This document shows positions 1 to 64,000 of a DNA stretch of 64,000 nt, piece after piece; position 1 is the stretch's first letter, and every line of letters begins with the position of its first letter. The translations under genes and the position numbers were made by a program. The stretch spans positions 76,841,422 to 76,905,421 of the forward strand of contig CP142456.1 in NCBI GenBank assembly GCA_038049695.1, written 5' to 3'. Under the pieces are notes generated by a model that worked only from the letters and a program-made list of their open reading frames with translations, ran no database searches and was not told the origin of the DNA. Source of the DNA: Cinnamomum chago. Its lineage: Eukaryota; Streptophyta; Magnoliopsida; Laurales; Lauraceae.

Positions 1-683
1 GCCCTATTTGATTGCATTAAAGTGTACAGTGTTGTTAAAAAATGAAAAGTAAAGGTAGATTCTAAAAAATAAGCATCAAATAACTTTTCTTTTGACTCTA
101 TCTCCTTAGACAAAAATGTTATTTAACGTTCATTTCTTGAAATCCACCATCAATATTCGTTTTAACCCCTCCTCCATGTATTCAATTCTTATGAATCCTA
201 ATGCAAACAAACAGACCTATAAAAATGTTCCTTCAAACAAATGTCTCCTTAAATTGCCGTTAACACATTATATGAAAATGAGATATACATATGTGAAATA
301 CAATGCCATACTTGTTGGAAGCACCGTTCTTACATGAGAAAAGATTGAACAATTCATATTATATGTATAAAATCTTTGCATATCTCAAACATTATGAATG
401 TCTAATACATGAAACTAAACACTTTGGAGTTTAATGGATAATTAAATAATTACCTTTTTAGGTGTGAAACCTATGAAATTGACCTCATTTATTCACCATC
501 TTCACAAGTGTAAACAAGCACCCATAAATATAAATGGGTGCAAACAAACTTAGACTTTTGTTTTACTACACTTTATGATGTTACAAAATACAAATGCCCT
601 TATGATGATGATGATGGTGTATTATTACCACCACTACTAATACTATTAACTATTCTTTAATCTTGCAGAGTTATTGGAAAGCA

Positions 684-1212
684 ATGCTGAGTCGAACTGC
701 TGTGAGTCGAGGGTTTTCCACAACTGCTCCTAAAATGAAAACTCTGGCCGAGCCAAAGTCAGTCTTATTCTTCTACCCATGTATTTTGTCAAAAGTACAA
801 ATACGATCAATAAGGATGATCATGATCTGATTGCGATGATGATTTCAGGCCCATTAAAGGGGAGATGGTGCCCGTGTACATGACAGCAATAATGGTGATG
901 ATCGTCTTCGCGATCGCGGGCCACACAGCAAAGCAGCAGATGGTCCATGCCCCAAGCGTCCATTTCAACAAGAAGAGGAGAGAGACCATGCCAGAGGTAG
1001 AACTCCCTGATTCTGTTGCATCCAACGGCCAGAAGTTCATCTCCAAGTCCTTTCTAAGGAAGGTGGCCCAACTCAAGGACAGGGAGGATGTCATCTCCAA
1101 CCCCATTGAAGGAAATCTTATCAAGAGGTTGGTGGGCTCATCATCTTATTCATATCCAACAATGTCAGTCACTCCATATGCCATGAAGTCCAATGGGCAG
1201 GCCCATGTGTGA
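684..1212 (+). CDS. Small plant protein, probably mitochondrial, single-pass membrane (two exons)
   Basis: Two exons, 684-757 and 849-1212, join across an intron with a GTCAGT donor and a TTTCAG acceptor and give 145 residues. The split codon (AA + G) restores Lys25. The N-terminus MLSRTAVSRGFSTT is Arg/Ser-rich without acidic residues. R-G-F before S fits the R-3 type of mitochondrial presequence cleavage site. Residues about 31-49 form one hydrophobic segment, followed by a basic patch (NKKRRE) and a charged tail that would lie outside the membrane core. An acceptor-like TTGCAG ending at 668 suggests a 5' UTR intron. The layout of short presequence, one membrane span and charged tail recalls small accessory subunits of respiratory complexes, but I do not recognise the family and assign no function. 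The exon structure is well supported; the location is an inference. Confidence 0.72.
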
Positions 1213-3642
1213 TACATGACCAGAAATCATAAATATATCAATACTATTGTTTGTGTGGTTGGCCATACAAGGCCAGAAATCAACTACCACTTCAGGATAG
1301 AGTCTTGGAGTGTCCATTTAAATCAAGAAGTGCATTACAAGTAGAGTTCCATCAAGTCATTTGCAATTTTGTATGTACCTAGTTTGATTTGCCAAGTCCA
1401 ACTCAACTTGAACCAGGTTTCTTTTCCTTGCAGTCAGCAGATATCAACATAATTATTTAGGCAGGTAATCAGTTATTCAATGTCTCAGATATCTAACTAT
1501 CAATACTATTGTTGCAGCCCAAAAAACGTAGAATCAGTGAAATCAGTTGGGGTGAGTCCAAAGGATCACTAAGGTCGCTGCCACTTACTTTTTTTTTGTT
1601 TCCCATGATTCTGTAAGTATGGTTTCTAACTTCCTATTTTGGTATTGGTTGTTAGCTAGACTACTTAAAACTTTTTCCCCTCAAACTGTGTAAGCTGTGA
1701 ACTTTATTCGTACCAGTCATTTCTGCAATGTTGGCTCAAAGGCGAGGGGCCTATATGTTTGGAGGAATTTCTGATAAGAACTACACGTGTTGGGAAATTT
1801 TGTGGAATTCCCTATTTGATAAGTGGAACTAAAAAAGTCTAACCTCCTAAAATGTCACTTTTGACTTTAGAATTTTCTAAAAGTCTAGCTTACTTAATGC
1901 TGGGTTGGAGTTGAGCATTTGAAAAACCCAGATTGAGGTCAACATCTGGAGAATTTGCAGTTCCTCTCCAACAGTTCTCAGAATACCTGCAAAGAAAAAG
2001 GCCACAACAGAAATCATAATTCCTAAATAGTCATTCATTAAGTTTATGTATGTTTTTTTTTTTTTTGTATAATAATACGGTCATTTGAAAGTGAACAGAA
2101 ATGCAGACTAGTCATCACGAATCTTCAGGTCCCATCAACCGAGCAGCAGAGTTTGATTTCCAGGAACAAGGCATCCAACTATCACAAGTTTCAAAGATTG
2201 ATGCATGATAGATCTCAATTTTTGTTGATTTACATGTGTATATGAGAAATAAATGGAATAAATGATTCAGTTTAATTACCATGCAATGTTCAAAATCAAT
2301 TTGAGTATAAAATCACATGTGGAAATTCAACTGCCAGTTCAGTAATGAATGAGTTACCACTAGGAGGCAAGCAATGTTGGTGATCTTCCAAAATCAGATT
2401 GAAGTTACATTAGCAGTGGATGGTTCAATCCAAACTGTGTCTGCTGCCTGTCCAATTTGGCCCAACCGTACTGCCAAAAAATGGCAAATATGCACACTGG
2501 AAAAAAAAAAAAAATGCACATGCCCAGACTGGTATTTTGTATAGATTGTAGTCAGAAACAGAGGGAAATTAATGCAAAAATAGTTTCAAAACCATAAATA
2601 ACTTCGTTTCAAGACCATATGAAAAGAAAAGAAAAAAGCCTAGTTTCAAGGTTGAAGTAATGACCAGAATAAACTTCAAAGCAAAAAATTTGGAGAAGAG
2701 ACCATATCACAGTTGGAGTTATCTTTAAACATTCAAAAAAGGCCTTCCACTATAACATACAAAAAGAAGAAAGCACCAAGAGATGACCGCAACTGTTTGA
2801 TCTAAGGTCATCATTTCATGGCCCTAGACCATATATGATATAACCGGCAACCTATAAAGCCGAGATACATATATGCACATGGACAAGGATACGGGGATTG
2901 GGGATACGAATGCACTTTTAAATTTAGGACATGGATGTGGATATGTCTATCCACATTTCTCTTGTAGAATGTTACTAAATTAATGAAATTATCATTGTTC
3001 ACATTTCTTTCTAATGTTTTGTTCTTCTTAATGTTGAAAAGTAAGAAAACTATAAGAAAGATATGAAATAATGGAGTCGGTGTAATAAGATATGCTAAGC
3101 TTGTACCCAAGAAGTATTAGCGCAATATCGAGTACTAGTATGACTCTTGTATTCAGCCGACGAGGATTGTTGGGGATGTAAAAGTATCTGGGCACCATAG
3201 TTAGCAATTGCTAATGAATCTTTATTTTCTGTCATGAATGGTTAGATCCCAAAGCCAACTTACATGTGGAAGGTTAACGGGCCTCAACTCTCTTACCACA
3301 TCCTATTTTAAAAAAAGCAGCAGAGAGATTCCTGTTGTGGAAGCTGTGGAGGATCAATTCCTTTTCTCTGTCTACCTAGCATGACTTGGCCTTGTCATGC
3401 GCTTCATGGAATATTTCACGGTGATGAGGCATTACTTTCTTTCTTTTCTTTTTCTCCAGTAAGATACAAAGAAGAAGTTGCTCGATTTTCTGGGTAAGAG
3501 ATCAGCCATATCTGCAAAGTGTAGGGCGGGGGCACACATGCATGTTGAAATTCCAACAGCAAACAAGCTTCTAAATGAATTTCCATGTGTAAAAAAGAAT
3601 TGGAAGTATGTTATGAATGGCTCTCACCATCTTGTTTTGTAA
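1213..3642. other. Intergenic, no gene seen
   Basis: AT-rich sequence between the convergent small membrane-protein gene and PPR gene 1. Its first few hundred bases probably hold the 3' UTR of the former. Homopolymer runs occur near 2050 (T) and 2500 (A). No reading frame here looks conserved, and I see no structured repeat. Confidence 0.6.
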
Positions 3643-5448
3643 CTAATCTGAAATATCTGGGACATATCCTTCAGATTTTAAAAGTTTGTTCAACCCCCAA
3701 ATAGTTTCATAAATCGTTTGAGTTTGTGGGTGCAATTTGTCAGCAACAAGGAATTCGTGAACAATGCCATTTATTTCTAAAAAGGAGCATGCAGGCTGCT
3801 TCTTAATCCCAGAAATGTTCATACCTTTCCTCACCCTCCTCACATCACTCCACCTCGAGGCCTCAGCGTAAACATTTGACAACAAAACATGACTTCCGCA
3901 CTTTTTTGGCTCCAATTTCAGAATCTGTTTCGCTGCGAATTCTGCTAGCTCTATATTCATATTACACTTACAGGCAAAAAGCAGTGACCGCCAAATAACT
4001 GCATCAGGTTCAATAGGCATAGTCCTAATAAAATTCTCTGCCTCCACTAAACAGTTTGCACGCCCAAGTAAATCGACCATGCACCCGTAGTGCTCAATTT
4101 GAGGTGTAAGTTTATAGATTTTTCTCATGCAATCAAAGTAATAGTATCCCTCTTTCACCAATCCACCATGACTACATGCAGATAAAACACCAAGAAATGA
4201 GATCTCATTGGGTTGGACATCACCCAATTTCAGCATCTGTGAAAACAAATCCACAGCTTCTCTAGGCTTTCCATTCATTGCAAGGCCTGAAATCATTACA
4301 GTCCACGAACATACATCTCGGCGAACCAACCCATTGAAAATCTGAAGAGCTCTCTCAATGTCCCCGCATTTTGAGTACATATCAATCAATGAATTAGTAA
4401 CACTAATGTTCATTTCAATACCATTCTTCTCACAGTAAGCATGAACCCACCGCCCCAGATCAAGCGCGCCAGCATTCCCGCACGCAGAAACCACACAAGC
4501 AATTGTCATTTCATCTGCATCTACGCCCATAGCCTGCATTTCCCTAAACAATTCAATCACATCCTTAAACAGACCCAACTGGCCATAACCTGCAATCATT
4601 GACGTCCAACAAACCACATTCCTGTCAGGCATCCCATCAAACACCTTCCGGGCATCCTCCAGTCGCTCACATTTCACATACATATCGATCAATGATGCAC
4701 CCAAATACATATCCAAAACAAACCCATTTCCAACAACATATGCATGAAGCCTTCTACCCAAATTGATGTCTCTGATCCGCGCACAAGCAGTCAGGACACT
4801 AACCGCAGTCACCTCATTCAGCCTCACCAAACCCTCCGCCTTCATCCCTCCAAAAACTTGCAGCGCCTCATCACAAAGCTCCCGCTGCAAGTATCCAGAA
4901 ATCATACTATTCCAAGAAACAACATCCCGGACTGGAACTGGCATATAATCAAATACCCGGCGAGCGGTCTCGACATTACCACAAACAGCATACATATAAA
5001 TAAGTGAATTCTGCACAAACACATCGAATTCGAAGCCTAATTCGAAGCTAACGGAATGCAATTCTTTCCCTTTATCCAAAAGCAAAAGACGGGCGCATGC
5101 CTTGAGGGCAAAAGGGAAGGTGTAGTTATTGGGAGAGATGGAATTGCGGCGCATCTGGTTGTAGTGAGAGATTGCATTTCGGGGATTAGGGCCGCCCGAC
5201 GAGGATTGGATGATTGAATTGTAGGAGAAGAGATTGGGGTTTGGGACTGGGACTGGGGAGAGGATGGGAAGGAGATGGATGGGCTTGGAGGGGATTTTGG
5301 AATAAGAGAGGGACAAATAGAGGGAAAGAGGATTCTTCCATTTGGGTTTTGGCCTTGGGAGGGGAAGAGAGAAGGGCATCAGTGGAATTGAATGAAGATG
5401 ATAGGGGGTAGAATTTGCTGCCTTTTGAATTATGTTCTGGCCATCCAT
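3643..5448 (-). CDS. PLS-class pentatricopeptide repeat protein, E type, 601 aa
   Basis: Intronless frame from ATG (5446-5448) to TAG (3643-3645). After a Pro/Ser/Leu-rich N-terminal leader of about 60 residues, PPR motifs run almost end to end. They show the PLS hallmarks NSLIYMY, DVVSWNSMISGY, NVVCWTSMIAGYGQ, NSLIDMYSKCG, SWTVMISGLAMNG and LGVLSACSHGGLV. The C-terminus has the E region (WRSLLFACK, LLSNVYAEASRW, SFLEINGIVHEFLVADKLHP) and stops right after GYVPD, so there is no DYW deaminase domain. Proteins of this family bind single-stranded organellar RNA, usually to specify C-to-U editing in mitochondria or plastids, and E-type members recruit a deaminase in trans. The organelle and the RNA target cannot be read from the sequence. 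No frameshift is seen; the length is ordinary for the class. Confidence 0.93.
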   Translation of the reverse strand: MDGQNIIQKAANSTPYHLHSIPLMPFSLPLPRPKPKWKNPLSLYLSLSYSKIPSKPIHLLPILSPVPVPNPNLFSYNSIIQSSSGGPNPRNAISHYNQMRRNSISPNNYTFPFALKACARLLLLDKGKELHSVSFELGFEFDVFVQNSLIYMYAVCGNVETARRVFDYMPVPVRDVVSWNSMISGYLQRELCDEALQVFGGMKAEGLVRLNEVTAVSVLTACARIRDINLGRRLHAYVVGNGFVLDMYLGASLIDMYVKCERLEDARKVFDGMPDRNVVCWTSMIAGYGQLGLFKDVIELFREMQAMGVDADEMTIACVVSACGNAGALDLGRWVHAYCEKNGIEMNISVTNSLIDMYSKCGDIERALQIFNGLVRRDVCSWTVMISGLAMNGKPREAVDLFSQMLKLGDVQPNEISFLGVLSACSHGGLVKEGYYYFDCMRKIYKLTPQIEHYGCMVDLLGRANCLVEAENFIRTMPIEPDAVIWRSLLFACKCNMNIELAEFAAKQILKLEPKKCGSHVLLSNVYAEASRWSDVRRVRKGMNISGIKKQPACSFLEINGIVHEFLVADKLHPQTQTIYETIWGLNKLLKSEGYVPDISD

Positions 5449-7261
5449 AAATAACTCATTTGGGCACCTGCAGGCTGCAGCTCACATGTAAAAGAACATA
5501 CAAATAGACATGTATTTCATTAATCCTTCCACAGAATCATGCATTATCCATATCTTTCATCCCTACAAATCTCTTATCACTTGAACAACAAAAAAGGTTG
5601 CAGCAAATGATAAAATAGAATACTAGATCTCCAACTCCAATCAACCACTCAATAAATAATTGGCACAGAATGCAGTACAATTAAGACAATGGCTAGTTGG
5701 GGCATAAGCTTTGACAAGCCTCTTTCTTTCTTGAAAGATTACGAAAAAAATTACATATATAATAAAGCTAGAATATTAACAAATAAAAAACAGAGACATC
5801 AATCAAGGGGATGGATCAACTAGAGAATATACATTCAAAGACCCCACTATGCAGATATGGAAGGCTGTACCCAAAATGCCTTGCGTAAAGCACTGCCGAG
5901 AAAACCAATATAAGATGGGCATGATAAATAAACAGATGCTTCTACTGCAAGCTCAGAAAAAATATTGCTAACAAGCGGAAATTTATAAATAACAGAATTA
6001 ACAAAGAAAATATAACCTAGATTTAAAAGAAGAAGAACATCACACCATTGCATATCCATTAAAAAAAAAAGAAGATTTTTATGGAAATAGGAATTCTTTC
6101 TAAACAAATTTTCAAATCAAGATAAAAGAGTGAAAGTTTTTTTTTTTTAGTAACTCCACGTTAGAAGAGGTTTTTTTTTTTTAGGAAAATGACAACAATT
6201 CTCTTATATTAATTTTCAAAAAATTCATTTAATCAATCATTTGAGGGAAATGATCAAGTCCAATCCAAACAACCTAGTAGGGCCCACTTCAGATATCTTT
6301 CTACATAGATGGTTAAAAAGGGGCTTATATATTCCAAATGACTTAAAGATTAGCTTCTGGTTATGACTATCAAAATCAAGTTGAAACTTGGCCTAAGATG
6401 AATCACCGCTTGTTCTTAGGTAATTAAACCATCAAAAGAAGACTCCCACCATTTGGCCAGTGAGGCCCATAGGCCCCTTTTTCTTCTTTACTAGATTTCT
6501 AAGAACTCATATGTGGTGAGTTTTAAATTCTCCAAAAGTTATCATTGAATTGAAATTTCAAAATGCTTCTCTAAGTGAAGCATTTGAAATTCCAACGAAA
6601 GGCATTGGTGGGCCCATTTCTTTACTAAAATTATCAGAATTCATATTTGGAGGAATTTCAAATACTCTAAAAGCTATCCCTTTGAGGTAGAATTCCAAAT
6701 CCCTCTTCTTGATAGAACATTTGAAATTCAAACTAAATGCATTGATGATGAAATTCTAAGAATTAAAAAATGGTCATTTAAGACATTTCAGGCGATTGGA
6801 ATTTGAAACTCTAAAGGAAAAAACACAACATTTCAAATGTCAGAGAACAAAATGTCATATCATATAAAAAAAAAACCCCAATATACCAAATTATTGTCAG
6901 GGATTATAGTAAAGAAGTAGGCCATGAAATTCCACAAATTAAAAAAAAAGGAGTTATTTGAAGCCTTTTAGGTGGGTGAAATATATCATTCTTATAAAAA
7001 AAATCATATCATTTCAAATACCAAAGGACAAACCATCAAAAAAAAAAAAAAACCGACATGCCAAATTTTGGTTAGAAATTCTAGTAAAAGATTCGGTCTA
7101 CATTGATAGGTTGGTTTTGGGGATGATGGTGGGTTAAAAAAAAAATCTCTCAAAGTTTTTTTGACAGCACTTCATCAAAAGAAATATGGATAACTTTTAT
7201 ATATTTTTGAGTAATTAAATTATTCAAATTCTCACATACTTTTTGAAAATTTGCCAAAAAT
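5449..7261. other. Intergenic, AT-rich, no gene seen
   Basis: Probable promoter side of PPR gene 1, then AT-rich sequence with several poly-A/T runs. Apart from the degenerate tandem duplication at 6486-6753 I see no organised feature. Confidence 0.55.
6486..6753. repeat. Degenerate tandem duplication, period about 134 bp
   Basis: Two diverged copies begin with CTTTACTA at 6486 and 6620. They share in the same order an AA(C)TCATAT segment, a (T)CT(C)CAAAAG or CTCTAAAAG segment, CATTTGAAATTC and a GCATTG(G/A)TG end. A third, weaker partial copy may follow. Probably the remains of an old repeat. Confidence 0.5.
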
Positions 7262-8210
7262 TTTCAATATTCATTTGCAACCTTTTTTTCTTTCTTCCCT
7301 CCCATTCTCTCATCCCCACCTCTCCTCCTTCACCGGCGACCGCCAGGAGACCCAAGGTGATCTCTTCTCTCCTCTTTCTTCTTTTTTCCTTCAATGAGAC
7401 TCAATGAGACCAAGCAAACACATGATATCACATGCCACTTTCATCTCCTTTCATTGATGAATGCTGCGATTCTTTCATTTGGATTCAGTACCATAACTTG
7501 CAGTCTTTGTTCCTCTGATTTATTCACATGAATGCAGAAGCTGTACATTCGAATGTAATTTACTTGTTTTGCCTGAATGATGTATGGTTCAATTTCTCCA
7601 AGAAACACACTTGGAATGGAATGGCCTGTATTAATAGAAACTTCAGAGAGCCTACTCTGATGTGAGACAGAGGAAGTTGAGTCCGGGACACCAGAATCCG
7701 ATGCAAAAGATACTGGGAGGAATCCTGCAAAGGAAAATGGTTGCAACAAGGCTCAGAACATGGACCATCTCACTGAGCAGATGGGGCTCCTTGCATTAGA
7801 GAACAAATGGTCCTAATTGCTAATAGGGACCTCAGTATTTGACTACAAGGTTGGGGCATTTAAGTTTGGGCAACAGCAATGCCAAACCCAGGAGATTTGT
7901 GGGCTGTCAGAAGGGAAAAAGAAAAAGACAATCAATTTTCTGTCCCTCTTATTCTGTAATTATAGTGTCATGGGTTGGCATCCAGACTGTATGGGATTGG
8001 AATCAGAAGTCAGTGTAGAGGGAAGAGATCACCTTGGGTCACCTAGCAGTTGCTGGTGGTAAGGTGGTTGCTAGTGGAGGAGGAGAGGTGGGGATGAAGG
8101 AATGAGAGGGAAGAAGAAGAAAGGGAATGGAGAGAGGAGGGAAAATGGAGAGGGAAGTCCCCGGAAAATCCTTTTTCACGCTGGATGTCCTGATTTGAAA
8201 TGAATATGGA
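7262..8210. mobile_element. Inverted-repeat element, Mutator-like (possible gene-fragment carrier)
   Basis: Two arms are imperfect inverted repeats. The left arm, about 7262-7370, contains ATCCCCACCTCTCCTCC and GACCCAAGGTGATCTCTTC. Both segments recur as reverse complement in the right arm (about 8020-8210), at roughly 8080-8098 and 8022-8042. The arms are pyrimidine-rich on the left and purine-rich on the right, about 100-190 bp each, around some 650 bp of other sequence. Long terminal inverted repeats point to a Mutator-like element. The interior has codon-like text on the plus strand (about 7665-7818, ending in TAA), reading ALENK near its end, which may be a captured host exon. I could not fix the outer ends or a 9-bp target duplication. 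Confidence 0.45.
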
Positions 8211-8970
8211 AAACTTAACCCCTATTTTAAAAACTAACCCTTTTTTTTTTTTTTCGTTTTTGTGCCGAAAACAAGTTCCTGTTGGAATGTGAAAGATAAC
8301 ATTTCCATTATGTACATTTTTATGTCAGCCCCACGACCCAGAAAAAGAAAAGAAAAGAAGAAGAAACCAAGAAATTCTGGTACACAACCTTATCCAAGTC
8401 AACCTAACCAACCTTAGTTGCACTAAGGTAAGGAATCAAGGTCTGGTTCAGCTGCTCAGGTCAGGTATGTTCAGGTTTCACTTGGTTTGTTAAGTTTGGC
8501 TTTTGCCAACAAGCAGTTCTGGTTGAATTTGGATTAGACAAGTATTGATCGCCCTCTACACATACACACACATTCCAGAGTTGCAACTATAATCAATCCA
8601 TCTTGCATGCTTGAAGTAGTAAGAAGAAATGCAGATAACAACAGAAAAGAGTAACTGCTGCTAAGAAGATATAATTAAAGAATAAAAACAATGCAAAAAC
8701 TACCCTTTCTTTATTTTTTCTGTTGTGTTTTTTTTTTCCCTTCGCAGAACAGATATTATCTACAATCACAATTGCTGAAATTTTCTCTTAAAATGGCAAA
8801 AGAATTCCGTCAAACTGATGATTGGCTCCAATCTAATTTCAGTCACTTGTTTCTGCTCCAATTCATCCAACTGCTTTGCTGGCAGCAAAGCTAGTTCAGA
8901 TCTTTGATCCATACCAATGAATGCTATGTTACTCTTTTAATTCTAGAATCATGAATTGGATTGAGATCCC
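8211..8970. other. Intergenic / probable 3' UTR of the U-box gene
   Basis: AT-rich sequence with T-runs near 8240 and 8730, downstream (in minus orientation) of the U-box gene stop codon. The first few hundred bases next to 8970 probably hold its 3' UTR and poly(A) site. Confidence 0.5.
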
Positions 8971-11900
8971 TCAGAAGAAAGAAGACTGCTTTGAGATGAT
9001 ATCCATGTCACTGAGCACCAAAGCAGCCTTCTTCTTGAGTGCTTCGTCATCTAAGAGCTGGATGAGGATCCTTTCAGACCTCCGAAACTGCTGCTGTGAG
9101 ATGTTGGTGTGTTGATAGAGTATCTGGAAGAGATCCAGGGCCTTCTCCTTGGCAGGCAGTGTCCCTTTCTCCAGCACGTCCAAAATTGCAGCCACACCTT
9201 GGCTCTCTGCAATTGTGGAGGCTGCAGAAGATAGTGTGGTCTGGTCCTTGAGCAGTGTCTCAAGCGCCAGTAGAGCAGCCTCTGCAGCATCTTTCTCGCT
9301 TAGTGTCCGCACCAGTGGCCTCACTGCATCACTCCTCACTAAGCAGAAGGTCTGCCTAGATGAGCAGGCCAATCCATGGACGGAGCATGGACTGCTCCAG
9401 GACGACAGCGAAGCCGAATTGCAGCACCTAGATGACATAGGAAGGAGTCTGGCTAAAAACATCAATGGTGTAAGTGGCTTCTTGTCAGCAGCTCCTCTTA
9501 CAACATCACTGTCTGTGGCTGACTCCACAGTGGGCTGGGAAAGACGAGCCAATACAGTTGCAGTGCGCTGCTTGGCACATGAACTGCCACTGGTGAGCAC
9601 TTGGACTAATGAAGGATAAAGCTCAAGGTCGCTCAGCTGCTTCCTGAGCTTTGGTTTGTTTGGTTCTGCGAAGCGTAGGAGAGCCGCTAGTGCATTCTCT
9701 TGCAGCAATTCATTTGGGGTGGGAGCAAAATGCATGCCGTCTTCAGTGCATATCACTTCGCGGATGGCTTTCAGGGCCTCAGATTGATAGAGTATGTCAT
9801 CGACAGTGGTGTCTTCCAATGGTAGCCTGCTCATTATTCCAGCAGCAATAGATCTGTCCTCGACCTCTGGGGAGCGGGTGAATATCATCACCAAGGCATT
9901 GATTGCCATTTCCTTGGCAGGCAATGGCGGAAGTGGAATCCCATTTGGGTGTTCTTCGGCAATGCAGTAGATTAGCTTCAGCGTCTGTCGAATTACATCC
10001 AGGTGGCTGCTGTTTAGAAAAGAGAAGAGGTGAGTGATGGCATCTTTATCTGTTCGAATCACGCCTCTTGCCACGACAGATTTATTGCCTATTGCGCGAA
10101 GCAGGCGCAAGAACTGAGTTTTGGTTTCTGGGGCGGAGGCTTCCATGGTGACAAAGTGGAGAAAAACACCTATGTTGTGGTGGGATTGCAGCTCCTGGAG
10201 GTTTGGATTGGCCTCAAATTCGGATAGCTGGCTTGGTTCTATCAGTGAAGTAAGAATCTCTGTGGCAACCTGGTGCCATTGTGGATCGGAGCTGAAGAAA
10301 GAAATCAGGCCTAGCAAGGCTGGGATTGTTGCAGCCTCTGCAAGAAAATACTTTGCCATTGTGGGGTAGGCAGAGAGCTTCTTGATGCACTGGAGGCATG
10401 CTGATCGGGAAGCCGGAGAGGCGGAGGAGAGTACTCGGACGAGAGCTCCCACAAACTGCTTGTGCTCAAACACCTTCACTTTCACTTCATTTAGCTGCAT
10501 CTGTACTAATGCCGTTGCCATCCATGCTTGGGTCTCCAAAGGCCCTGCAATTCAGAGCAACTGAAGTCAGATACTCTGCAAAATGAACACAACTGGACTA
10601 GTTAAGACACTGCACAGACTAGAATCAGGAGAATCACTCTCAAAATCAATACAATTGGAGAAGATTGTGTGATATTGATTTAAATTCACCTTGGTTGAAG
10701 CGAACTATAAATGGTTGAAAGTAGCCGGCCTCAGCCATCTTGATGACAAAATGGGTGTTGGAAGAGAGGTTCTCCACCACCTTCTCAGCCTTCTGTGAAA
10801 TGTCCGGGTTATGGTTTTCGAGCAGGGAGACCAAGAAAGGGATGCAATTGGTGTTTCCAATCTCCTCTGCGAACTCTTCTTTCTCCGCTAGCTCTACCAA
10901 GATCGCAACAGCATCTGGTTGTGCCTCACCTTTGCGAAACAGTTTCTGAATGTAGTGAATTGCTCCTGCTTCGACAATTGCCCTCTGTGAATTCCCCAAA
11001 CAACATAATTATCAAGCTCAACAGACTGAGAAATAGGAAATTTGCAGTTTTTTCTCGAATTTTCCATTGTCGGTTCTTATAAAATATAAAATGATTTGAG
11101 GCAGCAAAGATGAAATGTCAGCACTCCACAAAGGCTTCCATGCAGCTCCAAAAACACCTAACAGAATGCATAATCATCTATTCTTTGTTAAAAAGATTAG
11201 ATACAATTGCAATTTGGTTAACATCCAAACACACCATTGAGATTACCTTGTTTTCCTCGCTATGATTGACGAGGTAGCAGAGGCATTTCAGAGCAGCCTT
11301 GGTGTTTATTCTACTACCAGCTTTCAAAGACGAGACGATCTTGGGAATTAGCCCCTGTTCTGCAACTGCAGCTCGATACCGAGGCATTTCCGTCAGAACC
11401 TTCAAGTCCTCCAAGGCCTGGCTTACCCTGTTGGGGTCATCTGAGTTGATGTCAGGCACCGCCCTCTGTAGCTTCTCATCCAATTCACGCTGTTTCCACT
11501 CGTGAATTGTGCTCCGAAGAGAGATATTTGGTGTCAGCTCGAGAGACATAATCTCCTCTTTGCATACAGGACATGTTTTCTCCCCACTATCGAAGTGCTC
11601 CCGAATTGCATTTCTCTCAAAACTGTGCCCACATAAGATTGCAACAGGGTCTTCCATCACCTTGCCGCTCAACGGGCACTTGAATGAGCTGATCAGGTCA
11701 TGCTGCCTGCTTGAATTCACAACAATTGCCTGCCTATTTGCATTTTCTGTGATGGCCACTGAACTATAACTAGTACTTCCCTCTGCTGTATTTGAGACCG
11801 TCTCCAAACTGGACAAGAAACCTATCAATTGCGACAGCTGAAGCGCCTCAGCCTGCTTCTTCTGGGCCTCCATCGCTTCCTTCTCTTGCTGCAGGAGCAC

Positions 11901-12533
11901 TAGTTCCTCCCTCACAAACAAGGTGTTTGTGGTTTCACCAACAGCTTCCATGATCCTCTCTAAGAGCTTGTTTCTGAACTCCATGTTTCTTTCATTCTGG
12001 GCCATCAATTTCTCAATCTTCAATGCAGTGGCTTCCATTGCGGGCGTTGATTGAAACTCCAACAACCTCAAATTGCTGGCTAATTTCTCTATCTTGGACT
12101 TAAGGCTCCAGGTTGGATCATGATTGCCCATGCCTAGCATTGAGACCGTCTCCGAGATCCCCTTCGCGGATTGCTCCATCTGCTTGAGCATTGTTCTGTA
12201 GTTGAACAACAGCCATAGGCGGCTGCCGGACTTATACTTTTCTATGACCTCACAGGCCTGCTTAAGCTGTGAATTCAAGTTCCGCAAAGCGCTTCTTGTG
12301 GCCATTGATTCTGTTGAGTTCTCCACTCTTTTCGCCTTCAGCACCTGAAGTATCATATTAATTTCTGATACATAGCCAGAGAATTGGCACAGGCTCTCCT
12401 TCTCGATCATTATATCTTTCTTCCTTTGGTCTTCAAGCTCTATCACCACGTGCCCGATTCGTTTACATAGCTCTTGTAACGCAGTGATCAATATGTTTAT
12501 GGGATCCACAGACATGCCGAAACCCAGCTCCAT
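8971..12533 (-). CDS. U-box / ARM-repeat E3 ubiquitin ligase, PUB42/43/44-like, about 1051 aa
   Basis: Three exons: 12533-11247, 10984-10690 and 10544-8971, with GT..AG introns of 262 and 145 bp. Reading phase is kept at both junctions (NK|RAI and NQ|G|PL). The start is the first ATG (MELGFGM); the frame upstream has none. Residues about 1-270 are a helical, partly coiled-coil N-domain. The U-box follows at about 279-350 (CPLSGKVMEDPV, CGHSFER, CPVC). ARM-type helical repeats fill the rest to the C-terminal SDMDIISKQSSFF. A U-box binds E2~ubiquitin and the ARM repeats select substrates; Arabidopsis relatives (the SAUL1/PUB44 group) act at the plasma membrane in senescence and immunity. At about 1050 residues it is nearer PUB42 than the roughly 800-residue PUB43/44. 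No break is seen. Confidence 0.9.
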
Positions 12534-12627
12534 GTCTATCTTAATATCTATTTTTGTAGATATTCTTCTTATGGTCTGTTTCAATGGAGTTGAAGAATTT
12601 CCAGATTGCAAAGATAAAGTGCTAATG

Positions 12628-12844
12628 CTATGAATTACAACAAAATTGAAAGAACAAGAACAAGTTAACAATTCTTGTTCTCATAACAAGATCACAACTT
12701 TTTTTTTTCTTTAACACCACAGACACTAAAATTCTGAGCTGAATTCGAATACTAAAAAATTGAAAAAAAAAAAAAAACTAATAAAATCTTCTCAATTATT
12801 GTGAGCAAGTGAAAAAAGAAAAATTGAAAGAAGCCTGAGATCAC
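12628..12844 (-). other. Probable 5' UTR intron of the U-box gene
   Basis: On the minus strand a strong donor (CCCAG|GTGATC, intron starting at 12844) is followed by a pyrimidine-rich stretch and the acceptor TTCATAG ending at 12628, about 95 bases before the start codon. The length of 217 bp is typical. A later acceptor (GAAACAG) is also possible. Inferred from splice signals only. Confidence 0.45.
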
Positions 12845-12845
12845 C

Positions 12846-15800
12846 TGGGAGGGAAGTGGGTCTTGTTGGTCAGGTCCCAAATGTGCAATCTGTGAGATTG
12901 AGATTGAAAAAAATTATATTTTCAAATCCAAAGTGCAAGGTGTATTCTTATATGTTTGGACTTTTGTGGTACAAGGTCACACGGCACCTCCCTTCCCACT
13001 CTCTCCCTCTCTGACTGGAAACTCTACGGAGAGTGGAGACTTCAGAGGAGAAGGAGACTTTTTGGGAGGATTTTAGACTTCTTTGTTTTTTAAACAAGGG
13101 GAGTTTTGAAGCACCCCTTTATTTTGTTGCAAATTTAAAGAAGTCCTATGTGATTGGGGTGGTCACAGAGTGGGTCAGGCCGGGCCAAAGTTGTCCATGT
13201 CCACTCCTTTGCTCAGGCTCAGATCTGTTCCTTGAGCCTAAAAGTTAGGCCCAAACCTAACCCATTTGCAATGTACAAAGATGTTAAACATGTTCCTAGC
13301 TTTTGAGCTAAACCCAAGCACTGTCCATTTCACTATCAAGTCAGAAAAATGCCCAAGCCCAACCTACAGGCCTAAAACACAGCCCCACAATAAGCCAAAT
13401 TCGGCTTCGGCCCACAGTAGCCCTGACCATGGATCAACATTCAGAACAATCCCTTGACTTTGAAAATCTTTATAATTACATCTCCTTTACCTAAAAGGAA
13501 ACTAAGGAGTTGCAACTGTATAAAATTATATTGTCCCCATCCAGCGCAAAATGGTAAGATTTCGCGAGCTCCACTTAACCTGTTGAATGAATTTAGAGTA
13601 TGTTTCACCCCACTTTATGATGGAATCAGGATGAGTCTCATGAATGAAAGCAACTTCCATCAATGCACATACCAACTTGTGACAACTGCCGTTGATGCTA
13701 ATTGTATACAATCAATGCATAGACCTGCTCACCTAGGGACTTTTTTGAAATTGTGAAAAAGATTGTGAGTTTATTGGGGAAAAGAGGAGGAGCTCCCTTC
13801 AATTAAAATATAATAAAGGGAGTAGCGAGCAAGGACTTGAGAAGAAATCGCTGAACGTGTGGACGTAAAAGTAGAGAGGAAAAGGTCCATCCGCGGAAGA
13901 CAAAAGAGCATCTAATCTCACAAGCGTGTGACGAAAAAACGAAACGCGGTTGTGGGGCCCAATCTCTTCTAGTGGCCTAGATTTTGCATATCTGAAATGG
14001 GAACTTTACATCAATTTCCCAGCTAGTCTGCCACTGCATGCCTTGTCCTCTCAAATTCGGCCGAGAAACATGTTTGTCAAAGTTGGCGCACGTGAAGTGG
14101 GCCCATCTTTCATAGGTGGCAAACCCATCATGGGTGGGCCATCCTTTTCAATTGAATGGGGACTGGTGATGTCAGGTCCTTCATCACCTTCTCAGGAGTC
14201 AGGACGACTCCTTTCTGGTTGATATTAGAAACTGGGCTGGTGAGAATTACTTTGAATGGAAATGTGGATGTGTTTTTTCCTTGGTTTTTCTCTCCTTATC
14301 TCCAAAGTTGAAAACTCCATCTAAACTAGATTTCTTAAAAGGGTCTCAGAACTGAGTAATAACTTTAGAAGGATGCGAGAGTTCTCACCTGGGTGCCAAC
14401 AGATCAATTAGAGCATGCCACCTTCCGTCACACGAGGGTTTTTTCCCACGCCCGAGGGCCTGATGGCATCCCAGCCCCTAAGCCTGTGGGGGACCCAAGA
14501 TTTCTTTTTAGGTGGGGCAAAACATATATATTTTTAAAAACAATAGCAAAAGAGAAGAAAAGGAAAAAAGACGAAATAATATATAGTTAAAGCTCAATTT
14601 CTATAATTTTGTTGCTACTTACTTTTATTTACAAAAAATATACTAAAGCTCTAACCTCCAAAGACCACACCCATGCAAACAATCCACAAGGGTGATTTAT
14701 GGAAAAGAGTTTGTTGTCCCTTCCTCCAAAAAAGAAAAAGAAGTAAAAAAAAGAAGAAAGTAGTTAAGTTCTAGAAGAAGAAGAAATAAGTAGTTAAATT
14801 CTATCTCGTAATACTTCCTATCCATCTTCAGCTTTTTCTATAATTCTGTTGCTATCTACTTCCCTTTACAAGAAAAATGTTAAAGCTCCAAAGAGCTCAC
14901 TCACACAAACAATCCACAATGGTTCTTTATAGAAAAATAGAGAAAATAAAAGATTGAACTAACAAACAACTATAGGAACTAGAGGAGGGTTCCGATGGAG
15001 TTGGCTTGATGTGGAAGGCCGAATGGGGATGGGGTTCTGACAGAGTTGGCTCGATGTGGAACTGGAGGAGGGGTGATTCCGAGGACTTCACTGTGGAAAG
15101 TGTTTGCTACGAGCCGAGAAAGCCTAATCATAAGACTGTCGATGATGAGAAGCTTGATCCTCGCCTAAGACTGTAGACTGGCGACTACAAATGTTGAAAG
15201 GAGAAGTAACTTCTTACCACGAATGCCTTTTTTTTTTTTCCTTTTTCTTCTGGGGTTGCTTTTAAGTCAGGCTTTTCTTCTTCTTTTTTTTCTTTCTATT
15301 AATTAAAAAATAGCAAAGTTTTTGACATATATGGGGTGAATTTTTTATTATTTTTTTGGTTAGAAACATTTGGTTGATATTAGATGTTGGGCGATTGTTG
15401 AATGATACATGGCAAATGGGCATGGCCCCATTTAAATCTAATGTGATTTCTGGTCGCCCCAGGTCCTCACATGGTGGGTCCGCCGTTCTTGACTCACTTA
15501 CCCAGTTTGACTTGGGTATCAAAATATGACTTTAGACTATGCTTATTGGGTCCACACATCCACATGGTAAAAGATAAATCCCTTAGTAGGAATGGGGGAA
15601 CTTATACCAAATACTTTTGATGTCAACCATCTTCCTTGGCAGTGAATTTCATCATGACTTCGTCGGACTCAAATGGACATAGCAGTTGTCTAATTCTAAT
15701 TTAGAACATTAAAATATATTGGAACAATGACAAATGTAGTTCTATAAGAATATTTATACATCATATAAACAGTGACATTCAAATAGAAAGTCATTACTGT

Positions 15801-16278
15801 CCACATCGTCTAGTTAGATTTTGTGATAATTTGATATTTAGAACTTATTTGTTTGCATTAAAATATATAAGAGTTCATGGTCAAATAAGCTCCGCTGGAG
15901 GATTATTAAAGAGGTAAACGGCGAATGGTATGAGGTGGCAGGGTGAGCGAACAATATAGTGTAACAATATAGATGACACCTTAATTTTCCTAGGATTTAA
16001 ATTACCAAGGTGATGGCTGGGCATTTATTTCTTGTCTTCCCTTAATTTCCATTGAAGGGGATGTAATTTGGTTTTCTTTTTTGCATATTCCCCTTGAATC
16101 TATCTTCATTTTAACCATTCATAATATGAATTTCTATGTATTCTATACAAACAAAAAAAAGCCCTTAAAGAGACAAAATACATAGGTGTACACATCCACA
16201 TCCATTACTCAAATACAAAGTATACATGTCCCGAAAAAATCCCACATGAATATTCTGATCTCCTATTCCTAGTTTCCA
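12846..16278. other. Intergenic, no gene seen
   Basis: Upstream side of the U-box gene, then gene-free DNA. The stretch 13160-13440 is rich in GGCCC/GGGCC and AAGCCCAA words, as in decayed plant DNA transposons. A two-copy direct repeat lies at 14601-14945. A second short duplication (AGTTGGCT(T/C)GATGTGGAA) occurs at about 14998-15065. Confidence 0.5.
14601..14945. repeat. Direct repeat, two copies, period about 237 bp
   Basis: CTATAATTTTGTTGCTA at 14601 recurs as CTATAATTCTGTTGCTA at 14838. Both are followed by TTTACA(A)(A/G)AAAAAT, TAAAGCTC, AAAGA(C/G)C(A/T)CAC and ACAATCCACAA in the same order. The copies are diverged and uninterrupted by any reading frame. Confidence 0.55.
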
Positions 16279-16475
16279 GAATGTTGAATTACGTAGGAGT
16301 TGGCGGAGTGGCATAAGGCTTGGGTTTGCTCCCCATGTCTTGTGTTTGAAATCCACCCCATATTAGCCCGGTGTGCATTTGTGTGGGTTTAACATGCGCC
16401 ACTCGGGGGATTAGTCTTGTTGGGTCAAAGACCTCGGGGGTACCCATGCCATAAAAAAAAGTTAATAGAATATTG
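16279..16475 (+). mobile_element. tRNA-derived SINE
   Basis: A Pol III A box (TGGCGGAGTGGC, 16301-16312) and B box (GTTTGAAATCC, 16344-16354) stand at tRNA-like spacing. A tRNA-unrelated body with GGGGATTAGTCTTGTTGGGT follows, and then an A8 tail at 16453-16460. Near-identical 9-mers AGAATGTTG (16279-16287) and AGAATATTG (16467-16475) flank the unit and may be the target duplication. A 5'-truncated copy of the same family lies at 51954-52032, which supports a dispersed family. Confidence 0.72.
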
Positions 16476-16528
16476 GCATGAAAATAAATACAATCTCATC
16501 TGACAGAGAAGAAGAAAGAAGAAGAAAC

Positions 16529-18115
16529 CTAGCATACAATAGCTTCTACATTGGCTTCCAAAAGGTGCCTTCCAATCCCATCCAAAACCCAACAAATCTC
16601 ATCAATGTGAGGGTGCAGCCTCTCCCCAGCCACAAATTCATGACTAACACCTTTCACTTGAATCAAACTACCTCCAGCATTCTTCTTAACCCTCCTCTCA
16701 TGCATCATTGTCCTCACCTTAGCAACATCTTCCCACCTCCTAGCATTAGCATATATGTTGGCCATGATAGAGTAGGTTCCACCATCATCAGGGTCCAATG
16801 CCATGAGATGCCCAGCTGCAATCTCTGCAACCTCAACATTCCCATGTATCCTGCAACCCCCTAGCAACCCACCCCACACATACATATCACCTTCCATTGG
16901 CATTCCTTCTACCATTTTAATGGCCTCCTCGATCAACCCCGCTCGACCAAGAAGGTCGGCCATGCACCCGTAATGGCTGAGCCCACGACGGACTCTGTGG
17001 ATGCGCTCCATCTCGTCAAACACTCTCCGCGCAGAGTCTAGCAGTCCTGCATGGCTACAACCCACCAACACACCTAAGAAGGTGACCCCATCCGGTTGAA
17101 TTCCCATGTCACACATCCATGAAAAGTATTCCAGTGACAAATCGCCATGCCCATGCATAGCGAGCCCCACTATCAAAGCATTCCATGTGAACACATTCTT
17201 CTCTGGGCTTGACTCGAAAACATCCCTAGCAGTATCAATGCACCCACATTTTGCATACATGTCAACTAGGCCCGTCGAGATGTAGGAGTTCAGTCGAATT
17301 CGATTCTGTTTAACATAAGTGTGGATTGCTTGGCCTCTTTCTAGTTCACCCAATTGTGCACAAGCAGAGAGCGCACCAACCACTGCAACACTGTCCGGTG
17401 CAACACTGGAAGTAAGCATCTCATTGAAGAGCTCGAGCGCTTCCTTGCACTGGTTCATCTGCGCATAGCCCGCCACAAGGGTGCCCCATGAAACAGCATC
17501 TCGGACAGGCAAGCTGTCGAAAACCCCACGCGCCATGCAGAATTCACCAGCCTTGACATAGCCGGCGATTAATGCATTATAACTAACAATGTCCCGACAG
17601 AGGACTTCGTCGAACATTTGGCGCGCTTCAACCATTGAGTTCATATCAGAGTACAAATGAATTAATGTGTTTCCAACATAATGATCACCAATGAATCCAA
17701 ATTTTAATGCTTGAGAGTGGATTGCTCGCCCGATTGCAGGCGCATGGAGATGCACGCACGCCTTAAGGGCAAAGGGGAAGGTGTGGAAGTCAGGAGGGAT
17801 GCCTAGGCTGCGCATTTCAGCGAACAGGTTAAGGGCATTGAGGAAGGAAGAATGGAGTGTGTGGGCTCTGATGAGGGTGTTGAAATTGAAGGTTGAAGGG
17901 TTTGGGATTTGACTGAAGACAGATAGGGCATAATCTAGAGAGGGAGGTAGAGTGGTTGTTAGAAGAGTGAATGAGAAGAGGATTTTGGTGAGTATTGGTG
18001 ATGGGTAGAGGAGAATGAGGCCTTGTGTGATGGTTTGGGCATGGATCTGTTGGAGTTGATGAAGGGTTTTGCAATGGTTGAGGAGTTGAAAGGTTGGGTG
18101 GATGAAGATTAGCAT
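16529..18115 (-). CDS. PLS-class pentatricopeptide repeat protein, E type, 528 aa
   Basis: Intronless frame from ATG (18113-18115) to TAG (16529-16531). The N-terminus has the common PPR opening LLNHCKTLHQLQQIHAQ. PLS repeats follow with NTLIHLYSDM, DIVSYNALIAGYVKAG, DAVSWGTLVAGYAQM, STGLVDMYAKCG, NVFTWNALIVGLAMHG and LGVLVGCSHAGLL. An E region comes next (WGGLLGGCRIHGNVE, MANIYANARRWED, GGSLIQVKGVSHEFVAGERLHP), and the protein ends about 25 residues later without a DYW domain. The role would be sequence-specific RNA binding in mitochondria or plastids, most often for C-to-U editing. It is not a close copy of the PPR gene at 3.6-5.4 kb: the repeats differ throughout, so this is not a recent tandem duplicate. 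The RNA target is unknown. Confidence 0.93.
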   Translation of the reverse strand: MLIFIHPTFQLLNHCKTLHQLQQIHAQTITQGLILLYPSPILTKILFSFTLLTTTLPPSLDYALSVFSQIPNPSTFNFNTLIRAHTLHSSFLNALNLFAEMRSLGIPPDFHTFPFALKACVHLHAPAIGRAIHSQALKFGFIGDHYVGNTLIHLYSDMNSMVEARQMFDEVLCRDIVSYNALIAGYVKAGEFCMARGVFDSLPVRDAVSWGTLVAGYAQMNQCKEALELFNEMLTSSVAPDSVAVVGALSACAQLGELERGQAIHTYVKQNRIRLNSYISTGLVDMYAKCGCIDTARDVFESSPEKNVFTWNALIVGLAMHGHGDLSLEYFSWMCDMGIQPDGVTFLGVLVGCSHAGLLDSARRVFDEMERIHRVRRGLSHYGCMADLLGRAGLIEEAIKMVEGMPMEGDMYVWGGLLGGCRIHGNVEVAEIAAGHLMALDPDDGGTYSIMANIYANARRWEDVAKVRTMMHERRVKKNAGGSLIQVKGVSHEFVAGERLHPHIDEICWVLDGIGRHLLEANVEAIVC

Positions 18116-19257
18116 TTGGGGTGGTCATTGCAGATTAGCATTCAACTTTAGTTTGGGCTTGCCTCTTATTTTCATGGGATTGGTTGCAAGCATGCACATT
18201 ACCCAAGTGAAGTATGAAACAAATGGGAAAAGTATTGGGAAAGAGCCATTAGAGCAATAAATGGGCCTTACTAGGCCAAGCCAAAAAAACTACCAGTTTG
18301 GGTTCTGAGTATTGGTCTCTGGGGTAGAGGCAGAGGAGCAGGACTAAAAATGCAATCAATCAATGCTTATATATGATTTTTACAAGGAAAACATTCAAAG
18401 TGCGCATCCCATACCGCCGTGCCATGTCCTCAAATTTCATTTCAATAATAGTTGGTCTCATTCTAAGATTGAACATGATTGATAATGTGATCAATTCATA
18501 TGATTCATGAGGAGAACATTCGCCTACACAGTGCACGCCCAGACCATCCAACCTTGAATACGCATGATGCGCACACCTTCCGAATGCAATGTGTAGGTGA
18601 ATATTTTTTCGATTAATAATACATAAGATTATACTAATTACATAATTATTTTATGCGCTCAATCTTATGAAGTTGAGGAAATGATGCTGTCGGTAAACGA
18701 AATTTAATTTTATGCATTTAGATTATCACTTGGTGGGCCCCCATGGTGGAGTTGAAAAATCCCACTCACGGGGAGCGTGTGGAAGAAGCCAGAGGATAAA
18801 TACGTTTTTAAAATTCGACATTGGAATGGATATTGAGGGAGCAGAAAGTATACTTGGACCGAACATGGGGACCGGACTGTGGCCCGGTCCCCATGTTCGG
18901 TCCACCTAGCATTACTCGGGAGGGAGGGAGGGAGGGAGGGTCAACTTCATCTGTACGGTCACACGTTTTGTGAGAGAATGCGACCTCTACATGAAGCTGT
19001 GCGCCAGCCATCCTTGACCTCAATTTTCAGGCTAACAACATTTTGTTCTTGTTTGTAAAAGTTGGTGCTGACTAGGGTTCATGTTTCCAGTGGTGGGATG
19101 CATAAGATGACATGGCAGACCCATCATGGGTGGCCACGAGTTAGACCATTCAATACTTGTAGCCTCCTCTCTCTTTTTGTCAATTGGATGTGGACCTTTT
19201 GCTGAGATGCCTTTCATTTCATCAGAGTTGATTCTGTGGACCATACTTCACCTAACG
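18116..19257. other. Intergenic with a strong hairpin
   Basis: Upstream side of PPR gene 2. No gene is seen. It contains the perfect hairpin at 18855-18904 and, just after it, a short (GGGA)n run at about 18918-18940. Confidence 0.5.
18855..18904. repeat. Perfect 21-bp inverted repeat, 8-base loop
   Basis: The arm 18855-18875 starts TGGACCGAACATGGGG and is exactly the reverse complement of 18884-18904. The loop ACTGTGGC is at 18876-18883. The arms are GC-rich and show no mismatch. It could be the core of a foldback element or a small-RNA-like hairpin; no flanking duplication was found. Confidence 0.8.
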
Positions 19258-19266
19258 TTTCATGTC

Positions 19267-19432
19267 ATCTTTTTTTTTTTTATCGTAATGTAAGGTCCCG
19301 TCTCCGTGGGGCTAAAGAAAAAGCCAAGTAAAACCCTCCCGTGACTTCAATATTGTAGTGTGATTTTGAACCGACAATCTCCAGTTACAAACCGTGGTCC
19401 TACGCCAACTGAACTAATTTTCGAAATTATCA
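19267..19432 (-). mobile_element. tRNA-derived SINE with 9-bp target duplication
   Basis: Read on the minus strand it has an A box (TAGTTCAGTTGGCGTAGGAC), a B box (CGGTTCAAAATC) and a 3' A-rich tail (the T run at about 19270-19283 on the plus strand). The direct repeat TTTCATGTC at 19258-19266 and 19433-19441 is the expected target-site duplication. At 166 bp the length is typical of plant SINEs. It belongs to a different family from the unit at 16.3 kb. Confidence 0.8.
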
Positions 19433-19525
19433 TTTCATGTCTCGTCAGCTATGAAAAAAATAAAAATTTGTTAGCTATAAAATAAAATAAAATAAAATAA
19501 ATATTCTATTAAAGAAGAAGAGATG

Positions 19526-19531
19526 AAAAAA
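19526..19531 (-). terminator. Pol III terminator of tRNA-Ser
   Basis: A T6 run on the minus strand starts one base after the tRNA 3' end, as is usual for Pol III termination. Confidence 0.85.
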
Positions 19532-19532
19532 G

Positions 19533-19614
19533 CGTGGACGGCAGGATTCGAACCTGCGCGGGCAGAGCCCACATGATTTCTAGTCATGCCCGATAACCAC
19601 TCCGGCACGTCCAC
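19533..19614 (-). tRNA. tRNA-Ser (anticodon AGA)
   Basis: 82 nt without intron. The acceptor stem GTGGACG pairs with CGTCCAC, with discriminator G. The D arm contains GAGTGGTTA. The anticodon stem CATGA/TCATG encloses the loop CTAGAAA, so the anticodon is AGA. A long class II variable arm (stem GGGC/GCCC) follows, and the T arm carries GGTTCGAATCC. It would decode UCU and, after A34-to-I editing, UCC and UCA. Upstream lies CCAATAAA, with the CAA motif common just 5' of plant tRNA genes. All expected parts are intact. Confidence 0.97.
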
Positions 19615-21375
19615 TTTATTGGGAGACTTCTCTCTCATTTAATTAATACTAGTGTTTCCAGAGTCATCCATAAGGATTTAAAAGAAAATTGATCAGAGTC
19701 CATATGGCTGACTACAACTGCAACCCTACATCTTGTGGGACCCACTCCAACTAATCTATAAGCAAAATCCAACAGTTGGAAGGGAGGGCTTTCGATAATT
19801 TGATATGCCAAAAACTTATCCCCTTTTGTAAATTTTAATTATCAGATCATGACGACCTCAAAAGGAAACGGAAAGAAAAAAGGCGGTTTGAAGTTGGAAC
19901 AAGGATGGGGTAACCATTTCTCTTGCAACCTCTTAATTCAATAATTAAGATCATCGTATGATCTATTTGAAATGTAGGGCTACATAATATATATTCAAGA
20001 TTGTATCATGCCTAGTTGGACATTCGCAGTAGAGCTTACTTGTTGAAAATCCGAGCTGCTTATTTTAAACATAAATGAAAATAATGGTACTCAACATTCA
20101 ATGACTTTGATTTGCACCAATTGTAATTTTCAACCTCGCTGTATTCCAACTGTAATTGGAGGCTTTGGAGGTCTAATAAATGATTCTTCTTTGCGACTTC
20201 ATTTTCTATCTTAACCTTGCTAAACAAGGTTTAATCATATGTATTGGAATTTATATATCGTGCTCCATTACATTAGCCAAATGGCCAAACTAAATCATTT
20301 GATTGATTTACAAGAGGAAAGTAGCCTTTGAAAAATACAAGGAAATTAGTTCAACATATTTAGGTGGAAGACGACCATCATTTTCAGGTGGCCAGATCAC
20401 AAATTGATGGTCTCAAGTCTCATCTATCTCACCTTTTGACTTTACTGAGTGCTTGAATAGTACTATTCTCCATGTCGTTGTTATGGTAGCTGATGGACTA
20501 TGTCTATAGATCACATGGATGTAATGATTCTGTTGGACCCAGAATTAGCACTGAAGAACTATTCCCAGCATCCCTTGCCTTCCATTTGCATCAATCACCA
20601 ATCAAACCGCTCGAGGTCAAAGTCTGACATTGAAGTTCTGGATTAGTTTTTGCAAGGCTGAACTTAGGACTCACCTTTGATACAAGTGCACTCCTCTAAA
20701 AAGGGCCCAGCACATCATGAGAGTGTGGCGATGGGTGGGGTCGGTTCAGGTTGACCTCTTTAGGGTGAGGAGTATGGACCTACCTCAGCCAAAGCCGTGT
20801 ATACATCAGATTGTAAATGTCAACCCAAACACTAAATTTACATTCCGATGGAATGATATTCCAGAGGAATATTCTCTAGGAACGATCCAGAAAGTGCAGC
20901 CAAATGCATTACCAAAACTTTCATTACGACGATGAAACAATTCCCAAATGAAGAAACATTCCCAAAACTTTTCATTAGTTGATAATGAAGAAACATTCCC
21001 ACATAATGATGCCAAAGGAACACTAGGTGACTTGAGTTTTGGCATGGACCCTATTCTATTTGAATCTCACTATGAAAAAGAGGAGGAAGATGGAGAGGAT
21101 TCTCCTTCCATCTAAGATTCCTTTTGACTTTGCTTGAAAGGATTTGAGGCTCAGAGAAATAGGCAGGTGGAGAGACTTCTATTGGCTATAAAATAACATG
21201 TACTATATACAAATTCATGGTAAGTGAACAGAAGGATAAGGACTTCAAAATTGCCCGCAAACTTCATATCTCCTTTGTCTCACTAATTCCAAACCCAACT
21301 GTTGAGAGCTGAAAAGAAATGAACAAAAACGAAAAGAACAAACCTCACTTGGTGCACATGAGGAAATCATGCCTG
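19615..21375. other. Intergenic / 3' side of the potassium transporter gene
   Basis: No gene is seen. At about 20841-20885 a chain of small palindromes built on GGAAT/ATTCC occurs (ATTCCgatGGAAT, ATATTCCagaGGAATAT), followed by repeated GAAACA(A)TTCCCA words to about 21002. The last few hundred bases before 21376 are probably 3' UTR. Confidence 0.5.
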
Positions 21376-24300
21376 CTACACATAGTAAATCATGCCCACT
21401 TCAATAAGACTGATGTGAGGGATGTTGAGAGCCACAGCAGGCCCCCTGCAGTTCTTTCGGAGAAAAGAATAACCAAAATTAATTGCCAATTTCTTCAAGA
21501 ATGACGATGATCTCCGGGCCTTTATATATGAGTGCCCCATTATGTATGCGATGCCTGCGTCCTTTGCCTCGATTAAATCCATCAGCTCTTCCCTTACTGA
21601 ATCATTGATTGCTGAGTTTGGTGGTAGCTGGAACCTCACCTGCTGTCTTGCTGTCCTCCTTGGCGCGGCCCCATCACTGAAAACAGGATTTATGCATACT
21701 GGTGAACTGCAGGATTGAATGGTGATCACATCATCATCGTCCTCTTCCTCAGACACTATCAAGTTTGTGATCGATCTTCCGGGCCTTGCGCTTATGACAG
21801 CCATCCTACCATCCATAGGAGAGCTATCCGAGCTTGTGAGCGGTGAGTAATTGGATTCCATCTGGATAAACTCTGCAATGCTCTGGATGAGTTGATTCTC
21901 AAAGTTGCCATCATCCTTTTGGATATCCATGTACCCATACCTGACGATGCATCGGTACATTCGATACTCCTTCGGGCAGGGCCGTCCGATGAGAAAGCGT
22001 TCTTCAATTGGCACATGTGGAACGGGGACCACCTTCACACAGACAAACACCAACACATTATGAAATGCAGGAAGGTTGGTGATGAAATGGCTGAAGATTG
22101 ATGGCACCCCTGTTGCCAGTTCAGAGTAGATGAGGCCTATTCCAGGCACACGGGCAATCTGGAGACTTGGACCAAGGCTGAGTATCCATTTCAGAGAGAC
22201 TTTGTTGTTGAGATCATAACTATACTTCTTGCAGGTCCCATAATGCCAAATGTACATGATGACCATGAAGATGCAAGAGAGGACGAGGGGTAGCCAACCT
22301 CCTTGGGCCACTTTCGTTATTGCAGCTGATAAATAGACACTCTCGATGAATCCAAATACAATCAGAAATGGCAGAGCCAGTAAGACGCTTCTTTGCCAGA
22401 CGAAGATGATGATGAGGGTCATGAGGCATGTCGTAATAAACATGACCGATATGCATGCAATGCCTACAACAAAAATTATCAGAGACCATTGTGAGAACAA
22501 ATACTGTTACGTCTTTATCAACTCAACAGTAACTAATAAGAAAATTATTTACCATAGGCATTTCCTATTATGGTCGTGTCCCGAAACCCAAGTGTTACAG
22601 CAAGGCAGAGAATCATGAGTATCCAGTTTATCTCTGGGATATAGATCTGCCCATAAATATTTCTAGAAGTGTGAACGATCTTGACTCGTGGAAAGCAACC
22701 AAGTGCATGGCATTGTTTGATAATCGAGTAGGTAGCAGTGATAACTGCTTGACTCCCAACAATTGCTGCAAGAGTAGCAATTACAAAGACGGGCCAAAAG
22801 ATCGGATCTGCCAAAAGAGCAATTAGGGTTTTATTTCAGATTCTATAAACAGGAATTCATTTACTTGCAGAAGAAATTTGTAGTTTTATATGCCTGGGTT
22901 ATCACAGTTATAGTGTGTGGTTCTGGAATTAAAACCAGAGACCCAATCCTTGAATAAATAATCGTGCCTATCCAATTTGCAGGAGCAAGTTATCCTTCCC
23001 ATAAAAATACAACTACGTTGTATTGAGTTTTCAAGTGTCCTTGTTCCCCAAACCGATTGTGCTTATTTGAAATGAAAACCACAATTCAGTTTTAGCCACT
23101 GCTGATCCAAATACTGGCACCAATTTAGTCAGGGTTGGTTAACCATAATCACTTCCAAGTGCCAATTGGTACATCCATATGTACCATAAGTGCCACTGAA
23201 AGATCAAGAAACCTAATTCATTTAACCTTGAACTGACCTGGTATTGAGTCGTAGAAACTATAAGGGATGGAATCAAGGTTCTTTGATAGAAAAGCAGCCT
23301 GACCCATGTATTGTAAGACCAAGCATGGGTAAACGACGAAAGCGAAGGCAATCTGCTCCATAAAGAAGAAAATTCAGGTGGGGCATGCACTGCACCAAAT
23401 GCACATATATGTATTGAAAGTCAAATTGGATACTGACCCTAATGGATAACGCATTGAAGTGACCAAGATCTGCAAACATAGCTTCCGTGCCTGCAAGATC
23501 CAGAAATGCCATTTGGTTTCAGGAAAAGAGTTGCCCTTTAGTATGGCAAGGTAAAATACATTAAGTGGTTGTGTTAGGGAAAAGGTGCTACATGATGTTT
23601 GATTATAAACAAAAGAGGCATTTTTTTGTGTTTGACAATGCATTGGTATAGGTGGTAACCAGCTTCTGTAGTATAAGTTGTACTGACTTTTCAAAAAAAA
23701 AAAAAAAAGTATTAAGTTGAACTGGTGGACCTCAACAAACTTGTGGACCGTGGATCAGTATCTCCCTGGTTATCTAATGAAATTGAACAATGAAGGTCCA
23801 CATTTAACAGATGTCCACCAAATGAATGTTTTGGATGGCAAAAGGTAGGGCACTATATACATGGTTTGTTGGTCCAAGCAAATACTTGACATTCTGTATT
23901 TTCTTCTTGGAAAGAGAATGTTATCAGCTAATAGATCCGGACCCCTATGCGAGGTACATGAATTGATTAAGAAAGTGTGAGACTTTAAAAAATGCATAAC
24001 CAAAGCAAAAACACTGAATATTTACATGAAACCAACTTTATAATAGATTCAGAGAAGCCCATATTTATCTGGATGAGAGACTTAGTTTGGTGGTACATTG
24101 AGTGATTGCGTTTTGAGTTTTGAGTTCAAATTTCATGGGACTAGTTAGAAGGCGAGTAATGTTATGTCCACAATGAAAGTTTTTTTTTTTTTTTGAAAGT
24201 TATCCTCAATGATAATATTGATCAAATATGGGAAAAACTATGGTTCTAAAAATGACCCAGTCATGTGAAAAAGGTCAAAATTAATTTTCCCCCTGTTTTC

Positions 24301-26616
24301 TCATTGAAAGATGTTCGAGGAGTTTGGGGTCCATTTGCACTGTTTCTTTTTATTATTTTTTGATTGGTGAAAAAAAATATATTTGCTGTTAAAGATTGGA
24401 GGTTATGTTTATCTGACTGAATGGCGATCCATTGTAACCTATTATTATTTGACTTAATTTTAGACAATTAAAACACAATTAGAAACTCAAAGGACATCAT
24501 TTTTTTTATCCATTTCCATAATTTTCTCTGTTTTTGGGGCTCCAAGATGCGACTCAAGGTTGACTGACTACGTTCATCCCTCCCACACCCTCCTCCCACC
24601 TCTTCCACCCAAAAAAACACATGTTTTGAGTTTTAAAACCTCGGGCCCCAGTGGATTCTTTAGATCACAATAATTGGGTTATATTATGTAGAATATGCAT
24701 AAAAATGGCTAATCTGATGATGGGACTTGTGGTCCTTGACCCAGCAGCAATGACAATATATGCACATGTGGCTCCATGGTACAGGGATTCAGTGATTTTC
24801 TGGGTCCCAATGTGAGCATACCTTGTCCAAAAAATATAACCCTTATGCACAACCATAATCCCAAAGTTGATGTTCTGAAAATAAATGGTTACCAATGCAA
24901 TGCAAGGAAACAGCAGTCCACCGTTAAAAAGAGTAGAATACAGGATTAGAACCTTCTAGGTTGGTTATTTTGGGGCAGGATTTATCCACAGTGATCCTCA
25001 TCAAATCAAACACATAAACTATGGGCTTCCTACACAAACTCAAGGTTCAAGGGTAATCTACGTATGCAGGGTTGACAACCATATAAAATTCTCTTATGAG
25101 ACCAGTGTTTTCTGAATGTCACATACCAGTCATGCAAAGGAGTATCCCTCCCAAAGAAATCCAACCATCTTTGCCCGTCTCTCTAAAGAACTTGTAAATG
25201 AAGTATGGAGATATTGCATGCCATATTTTGGGATTCCATCGGATGACGTTGTATATGCCAATACCGGCAATAGATATCAGCCAAATAATAACAACAGGAG
25301 CAAACAGAAATGCAACCCGATGTGTGCCATAGTGTTGCAAGGTGAAAAGGCCAACCAAGATGCAGCAAGCAATCAACATCACCTCACCTAGACAAATTCA
25401 TTGCACACCATTAATAAACTGGAGAGGTCAAAGCAAAAAAGTATCAATGCACATTACCTTTCATTTACAAAGAACTACAGTGTTCAGATGCATCGGGATG
25501 TGGTCTCTTGATGCCACATCCTGTACAAGTGAGACACCATAGCTTCTGGAAGTTGGTCTTACTGGTCCCACCATTGAGGTATGCCCTAAGAGACATCCAG
25601 TTTTAAAGATCCATGCGTAATCATGTCATCATTGTTAAGGGATCCATCAATGGTTCAGGGAAAAGATCAAAATATTCGATGGCCAGGATCCTTTAACCTG
25701 CAAGGTACCAAGGATATCTTTTATCCATGAAGGATCCTATTGGATCAAAGGTCCAAATAATTGAACAATGTGCCCTATAACACCTCCACATTCTAGAAAA
25801 GGCGCAACCTCCATATATGAATGCTCAGTAATAGAAGAAAAGTGGATCTGATAACATCTAACTACTTACCCTCAGTTAGCTTCCTCTCTGTTGCTTTCAG
25901 TCCCGAAACTGATGATACAACTGCAAAATGGCAAGGTCGATTGTTTTTAATGCATAATGAAATTCAAAGAAAACCTCTCTCTCTCTCTATATATATATAC
26001 ATGTATATATATAGGGAGATGCTCCTATGAGAGATATCTCTCACCTTATATGAGAGATAGGAGTGGGGGCCCTTACATTTAAGTTGTTGGCATTGGATAT
26101 GGATGTGAGGGCCCCCACCTAATCTCTCATAGTAAGGTGAGAGCATCTCAGGAGCATCTCCCATATATATATATATTCAAGTGAGAATAGTTCTCACTTA
26201 TTATATGAGATTTTTTTTGCGAGGCCCAACTAGCAACCCATCCAAACCTAGCAACCAACAGGAAACCCCCGATAGTTACTAATCCCAATGATTGGCACAC
26301 ATCCGAATGGACTAAACCGTTGGATCGAGGGTTGAATATTTTTTTGAATATGAAGCCATTAAACTTGTGGGCCATGGATGAAGGGGTTAGGGGCATGGGT
26401 TTGGGGTCAAACTTGATCATTGGGGTACTCTCACATAGATCTTTCCATCCCCCCTAGTCCCTTCCCCAAATGGGGCCCACAATTGGGCCCCACAAAAAAG
26501 TTCTCACATAATATGTGAGAACAGTTCCCACCTGAATATTACCCATATATATATATACATGTACATATATGGTGAGGGAATCCCTCACTTGAATATCCCC
26601 CCCCCCCCCCCCCCCT

Positions 26617-26651
<35 letters not shown>

Positions 26652-29600
26652 GGGCAAGGCTCTCCTAAGCTCAAGCTTAGGATAAAATCTTGTAAGCTCA
26701 TGCTTGTGGGGCCCATCCTTGGTACACAAAATGGACCAAACACACGACTCCTGAATTGCACATGGGCGAGAGCCTTGTGGGGGCCATCTGGAGGGATGGG
26801 ACCAATACCAATAGATTTGTGCATGTTGAAATGAGCAGAGGGAGGGGTTTGGACTTTCACTTCTATCATGATAGAGATATGGTCCATGCAAATTTAGTGC
26901 TCAAAACCCCTAGATCTTAGATCCAATGCTGGGGGCAATCCATACAAGGCTCAAATTGTATCAGGAGCCATAATGGGATCCAAGAGGTGTTGCTCTCCAG
27001 GACACAGCTCAACAAATCAAATCCGTGTGTATATAGATATATAGAAGGAAAGAAAGTTTGATTGATAGATTGTGAGGTTCACAAGGGGGATGAGGGAAGT
27101 ATGGAGTTTGGAGTTTCTTCATGATGAAGGGTTGTGACATTTGGATTTTGCAGGGCAGGTCCATACTAGGATGTGATCATAGTGATAATCATCAATGTGT
27201 GTCAATAAGTTAAAGGTCAAGCTTAAGAATAGGAACAAATATAAGGTTGTGTAATGGAGTTTGGGTTTCTTCAGCAGAGCATGGGATGGGTGGGAGATGT
27301 GAAGATGAGTTTGGTTTGGGTATTAGATTGTGATTTGCATGGAGTGGTACTATCTGCAGTAAGGGCAGAAATAGAGGAGATTTGGATTGGGTAATAGCAT
27401 TGGTGGGCTCTGTGTTTTCAGGGTTATTAAATTAGGAAATGTAGAGGAAAAAGAAGATTGAGAGGGGCAACTTGCTTGCCTTAAAACAATGGAAGTTTCT
27501 TAGAAAATGAAGACAAAGAGGAAAATGATAACAAAAGGCCTAATTAGGGCTAATGAATTCTCATTAAGCATAGCTAAGTAGATTATCTAGTACTTACACA
27601 AGTTGGGCTTGTATAATTGATGTGTAGTTTGGGCTTTTCTTCTTTACATTATATATGTATATATATATGTTTTGTATATATTGAATGGTAACATGACTCA
27701 GACCCTCAACATGGATGCCACAATAAGAATCTTACAAGCAAGGATCACAATAGCAGTTATAGTGGGCATAGCCGCTAGTGGCCAAAACGCTATGCAGCAA
27801 GAGATACGGAGTGGTTATAGGCTTATAGCGATACATAACGGTGTGAATTCTTTTAGTAAAAAAAATTGAATCTTATGTAGCAACCAATCTTGTGTTTTTT
27901 TAGTGATTTGGAACCATATAAGAGTAGAGACAACTTTAGGAAAAGGCTATAAAGGAGAAGAAATAGAAAAAAAAAATCATGTTTAAAATTATAATCGCTC
28001 GGCTCTACTAGGTTTTAGACCGTAGTGTCGCTATTTTCAAAATAGCGTGGCGGTCTAAACCACTACGGCCGATAATACGGCCGCTACGTAGCTATTTCGA
28101 ACCATGCTTCCAAGTTCCAAGTGTGTTATGAGCTCTTGTCTAAATAAATGAGCTATATCGTCATCACCACTTTATCCAATCAGCTTTATGAGTTTTACCA
28201 TTTAACTCTAAATAAGTAATGTCATATTTAATGAAAAAACTATTTTTATTTACATTCTTTTCATAACCTTTTGCAGATGAAAAGATATATAATAAAATAT
28301 TAAATTACCGAAATAAAGGATACAATAAATTGGTTTCCTTAAGTATTTATGTAATATCCAATGCCAGTATTTGCATTGTATTACGGTGAATAAATATGGG
28401 TACACTAGGAATAGGCAGGATCTTGGTATCACATGATATCATGCTAACCTATAATACCTGAATACGCAGATGAAATCAATGATAAGCGAAGGGATAGTCT
28501 TGAGCAGTTACAATAACAAGGGTCACGCCATTGGTGTAGACTGTAGACCATTAATCATATGGGCTCTGCCTCCAATTGAGGTTAGTCTTCTGTTCTAACC
28601 TGATTAGCCACCTATCATGGCCCTGTCAATCTAAGCATGTTACTAATGAATCACTTAATTGGGTGATTCTGACTATCCGATCAATGTTAGCAAAACGGCA
28701 ATCCAGGTCAATTTCATTTCAAAGGTCCCATTTCATTGCTTAGACCATCAGGCCCATGTAGTCCAATGACTCCCAATGCTGCTCAATTTTAAGCATCCAA
28801 TCAATGGTGATTAAGTGGGGGACAAAGATTGACTAAGACAAAAACGGTTCAATCAGCCCCTCCCTAGATTCCCATGTCAATGGAAGAACTAGAAAAATGA
28901 AATCATATAATCATAGCGACAAAAATAGATAATCTCTGAAGAAGAAGAAGGTCAAGATAGTCTCTATTGACCATAAAATAAAGATCGATTATCAAATTTC
29001 ATCATTGCTCATGAGGGACTTGTTGGATTAACATGTTAGACGAGAATGGCCTTAATTAAACAATTCTAATAGTTTGATAAAAAGTGACCAAAAAGTAAAA
29101 TTAAATAAATTAGATGATAAAATTAACACCATCATTTGACCATAGACTCTGGGTGGTGGACCTAGGCTCGGTGCTCCTTCGAGAAGAAGGAAGCAAAGAC
29201 TAGGAATATGAGAAAGAAAAGGAATTGTAAAAATAATAAGAATAATAATAATAATTAATAAAGACTGGATTGCATCTGGATCTAAGTCAGGTCCCAAGTA
29301 AAGCCTACATCCAGAATCACAAGGCCTGTTAATTTCTCTCTTTCCCCTTGTCATCCCCTTTTTTCTACTCTCTTTTTCTTCCATCAGTTAAGGCAAGAGT
29401 CATCAATGCTTAACACAGAAGTCAATGATCTCATACATCTAGACAAGTCGGGTGCTTAACATTTGCACTCATAATAGAGGTTGTATGTATGTTGGATAAC
29501 TTATTTGTAGATTCTTCACATGGAGTAATTTTATTAGAATTATTGAGGTTTTTATACAGCTATTTGAATATTTGTTGTGAAATGTACTCCACCACCACCA

Positions 29601-32600
29601 CCACCACAGGTATAAGATCTATTGTTGAATCTAAATTGGCATCTCCGTAGGTATATACAAAGCAATAGTCAGATCATGAAGGAAACATATTACCTGAAAT
29701 AGCAGGCGTGAGTACACCATCACCTATCACCATGCAAGCACCAAACAATACCACGAGAAGTAAAGCAGTCCGCAACCTTTTATGCTTCTCAAGAAATGTC
29801 TTCAGAGGAGAATTAAGAACAATCCTTGTTGATGGTCCATATTTGTATGTTGACAGCTCCTCATCGGCGGCTTGCTGATTGGGAAGTAGGCTAAACCTTG
29901 CATGCCTACATAGCAGCGAGTAAAGAGCAAATGGTCCTCCTGAAAGTCACAATATGACATTATATATGACCTCTAGGATCAATAGTGGGGTGTTAACGGT
30001 TGGGCCCATATCTAGTAATGTGGGCCCAACTCCAACCAGTCAGTACCAGGCTCTTGGGCCTAATTTAAACCATGAAGCAGGCAAAGTGACGCACGCCCAA
30101 TCTTCACCAGACTAAATATTTATCTGGCAGAAGCTCAACAAAAGTTATGTGGATGTTTTTGCATTATAAGCATTCAACCTTGTAATAGCAAACACATACT
30201 TTAAAAAGAGAGAGGAGCAACATAGTTGGGACAAGACTTTGATGATGATGATGCATATGTACACACGTTAAGTGTACATTAAGAAAATACACAAATTAAC
30301 ATGTGTTTTTCTAATGATGACTTGACACAAGCTTGGTCTGATTAATCATAATGCCTTGAGTTTTAGACCCAACAGGTTCATCAGGCCTAGAAGTCAAGGC
30401 CCAAGCACAACCCATTATAGCCAACGCTAGAAACACCCCCAACAGTGTGGGTTCACAACTACAAATTTTTCCAATAAATGCTCAAAAGGAAAGATTTTTA
30501 GTCATCACATACCTTCACCATTATCATCAGCACTCAGCACAATGAACACATACTTGGTTAAGGGAATCAATGTAAGGGCCCAGAAAATCAATGAAAATAC
30601 ACCAAATATTGCTTCTTGGTTTTGATGATTTTGCAGTTTCCCTATAAATGTGCCGGTGTAAACATATAGGGGGGATGTGCTTAAGTCTCCGTACACCACA
30701 CCAAAGCTTTGATAAGCTAACAGTAAGATCCTGCTAAGATTTCTCCATGAATGCTGCATGACCAGTACATTGTATTTAGTTCCCTGGTCAAATTTTCTTG
30801 ATGGTAACATCAGAAAAAAAATTGTTGTTTCATGCATTAAGCTACTTAGAATTCATGTCACAGCATTACAACAGCGCTTCACCAGTGACAATGGAAAGAT
30901 TAAGGTTGCCTTTTCATGTATCAAAATGGAAAAGTGGTTTGAATTTTTTTGCCATATCCTTCTTCTATGCAAGCTCAGGAGAGATCGGAATGGTGAAACC
31001 GAACTCATGTAGCTGACCCCAACATCTTATGATGAAAATAGTGATCCTTCTTCTATGAAAATGATATGACACAAAAAATCAGAAAGCACATTAGGCAGGA
31101 AACTATTTTGCTGCTTTTCTATTAAAAAAATATTATTTGCGCCTGTAAACATCAAATTTTCAAATTAATGGAACAGGCGAATGTATTGCCTTGACTTCAA
31201 GGGTACATGCTTTTGGGCCTCTCAAACAGTATTCTGGACGATTCTTTATCCACCGGAGTATGAGGGCATAAAATTCCTCTAAGAGGATTGAAACAAAAAT
31301 GAACCAAATCCTACAAAGCCAGAAACACAGGTCAAGAGGAAAGAATAACTCATTGTTGCCCTATCTAAACATCTGAGAAACGTGCCAACACATTCACGGT
31401 TGAGCAGTGTTGGCACCTTTGTTGCACACACATGCCCAGCACTCAACTTAAAGTATTACTCCTGGATCAGTAGCCCAACATAGCAAAAAGATAAATAAAT
31501 AAATAAATACTAATAAATAAATAATTCTCTGATAAATGCCAGAAAGAAAAACCAAAGGATCAACAATAAGCTCATCTCTAAAGATATAAGAATGACTCAA
31601 TAAAGAAGAGAATTTTGACATCGCCCAAATGGAAGTAATCTTTGAAAAACTCATTGTGCATAGGAAACTACATCAAGTGGCAAGCAGAAGACCTGAAGAA
31701 AAGGGTCAAACTGGAAATCCCTGGTACTAGAAGTTTCACTAAATCATCACCCACCCAACAAACGAAGTGTTTCGTGCCATGTGAAAAGAAACAAGAAATG
31801 ATCAATCAGAAGATCCTCAATTTGCAAGACAAGACCTGACTCACTCCTACTGATACAATATCTGCAACATTAGCAGACCAACAAAGCTCGAGCAATAAGC
31901 ATTCCCGAGCTAGCAAAAAAAAGAAAAATATAGATATCATTTTCCGTATACAATCAATCTTAAATTTTTACATCATAATCCTTAGAAGTCCACACTTTGT
32001 GCTTAAAAGGCTCATCAAATGAAATCATTCCTCTTCTCCAATTCTCCTTGCATTGCAGGATGCAGGAAATGATGCAGATCCAACAAGCTTCCATAGTCGT
32101 GATCATAAAAGCAAACGTCTTAGACATGATGTTAAAAGGCTAAAATATCCTCCTAAGCATAAGGATAGAAGGCTAAAATCCATAATCGAGTCCAACAATC
32201 CCTCAAAAGGTTGTGATCTAATAAGTGAACCTCGTGCATAAAGCCTCGGGTTAAAAAGGGCCGGGATAAAATTAGTCACTAAAATTCATGATCAGGTCCA
32301 ACAAGCCCCCAAAATGACATGATCAAATGACAATGGACCTTCCACAAAGACCCCCTAATTTCGGTTCCCACAAGAAGTCCTCAAAACGTCATGGAGACTT
32401 GTGAACTTCCAGCTCCTAAAACACGTCCTTAAACGACAGTATGTCTGAAGCATTTCTGAACCAGGGTCATGGAGACTTGTGAACTTCCAGCTCCTAAAAC
32501 ACGCCCTTAAACGACAGTATGTCTGAAGCATTTCTGAACCAGCCCTCAAAAATCCATGGAGACCTACATTATTCTGACCCCCAACAAGCCCTCAAAAGGT

Positions 32601-34552
32601 TGTGGGTTTGGATGCTTGTCAGATTCCCAACATGCCCTCAAAAGGCTACGGAGCTACATGATCAGTCTTGCAACAAGCCCTCAAAAGGCCGCAGACGACC
32701 ACATTGAGTCCATTCAAGGACTTTGAAGGCCAGACTCAATAATGGTTCATATTGAATTGGTAAAACTAGCCAACATTCTTTGCAATGGCATAAAAAGGTG
32801 TCCTCATCTTATAAAAACTATCGGACTTTCAGAGTGTAGACAATGATTTTGTTCTATATTAGTGACAACTGGTTTTGCACCTAACTTTCTTGTTTCTTCA
32901 AGCAAATCCTATGTACTGCTGTGAATAACAACTCTCTTCTTTGATTTGCCAACTTTAATCCCAAAAAAAAAAAAAAAAAGTCCAAGATATTTAATCTCAA
33001 ATTCCTTCCCGAGATAGGCCTTTAGACTCTTCATTTTTTCTTCATCATTGCGAGTAATTACAGTATCATCCGCTTAAATGATGAGTATCCTAACTTAGTA
33101 TTCACTTCTTTTCACAGATACTGTATGATCTAATTGACATCTTTTTTTGCCCAAACTGTAGCATAAATGAGTTAAAACTTCTCAAACCAAGCACGAGGTG
33201 ACTTTTTATAGCTTCCATTAAAGTAAAATAAATAATAAAGATTGAGCTTATTATAGCTTACATTGGTGTTAGATACTACAACTGGTAGACTGCAATAGCT
33301 AGGATCCATTTCCAACATTATCTGAACTGATACACAACCAAACTGATAGAAATCACATTCTCTCTTTCTTCTTTCTTCCCACTTCTAACTTTTCATTATC
33401 TGGGATCTTTTATATTAATCTGTTTAACCATAATAATCATTATTTTTTTTAAGTAATCTGTATACCATATTGAAATGCATTCAATCCATTTAAGCATCAT
33501 TTTCGCCATTGTCATCATCTTAGCCTTATCTCATCTATTTAGGGGCTTTGTATATTAATCTGTCACCACAATAATCTTGATTTTATCTCACCACCACTAC
33601 CACCACCACCATAACAATCTTAGCATAACCCAACCTATCATGGTTTCTCATTTAATCCAGATTCAATATTAACTCTGAAGGTTGTAAATACAGCGGAAGC
33701 ACGAATCTATAAGAGCTGGCTGCTACAAACGTGATAAATACAACGTGTGGAGATCTGTGACCGTCTCCAAGAGATCGGCCACGTATGATTCACTCTTCAA
33801 GATCCAAGGGCAATGATAAAGACGATGGTGTATAATTGTAGATTTAGTGGAAGGAAAATTAATTATAAAAGTTGTCCGATCTCTATTCAAATTCGAGTTG
33901 AGAGATGATTATGATAAAGATAATTTGAATGTAGATATGATAAAGAGTTGGATAAAAGTCAGGCTATTCTTATCCTTGTGAGGGGTGTATCTTTGTGAGT
34001 GGTGTTCACTCACACTCACATGTAAAGACAAGTGGGTCATCACAAATGCCAACAAACCTACATTAATTTGATTAAATCTTCATATAGCTCTGAGTTCTAC
34101 ACATTTACAACAGCTGCAGATTCTCTTCAACCGTCTTCCCTTCCCATCCTTTTGTAGCCCCCACATAGCAAGTGGGTCCGGCCTATTTTCCAATCCAAAG
34201 AAAATCTACAAGCTACGGCACCCCAAATTAACGGCTTGGATGACCCACACGCGTAACACGCATGTGGGTTAAAAAAAACACCAAAATTCTCAAAAACTTC
34301 TCATATTGCAAAAAAAAAATCACAAATTTGCAGTAACATGAACATATAAATCTCTAAAACTCATCAAAAAAAATCATAAAAGAATAAAAAAATCATTTGC
34401 AGAGAAGTCGACTTACAGGAGCAAACAAGAACTGAGATTTCCACCCAAAGAGAGATAAGAGAGAGAAGAAGAAGAAACCCCAATCTGATTCTTACCTGAG
34501 GAACCGGACGGAGACTCGGAGGCAGACCTGACTCGGCCTCAATCGATTCCAT
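21376..34552 (-). CDS. KUP3: KT/HAK/KUP potassium transporter, KUP3-like, nine coding exons
   Basis: Exons in coding order: 34552-34496 (proposed), 30783-30513, 29939-29694, 25920-25870, 25387-25127, 23490-23438, 23352-23238, 22807-22553, 22463-21376. All introns are GT..AG, the phase closes at every join, and the sum is 2397 nt or 798 aa, matching the family's usual 750-800. Signatures: [20 protein letters not shown], the [10 protein letters not shown] stretch, [45 protein letters not shown], and a cytosolic C-terminal domain ending [14 protein letters not shown]. The protein is a plasma- or endomembrane K+ (H+-coupled) transporter with about 12 membrane spans. Order and wording fit the Arabidopsis KUP3/KUP4 group best. 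The motif usually read GGTFALYS is GGPFALYS here. No frameshift or stop is seen. The start exon is the least certain part. Confidence 0.92.
26014..26162. mobile_element. 149-bp foldback MITE, TA-flanked
   Basis: Perfect 13-bp terminal inverted repeats GGGAGATGCTCCT (26014-26026) and AGGAGCATCTCCC (26150-26162) sit inside (TA)n. A second, longer inverted repeat runs inward (CTCACCTTA..GAGAGAT..GGGGGCCCT against its reverse complement at about 26107-26144), so almost the whole unit can fold into one hairpin. Confidence 0.8.
26175..26537. mobile_element. TA-flanked MITE with imperfect 35-bp terminal inverted repeats
   Basis: The left end ATTCAAGTGAGAATAGTTCT (26175 onward) and the reverse complement of the right end, ATTCAGGTGGGAACTGTTCT (to 26537), match over about 35 bp with a few changes. 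Each end is itself partly palindromic (GAGAATAGTTCTC, GTTCTCACATAATATGTGAGAAC). The unit sits in (TA)n, next to the 149-bp MITE. Confidence 0.7.
26597..26651. repeat. Compound microsatellite C19-(CA)n-(TA)n
   Basis: Nineteen C in a row (26597-26615) are followed by about ten CA units and then about eight TA units. The minus strand (the transcribed sense strand of the potassium transporter) carries G19. Confidence 0.9.
26652..26800. mobile_element. Partial MITE, same family as 53496-53854
   Basis: It starts GGGCAAGGCTCTCCTAAGCT directly after (TA)n and continues with AAGCTTAGGATAA and a GGGGCCCA word. The same order is seen at the left end of 53496-53854 and, inverted, at that unit's right end. 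The right end of this copy was not found; the end given is arbitrary. Confidence 0.5.
32040..32703. repeat. Irregular minisatellite, core CCAACAAGCCCTCAAAAGG
   Basis: The core, exact or slightly changed, recurs at about 32190, 32298, 32370, 32542, 32580, 32628 and 32669 with spacings of some 40-110 bp. It is usually followed by (T/C)(T/A)(G/C)NGG or CATGG. Nested in it is the exact tandem duplication at 32388-32542. Confidence 0.65.
32388..32542. repeat. Two-copy tandem duplication, 78-bp unit
   Basis: Unit 32388-32465 (GTCATGGAGACTTGTGAACT at its start) is repeated at 32466-32542. I see one internal substitution (ACGTCC against ACGCCC), so the duplication is recent. Confidence 0.93.
32830..33215 (-). 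pseudogene. Ty1/Copia reverse-transcriptase fossil
   Basis: Read on the minus strand, broken frames keep the order of a Copia reverse transcriptase: SPRAWFEKF, then LII-stop-ADD at the place of the YVDD catalytic motif, then [24 protein letters not shown]-like text, then a [14 protein letters not shown] segment. Stops, at least one frame change and an A-run (T17 on this strand) interrupt it. It is a dead fragment within intron 1 of the potassium transporter. No protease, integrase or LTR pair was found beside it. Confidence 0.75.
34496..34552 (-). CDS. KUP3: Proposed first coding exon of the potassium transporter
   Basis: On the minus strand a (GA)n leader precedes an ATG (34550-34552). The frame [19 protein letters not shown] ends in a strong CAG|GTAAGA donor at phase 0. 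The nearest in-phase acceptor in the next exon, GACCAG|GGA at 30784/30783, joins it to [13 protein letters not shown] ahead of the family's NLSR..LAYQS. This gives an N-terminus about as long as that of Arabidopsis KUP3. The alternative start at 30837 ([11 protein letters not shown]) lies in sequence that looks like an intron pyrimidine tract. No other downstream exon on this strand claims this first exon. Confidence 0.58.
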
Positions 34553-34606
34553 GACTCGGTAAGTCAGTCCTCTCTCTGCTTCTCTTTCTTTCTACTACTC
34601 TGTTTC

Positions 34607-34626
34607 GAGAGAGAGAGAGAGAGAGA
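34607..34626. promoter_or_regulatory. (GA)10 / (TC)10 tract upstream of the proposed transporter start
   Basis: A 20-base GA run (TC on the sense strand of the transporter) lies 55 bases upstream of the ATG at 34552. Such CT/GA tracts are common in plant core promoters and 5' leaders. This supports a transcription start here but does not prove it. Confidence 0.5.
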
Positions 34627-37066
34627 AAAAAAATGAAGAAAGCAGATTTCCATTTTGAGGACAAGTACGAAGATGCATTTTATATTGGGGTCTCGCACTT
34701 GCAACTTGGCGTGCTGCGCACGTGCTATCCGTGTTTCTTTCCTCGTAAAAATGACTGGAGCCTGATGAAATGGATATGGATGCCTAAAATATCAGAATCT
34801 CACATGCATAAGGAAAAACAGAACCAACTTTGCACAAAATTGCACAGGACGCCCCCATACTCATTTTTAAGGACTCTATATTTGTCCAATGGCTTTGAAT
34901 CTTGGAAAATCTCAATGATTAATTTCAATGATTTTCATGATAAGAATCAATAGAATCATTTGTTGTTATGGCTCAAATAAGAAAATACAAGTAAAAATCA
35001 TCACAAAAAAAAAGTAAAGAAATGTGACGATAATCTCCTATAGGTGCGGAAACGGAAATTAAAATAGGGTCAAAATTGAGTTTTCTTATAACACAAAAAC
35101 CACTAATATGTCATTTTCAATCTCTACATTTCATAAAAGTTTCCAAATAAGTCATAATATGATATTTGGATAACGCTAAAAGGGAGCATTTTTTGTCATA
35201 TCAAATGGGGGAACTAACTTGAGTATAGAATATTCTATGGTCTTGATTAATAGTTGCGTTTAAATTTGGATACTATTTTAGCAACCAAAAATAGAAAAGA
35301 AAATAAAATGAATAGAACGTTTAAAGATGTTTATGTAGAGAAAATATAGTCTGTGTGAATTTATCTGGTATAGCTTTAGGGAAATTTAGATATCTCTTGG
35401 ACAATAAATTTCAGATATATTCTAACCAAATAGACCCTTAAATTACACCAGAAAATAAAACCAATAAATTTATCATTTTCTCTATTTATGACCAGTATTG
35501 ATTGCACTAGAACATCCCACTCACCTATTGCAATGATGGTAACCCCATTCTAGTAGCTTTGATTTTAGCAATCTTGTGGTGATGGTCAAATAGCAATCTT
35601 GTGGTGATTGTTATATTCAAAAGTTAGGCACTCCAATTCAAAAGTTGGGTACTTTAAGAAAGGATACATCAAACTAGATTAGATCATATAGGCCCACAGG
35701 CCTTGATTTTCCAAGTGAAATTTCTAAATGACATGCCATTCAACCAATTTAGTTGGTAGATTGGATGGTATAAACTCCTTGTAAGGTTCAAAACAAGCTA
35801 TGGAAAATCATAACATTTAAAGCTCACATTTGTGTGCATGCTAAAAAAAATTATTTTTGCTTTGTAGAAAATCTTATCTTCTATAGAAAAGAAATTTCTG
35901 ATTCCCCCACATAGGAATTTGCTTTTCAAAGAATTAAGAAAAACTTAGCCAATTTTTATACTTTTCCACGAGGAAATGCGGCATTCCAAATATCGATAAA
36001 CTATGACATGATGAACTATTTTCCCAATCCTCATTTGTATGAAAACCACGTGTCCGAACTTTCCAATTTCTACATGAGTAGCTTTGAATGAGTGGCATGT
36101 TTGTAAGATTTTGATTTGTGGTGTTTTTAAGTCTATTGACATTTAATTCTTAGGGTGTAGCTCAGTTGGCCCAAGACTGCGGTTTGCATTCGGATGTTGT
36201 GGATTCGAAATTACACTACCATATTTAGGCCACAAGAGAATTTTATTCGATTTTCTCTTTTGGATCCATAAAATTTATTCTAACCTAAAAGGCTGGAAAC
36301 CTGACTATCGGAAGGAAAAAAAACAAGAAAGGAAAAGAGAAGAAAAGAAGAGAAGAGACCATTGTCATCTGGCAATTTGCCAAACTTTGGCGTCCGATTC
36401 CTACACGCAACAATTAGTGCCACATTTGTAAATAGCAGCTGTTTTGGTGAGGTTTCACAGTCCCACAAATGGGACCCACACGCTATCTCCGCGTTTGGAA
36501 CGCGGGCTAGTTAAAAGTTTCATTTGTTACAGAAAGCCCCTCACTTTCTCCATATTCATAGGAAAAGCCTGACCATTTTGTCTTTCTTGCTAACTTTTCC
36601 TTTTTGAAAGAAAGGCATTCACCTTTTGGTGTTGTTTTTTAGATTTACTTCTTCAGTTCCTGTCCCATTATAAAGGTGCCTCCCATTGACCATCCAGAAG
36701 GAGGATGGTGTGTGTCTGCTGGCACGTGCCAAATTTTTGTAAGGGGCCCAGAAGTGAAAAAGGGGTTCCTTTTAATGTGTGTGATGGGGGGTCTAAATGT
36801 GATTAATCCAAACTTCACACACTTGCAATAGAATATATGCATATTAAAGTGGCAATTATTGATCATTATTCTCTAATGGATTGAGTCATTGATGTGTTGT
36901 CATCATCAAATACTGCTTTAATCTTGTACTAGTAATTAATTTGGGGATCAATTTAATGTGTTCTATTCAAGCAAATTAATTGACAAATTAAAGAACATTT
37001 ACTTGGTCTTTTTTTTTTCTTTATAATGCTGATTGTGGTGATGTTATTTACTTCTATCAAGTTCTT
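34627..37066. other. Intergenic, no gene seen
   Basis: AT-rich DNA upstream of the potassium transporter. It holds one SINE-like unit (36155-36290). No coding sequence is supported. Confidence 0.5.
36155..36290 (+). mobile_element. SINE-like unit (A and B boxes)
   Basis: TAGCTCAGTTGG at 36158-36169 matches a Pol III A box and GGATTCGAAAT at 36201-36211 matches a B box, at tRNA-like spacing. The rest does not fold as a tRNA. No tail or target duplication is certain, so the borders are approximate. Confidence 0.45.
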
Positions 37067-37074
37067 GCTTTAAC

Positions 37075-37283
37075 CAGGGGCGGAACTAGGGAGGGGCTGG
37101 CAGGGGCCGACAGGGAGGGGCTGCTGGTAGGTGCTGACAGGGGTCATGGCCTCCCTAGGTTGCAAAAAAGCCATTTAGATTACTTAAAATTTAAAGCATG
37201 TTTTTGCAACGGCACTCCGCCCCTCCCAAAAAAATTTTATACACAATGTCCCCCTCAATGTCCCTATCCTGGTTCCGCCCCTG
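37075..37283. mobile_element. 209-bp hAT-type MITE with 8-bp target duplication
   Basis: Terminal inverted repeats CAGGGGCGGAACTAGG (left) and CAGGGGCGGAACCAGG (right, reverse complement) differ at one base. The exact 8-bp duplication GCTTTAAC flanks it at 37067-37074 and 37284-37291. An 8-bp duplication and CAGGG ends define the hAT superfamily. It has no coding capacity. Confidence 0.93.
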
Positions 37284-38850
37284 GCTTTAACCATAGTTAT
37301 TATTAACAATAAAAATGATGAAGTTGTTGATCTTTGAAGCCTGTTTGGATGAACATATGGGGAGTATCATGTCAACCCGAGTTACATTTTCTAAGATATC
37401 CTCTCTACGTGGGCCCACTCAAGATGTATCCAATTTATAGAGGTAGAAGATATGGAGTGGGCTAGAGGTGGATATGATCAGATTATCCCAAATCTCACCT
37501 CTAGAGCTTCAAATTCTGTTTTGTTTTTAAATCCATTTATACTTTCTGACTGAATCTAACGATGGTTATTGGTCAGATCAATGTCAAACCATGAGAAACT
37601 AATGGAGGATAGGAGACTGAGGGGTTGCCGAGTTGGTTGGTGGCTTGCCTCCCACTTGGATGACCAAGGAGATCCATCTTTGGTTTCTTTTCACTTCTCG
37701 CACATGCAAGTTCTCATCCCTTTGATTGTGTGCGGATTCTCTCTCTTATTTGCTATGGAGTACTCACTCTTTAGCTAGGATGCCAAAATCAAATGGAGTC
37801 AAGTGGAGAAGAGGTAAGTGTGAATGGAATTGATTTCCCAAAGGTGATATCCATTGTATAAAATAAAGTGACATTAGAGGAAAGTTTAAAAATAAATGTA
37901 GGTTGATAAAGTAATAGATTAGAATGGTGTTAGGCAGCTCCTAATCCATACGGTATCCTCTGATATTCTACCTCTATAATCATTATGTGTCGAGATGAAT
38001 GCTAATTGAAAAGAATATTTAAAAAAGACATGGTTTTTTTCCCCTCTATCCATTAAATTTTGGAAAAGTTACCACCAGCAGCTGTAGCTCAGTTCTTTAG
38101 GAAGATGAGCGTGCGAGTTCAAATCCTGCAGAAGAAAGATTAAATTGTTGAAAAGTGGAACTTTGAAATTGAATATAAATATAAATGAAATAAGAGTTTG
38201 ACAATGATGATTCAAGCTATGTGGCAAATGTGCCTTTGTCCCACTAGGACGAGAAAGAATCAAGTGTGCTAAGTAAGACCGTCCGATTAATATGAATTAG
38301 GCCTCCATGTGTCCTGAATCTATGATGATGGGACCAAGATTAATTTGGGTGGCTTGGATCCATGTTCAAAGTTCATGAGAAGGGGTCCAAGGCATGCAAC
38401 ACATGAGGCTCCAGAATGTGCCATTTGTCGGCCAGTCTAATCATTATCATATTTACTAGCGAATATACTAGCAAAAATGGGTGGAACCATACGTCATCAA
38501 AACAGCCCTACCTTCGTAGTAGTTGGTATAATAATAAAAAATAGAAAAAACAAACAGGTTCAAGGATTAGGTATGCTGCAAGAGTTCCCAACTTAGTTGT
38601 AGTATTCTTAATTTATTGTTTTACTCCAAAAAAAATATTTGGAGAAGATAGGGATAGGATATTCCGTTTCTCACCCAACTGCATGGAGTGAGTGTTCTCT
38701 CCATGGATGAAGTCTCTCATGGGTCCCAACTTTCTTGGCTATATATAAAACATTAATATTTTTAAAGGAGCATCAATTGGTGAAGGATAATATGTATTAA
38801 GTGGAAACGATTTATTTAGTGATTTATCCTTGTTGAGCAAGATGTTATAT

Positions 38851-39336
38851 GCATGTTTGTTTTATGTAATTGAATTCCTAAAACCTCCAGGTCTTTATAT
38901 TTTTATTATAATATATTAAGCTAGAAAGTTTTTTATTCAATTTTAATTGGAAGTTACTTTCACTTTTTACAACGGTCAACATACTCTCACCCTCCACTTT
39001 TCACTAATATATTTAACTAATATACTTTCCCCCTTATGAACTCCCATCTCCCCCATTTCTAACATACTCCCATCTCTCATGTTTCTAACAAACATAGAAT
39101 CCTACCCATGAATACCGTGATTAGAATGGGTTTTTGTGCTAGTGAGTGATTATTACAAATGAAGAATCAAATGTGGAAATGTAAAAATGATCATAAAAGG
39201 AACTTCTCGCTTAATTGAATTTGAATGAAGGGAACATTCTAGTAATTCAAATCCTAGGCTTCAGCAAGTTTAATAATTGTTCAATGGAGCTGATTTAACT
39301 ATGAATTTCTATCCATTATGTGCAAACAAACAAGCT
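38851..39336. mobile_element. Tourist-like MITE (long copy)
   Basis: The left end GCATGTTTGTTTTATGTAAT and the right end ATGTGCAAACAAACAAGCT are imperfect inverted repeats. Both ends resemble those of the unit at 63667-63951, and the words CTAGTAATTCAAAT and TGAATTCCT are shared inside. A right-end remnant of the same kind (TAATGCAAACAAACAG) is at about 200-216. PIF/Harbinger assignment rests on the GTTTG(T)TTG-type ends and is tentative. Confidence 0.5.
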
Positions 39337-41547
39337 CCCCTAAGGAATTATATTTGTATATATAAAATAAAAGAAAATTTAAGAAACATATATATATTTT
39401 TAGGCTCACATGTGGATGAAATTAGTGGGCACTACCTTGGCCCACTGCTAAATGAGCAAATTGGAAAGACCATCATTAATGGTGGCCGGTGGGTCCCACA
39501 CAAACAAAGGTACAAATCACATATAATAAATTTAGTTAGGTATGTGGACTACCGAAAGTAAAAACCAGAACAATGGTATTGAAAATGCAATATTCTGATT
39601 CAAATACTAAGAGCCCAAGTGCTTACTTTTCTGAGAAGGATAGCAATGATGATAATAGAGAATTTTGAGATTGGGTTAGATATATTGATAGAGAGGAACC
39701 TTCCTAGCAACATGTTCAGACAAATGAAAGAGGGGTCCCTGTGCTCTCCAACTTAGTAAATTGGGATCCAATGCAGCAACATCAAAAGGTATCAACAATG
39801 TGCGTTCGCATGTGAAATGAAACCACAACCTATGAATTCACCAACCACTTCTCTGCCCCCATATATTTCCTTTACTAAATTTGATCTCCATCAGATTTAT
39901 TAAGGTTGGTTTATTTGCATGGAATTAAATATGTAAAGACTATAAAAAATACAGCTTTGAAAGTGATGAAACTTGAAGGAACTATGGTGAAGATTTAATG
40001 CAGTGCCATCAAATGATTTTCCCTTCATGAAAAATGAATTGACGGGAGACAAAATGAAAAATGTATGGACATGTGTTTATAAAGTTGGACTGAACCTAGA
40101 TATGCCACAACCTTGCCTCACCTAGTCCATGAACACCCTTATGTGCAACTCATAATTAAGTTATTGGGCTAGGTACTAATGCCTAGAAATTAACTATCAC
40201 AGGAGTATGAGTTGGGTCTGTTGAGGAGTAGGCTCCACCAAAGGGGTATTATTGAAAAATATTTATGCTGCCTTTACTAATGTGTTGAGATTTTGGTAGG
40301 AATGGTTAACTAAGCAAATTAATATGGAATTAGAGTCAACCAGTCTCGAATTCGAATTTAAGTGGAAAAATGAAAAATATAGTTCCGCTAAAAAAGATTA
40401 CTATGCAAAGTTGATTTGAGACTCGGTTTAGTCTTGGTAACTCAAAAGACCTTTTTGACCAAAAAAAAAAAAAAAAACCTCAAAAGACTTAAAAATATGA
40501 TAAGTTTTTAGTTAAAAAGATTTTAAGTTGATTACTTTCCAAGTTTGATTGAATCAACTGAGCTCCCCGCCCATTTGTTTGCATGAAGGGAGGAGTAAAA
40601 GTGACATAGGAGCCAAATAATGAATTAAGTTAGTGTGAAGTGAGTTAAAGTAAATGAGTATTGACCATTGAGTTACTCGATCAGTTTTTCTACATTCTCA
40701 GCTTTCTATACATTAAATTAGCTGATCTCTCCTAGTCACACCGAATGTTAAAAAATTATCGCAAACACCACGACTCCAAGTTACAAATAAGAAAAATGTT
40801 TCCTAGTCAATCACATTTTGGGTGTTGCACTGTTGCTCCATGTAAAGTAAAACCTGTGATCTGAAATCCCAGGGTTGATTGGTTACACATCATACTCTCT
40901 GCATGTTTAATTATTCTTTGAAAGGGCACATGTGCCTTAATATAACATCTATACATATAGGTATGACTATACTCATTTATGATTCTTAACATCTATTTTT
41001 CTAATAGTTAACATGTCTCCTTAATTTATTAAAACAAATGCAAGACTTTTGATCTGTTGTTGTCTTCACGGTTCTCCAGCTTCTTATTTTATATGACTAA
41101 ACTTGATTCCTTACTTTGAAAAGGACTTTAAATCGTAATGTACAGGGATGCCATCAGTTCCAACTTTCCTTAGCTCTATCCTATGACGTTTGTGTTGCAT
41201 ATAGCTTGACTCTGCATATGTGGGACTCATGCCGAGTCAAGCTTTCTAACCTTTAATTTTAAGTCTCAAAAGTACAATTAGAGTTTGACAAACTAACCTG
41301 TGCAACCAGGGAAAGGGACATGCACACTCAAGAGAAGTTGCAAAAGGGAGTGAGTACTTGCACATCAACGTGTACAAGCAGGGAGTGAGAACTCGCACAT
41401 GTGTGCTTGTGTTGGGCTATTTTTGGCATGCAACTTAACTAAAATATAGCTTTAATATTTGAAAAGAAAAGATAATTCTAGTGGTTTGATTTATTTTTTA
41501 TTTTTTATTTGCCAAAAAGAAAAGATAATTCTAGGGGTTTTCAAATA

Positions 41548-42510
41548 TTAGTTTTTAAACCCGGTTTTTCCATAGTATAAAGTATCAGCCGATACCGGTT
41601 CGATATTTTTATGATATGTTGGTCTCGGTATCGTAGACCAAAATATCACCAAAATATCGGTCCATCTCGGTCGATATTTTAAAAATATCGGTTTAACCGA
41701 TATATCGGTCCATCTCGGTCAAAATATCGGCCAAGATGGAATAATGGTAAAAAAAATCCTAAAATTTTCACTTTTTTCCTCTTTCTTCCTCTCCACTCAT
41801 CTCCTTAGAGCAACCCCTCCTCCTTAGCTCTTTTTCTTGCATATTTCCAACACTATTTCTTGAAAAAAAAATCATTTTATTTTGGTAAGAAAATCAACAT
41901 ACTCCCTTATTTTAACTATTATGTATTCTTTAATAATCCATACTGAATAAATGATGATGATGATTAGGCTGTCATGCTCATCAGTCTATATCTCTCTAGT
42001 CTGCTCTAATTTCAGGTAAACCATAAACCTTTTGATGTCCAAGTGTTTATTGATTGATTTATCTCACTATCATGTTTCAGATTTTAATATTTTATCTTCA
42101 TGGTCTTGGATCTCACAACTTATTTTGATGATTGAGTTAGTATTAAATGATACTTGATATGTTATCTTTATTTTCTTATATTTTACACTAATAAATTGAT
42201 CATGAGTATCAATAATGGTTACATTATATAAAATACTGGAGAAAACAGCGAACTGCGACACAGACAAGACTCATAACTTAAGGTGACCGAGATTTTGATT
42301 TATTATTATTACTAATAGAAAAAAAATATTGTTTTCCAGCATTTTCTAATATTCTGAATTTTTTGGATATTTTTGCAAAATTCTTTGGATTAAAAAAAAT
42401 TCACACCGTGACGACCGCAATGTATCGATATCCGCGACCGATACTGATATCATATCGGTTTTTCGGCCCGGATAATACCGCGACCGAAACCGAGATTTTA
42501 AACTATGAGT
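41548..42510. mobile_element. Decayed DNA transposon with ATCGGT subterminal repeats
   Basis: Both ends are dense in ATCGGT, ATATCGG and CTCGGT words in opposite orientation. AAAATATCGGTCCATCTCGG occurs, with slight change, twice at about 41648-41730. The outer ends TAGTTTTTAAACCCGG and (reverse complement) TAGTTTAAAATCTCGG form an imperfect terminal inverted repeat. The interior (CTCTTCCTC-rich, then AT-rich) has no transposase frame. Confidence 0.5.
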
Positions 42511-45261
42511 TTTTCCCATTTTATGACCGAAATTTAGATAATGTCACCAAAATCACTTGACAATGGTCAATATTTTTTTAAAAAACCTTTTTACATCATA
42601 TCCTATGATATCATGGGCTCCTATAAAAGTATTGCCCAGAACCAGTAGGACCCTTATCCTGGGGCCAAACACCTGATCTAAGAAAAAACCAAATAACACT
42701 ACTGTTTGAAAACATCAAAACACATATATAATTGCTCCTACAACATAAATGTCACGCCTCGAGCCCGAGATTAAGCTCATCTCGAAACATGATGTACGCC
42801 CACGTGGAAATTCAAACCAACATGAATTCCACGAACGTGTTTCCCCACAGGATATCACATGTGAGATAAAAATTTCCTTAACCTGTATAGTTCAATCATA
42901 ACTTGTCCATACATATAAACATCCATCAAATATGTAATCATGATAATAGAGCATAATCTAGTCCACGAGCATAGTTAAGAGTTTAAGTTTTAAAGTTAGC
43001 AAGTAAGAAAGAAATACTAAAGTATAGCGGAAGCAAGTATTAATTAGATTTATAATCTCCAACAAAGGCTAAATCAAGTCTAAGTCAATGGCAATCCATG
43101 CCATGGTCGAGGGAAATGGGGACGCATGTACACTCAACACATAGATGTCTAAAAGACATCCTTTGGGGCCCACTCTGCTAGCTGTTGAGGAGTCTCATCC
43201 CCAACCTCCGTGATCTCTTGGGCAATGGCGTCGACATGGTCCTCCCCTGTAACGCCAAGTGTAGCACCATTAGACTACGCTAAGCAAGGTAAACAAGAAT
43301 AAAATATAACATGCATATCAAACGAGTAAGATTGACAAGATAGATCATATGAGGTCAAGTAAGGAAATCTAGGCATACATAATGCGTGAGTAAGCATGAT
43401 ACGTAAGGAATCAAGGATGACAAGTGCATAGAGATACATATCATAACTAGATGGCAAAACTACATGAGCTATATTCTCCCACATAAACATGTAAACATAA
43501 TCACATGAGAGCGTGACATGACATAACATAACATAAACATGAGGTACCACTAGGAGGCATAGGGCCCGGATACTCCATTATGGACTTGAGGTACCGGTCA
43601 ACCCCCAATAGAAATACTATCTACAGAGGTCCATAAAAATTAACTAAATCAGCACCCAGTCGAATCTAATTGGGCTAAGGTCGAAGCTAAGTGATGCCGA
43701 CTTAAGGGATAGAGTGTACATCAAATATCATGGTGTAGCATAGCGTGAGCATAAACAAATACAAATGTAAACATTGACAAGTACATGACAATAATCATAA
43801 GTGCGCAACATAACATATCATATGAACATACATAGATACATAATGCATAAGGAAACATATGACGTAAAACAATAAGGGCACATGAGCTAAGCAAATAGAC
43901 ACGAGATAACATGTACATATCATGCAAGAGCACTAGAAACGGAAATGAAATGTATGCGTAAGGATTATATACGGAATCAATGATGCATAACAAGCCAATT
44001 CTAAGGTTTTGGAATACTCGTGGGCTTCACCGTCCAACAATGTGTAGGCTTAAGGTTTTCAACATCATTGGGCTACAAAAGAATCCTTTGCGTTATATAA
44101 TTTGGGATGCCAAATACCTTAAGATAATACATTTGATTTGGGGTACCAAGAACGAGTTTCCATGAGAGTGTACGTGTGCTCAAACAACACCTTCTAACAT
44201 TAGAAATCCATTGGGCTTAAATTAAGGTTCAAGGATTCAATACTAAGGTCCAAAACTAGGTACATAACCACCTAAAAATCCTATTAAGTTAATTCCAACA
44301 TAACCACACTTAGTTCACCTAGATACAATGTGGGTAGCATCAGTTATGGGGCTAAATTCATTGGTTTAAATATCTCCTAACTTTCCTAACCTCTGATTAT
44401 AAAGTTGTATGGACCAATGAATTCTATATTCCAAGAGCTTTCTAACGAAATGTAGAACTCCAAAATTGGACATACGGATTAAAAGTTATGGCCTTTCGAA
44501 AATCTGTAAATTCGGTTGGCCAAATTCTTGACTGAATTTATGACCTAAAATTTGGCATAAACCATGAATTCTATGCTTGAAACTCTATCTTTGGAGTGAG
44601 CTCCTTTCTCAACTTCTTACAACCTTTCAAATTCATCTCATAAGCACAAAATGAATCTCCAATACCTACTCCAAACCATCAAACGCATTCCCAATCAAAA
44701 TAAAACTCAAAAGAAATATCAAGTTATTACTACACCCATTTACAAATTTAAGTCAAATTAGAACAATAGACAGCATGAGCTGAAATTGGGTAATCTAACA
44801 TGAGATCCATTACAAGAATCATAAATAGAGAAAAACATGCATATTTTATAAATGTTTACTTGCCTTAGGTTCTTGCAACACAAATTTATAGAAATCCAAG
44901 TTATATCCACTCAATACCAAGCTCTAAGCAAAAACCCTCAAAATGGAACCTCAACCAAGCTCCTACAATGGTGAAAATTGAAGAAAGAACTACCAAATCA
45001 ACAAGTATTCACTATTAAAAACATTTAATCATTGCTTTGAGAAATAAGGAGTGATTTGGGAAAAGTTTTGCTTACCTATAGAATGGAATGGAAGAAGAAC
45101 AACAAATTAGAGCCTGAAGAAGATGAAACTTGTAAAAAATGGGTTCTTGCTTGAGGAAGATGAAGGAAAACATTCTCAAACCTCTCTATTTGATGTTTGG
45201 TAGCAAGGAAAATGATGACGAATGGGTAGGAAATGGAACCCTAGGTGTCTCTTGCTAATGG

Positions 45262-45955
45262 TGTTAGGTTTTTAGTTTGTTGCTAATTTGATGGATGCGC
45301 TATCACTCTCACTGTCAAATGATCACACACTCATGAATCTTAGTTTTGTCTTTGAAATCTAAGTTTCTAGTTTGCATATGCATTTGATTTTCAAATGACT
45401 TCATCCTACATGTTTTAGAACTCATATGCCCTTTAGAAACCCTAGTTCTTCATGCATGATTTTTTGGAAAATCAAATTAGACATCTAGGTTTGTGATTTG
45501 CATACACTCATCCTCTTTAAAATCTTGTTCTTATGCATAACTCATACTGGCTATGAGTTCCAAGTTTCATCTTTTCAAAAATTGAAAATTCAGTAGGAAC
45601 TCCTCCCAGGCCAGTGTACTTAGTCGACCAACCCTTGCACACGGTCGATCGAGCCAACTAGCCGTTGGAAAATTTTAGCTAGTATACCCGGTCGACAGAG
45701 CCCTGTCTAGGTCGACCGGGGAAACTAGCCGTTGGCCAATATAGCCGTTGGGCCCAGTCGACCCAAGGGTCATGGGGTCGACCGAACCAACTAGCCGTTG
45801 AACTAATTTTTCTATAAAAATCCATTTCATTCCTTTCTTTCAAGGGAGCTTGTTTAGTGAATCTTTGGAACTATATTGAAGCCTAAGGAAGAGGAATAAG
45901 CTAAGAAAGCTAGAGGGCAAATGGAAATCAAAATGTTTGAATTTAAAAGGTATTT
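45262..45955 (+). repeat. 5' LTR of the nested element (3' part missing)
   Basis: It aligns to 48922-49611 at close to full length and then diverges abruptly. It contains the motif array and TATA box described separately. Most differences to the 3' LTR seen by eye are C/T or G/A, as expected from methylated cytosine decay. Confidence 0.88.
45659..45820 (+). promoter_or_regulatory. LTR promoter: four MSA-like sites, GTCGACC words and TATA box
   Basis: TAGCCGTTG occurs at 45659, 45726, 45742 and 45792. The reverse complements read (N)CCAACGGCTA or TTCAACGGCTA. Two of the four fit the plant M-phase-specific activator consensus YCYAACGGYYA in all 11 positions and the other two in 10. They alternate with GTCGAC(C) words at 45623, 45691, 45711, 45758 and 45778, in an array with a period of about 67 bp. 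TATAAAAA at 45813-45820 follows. In the 3' LTR all four CCGTTG cores are mutated. Confidence 0.6.
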
Positions 45956-47000
45956 TATGATAAAATTCATGATTTTGATCAATTTGATTTGAAAATGATT
46001 TTCTTAAAAGTTACACCTTCTTAGTCAATTGATTTGTTTTTTCAAATTTGTTTAAATTTGAATGGATTCATAGTCAAACCATATTTGTCAAAATTAAATG
46101 TTTTTGAAAAATGATTTTAGTCTTACAAGTCTTCTTTATTACAAATGGAATGATTTAGAATTGATTTCATAAAATCTCTTTTCTAAACTTTTTTAAGCTT
46201 GTAGGATAGCTAGGTTAGGGGTAGATTGCTTGTAGAATGACCCTTATGTGTTCAGGCCTTTTTACTATGAACCTGATCAGAATATCAGGTTTCCCAGTTT
46301 GGCCGGTCGACCGCGTGAAGTGACCGGTCGACCGAGCATGCGCACCCAGCAACTTAAACTGTTGTGCTGGGTTGTTTCTGTTTCAAACAGAAACTCTCTT
46401 TTTTGTGCAGGTCGTCAGCAGTGAGAGCTCAGGTTTCTTCTTCCTCTTCCTCCTTGTTTGCTGAGTTGGTTCTTTTCCTCCTAAAATCGTGATTTAGCTA
46501 TTGTGTTTCCTTCTCCAATCTCCTAGCTGATTACAAATTCCTCTCAGACAGCCGTTTATCTTCTCCCATCAGCTTCTCTAGGCTCCATCTGATCTCCTAG
46601 CATGTAGCTTACTGGTTTCAGCTTCTTGAAGAATTTTTTTTCTTGCCAATATATCCAAAGATCAGTTTTCATTCAGTCCATATGTTGTGATACTGTGATC
46701 CAGTAGTCTGTGCATCCAAAGCTATTTCACAGTCCATTCCCAACCTTGGTTTAAGTCTCTGATTGTCTGTGGCTGATTAATTTCTTGGAGTTGTGTCTTC
46801 TGCTTTCCTTGACGAGTACTTGTAGTCATCTGTATACATTTCTTTGGCATCATTCTTCTGTGAACTACTTAGCTTCAATTTCTGCACTCCAACTGTTTGA
46901 CAAATTGCCTAAACCACTACTTTTTCAGTCTACTGTTGTTGTGCTCATTTTTAGCTCTTGCCTATTGCCTTGAGCATCCTGCTCATTGATATCTTCAAAA

Positions 47001-48175
47001 ATGGCACGCACAAAGCAAACATTTAGGAGGCCAAGTAAAAAGTCCAAAACAGGCCAAGCTTTTTCTTCCCATAGATCTCATTCTTCCTCTCCTGAAGTTG
47101 CTCCTCCTCCAGTGATTAGATTCAATCACATTCCTTCTCCATCCTCAGTTGTCAAATCTTTCCGGAGCAAAGGGATTATTGTAGAGAAGATGTGCATAGT
47201 CAAAGATCTAGTGGACTATGATGTCCCTGCCATCCTTGAAGCCATTGGATGGGGTAGCATCCTAACATGGAGTGGCAACACCTATGCTTCATCTGTCCGT
47301 GGCCTTTATGAGTCTATATGTGCCTCCACTGTTAAGACATTTACTATCAGATTCCTTCAAGTGAAGAGGTGGTCACGATAGATATGATCTCCTCCATCTT
47401 AGGCATTTTTAGGTCTGATGGACCAAAGTTTATTTCAAAAGTTTTGCCTCTTGATGAGAGAGATTCAGTGACTAGGGCTCTTTGTGGAAAACCTGAGAAC
47501 TGATCTACTAAAAACTGTCTTCAAGCCTCCCCTATGATCATTTCCCTACGTATCATTCATATCATCTTTACTCATTCCATCTATCTTAGGAAAGGGAACA
47601 TGATAGAAGTAACTCCTTACAAGGCAAATCTCCTATACAATGTGATTACAGGTGTTCCAATGTGCCTTCCATCAGTCATCATACACCATATCATCCGTGT
47701 TATCACAGGCTCTCAGCCATGTGCTGCTCCTTTCGGGTTTCTGATTATCCAGCTCGTCATATCATTTGGTGTGATCCATCCTGTTTCAGAGAGACCTGAG
47801 TCTACCACAGTCTTCAACAAAACGAACATTCTCTTGATGAAGCTTCCACCACCACAGCGAGTGAACCCTGTAGCAAAAGGAGATACAGAGATAGAGGCTG
47901 CAGAGACAGAGTCTGTAGATCCATTAGCTGATCAGCCTCATCAACCAGAGCCCCAGCCTCATCAACAGCAACCCCAGCCCCCTCAGTAGCGTACTTTGGA
48001 GGATCGTATGACTTCTATAGAGCAAGTTGTTGCTACTATGTGCACAGAGTTTCAAGAGTTTAAGCAAGAGGTTTCAGGGATGATGAAGAAAACCTTGAAA
48101 TATCTCTCGAACATCTCCAGTAGCTGCAGACGTCATGATGATGTGATGCCCCTATCTCCTATAGATTCATCTTAG
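47001..48175 (+). pseudogene. Decayed plant-retrotransposon protein gene (starts MARTKQT)
   Basis: ATG at 47001 has a good context (AAAAATGGC). The first frame runs to TAG at 47379-47381. Similar coding text resumes in another frame from about 47363, with stops at 47501-47503 and 47987-47989, and ends at 48173-48175. The product would have a basic N-terminus, a central domain (EAIGWGSIL, PYKANLLYNVITG, PFGFLIIQLVISFGV) like the 'putative plant transposon protein' domain found in non-autonomous plant elements, a Pro/Gln/His-rich linker, and a short coiled-coil segment (RMTSIEQVV..EFQEFKQE). The domain's role is unknown. One frameshift and two stops mean it is not functional. Confidence 0.7.
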
Positions 48176-48921
48176 ACCTTAGGAGGGCTTTTCACTTTTG
48201 TCGGGGGTAGTGATAGACTAACTTTCTTTGATGTATTTTATCTATGAACTGTCTGAAATTTTGATTACTGACCATGATATTTTGATTTTTATATTGGTCA
48301 ATTAATCAGTGAATTCTGTACTAAACTTTTTTAAATCAATGAAACTACAGATTCACTTGTTCATCTCTTATCTTCTTGCAATATTCTTCATTTGATGAAT
48401 GTTTATGATGCTTTGAACTATATATTCTCTCAATTAATATTTTTTTGTCTTAACTTCATTCAAACAATGCATAGACAAACCAATATACATGATAACCTGT
48501 TCCGCATTACATTTTCAATCTCATTTGGTAACAGGTGCTACTAAAATGTATTTTTTTTTTCATGTATATAGGTTCCTTTGCAATTCGATGACAGAGGAGG
48601 AGAGAAGATCCAACAGAGAGAAGATCCAACAGAGAGAAGATCAAACAAAGGGGGAGAGAAGATCAGATTTAACTAAGGGGGAGATCTGTTCAAGGACTAA
48701 AGAGGGAGAAAGCTTGAATGCGCATAAAGGAAAAGCAAGTAAGGGGAGAGCTCTAACGAAGGGGGAGAAATCTTTAAAATATTAAGTTAAAGATCACGAC
48801 GAATTGGTCGTTCGGACAAAGCTGCATTAAAGAGATTTCAAGAACAGAATCGTTCAGAAAAGCTAAAGTCCTGGAAGTGTTGTGATCATCTTAGTCGCCA
48901 TCAAATCGCAAAGAGAGAGAT

Positions 48922-50537
48922 TGTCAGGTTTTTAGTTTGTTGCTAATTTGATGGATGCACTATCACTTTCACTGTCAAACAATCACACACTCATGCATCT
49001 TAGTTTTGTCTTTGAAATCTAAGTTTCTTGCTTGCATATGCATTTGATTTTCAAATGACTTCATCCCGCATGTTTTAGAACTTATATGCTCTTTAGAAAA
49101 CCTAGTTCTTCATGCATGATTTTTTGGAAAATCAAATTAGACGTCTGGGTTTGTGATTTGCTTACATTCCTCCTCTTTAAAATCTTGTTGTTATGGATAA
49201 CTCATACTGGCCATGAGTTCCAAATTTCATCTTTTAAAAAAGTGAAAATTCAGTTGGAACTCCTCCCAGGCCAGTGTACTCATTGGACCGACCCCTACAC
49301 CCGGTCGACCGAGCCAACTAGTCGTTAGGAAATTCCAGCTAGTATACCCGGTCGACCGAGCCTTTTCCAAGTCGACCGGGGAAACTAGACGTTGGCCAAT
49401 ATAGCCGCTGGGCCTGGTTGACCCAAAGGTCATGGGGTCGACCGAGCCAACTAGGCGTTGGACTGATTTTTCTATAAAAGTTTATTTCATTCATTTCTTT
49501 CAAGGGGGCTTATTTAGTGAATCTTTGGAACTATATTGAAGCCTAAGAAAGAGAAATAAGCTAAGAAAGTTAGAGGGCAAATGGAAATCAAAATGTTTGA
49601 TATTTAAAAGTATATCTTTCCAAGTTACGATTGGTTTCCATTCCATTTAAAATCCATGTATGTTTAACTCTTTGTAACTTCATATTTGCATGATTTCTAG
49701 CTTTAACTGAGTTGTTTTGCAATCATCAACTCACTTAAGCATATTATATTGTTTTGCGAACACTGATGTCTCAATCACATGTGTTTTAGTCTTTAAACTT
49801 CATACAACTTGTGTAGTATGTCTTTTCAAGTTGTTTTGAATATTTAATGTGATTAGCTTATCACTTCAATCATCTATTTATGTGCTTAGATTTTCAAATG
49901 CATCAAGCATTCATTTAAGAGCTTCATTTTAGAAATTGATTGAAGTAAAACATTCATACACTTTGAGCACACACATTAGCTAATTGTTTGTGTATGTTTG
50001 TATCTTGTTTTAACTTTCATATCAGCCTATTTAAGAGGCAAATGTATTGAACTTAAATTGTATCTCTTTAAGTGTTTGTGTAGACACTACTTTGAGAAAA
50101 ATCTTTTTTATTGTAAGGGTTATTGCTTAGCCTAAGAAAATCATCATTGTAGAGGTTATTGCTTAGCCTTGGAAAAACATCTTGTAAAGGTTATTACTTA
50201 GCCTGGAAAAGCACATTGATAGGTTGTTGTTTAGCCTAGAAAAACATTTTTGTAAAGGTTATTGCTTAACCTTTTTGAAAAACATAGATAGTGGAAATCC
50301 GGTGGGGTGTTAGATCACAAGCCGGTAGTGGATGTAGGCATTAAAGCCAAACCACTATAAATCATTGTGTGATGGTGTATGGTTGTTGTAATTGTTTTTG
50401 TTAGCTTCCGCATTTTGTTTGATTATCATCACTAGTGACTAGTTAATTTTAAAGAAGTTAAAATTTGGCATAATTGGTCACTAACTTGTAGCTCACCCTA
50501 TTCAGCCCCCCTCTAGGGTTAAGATCCCGGACTTTCA
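48922..50537 (+). repeat. 3' LTR of the nested element, 1616 bp
   Basis: Starts TG, ends CA, and follows a purine tract (GCAAAGAGAGAGAT). It has a TATA box at 49473-49479, a short tandem of 'GGTTATTGCTTAGCCT' units at about 50117-50270, and a GC-richer tail. It gives the full LTR length that the 5' copy lacks. Confidence 0.88.
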
Positions 50538-51953
50538 AATGGAGATTGAATGAAATGAAAGAGATGGAGTTTAGGATTTTAGCTAGCCTTTTATACCATG
50601 AAGTTCTAGTATTTGAAAGAAAGTCCAAAAATATAATGAAGATTTATAATATAGGGCTTTTGGCTTCTAAATGTGTATAAATGAGCTCAAATGAGTTGAG
50701 TCAAAATATAGAAATTGAAAAATGACTCATAAACTATGAGATGCACTCAAAATCCTTGGAAAAATAGAAAACACACACGCGGGACCCAATAAACCCAAAA
50801 TACTCAATAGTCATAATGCAACCTAGTCAATGATCAAGCCCCATTCTAATCTACTTAATCAAGCCCAAATACATTCAAAACATACATTAGGCATCTAATT
50901 AAGATTAATTAGGCGCTAAACATGATTAGGATATGATCAAGATATTACAAGAAACATCAAAGTTTCTGGGCTTGATTTATACTTGAAGGAGATCTATTGT
51001 GAAAACGTTGTAGACACTTACCAGTTATCAATTGTTTGTGGGCATGATTGTCCCAAGGATAATGTGATCCATCTCTAGTCCTTTTCTCTTAGCTCTCTAA
51101 TTCTGAGTTACCTTATCTTTTTATTCTGGCAGCATGCTGTTGTGTTCAACTTCAAGGTTGGTCTTCAGTTTTGCAAATTGCAACCCAGCACATAGAGTTT
51201 CTTGGCCTGATTTATCTCTATGGCAGCAGGGGATAACCTAGGAATTTGTATTGAATGAAAAAGAAATTACTTGACTACCATTAACAAATTCTTATTATGA
51301 GTTTTTTTTTTTCATTGTACATACTACAGACGAATGACATCATGTTTTACCCACCTACTGCTATTCCAAATGTTCAATCTAAACCCTTTACACTTCTTAT
51401 ATATTTCCATGTTTTTTTTTTTAATGAATTAGCACTATACAAATTTGACACTCATTGGAGTTTTGTAGCCCCTTAACTAATCGATTATTCAAAATTTGAC
51501 AATCATCCAACTTTAAGTAATGGCTATAAACAGGCAATTTCTCACTTATTCATATTATTCTACTTGTTCTGGATAGATGTATGTCATAGGGAGACCTTTT
51601 AAGATGACCGCTCATTAGATAAACTTGTTAGTATGGTATGGGGGAATTTATCGTCTTTAAGGATAACATGATTGGTGACTTGGCATCTATGTCTATCTAT
51701 GTTAACCATTTTATTAAGATAGTAATATTTAGACAATGTTAAGTGAGGCGATGTTGAAGACTTGAGGCCCTTAAATGACAATTCACCTGGAGGAACTTAA
51801 CCTAACTCATAGTATAAAAAATCTCAGCTTCAATGGAAAGAACAAGTAATAATTTGTAACAGGCTATGTACTAGAGAGATGGAGATTTTTATTCCTGTCC
51901 AAATTAGTTAGTGTATGAATGCATGAAAACAAATTTAGGATGAGTTACCTCTT

Positions 51954-52032
51954 TTTCCTTTTTTGGATGATGTGAGAGTATCATTGAGGTCTTTGGCCCA
52001 ACAAGACTAATCTCCCAAGGTGGTGTCTACAA
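51954..52032 (-). mobile_element. 5'-truncated SINE with 14-bp target duplication
   Basis: The minus strand carries GGGAGATTAGTCTTGTTGGG and CAAAGACCTC as in the SINE at 16.3 kb (3' part) and ends in an A-rich tail. The exact repeat ATGAGTTACCTCTT flanks it at 51940-51953 and 52033-52046. Only the 3' 79 bp were inserted. Confidence 0.85.
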
Positions 52033-52090
52033 ATGAGTTACCTCTTAACGATTGTAAGTTTAGAAAGTAAATCATATACATACACTTAAA

Positions 52091-52310
52091 GGGCCTGTTT
52101 GTTCGTTAAATTGAATTCATAGGAGTTTAGAAAAAAAGGAGGAGGAAGCGGAGGTAAATACCAAAAATTACCATAAGGTAACCTCTGGTGCTCTCCATTG
52201 ATAGAAATTGGACGAAGGAATACGGAAAATGAACATCCAATCATCACTTTAGTAACTCAAATCTTAAAAAATCAAGGTTCCATCTAAATCGCTCCCCAAT
52301 GTCTGTTTGT
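52091..52310. mobile_element. Tourist-like MITE, right end unclear
   Basis: The left end GGGCCTGTTTGTTCG is a classic PIF/Harbinger MITE terminus after TTAAA. The inner text AATGAACATCCAATCATCAC and TAGTAACTCAAATCTT parallels AATGAATACCTAGCCATCAC and TAGTAATTCAAATTC in the unit at 63667-63951. The right terminal repeat is not evident. Confidence 0.5.
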
Positions 52311-53495
52311 TACCTTGTATGATATGGCTTATGATATGCCTGCCAATTATGCACGTAGCAATTATACTTGTGCATGGTACAGTACGTACTCCAAAGATGG
52401 AGATGATGCAAATCAATACCAAGAAAGATGTAGATTAGCCAAGTACTTTTTGTGGCTACTGATGAAAGGCTTCAGCTAGAGTGAGATCCACTGGTGGTTG
52501 CTTCTCATGAATAAATAAGATTATTAGGTTAGGCCTATGAATCATAAACCGTGAATTACGATAATGATTCAAGGGGCTCGTATTTGGACATTGCTGAAAA
52601 CTTTACTTTTCATTGACTTTTGTTACATTCATAGGGAATCTAATCATGTGATGAACTCTATGGCCAAGATAGCCTTTAATCTGGATTTAGGTGATTGTTG
52701 GTTTGCTGAAATCCTGGACTGGTAATCTAATCTTTTGTTCTCTATTTATCTTTTTTAATAATTTTTTTCCTTTACTAAAAAGTTGCGATTATTAGATTAG
52801 ACCTATGAACCATGAACAACTAAGGTATTTTTTTCCTCTTTTTCACAGAATAACGTGTTGCATCATATAATAACACCGTAGGTTGCGTGGGAAATCAGAA
52901 TAATCTTCGTCTCAATTGTGGAATCCTCTCATTGCATGCCCTTAATTCAATTACAGGAGATCCAATTTGCTGAACTATCAAACTATGGACCGGATTTGTA
53001 CCAAATCCGTGCGCAAAGAACCAAATATTCATCTGGCAGTCAACAGGTAAGCCTAAGTTGCTTTTGGTCCAGGTTTTGAGTTGGTTAAACTAGGCTAACT
53101 AAAAAAATCTGGATTTGATCAGTCTATCACATTCACAGCCCATGAACAGCCCAAGTTGACATCCTGATGCATTAGGACTGATTGCATGACCTGCTAGGGT
53201 TGATTTGGGTCTGACAGGCCGGATCTGTTACCAAGAAATGAAGTATGACTGGCAAATGATCTGAGTCTATATCCATTGATTAGTCCCCTTCAGATTTTTT
53301 TGGGGAGCCTGGGTCTTAAATGGGAGGACTTGGGCCCTGTTTTTAACCTATTGGGGAGACTCAGATGTGGGCTTTTGGATTTAGAATGGAAATGCTTGAA
53401 TCCAGGTTCGGTTTTTTTGAGCCTGTAAATGTAGAACAATCCAAGTCCATACTGATTGAGCCCAATTCCAGACTATTGATATATATATATATATA

Positions 53496-53854
53496 GGGGT
53501 CAGCTCTCCTAAGCTCAAGCTTAGGATAAGGTAAGCTCAAGTGTGTGATGGGGCCCACCTGGAGACCCACATGGAGATGGGGGTGGGGGGGATTTCAAGG
53601 ACTCCCTTGGATCTTCCTTTCTACAAAAAATCAGCCTCAAATGAGATTTATATCATCTCCATATGGGCCTAAAAGTTTAATGGTCAACGGTCCATTTGGA
53701 TTGATACATAGTCAATCCAACGGTCAAATAAATTTGGATATGATCGAAAGTTGGTGGACATGTGTAATTTAAGGAAGTCATGTGTTTGGTCCATTTAGAT
53801 GAACCAAAGGTGGGCCCCACAATCATGAACTTACGAAATTTTTTAGCCTTGCTC
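53496..53854. mobile_element. TA-flanked MITE, GGGGCCCAC type
   Basis: The left end AGGGGTCAGCTCTCCTAAGC lies after (TA)n. The right end reads, as reverse complement, GAGCAAGGCTAAAAAATTTC and precedes (TA)n. Inside, GGGGCCCACC near the left is mirrored by GGTGGGCCCC near the right. A partial relative is at 26652. The superfamily is unclear. Confidence 0.55.
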
Positions 53855-54570
53855 ATATATATATAGAGGAATGCTCACACAGGCTGCAGCTGTTCTTATT
53901 ACAAGCTGGAGAAAACAAATTCTCGGCCAGCAAATTTAAGGCCTTGAAAAGAACAGTTTACCAATTTTAAAGACGGATCTGATTTTTAACCGCCAATTTC
54001 ACCATTTTAGATCATACGGCGAGTTTGATATTTTGTACATATTTAATTAGGTCACAGTAGACCAGGCCCAACAAACATTCAAGCGTCCCCTGTTCCAAAA
54101 GTAAGCTGTAGAGAATCCCAACTCTTACGGAAAGCATAAAAATCTCTATCCAAATCCCATTACCCATTCTAGGTCAAGTGGGCCCTGTGATTTCGAATAT
54201 TGATATAATCTGGGCCGTTCATGTTCTGGGCCCCATGATAAAAGTGCCTGCATCATCCCTCATCCATAACTGGGCCCCACTTTTTTGAAGTCCACTTGCG
54301 AGTAACGGGAATGGTCACGACCCGAAATTCACGGACTCAACAAACACCGACAGAATCAAATATCAAACACACTGACACAGAGAGGGAAGCAAATATTCAA
54401 CCGAAATTACGGAAAAAAACAGCGACAACCACAGAACGATACGTCCCAAACGAAAAACACCCCCGAAACTTATCGAGGCGTTACAAACCTCCACACATGC
54501 GCCTAACTCCAAATCCAACCGTTCAAAAACCTCACCTGATCAGACTTTGTTGGAACAAAACCCATCAAAA
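53855..54570. other. Intergenic / 3' UTR of the ERF gene
   Basis: Sequence downstream (minus strand) of the ERF stop codon. The part next to 54570 is probably 3' UTR. No other gene is seen. Confidence 0.5.
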
Positions 54571-55320
54571 TCAAAAGAAGAACGAAGAGGGACCCAAATC
54601 AAACCCGTCCGTCACGTCCGAAACCGTATCGGAAACGGGAGGCATTTGCCCGAAAAGCGGGCTGTGCAGGTATTCATCAACCCCGAAACCAAAACCCGCA
54701 TCGTACCCGCTTCCCTGCTCCGGAAACCCGAACAAGTCCTGCCCGTTTGACGAACCCGCCTGACCCAACTGCGCCACGGGATCCGACAAGCCCGAACCGA
54801 AGCAGCCCGAAACGTCCGAAATGGCGGGTGGGAACGGGGGCAGCCCGGTATCGTCAGAGAAGTGGGGCCCGCTGGGGACCCCGGTGAAAACGGGCTCCTG
54901 GGGTGGTGTCGGAATCCACTGGCCGCCTCCGGAGGCGGCGGCGGCTGCAGTGGGGAGGAGGACGTTGGTGTTGGTGGCGGTGTAGTAGTCGGGGGAGAGG
55001 ATGGAGGTGAGGGAGGATCCAGGTGGCATGTCGTGATAGGCGAAGTTGGTGCGGGCCCGGGGCCCGCGGATGGAGCGGGCGGCGCGGTCGTAGGCAAGGG
55101 CGGCCTCCTCGGCGGTGTCGAATGTGCCGAGCCAGTGGCGCTCTTTGGTGGCGGGGTCGCGTATCTCGGAGGCGTAACGGCCCCAGGGGCGGCGCCGGAC
55201 GCCGAGGTACCGGCCGGGGGTGTCTTGGGAAGACTTTTTCCGGGTCTTCTTATCCGAGGGAGGGGTAGAAGAGGAAGAAGATGATGATGATGGGTTGGTG
55301 GGTGGGTTGGAAAAATCCAT
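54571..55320 (-). CDS. PUCHI: AP2/ERF transcription factor, PUCHI/LEP/FZP type, 249 aa
   Basis: Intronless, from ATG (55318-55320) to the stop at 54571-54573. A Ser run (residues 11-18) and a basic stretch (DKKTRKK) precede one AP2 domain at about 37-94 ([41 protein letters not shown]). The Ala14 and Asp19 that mark ERF rather than DREB proteins are present. Residue 15 is Ser where Ala is usual (YASEIRD). After the domain come [16 protein letters not shown] and, near the end, [16 protein letters not shown], both typical of the ERF-VIIIb members PUCHI, LEP and grass FZP/BD1. These are nuclear, GCC-box-binding factors that set lateral root, floral and spikelet meristem fate. The coding part is GC-rich against AT-rich flanks. 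PUCHI is the best fit; LEP is the alternative. Confidence 0.92.
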
Positions 55321-55334
55321 GAAGATATATAGAG

Positions 55335-55430
55335 ACTACAATAACAACAACAACAACAACAATAACAATAACAACTTCTTCTTCTTTTTCTTCTTTTGCT
55401 GCTTCTGCTGCTGCTGCTTCTTCTTCCTCT
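55335..55430 (-). repeat. Microsatellite-rich 5' leader of the ERF gene
   Basis: On the sense (minus) strand (AAG/CAG)n runs are followed by a (TTG)n and (TTA TTG)n tract that ends about 15 bases before the ATG. It is long, low-complexity and probably variable in length. Confidence 0.85.
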
Positions 55431-55485
55431 ATGTTTGGATGAGTGTGGAGTGATGTTTGACAAACTGCCTCCTTGCATGGTGCAG

Positions 55486-55493
55486 TTTAAATA
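55486..55493 (-). promoter_or_regulatory. TATA-like box of the ERF gene
   Basis: TATTTAAA on the minus strand, 166 bases upstream of the start codon. This puts transcription start near 55455, just upstream of the repeat-rich leader. Position and sequence fit; not proven. Confidence 0.5.
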
Positions 55494-55766
55494 ACTAGCT
55501 GGTCTCATATACACTTGGATCTTTACGTTTATACCCCTATCAAATATATCGCCAAAATATCGAGAGGAGAATCACAATTCACAAAAATGTTCCAGGCTTA
55601 CTATTTAGGGAGGAGAATGTATAGATTGAATGGGTTGAGCCTGATATACAGCCACAGGCAGGCTGGTGGGATGGGTTTGGGGTACAATATTAGGCCTAAT
55701 AACTAAACAGGTTTTGGGCTTGGAAGATCTTCGGCCTGGCCCAACTTGATGCATGCCGATGTAGAT

Positions 55767-56220
55767 CTAAGTGCCCAGAGAGCGAAGCGGGAGCAGGGGT
55801 GGGAGCGCTGAAACTCTAAGTTTTAAAATAATTATATATCTGGAGCACCTCTAGAGCGCTTATACAATATAGTACTTGTGGGTTTATAAATAATTAACTA
55901 ATGGATGGGTACAAATATATCTTATCCGTATATTCAAGCATAAAAAATAGAGAAAAGAATTAACTTTGCAATTTGATTACATAAAATAGACAATAATTAA
56001 TAAGTCTAAAGAATTTTCTTCATTCAAAAGATAAATATTAAGCTTACAGAAAAAGGAAATGTATAAAAAATCAAAATTCTACACGGTTCGCTATATATTC
56101 GGTCAATCCGCACTTCGAAAATGATCGAATTGCGCTCCGAAAACGGATCCGCTCCAAAAACGTCGATCCGCTTTTTTGGAGCGGGATCTAGAGGGCTGAG
56201 AAGAGGTTCTGGGCACTAAG
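55767..56220. mobile_element. 454-bp hAT-type MITE with 8-bp target duplication
   Basis: Ends CTAAGTGCCCAGA and TCTGGGCACTAAG form a 13-bp terminal inverted repeat with one mismatch. The exact 8-bp duplication ATGTAGAT flanks it at 55759-55766 and 56221-56228. Subterminal regions carry GAGCG/CGCTC words in opposite directions. It has no coding capacity. Confidence 0.93.
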
Positions 56221-56228
56221 ATGTAGAT

Positions 56229-59200
56229 ACATCCCTATACACAAATAGGGTGGAAAGCAGGTTGGGTTGGACTCTAAATGGGTCAGATTGAGATGAGTAG
56301 TTTGCGATTTGAGATCCAATCAGGCTTGTCCAACCCACACGCGGCACAAGGGATTTCCAGGGCTTTATTGTTTTATAGATTTTTCAATATTTTTTCCTTT
56401 TTTTCTTCTGCCATTATTGCAATTTTCTCACAACAATATTAATTTTAGCCAATATTTTGGAAGTATGAAACCATGTGATAAATGTTGTGTATTTCTTTGG
56501 ACGCATTCATTGGAAGTCGACTTCACCTTCAATGCTCACAAAATAAATGTTTAGTGTAGAGAACATTGTATAAATTATGAAAATTTATTTTAGTGTTAGC
56601 TCACTGTCACGTTTCTTAAACGAATTGCATTCATTTCTTGTTATGGGTACATTTCTTATGGAATTCAAATAAATTGGGCTTCTATCAAAAGGGTTAAGAA
56701 TGATGAATTAACTTTCTCAATTTACAAAGGACCATGAAAACTCATCCCTTTTGTGGGAAATTATTACTCTTCTTTCATCCTAAGTTCTTGTTTGCCTGAT
56801 TCCTCTTAATTTCAACAAGTTCACAAGAAATGGGCATATATTGAATGGGATAAAGAGAAAGATGAGAAGAAAGAGAACTACAAAAGGGCCATCAAGTTTC
56901 TAGGATTTAGTTATTATAAGGTGTGAAGGGTAGACAATCATTAGCCACCAAAACGAGGACATATAATGAACCCTCATAGATCTTCATCTTTAATCCTTCA
57001 CTCTTTGTTAATTGAAAAATATAATTTGGTCGATTTATAATGAGAAACTGTTTTTCAATCAATTCTATTGGATGCCCCAACTCTAACATGTATCTTGGGA
57101 GAACTAATACGTAGGTCTAAATTATGAGTGTAGTCATCAGTTTCATGAAAGGGCAATTTATACCCTCAGTTTCCATAGTGTCTAAGAAATAATCAGACAA
57201 ACATGCATTAGAAAATTGAATTTCAAACATGTGTTGCTTGATTTACCAAAAAAAAAAAAAAAGATGTGTTGGTCCATGTAGGTGCAGCACAATCAGTCAA
57301 TCACTCTTGACATGGGCAAGAACAAAAGAAAAAAGTAGAAAAAAGAAAGAAAAAAGTAATATGTCATATTTTTAATTTTTCAGCTTATGTTATCAATGCC
57401 TTTTGGGTGTCACCTTGGTCCTAAGAGGAAGCCAAAGCAAGCTGTTTTTTTTCTTCTGGGAGAGAAGTTATCTTGTCATCTTGACCTTTTGGGTCTGACC
57501 TTAACTAGTTCACTTTTAGTTTGGATTCATAGAACTCTAAAATGAGGAATTCTTCCACTAGAGAAATCTAAAATCCCTGGAATCCTGGAACAGAGCACTT
57601 CCTATTCTTAAAAGTTAAAGTTCTGTTGTTTGGTTGTCAGTAAAATGTTCCCTCAACTCCATTTAGATCTCTAAAACGAAATGTTAACTTCAAGAGAAGT
57701 GAAATCTTACAGGGAAGAATGTAAGAGTGCCTTGAAAGGTTAGAGACCCATTAGTTATCCAAACGCCAAAGTAAAAACTTAATTCTTATGATGGATGTCA
57801 GGATGTGGGTATTTTGAGTCATTTGGTTTTGGAACTTATGATGATCCTTTCAAGGAATTGAGTTTCTAATGATGGGAGCGTTGCCCTCACATTCAAATGT
57901 TTGGGAGATCCATGAATATGATTAGCATGTGCCATCTCCTTTTTAATGACATGTTACCATGATTATTCTCAAATCTCAATCAAAATAAACTAAGTACTAC
58001 TGAGAACTATCTGCTTTGATGATTGATGATTGGGATAAATCATGAGCCAACTTAGATATGAGATCTCCAATTGCTTATACTCAGAGAAAATCCATTATTT
58101 AGCACATACTGACATACACATTATCATGGTATATAGCAGATTATTGAGTGGCAATTTAGGGATGATCCATCCTAACCTAAATGATCCAACCTGATAACTT
58201 GGGTTTCAGATTGACATATCTGGCTAGATCAACTGTTGGTGGTAATAATTGTGCAGCTCATCTAGGGACCCACAAGATTGGGCCCGCAAAAGAGTATATA
58301 GATGACCCTCCTAATCCAATCATCAAAAGAACCAAATGTATAACATGGAAATAGGCCTTCTTATATAAACAAAGAAATACCATCTTTCTTTTCAAATCTT
58401 CAGAACCAATATTTTATTGATATTTAAGCTCACTTATCCAAATCCAACTAGCTAATAAATTACCAAAATCTATTGAAATCACAGATATTTTGAGCTTCTC
58501 TAATTCAGAGGGGAAGTCTAGTGATTCAAAACATCCCCCTTAATACCTCTTACACATTTCTAGACATTCATATGTCTTAATTAGTTAAAAACTTTGATTT
58601 CCAAATAGCATATTTCAATCTTGGAGCCTATCAGCACTACTTTTTCTTTCTTCCTTGTATCTTTGTTTAGTCGTTTTGATGTTTGATCCCTTTTCTACAG
58701 TAATGTTGATCTTTGGGGGACAAATAGAGAACCCTATCACTATTAGTATATCTAGATCTTCTATTCATATTCTTTTCCATTTGAAGTTTAACAGTACCTA
58801 GATCTCCTTAAAAGATTGTCCTGATGTGGATAGATTGGATGCTATAATACATGGTTGTTGCATTTTCTTGTTATAAATTAGAATAGATGGAGCTGGGGGC
58901 CTAAAGAACATGGTAGTTGTGGTAATGAAATACTAAATTAGAGTACATGTGAATAATTTATGTGAGACCTTGAATGAAGATCATGTTCTGAAATCCTGTT
59001 AAGGTTGTTAATTGGTGTGATTAAGGGATGCCATGGCCCATCCATGTGCTTCCACTTTGAGCTAAACCAATGATAAGTTCCACAACCCTCCATTTTTTTC
59101 CCATCCCAAAAAGTCCCTTCTGGCTTTCATGCTCATGGGAGGGGTTTTCTTCTTTGTTTATGTGCAAGCTGTGGACTTGCTGGGCCTCTTTTCCAAGTTA

Positions 59201-62200
59201 AAAGCATAATAACATAAGATACATAAAAGTTGGTAAGCTACATAGGCATGTCTTTCTTTTTTATTTCTTTCAAAAGGAATACAATCACTCGGCATTATTA
59301 TCTACTTACTAAGAAGAATGTGAACCTTGACCAAAAGGGTCAATGATAAGGTCCATCAATCCATATGCATTATAATATGGGGATGGTTAAATAGTCTGTA
59401 GGAGTACCTAACTATTCTCTAGTCGTCCCCACCCCGCCCCGGCATCCGCCCTTTATGGGCCAACATGGAAGAACCACAAATTGCACCAAACTGGTCAATT
59501 ACAACTACCCAATTAATTATAGTTCAGCCCATTGGCTATATGTACAATGGCTATGTGGGTCTAGCCAAGCGCCCAATTGGTGAAAATTTGAGTCTCTAGA
59601 TGTATCCACCAACTGAATTCGATTTTCTTTTACCAAGGTCTAGTTTTGGATCGTCGAAACTTGGTTTCCCTGCACTCAAGAAAAATTTAATTATGTGGAA
59701 CACTGTTTACTTTTAATTGGTTAAAGCAAAGAACAAAAGGCTGTCACTTATAGTTAACTCTGCTTATATAAATGCATGAACACTTATTTACTTGCAAAAA
59801 TTACTTTAGCTCAGTCTACAAGGATCCAAAGGGCTCTCAAGGTTGAGTTCTACTACTAGTGATAGTTGATTGGAGTATAATTTGTAGTACTCGAGCTTCC
59901 TAAAAAGAACTTCGATAACTAGTAATGAGTAAACTTAATGGTGCATGGTTTAGTAATGTGAAGTTTTTCAAGCTTCAAGTAAGGACTCTCTTGATGGAGT
60001 TCCTTAATCCTTGAGAGGAAATGGAAGATAATAATCATTAAAGATCCATGTGCAAAGCCTCTCTCTAGAGCACTAGAGAAAACTATGTTTTATTGGGTGA
60101 GATGTGGCCTAACATGTTGCCTATAGATCTCCACCCCTTTCATGCCCCTTCTATAAAAAGCCCTTTCCTATGAATCTTGAAAAATCCAACAAGAATCAGG
60201 CAAAAGAATTCACACAGAGCATTTTTCTATGAAAGGGGCCAAGTGTCGAGGATCAAAATTGGAGATCAAAGGAGCATCACAATAGCATCCTTTGATAGGA
60301 AATGGTTGTCCCACCCTACACCTAAAAAAATTGAACTGCAGGAATTTGATAGTCCCTCAGAAGATCTTCACCTTTCACACTTCACACTTCACACTTCACT
60401 CCTTAGATAAAAGCCTCTTCCCTTTGAACTTATAGGATTTTTTCATGAATTTGTAGAATGAGAATTAAATTGTCATGGAGCAGGTGATTTTTTAGTGCTA
60501 GTATGGAATGAAGATAGGTATTCTAGTCATAGTTTTCTTTTTCTTTTCCTTTTAGAGTTTTATAGTAGGAACTCTTTAGCAGACCTGAGTTTGATGGGAT
60601 GATGAAGAAGAAAATGATGATGATGATGATGATATCATTGAATAAAGTGGACGGATAAATTAAACGTTCATTGGGATTTGGATTATAAAGGTTTGATGTC
60701 TTCTTTAATGAAGCTCAATTATTTTCTATCTATTTTGGGTTGCCTAGATGCACCCAAGTCATTGATTCACAAGAGGATTCCTTGAATGTGTATGAGAGAG
60801 AGAGAGACAGAGGTGCTCCCATGATCATAAGTGAGATCCTAGACCTTTGTGAATAAATGAAGTGAGACCACAACAAGGTATCATATATGTTCACATGCCT
60901 CAATTTAAACTAAAACAGAAGTAAGCTAAAAAAACGCCTTTATAATGACTAATTAAAGTTCTAACAGGTCACTCAAACAGTATTATCATCATGAATTGTT
61001 ATAGCTCAAGGCAGAATTTCAAAAGGCATAAGCCATCAATCTTTTTACTGCTATTGCTACAGATCCAGTGATATTTTAACCAGATCAATAACAGTTTTAA
61101 CTTGAAACTGTATTAAATTCTGTCACTTTCTCCACTTCACAGGGACAAAGAAATGGTGATCCATACGTACGATTTCCATTGGATTATAGTAACTTTAAAA
61201 TGCGCATTATTTCGATAGAATAAAAGCACTAAGTACTGGAAACACTTTTTCTTTTTAGCCAGTAATTTTGTTTATGAAGACATAAATTTGCGCAAAACTA
61301 ATCACTTTCTACAATTTAGCATGAAAATATGTGCTAAACATGAATGATTGAAATATACTCGTTTTCAAATGCAATCAATTTGTCTTGTTGAGAAATCAAG
61401 TGCCAGATGAAATGACATGATCTCAAGAAATTTTCATGTGAAGACAATACTTTTAATGTTATCTCCAGTCAAAATACTGTATGGCCAAAAGGGTCCCTGA
61501 CCCATATAACAAAATCCACATTAGTGTCACCAGACATGATGTGATGCCAAGAGGTTTTCATGTGATCATGAGTCAAAACTCCACAAAATCTCTCAAACTG
61601 CAATCTTCAGTCAAATATCAGAAGGCGCAATGGGTCCCAGAGTCATATGCTGCAATCACATTGAGAGGCTGGCTCTCTTTGGGAACACACCACACTCTAA
61701 GACAACAAGAACCTACAATCTCTTGTGTGGTTTTAGACTTTCAAATCTCCTTTTTTCCATGTGCAAGCAATGTGGCATGCATTTTCTATTTATATTTCTT
61801 TCCAAAACTCTCTACCCACATCCATACATATCAAAGGACACTAATAAAACAAGTCTGTTCAGTCAAATATACATTGAATAATGCAATGAAGTGAAAGCAC
61901 TAGTTACACTACTTGCCTCTCATGGAGACCTATGCCTAACTTTGATGAAGGTGGGGCCATAGAAACTGATCTTATAGGGCTTTCTCAGCCGTCCAAATTA
62001 CATGAAAAGGTGGGAAATTAAAAGGTTGCTTTAAGGTAACAAAGTTTTAGAAGCTTTACATCCATTCATGTGGTAATTTATTCATTTTATGTGAGAGCCA
62101 AAGGCCATTTCTCAATGTGATTTGACTGAGATTTGGTATCTATTGACTCTTAATTGTCACCATTAGGGTTTTTATAATAAACAAATGCACAAAAGAAAAG

Positions 62201-62676
62201 CACTAATAATCACAAATGAAGGTGGAGAAGGGGCATGCATTAAGCCAGCCAAGGGGCCCCAGCATGACTTCTTCTCATGTAGAGCAGATTGAATTTTGAA
62301 TAAACAAAAAGAACCTTTAGGCCATGTAATCATGCACAAGCCACACCCAAGTCAAGAGATTCGGTGTAGTCTTCAAAATCTTCCTCTCCATACTTTGGAA
62401 AATACATAACTAAACACTGTTTTAAAGATGATTGTGGTAACACTCATAGTTAAGGCACTACTTAGTGTTGGCATGTGAACCATGTGAACCATATTTAGTA
62501 GCTAAAAGAGCCGTGGAGACTAGCCTTTTGTTTGGATCGTCTCATTTTTTTGATGTCTTAATATGTCTGAAAAAGATCTGTGAGTTTAAGATCTTATTAG
62601 AACTACAAGTTTAAGATCTAATTAGTTGTTCTGTAATAATATCGTTTGTCAACACCCGAACGCTATGATATCTAAA
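56229..62676. other. Intergenic, no gene seen
   Basis: About 6.4 kb, AT-rich, far upstream of the ERF gene. A TATA-like CTATAAAAAG at 60151, a small hairpin at about 60263-60297 (ATCAAAGGA..TCCTTTGAT), a CACTTCA triplicate at about 60375-60398 and a (GAT)n run at about 60613-60633 are the only local features. No frame looks conserved and no known miRNA was recognised. Confidence 0.45.
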
Positions 62677-63353
62677 TTAAATAAGACTGTTTGGTAATGC
62701 ATCTTATCCATGTCTTAAGTTAAGGGTAATTTCTGTCATTTAAAAAAAAATGGTTTTAAGCCTAAAAAACCTATGTGACACTCCAGATTTGTTTCTTTTT
62801 AAACTCGGACAATGCCCAGTACACTCTATACTCATTTTTTTAAACTTAAAAAAAATCATGTTTTAACTATCACAATCCATGTTCCATGTCATAATCACCA
62901 ACATTATTACATGAAATTTAATAATAGTTTGCTTATAAAAGGACTAAAGACACATCACTATAACGACCACCAAAATGATAAAAAAAAAAAAAAAAAACCC
63001 AAAGCCACAAAAACACTTTTGAGTCCATATCTAGAACTATTTGCACTTGGCGGTGATTCCCTTTAACTTGAAAATTTTGGAGCATACAAACAAGGAAGAG
63101 CTTCATTTTAGACGCAAGTGCAACGAAAGAGATAGAGAGATTAGGGCTCGAATCGTTGATATTGGTGAGGGTTATTACGGAAATTTTAAAATTATTTTAA
63201 AGTTCTGAACTGCTTTACTGCTTAAGATGTTGAGTTCTTAATTTCATGAGCTGGATTTCAAGCTCCTAGAATTAAGATAAATCTCGTCTTAATTAACAAG
63301 TCGTCTTAGCGCTTAAAACATCATGTTATTGCGTACCAAACAATCTTATTTAA
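62677..63353. mobile_element. Terminal-inverted-repeat element, 677 bp, TTAA at both ends
   Basis: The left TTAAATAAGACTGTTTGGTA and the right end, which as reverse complement reads TTAAATAAGATTGTTTGGTA, differ at one of 20 bases. If the outer TTAA is a target duplication, the element is 62681-63349. The same TTAA could instead belong to the repeat. The interior has an A18 run and no coding frame. The superfamily is not settled. Confidence 0.7.
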
Positions 63354-63666
63354 TTTTTTTATCTTAGCGCTTAAGACACAAGACATTAAGACCCAAACTT
63401 AAAACGGTCCAAACATTACCTTAGATTGTTTTTTCTTCTTTAAGTGAGATGAGGCTATAAGTTGAATTCTTAGTAACAAATGTGTAACTAATAAGATATG
63501 AAATCACTTTCTAAGGAGAAACCAACAACAAATCAGAATGTAAAAAACTCTATTTACAAATGTTCGAGATACAACAAAATATGAAGAAAAAGCGACAGAC
63601 GCCTATTCATTTGAGAAATCGTTGTGAGCTGGGGAATTACCGGCCTAATGACAACTGGTTTGTTTA

Positions 63667-63951
63667 GAGCCTGTTTGTTTTGTATAATTAAATTCCTATG
63701 AATTTTAAGACTTCGTATTTCTATAAGTAGTTAAAATGAAAATTCAAATGACCTCCCTTGTAATGAAAAGTGAATCAAGGAAACATGGAAAATGAATACC
63801 TAGCCATCACTCTAGTAATTCAAATTCAAGAAAAGTTGATGTCTCATCTACATCACTACCTTATATTCTTCACTATTCACCTGTTTGGTAATTCCAGGCG
63901 GAGCGTATATAATAATGAATTCCTTTGTATTTTATGCAAACGAACAAGCTT
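63667..63951. mobile_element. Tourist-like MITE
   Basis: The left AGCCTGTTTGTTTTGTATAA and the reverse complement of the right end, AGCTTGTTCGTTTGCATAA, pair imperfectly. TTAAATTCCTATGAATT and TAATGAATTCCTTTGTATT extend the inverted similarity. Related to 38851-39336 and 52091-52310. Confidence 0.6.
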
Positions 63952-64000
63952 AAAGTAATGTTGTTTTCCTCTTCACGTGCCAATGTTGCTTAAAAGTTAG

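Follow-up and report, generated by a model that had tools for sequence, protein, structure and literature searches.

Does a plant LTR retrotransposon carry a promoter that is read by the cell-cycle machinery of its host? The question is raised by a locus within the window analyzed in this work, i.e., a stretch of 64,000 nucleotides of the Cinnamomum chago genome, in which the initial annotation had placed four TAGCCGTTG repeats just upstream of a TATA box in a 5' LTR and had read them as M-phase (MSA) elements recognized by MYB3R factors. Exact copies of TAGCCGTTG are indeed localized on the forward strand at 45659, 45726, 45742, and 45792, ahead of a TATAAAA box read in the sequence at 45813..45819 (forward strand). 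On the reverse strand, site 1 (TCCAACGGCTA, 45659..45669) and site 3 (CCCAACGGCTA, 45742..45752) fit the consensus YCYAACGGYYA at 11 of 11 positions, while site 2 (GCCAACGGCTA, 45726..45736) and site 4 (TTCAACGGCTA, 45792..45802) fit it at 10 of 11, exactly as had been reported. All four lie at most 154 bp upstream of the TATA box, that is, as repeated MSA-type sites near the presumed transcription start.

The element that carries these sites occupies positions 45262-50537 and has the hallmarks of an LTR retrotransposon: direct LTRs starting at 45262 and 48922, TG...CA termini, and a short target-site duplication (AATGG), the left copy of which (45257..45261) precedes TGTTAGG..., with the same five bases following the 3' LTR at 50538..50542. 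The annotated LTR context was correct in kind and incomplete in extent, since the forward-strand segment 45262..45953 covers no more than the initial 692 bp of an LTR that measures 1616 bp when complete. The match to the 3' LTR ends at LTR position ~692, and other family copies compared with the window 5' LTR run on to ~1616. Comparison with a longer family member (L009) showed that LTR position ~692 is fused to the internal region at 45953..45954, and that ~2.6 kb present in L009 is absent here, comprising the rest of the LTR (R-U5), the primer-binding site, and a gag-like ORF. In L009 and L010, the 5' LTR is followed by the primer-binding site TGGTATCAGAGC, an altered form of which is present in L011; the window copy lost its own with this deletion. 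A polypurine tract (48909..48921, forward strand) adjoins the 3' LTR at the same place as the tract AAAGGGGGAGA common to L009, L010, and L011. The 3' LTR itself (48922..50537, forward strand) is complete, with 1616 bp and TG...CA ends. Its four sites read TAGTCGTTAG, TAGACGTTGG, TAGCCGCTGG, and TAGGCGTTGG, so that, as had been noted before, CCGTT is broken in all four, with TATAAAA intact at 49473.

Two forward-strand ORF fragments were recognized in the internal region. The translation of the first (47001..47381) starts with MARTKQT, and a Pfam scan of 46983-47378 gave no match; the second (47507..47986) weakly matches PF20167, a putative plant transposon protein (E 6.5e-6; 26.6 bits against a curated cut-off of 45). 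L009 and L011 have a gag-like ORF, in which a CCHC zinc knuckle scores just below the curated threshold. No polymerase match was obtained in the seven ORFs scanned, which yielded only the gag-like ORF with its borderline zinc knuckle and PF20167-type fragments. We therefore read the family as non-autonomous, and for the same reason its Ty1/copia-like placement is by inference. The window element is most likely a dead, internally deleted copy of this non-autonomous LTR retrotransposon family. The K2P distance within its LTR pair equals 0.107, and those within L009, L010, and L011 equal 0.043-0.053. At a substitution rate of 1.3e-8 per site per year, these distances correspond to insertion ages of about 4 million years for the window copy and about 2 million years for the other three.

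Several side observations concern these elements. At L009:7968-8000, the second LTR is followed by PBS-like and internal sequence where the target-site duplication would be expected, as in a tandem LTR-internal-LTR-internal arrangement. The MARTKQT start was read both in the window (47001-47021) and in L009 (ORF L009:4342-4941); L011, which like L013 is known at this place from out-of-frame translations only, appears different at the second residue. Histone H3 begins with these seven residues as well, and either histone-tail mimicry or chance is a possible explanation. None of the 50 pattern stretches from viral contigs encodes a relative of the gag-like protein, and the LTR had no match among plasmids. 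Paired CAACGGCTA was also found in at least 120 stretches of IMG/VR viral contigs, assumed to be phage, and these were left unused.

Is such a cluster of sites expected by chance? Under a first-order Markov model derived from the window, 0.08 exact TAGCCGTTG are expected per 64 kb, and each of 60 simulations of this model contained at most one. After masking of the family LTRs, 131 kb of other sequence from the same genome contained one pair of CCGTTG within 80 bp and one pair of CAACGG; pairs of this kind are therefore not frequent in the background. It should be stressed that the four sites are not four independent events, because three of them lie within repeats of a module GTCGA...ACTAGCCGTTG and because the two LTRs of the window align out of register over the promoter stretch (65% identity, 126 columns). 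Elsewhere in the window, two CAACGG sites (GGTCAACGGTCC and TCCAACGGTCA), one of them fitting MSA at 11 of 11 positions, stand 33 bp apart at 53685-53728, ~0.85 kb past the 3' end of a minus-strand ORF (54571-55335) that by eye looks like an AP2/ERF gene.

The U3 promoter as a whole is a repeated module, in which boxes of the GTCGAC type are interspersed with the CCGTTG sites up to a point just before the TATA box. These boxes, absent from the initial annotation, were identified at 45623..45628, 45644..45649 (here GTCGAT), 45691..45696, 45711..45716, 45757..45762, and 45777..45782. GTCGAC/GGTCGACC boxes are also present at 46305 and 46326, within the internal region of the element. CpG decay turns GGTCGACC into GGTCAACC or GGTTGACC, both of which include TTGACC, the core of the W-box.

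Further copies were required to establish whether the arrangement is a property of the family. The genome (1.06 Gb, 14 contigs) was searched, and the best 40 of 983-1398 candidates per query were considered. The first set comprised 40 LTRs picked by a promoter query, the LTR pair of the window included, of which the first ~700 bp were aligned; TATAAAA or TATATAA was recognized by eye in most of them. Two sequences found with a second promoter query (L182 and L188), five more from the matches of that query, and 20 copies picked by a motif-free query, i.e., the first 310 bp of the LTR, were then added, and L202 and L210, in which the LTR is broken before the promoter end, were dropped, giving 65 sequences.

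No other state is as common as CCGTT at any of the four sites among these 65 LTR sequences, 35, 32, 34, and 45 of which have it intact at sites 1-4, respectively. All four sites are intact in six sequences, three in 24, two in 18, one in 14, and none in three. The forms TGACCGTTGG and TAGCCGTTGG are the commonest in the family at sites 3 and 4, respectively; at site 3, CCGTTGG is preceded across copies by TGA, TAG, or TAA, all within the pattern TRRCCGTTRGR. In a set of 60 sequences, 26 supported clades were listed, some nested within others, and in 23 of them most members have CCGTT at every one of the four sites. Selection by promoter query favored intact sites, as sites 2 and 3 are intact in 25/40 and 22/40 of the promoter-chosen LTRs and are rarer among the 20 copies found with the motif-free query, where CCGTT is intact at sites 1-4 in 12, 5, 8, and 13 copies (L202 and L210 counted). 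In some copies (e.g., L196 and L198), a site was lost when 16 bp between sites 2 and 3 were deleted. The window thus holds both extremes of what the family shows, with an intact 5' copy and a fully decayed 3' copy.

Conservation of the cores across family copies had been proposed as a check of the MSA interpretation, and in this respect the outcome was divided. CCGTT is the family state at every site, but raw identity in the 40 sequences (0.899 for the cores, 0.913 for other promoter columns, and 0.915 upstream) revealed no excess conservation. Of the original proposal, the match to the motif, the clustered arrangement, and the placement in an LTR hold, and the expected excess of core conservation on raw identity does not; raw conservation was consequently rejected as evidence of function. 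Taken together with the position of the sites inside a repeated unit, this result agrees with the view that a functionless chance motif was multiplied by tandem duplication and that its apparent constraint stems from shared ancestry, conversion between repeats, and post-insertion CpG decay. In addition, C>T and G>A account for 90 of the 130 cells that depart from CCGTT in 60 sequences, as that view would have it. However, CCG is a C>T hot spot, so what raw identity mainly records is the decay that followed insertion, and since such methylation-type decay swamps raw conservation, we compared changes on internal branches, taken for propagating lineages, with those on terminal branches, taken for the decay of dead copies. 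Several such tests were run on copies that are related to one another and whose repeats may convert one another, so all P values given below are nominal and approximate.

On terminal branches of the 65-sequence trees, the cores changed more often than matched columns (107 vs 78, P 0.0008, with FastTree; 106 vs 76, P 0.002, with IQ-TREE), and on internal branches this excess was absent (16 vs 18 and 17 vs 20, respectively). For the five-column CCGTT cores alone, the internal/terminal ratio was 0.150 and 0.159 vs 0.235 and 0.264 for controls (P 0.10 and 0.064; 65 sequences). The same test gave 0.16 vs 0.37-0.43 with 40 sequences and no context matching, P values of 0.019 and 0.035, depending on the control pool, with 60 sequences, and P 0.069 (FastTree) with 60 sequences and a finer context class. 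On the cores alone, the evidence of constraint is suggestive only.

The degenerate consensus TRRCCGTTRGR was then made to supply the control itself: exchanges of one purine for the other at R were counted as allowed and all other changes as breaking, with columns matched for sequence context. The combined statistic was 0.34 (FastTree) and 0.33 (IQ-TREE) against null medians of 0.86 and 1.06 (P 0.027 and 0.005). After seven rows in which the aligner had the motif out of register had been shifted by one base at site 2, it became 0.26 and 0.25 (P 0.0085 and 0.0015); restricted to breaking changes, the comparison then gave internal/terminal ratios of 0.10 and 0.12 vs 0.26 and 0.30 (P 0.0015 and 0.0010). 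Without site 3, the combined statistic was non-significant (P 0.14 and 0.10), and the breaking-only measure gave P 0.0065 and 0.0015. In the corrected alignment, the consensus-fixed positions as a group yielded internal/terminal ratios of 0.11-0.13 vs 0.24-0.28 for matched columns (P 0.0025-0.015), or 0.108 and 0.125 vs 0.236 and 0.256 when the promoter region alone served as reference (P 0.015 and 0.012).

Two of these comparisons bear directly on the reading as a chance duplication. The depletion on internal branches persisted when CG and CHG columns were left out (P 0.003 and 0.0008, before realignment), and the invariant positions outside CCG (T, T, T, and G) across the four sites accumulated 0 (FastTree) or 0.8 (IQ-TREE) internal changes where 9-13 were expected from matched columns, with 27-28 terminal changes where 26-34 were expected (P ≤0.006). 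Outside CCG, internal changes fall on the R positions and are nearly always transitions, although IQ-TREE additionally assigned 0.9 internal changes to the G preceding the last R; the CCG columns, too, change on internal branches, mostly by transitions. Purine-purine changes allowed by the consensus thus continue in the lineages that propagated, while breaking changes at consensus-fixed positions are depleted there. This depletion is why we regard the MYB-type sites as likely kept by selection, and it suggests that the lineages which kept jumping also kept the motif; a functionless duplicated motif appears quite unlikely to us.

Constraint, it should be added, is not special to the MYB sites, because the GTCGAC boxes are constrained as well, having undergone 15-16 internal-branch changes against 37-41 expected from the whole LTR or 34-37 expected from the promoter (nominal P 0.004-0.034 in the internal/terminal test). 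It could be, then, that the boxes run the promoter and that the CCGTTG sites are merely carried along with them in one repeated module. A sequence inside the family member L012 (L012:4550-4697) is instructive here. It differs from the family LTR, with which it shares short pieces at most (best E 0.001 over 39 bp), and contains five GTCGAC-type boxes, one TGACCGTTGAA, and GTATAAATAC, and by its layout looks like the promoter of another LTR. Recurrence of the boxes at this place next to a single CCGTTG, and again in the flank of L042 (near 1839), is what a promoter driven by the boxes would lead one to expect, as are the few internal changes within them. Nevertheless, the L012 sequence retains TGACCGTTG ahead of its TATA box, and the CCGTTG sites of the family have a constraint pattern of their own (T..CCGTT.G fixed, purines free) that hitch-hiking does not predict. 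We consider it improbable, on this comparison, that the CCGTTG sites are mere passengers. As a separate observation, L012 and another family LTR (L023) lie 23.5 kb apart at G000:C1:83544856-83568637, differ by one base over the promoter stretch, and enclose a large insertion starting near L012:4163; apparently, they represent one element split by a nested element.

If MYB-type sites were selected, which MYB proteins would read them? The main rival to MYB3R is an R2R3-MYB, e.g., the sperm-lineage factor DUO1, under which transcription would occur in the male germ line and not in mitosis generally. The DUO1 consensus given in PMC6290024, RRCSGTT, matches both AGCCGTT and GACCGTT, and with them every one of the four sites. 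A retrotransposon would benefit directly from a promoter active in the germ line, and plant LTRs with sites for MYB24 and other stamen-expressed factors are reported in PMC11656987. The two readings differ at positions that only MSA specifies, namely the first T and the last G, at which 0 and 0-0.9 internal changes were counted vs 5 and 8-9 terminal ones. These numbers are small, and the difference in constraint leans toward MSA over DUO1 without being decisive. Control by DUO1 or a similar factor remains, in our estimation, a serious though rather unlikely explanation.

The reading that we prefer starts from what was observed, namely that the four sites exist, that they are present across the family, and that internal branches retained them in a degenerate-MSA pattern. 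Three-repeat MYB (MYB3R) factors would bind the four CCGTTGG sites, and this binding would place LTR transcription in dividing cells at G2/M, as with the AACGG sites of SCL28 in Arabidopsis. The clustering of four sites at 10-11 of 11 MSA positions speaks for this reading, in which MYB3R is the presumed factor and G2/M the presumed time of transcription. We give this reading about an even chance of being correct.

Comparison with known systems places this proposal in context. Host stress-factor sites are carried by the LTRs of ONSEN and Tnt1, which resemble the present family in that sites for host transcription factors in U3 time the transcription of the element, and which differ from it in that their timing follows the stress response and not, as presumed here, cell division. 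To our knowledge, plant LTR promoters have mostly been described as stress-driven. For a mitotic promoter, the closest demonstrated counterpart in the sources consulted is SCL28, in which, according to PMC8964727, four proximal AACGG cores are needed for activity, with binding and expression shown. It shares with the family LTR the four AACGG cores clustered near the promoter. SCL28 is a host gene with sites in both orientations, whereas the family LTR belongs to a retrotransposon and has its sites in a single orientation within a repeated module with GTCGAC boxes.

Among cell-cycle regulators, E2F acts in another phase than MYB. Brassica transposable elements with E2F sites (Henaff 2014, as cited in PMC11656987) are similar to the present family as mobile elements bearing many sites for a cell-cycle factor, and differ in the factor, which is E2F and not MYB. 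In tomato, insertions of an endogenous pararetrovirus (EPRV) are enriched for the MYB3R1 motif TdACCGTTrr, as listed in PMC8725346. This is likewise a reverse-transcribing element with a MYB3R-type motif, one that site 3 of the family in its form TGACCGTTGG fits, but the tomato case concerns intronic insertions and motif enrichment under viral infection, and not a promoter array. Within the portions of the open-access literature that the search reached, no account of a plant LTR controlled by MSA elements or by MYB3R was found.

Plants set no germ line aside early, and a retrotransposon active in dividing meristem cells can for this reason reach the next generation. If the presence of selected mitotic-type MYB sites in this LTR is true, the cell-cycle timing of retrotransposon firing becomes directly testable. 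The comparison of internal with terminal branches also illustrates how selection on a promoter can be recognized even when the copies are dead. More tentatively, and with less than even confidence, we propose that a retrotransposon lineage built a mitotic promoter from MYB3R sites, so that its RNA and cDNA would be produced at G2/M, the time at which the nuclear envelope of plants opens. This GTCGAC-plus-CCGTTG grammar may be common to several LTR families of the genome, in which case division timing would possibly be a common strategy there.
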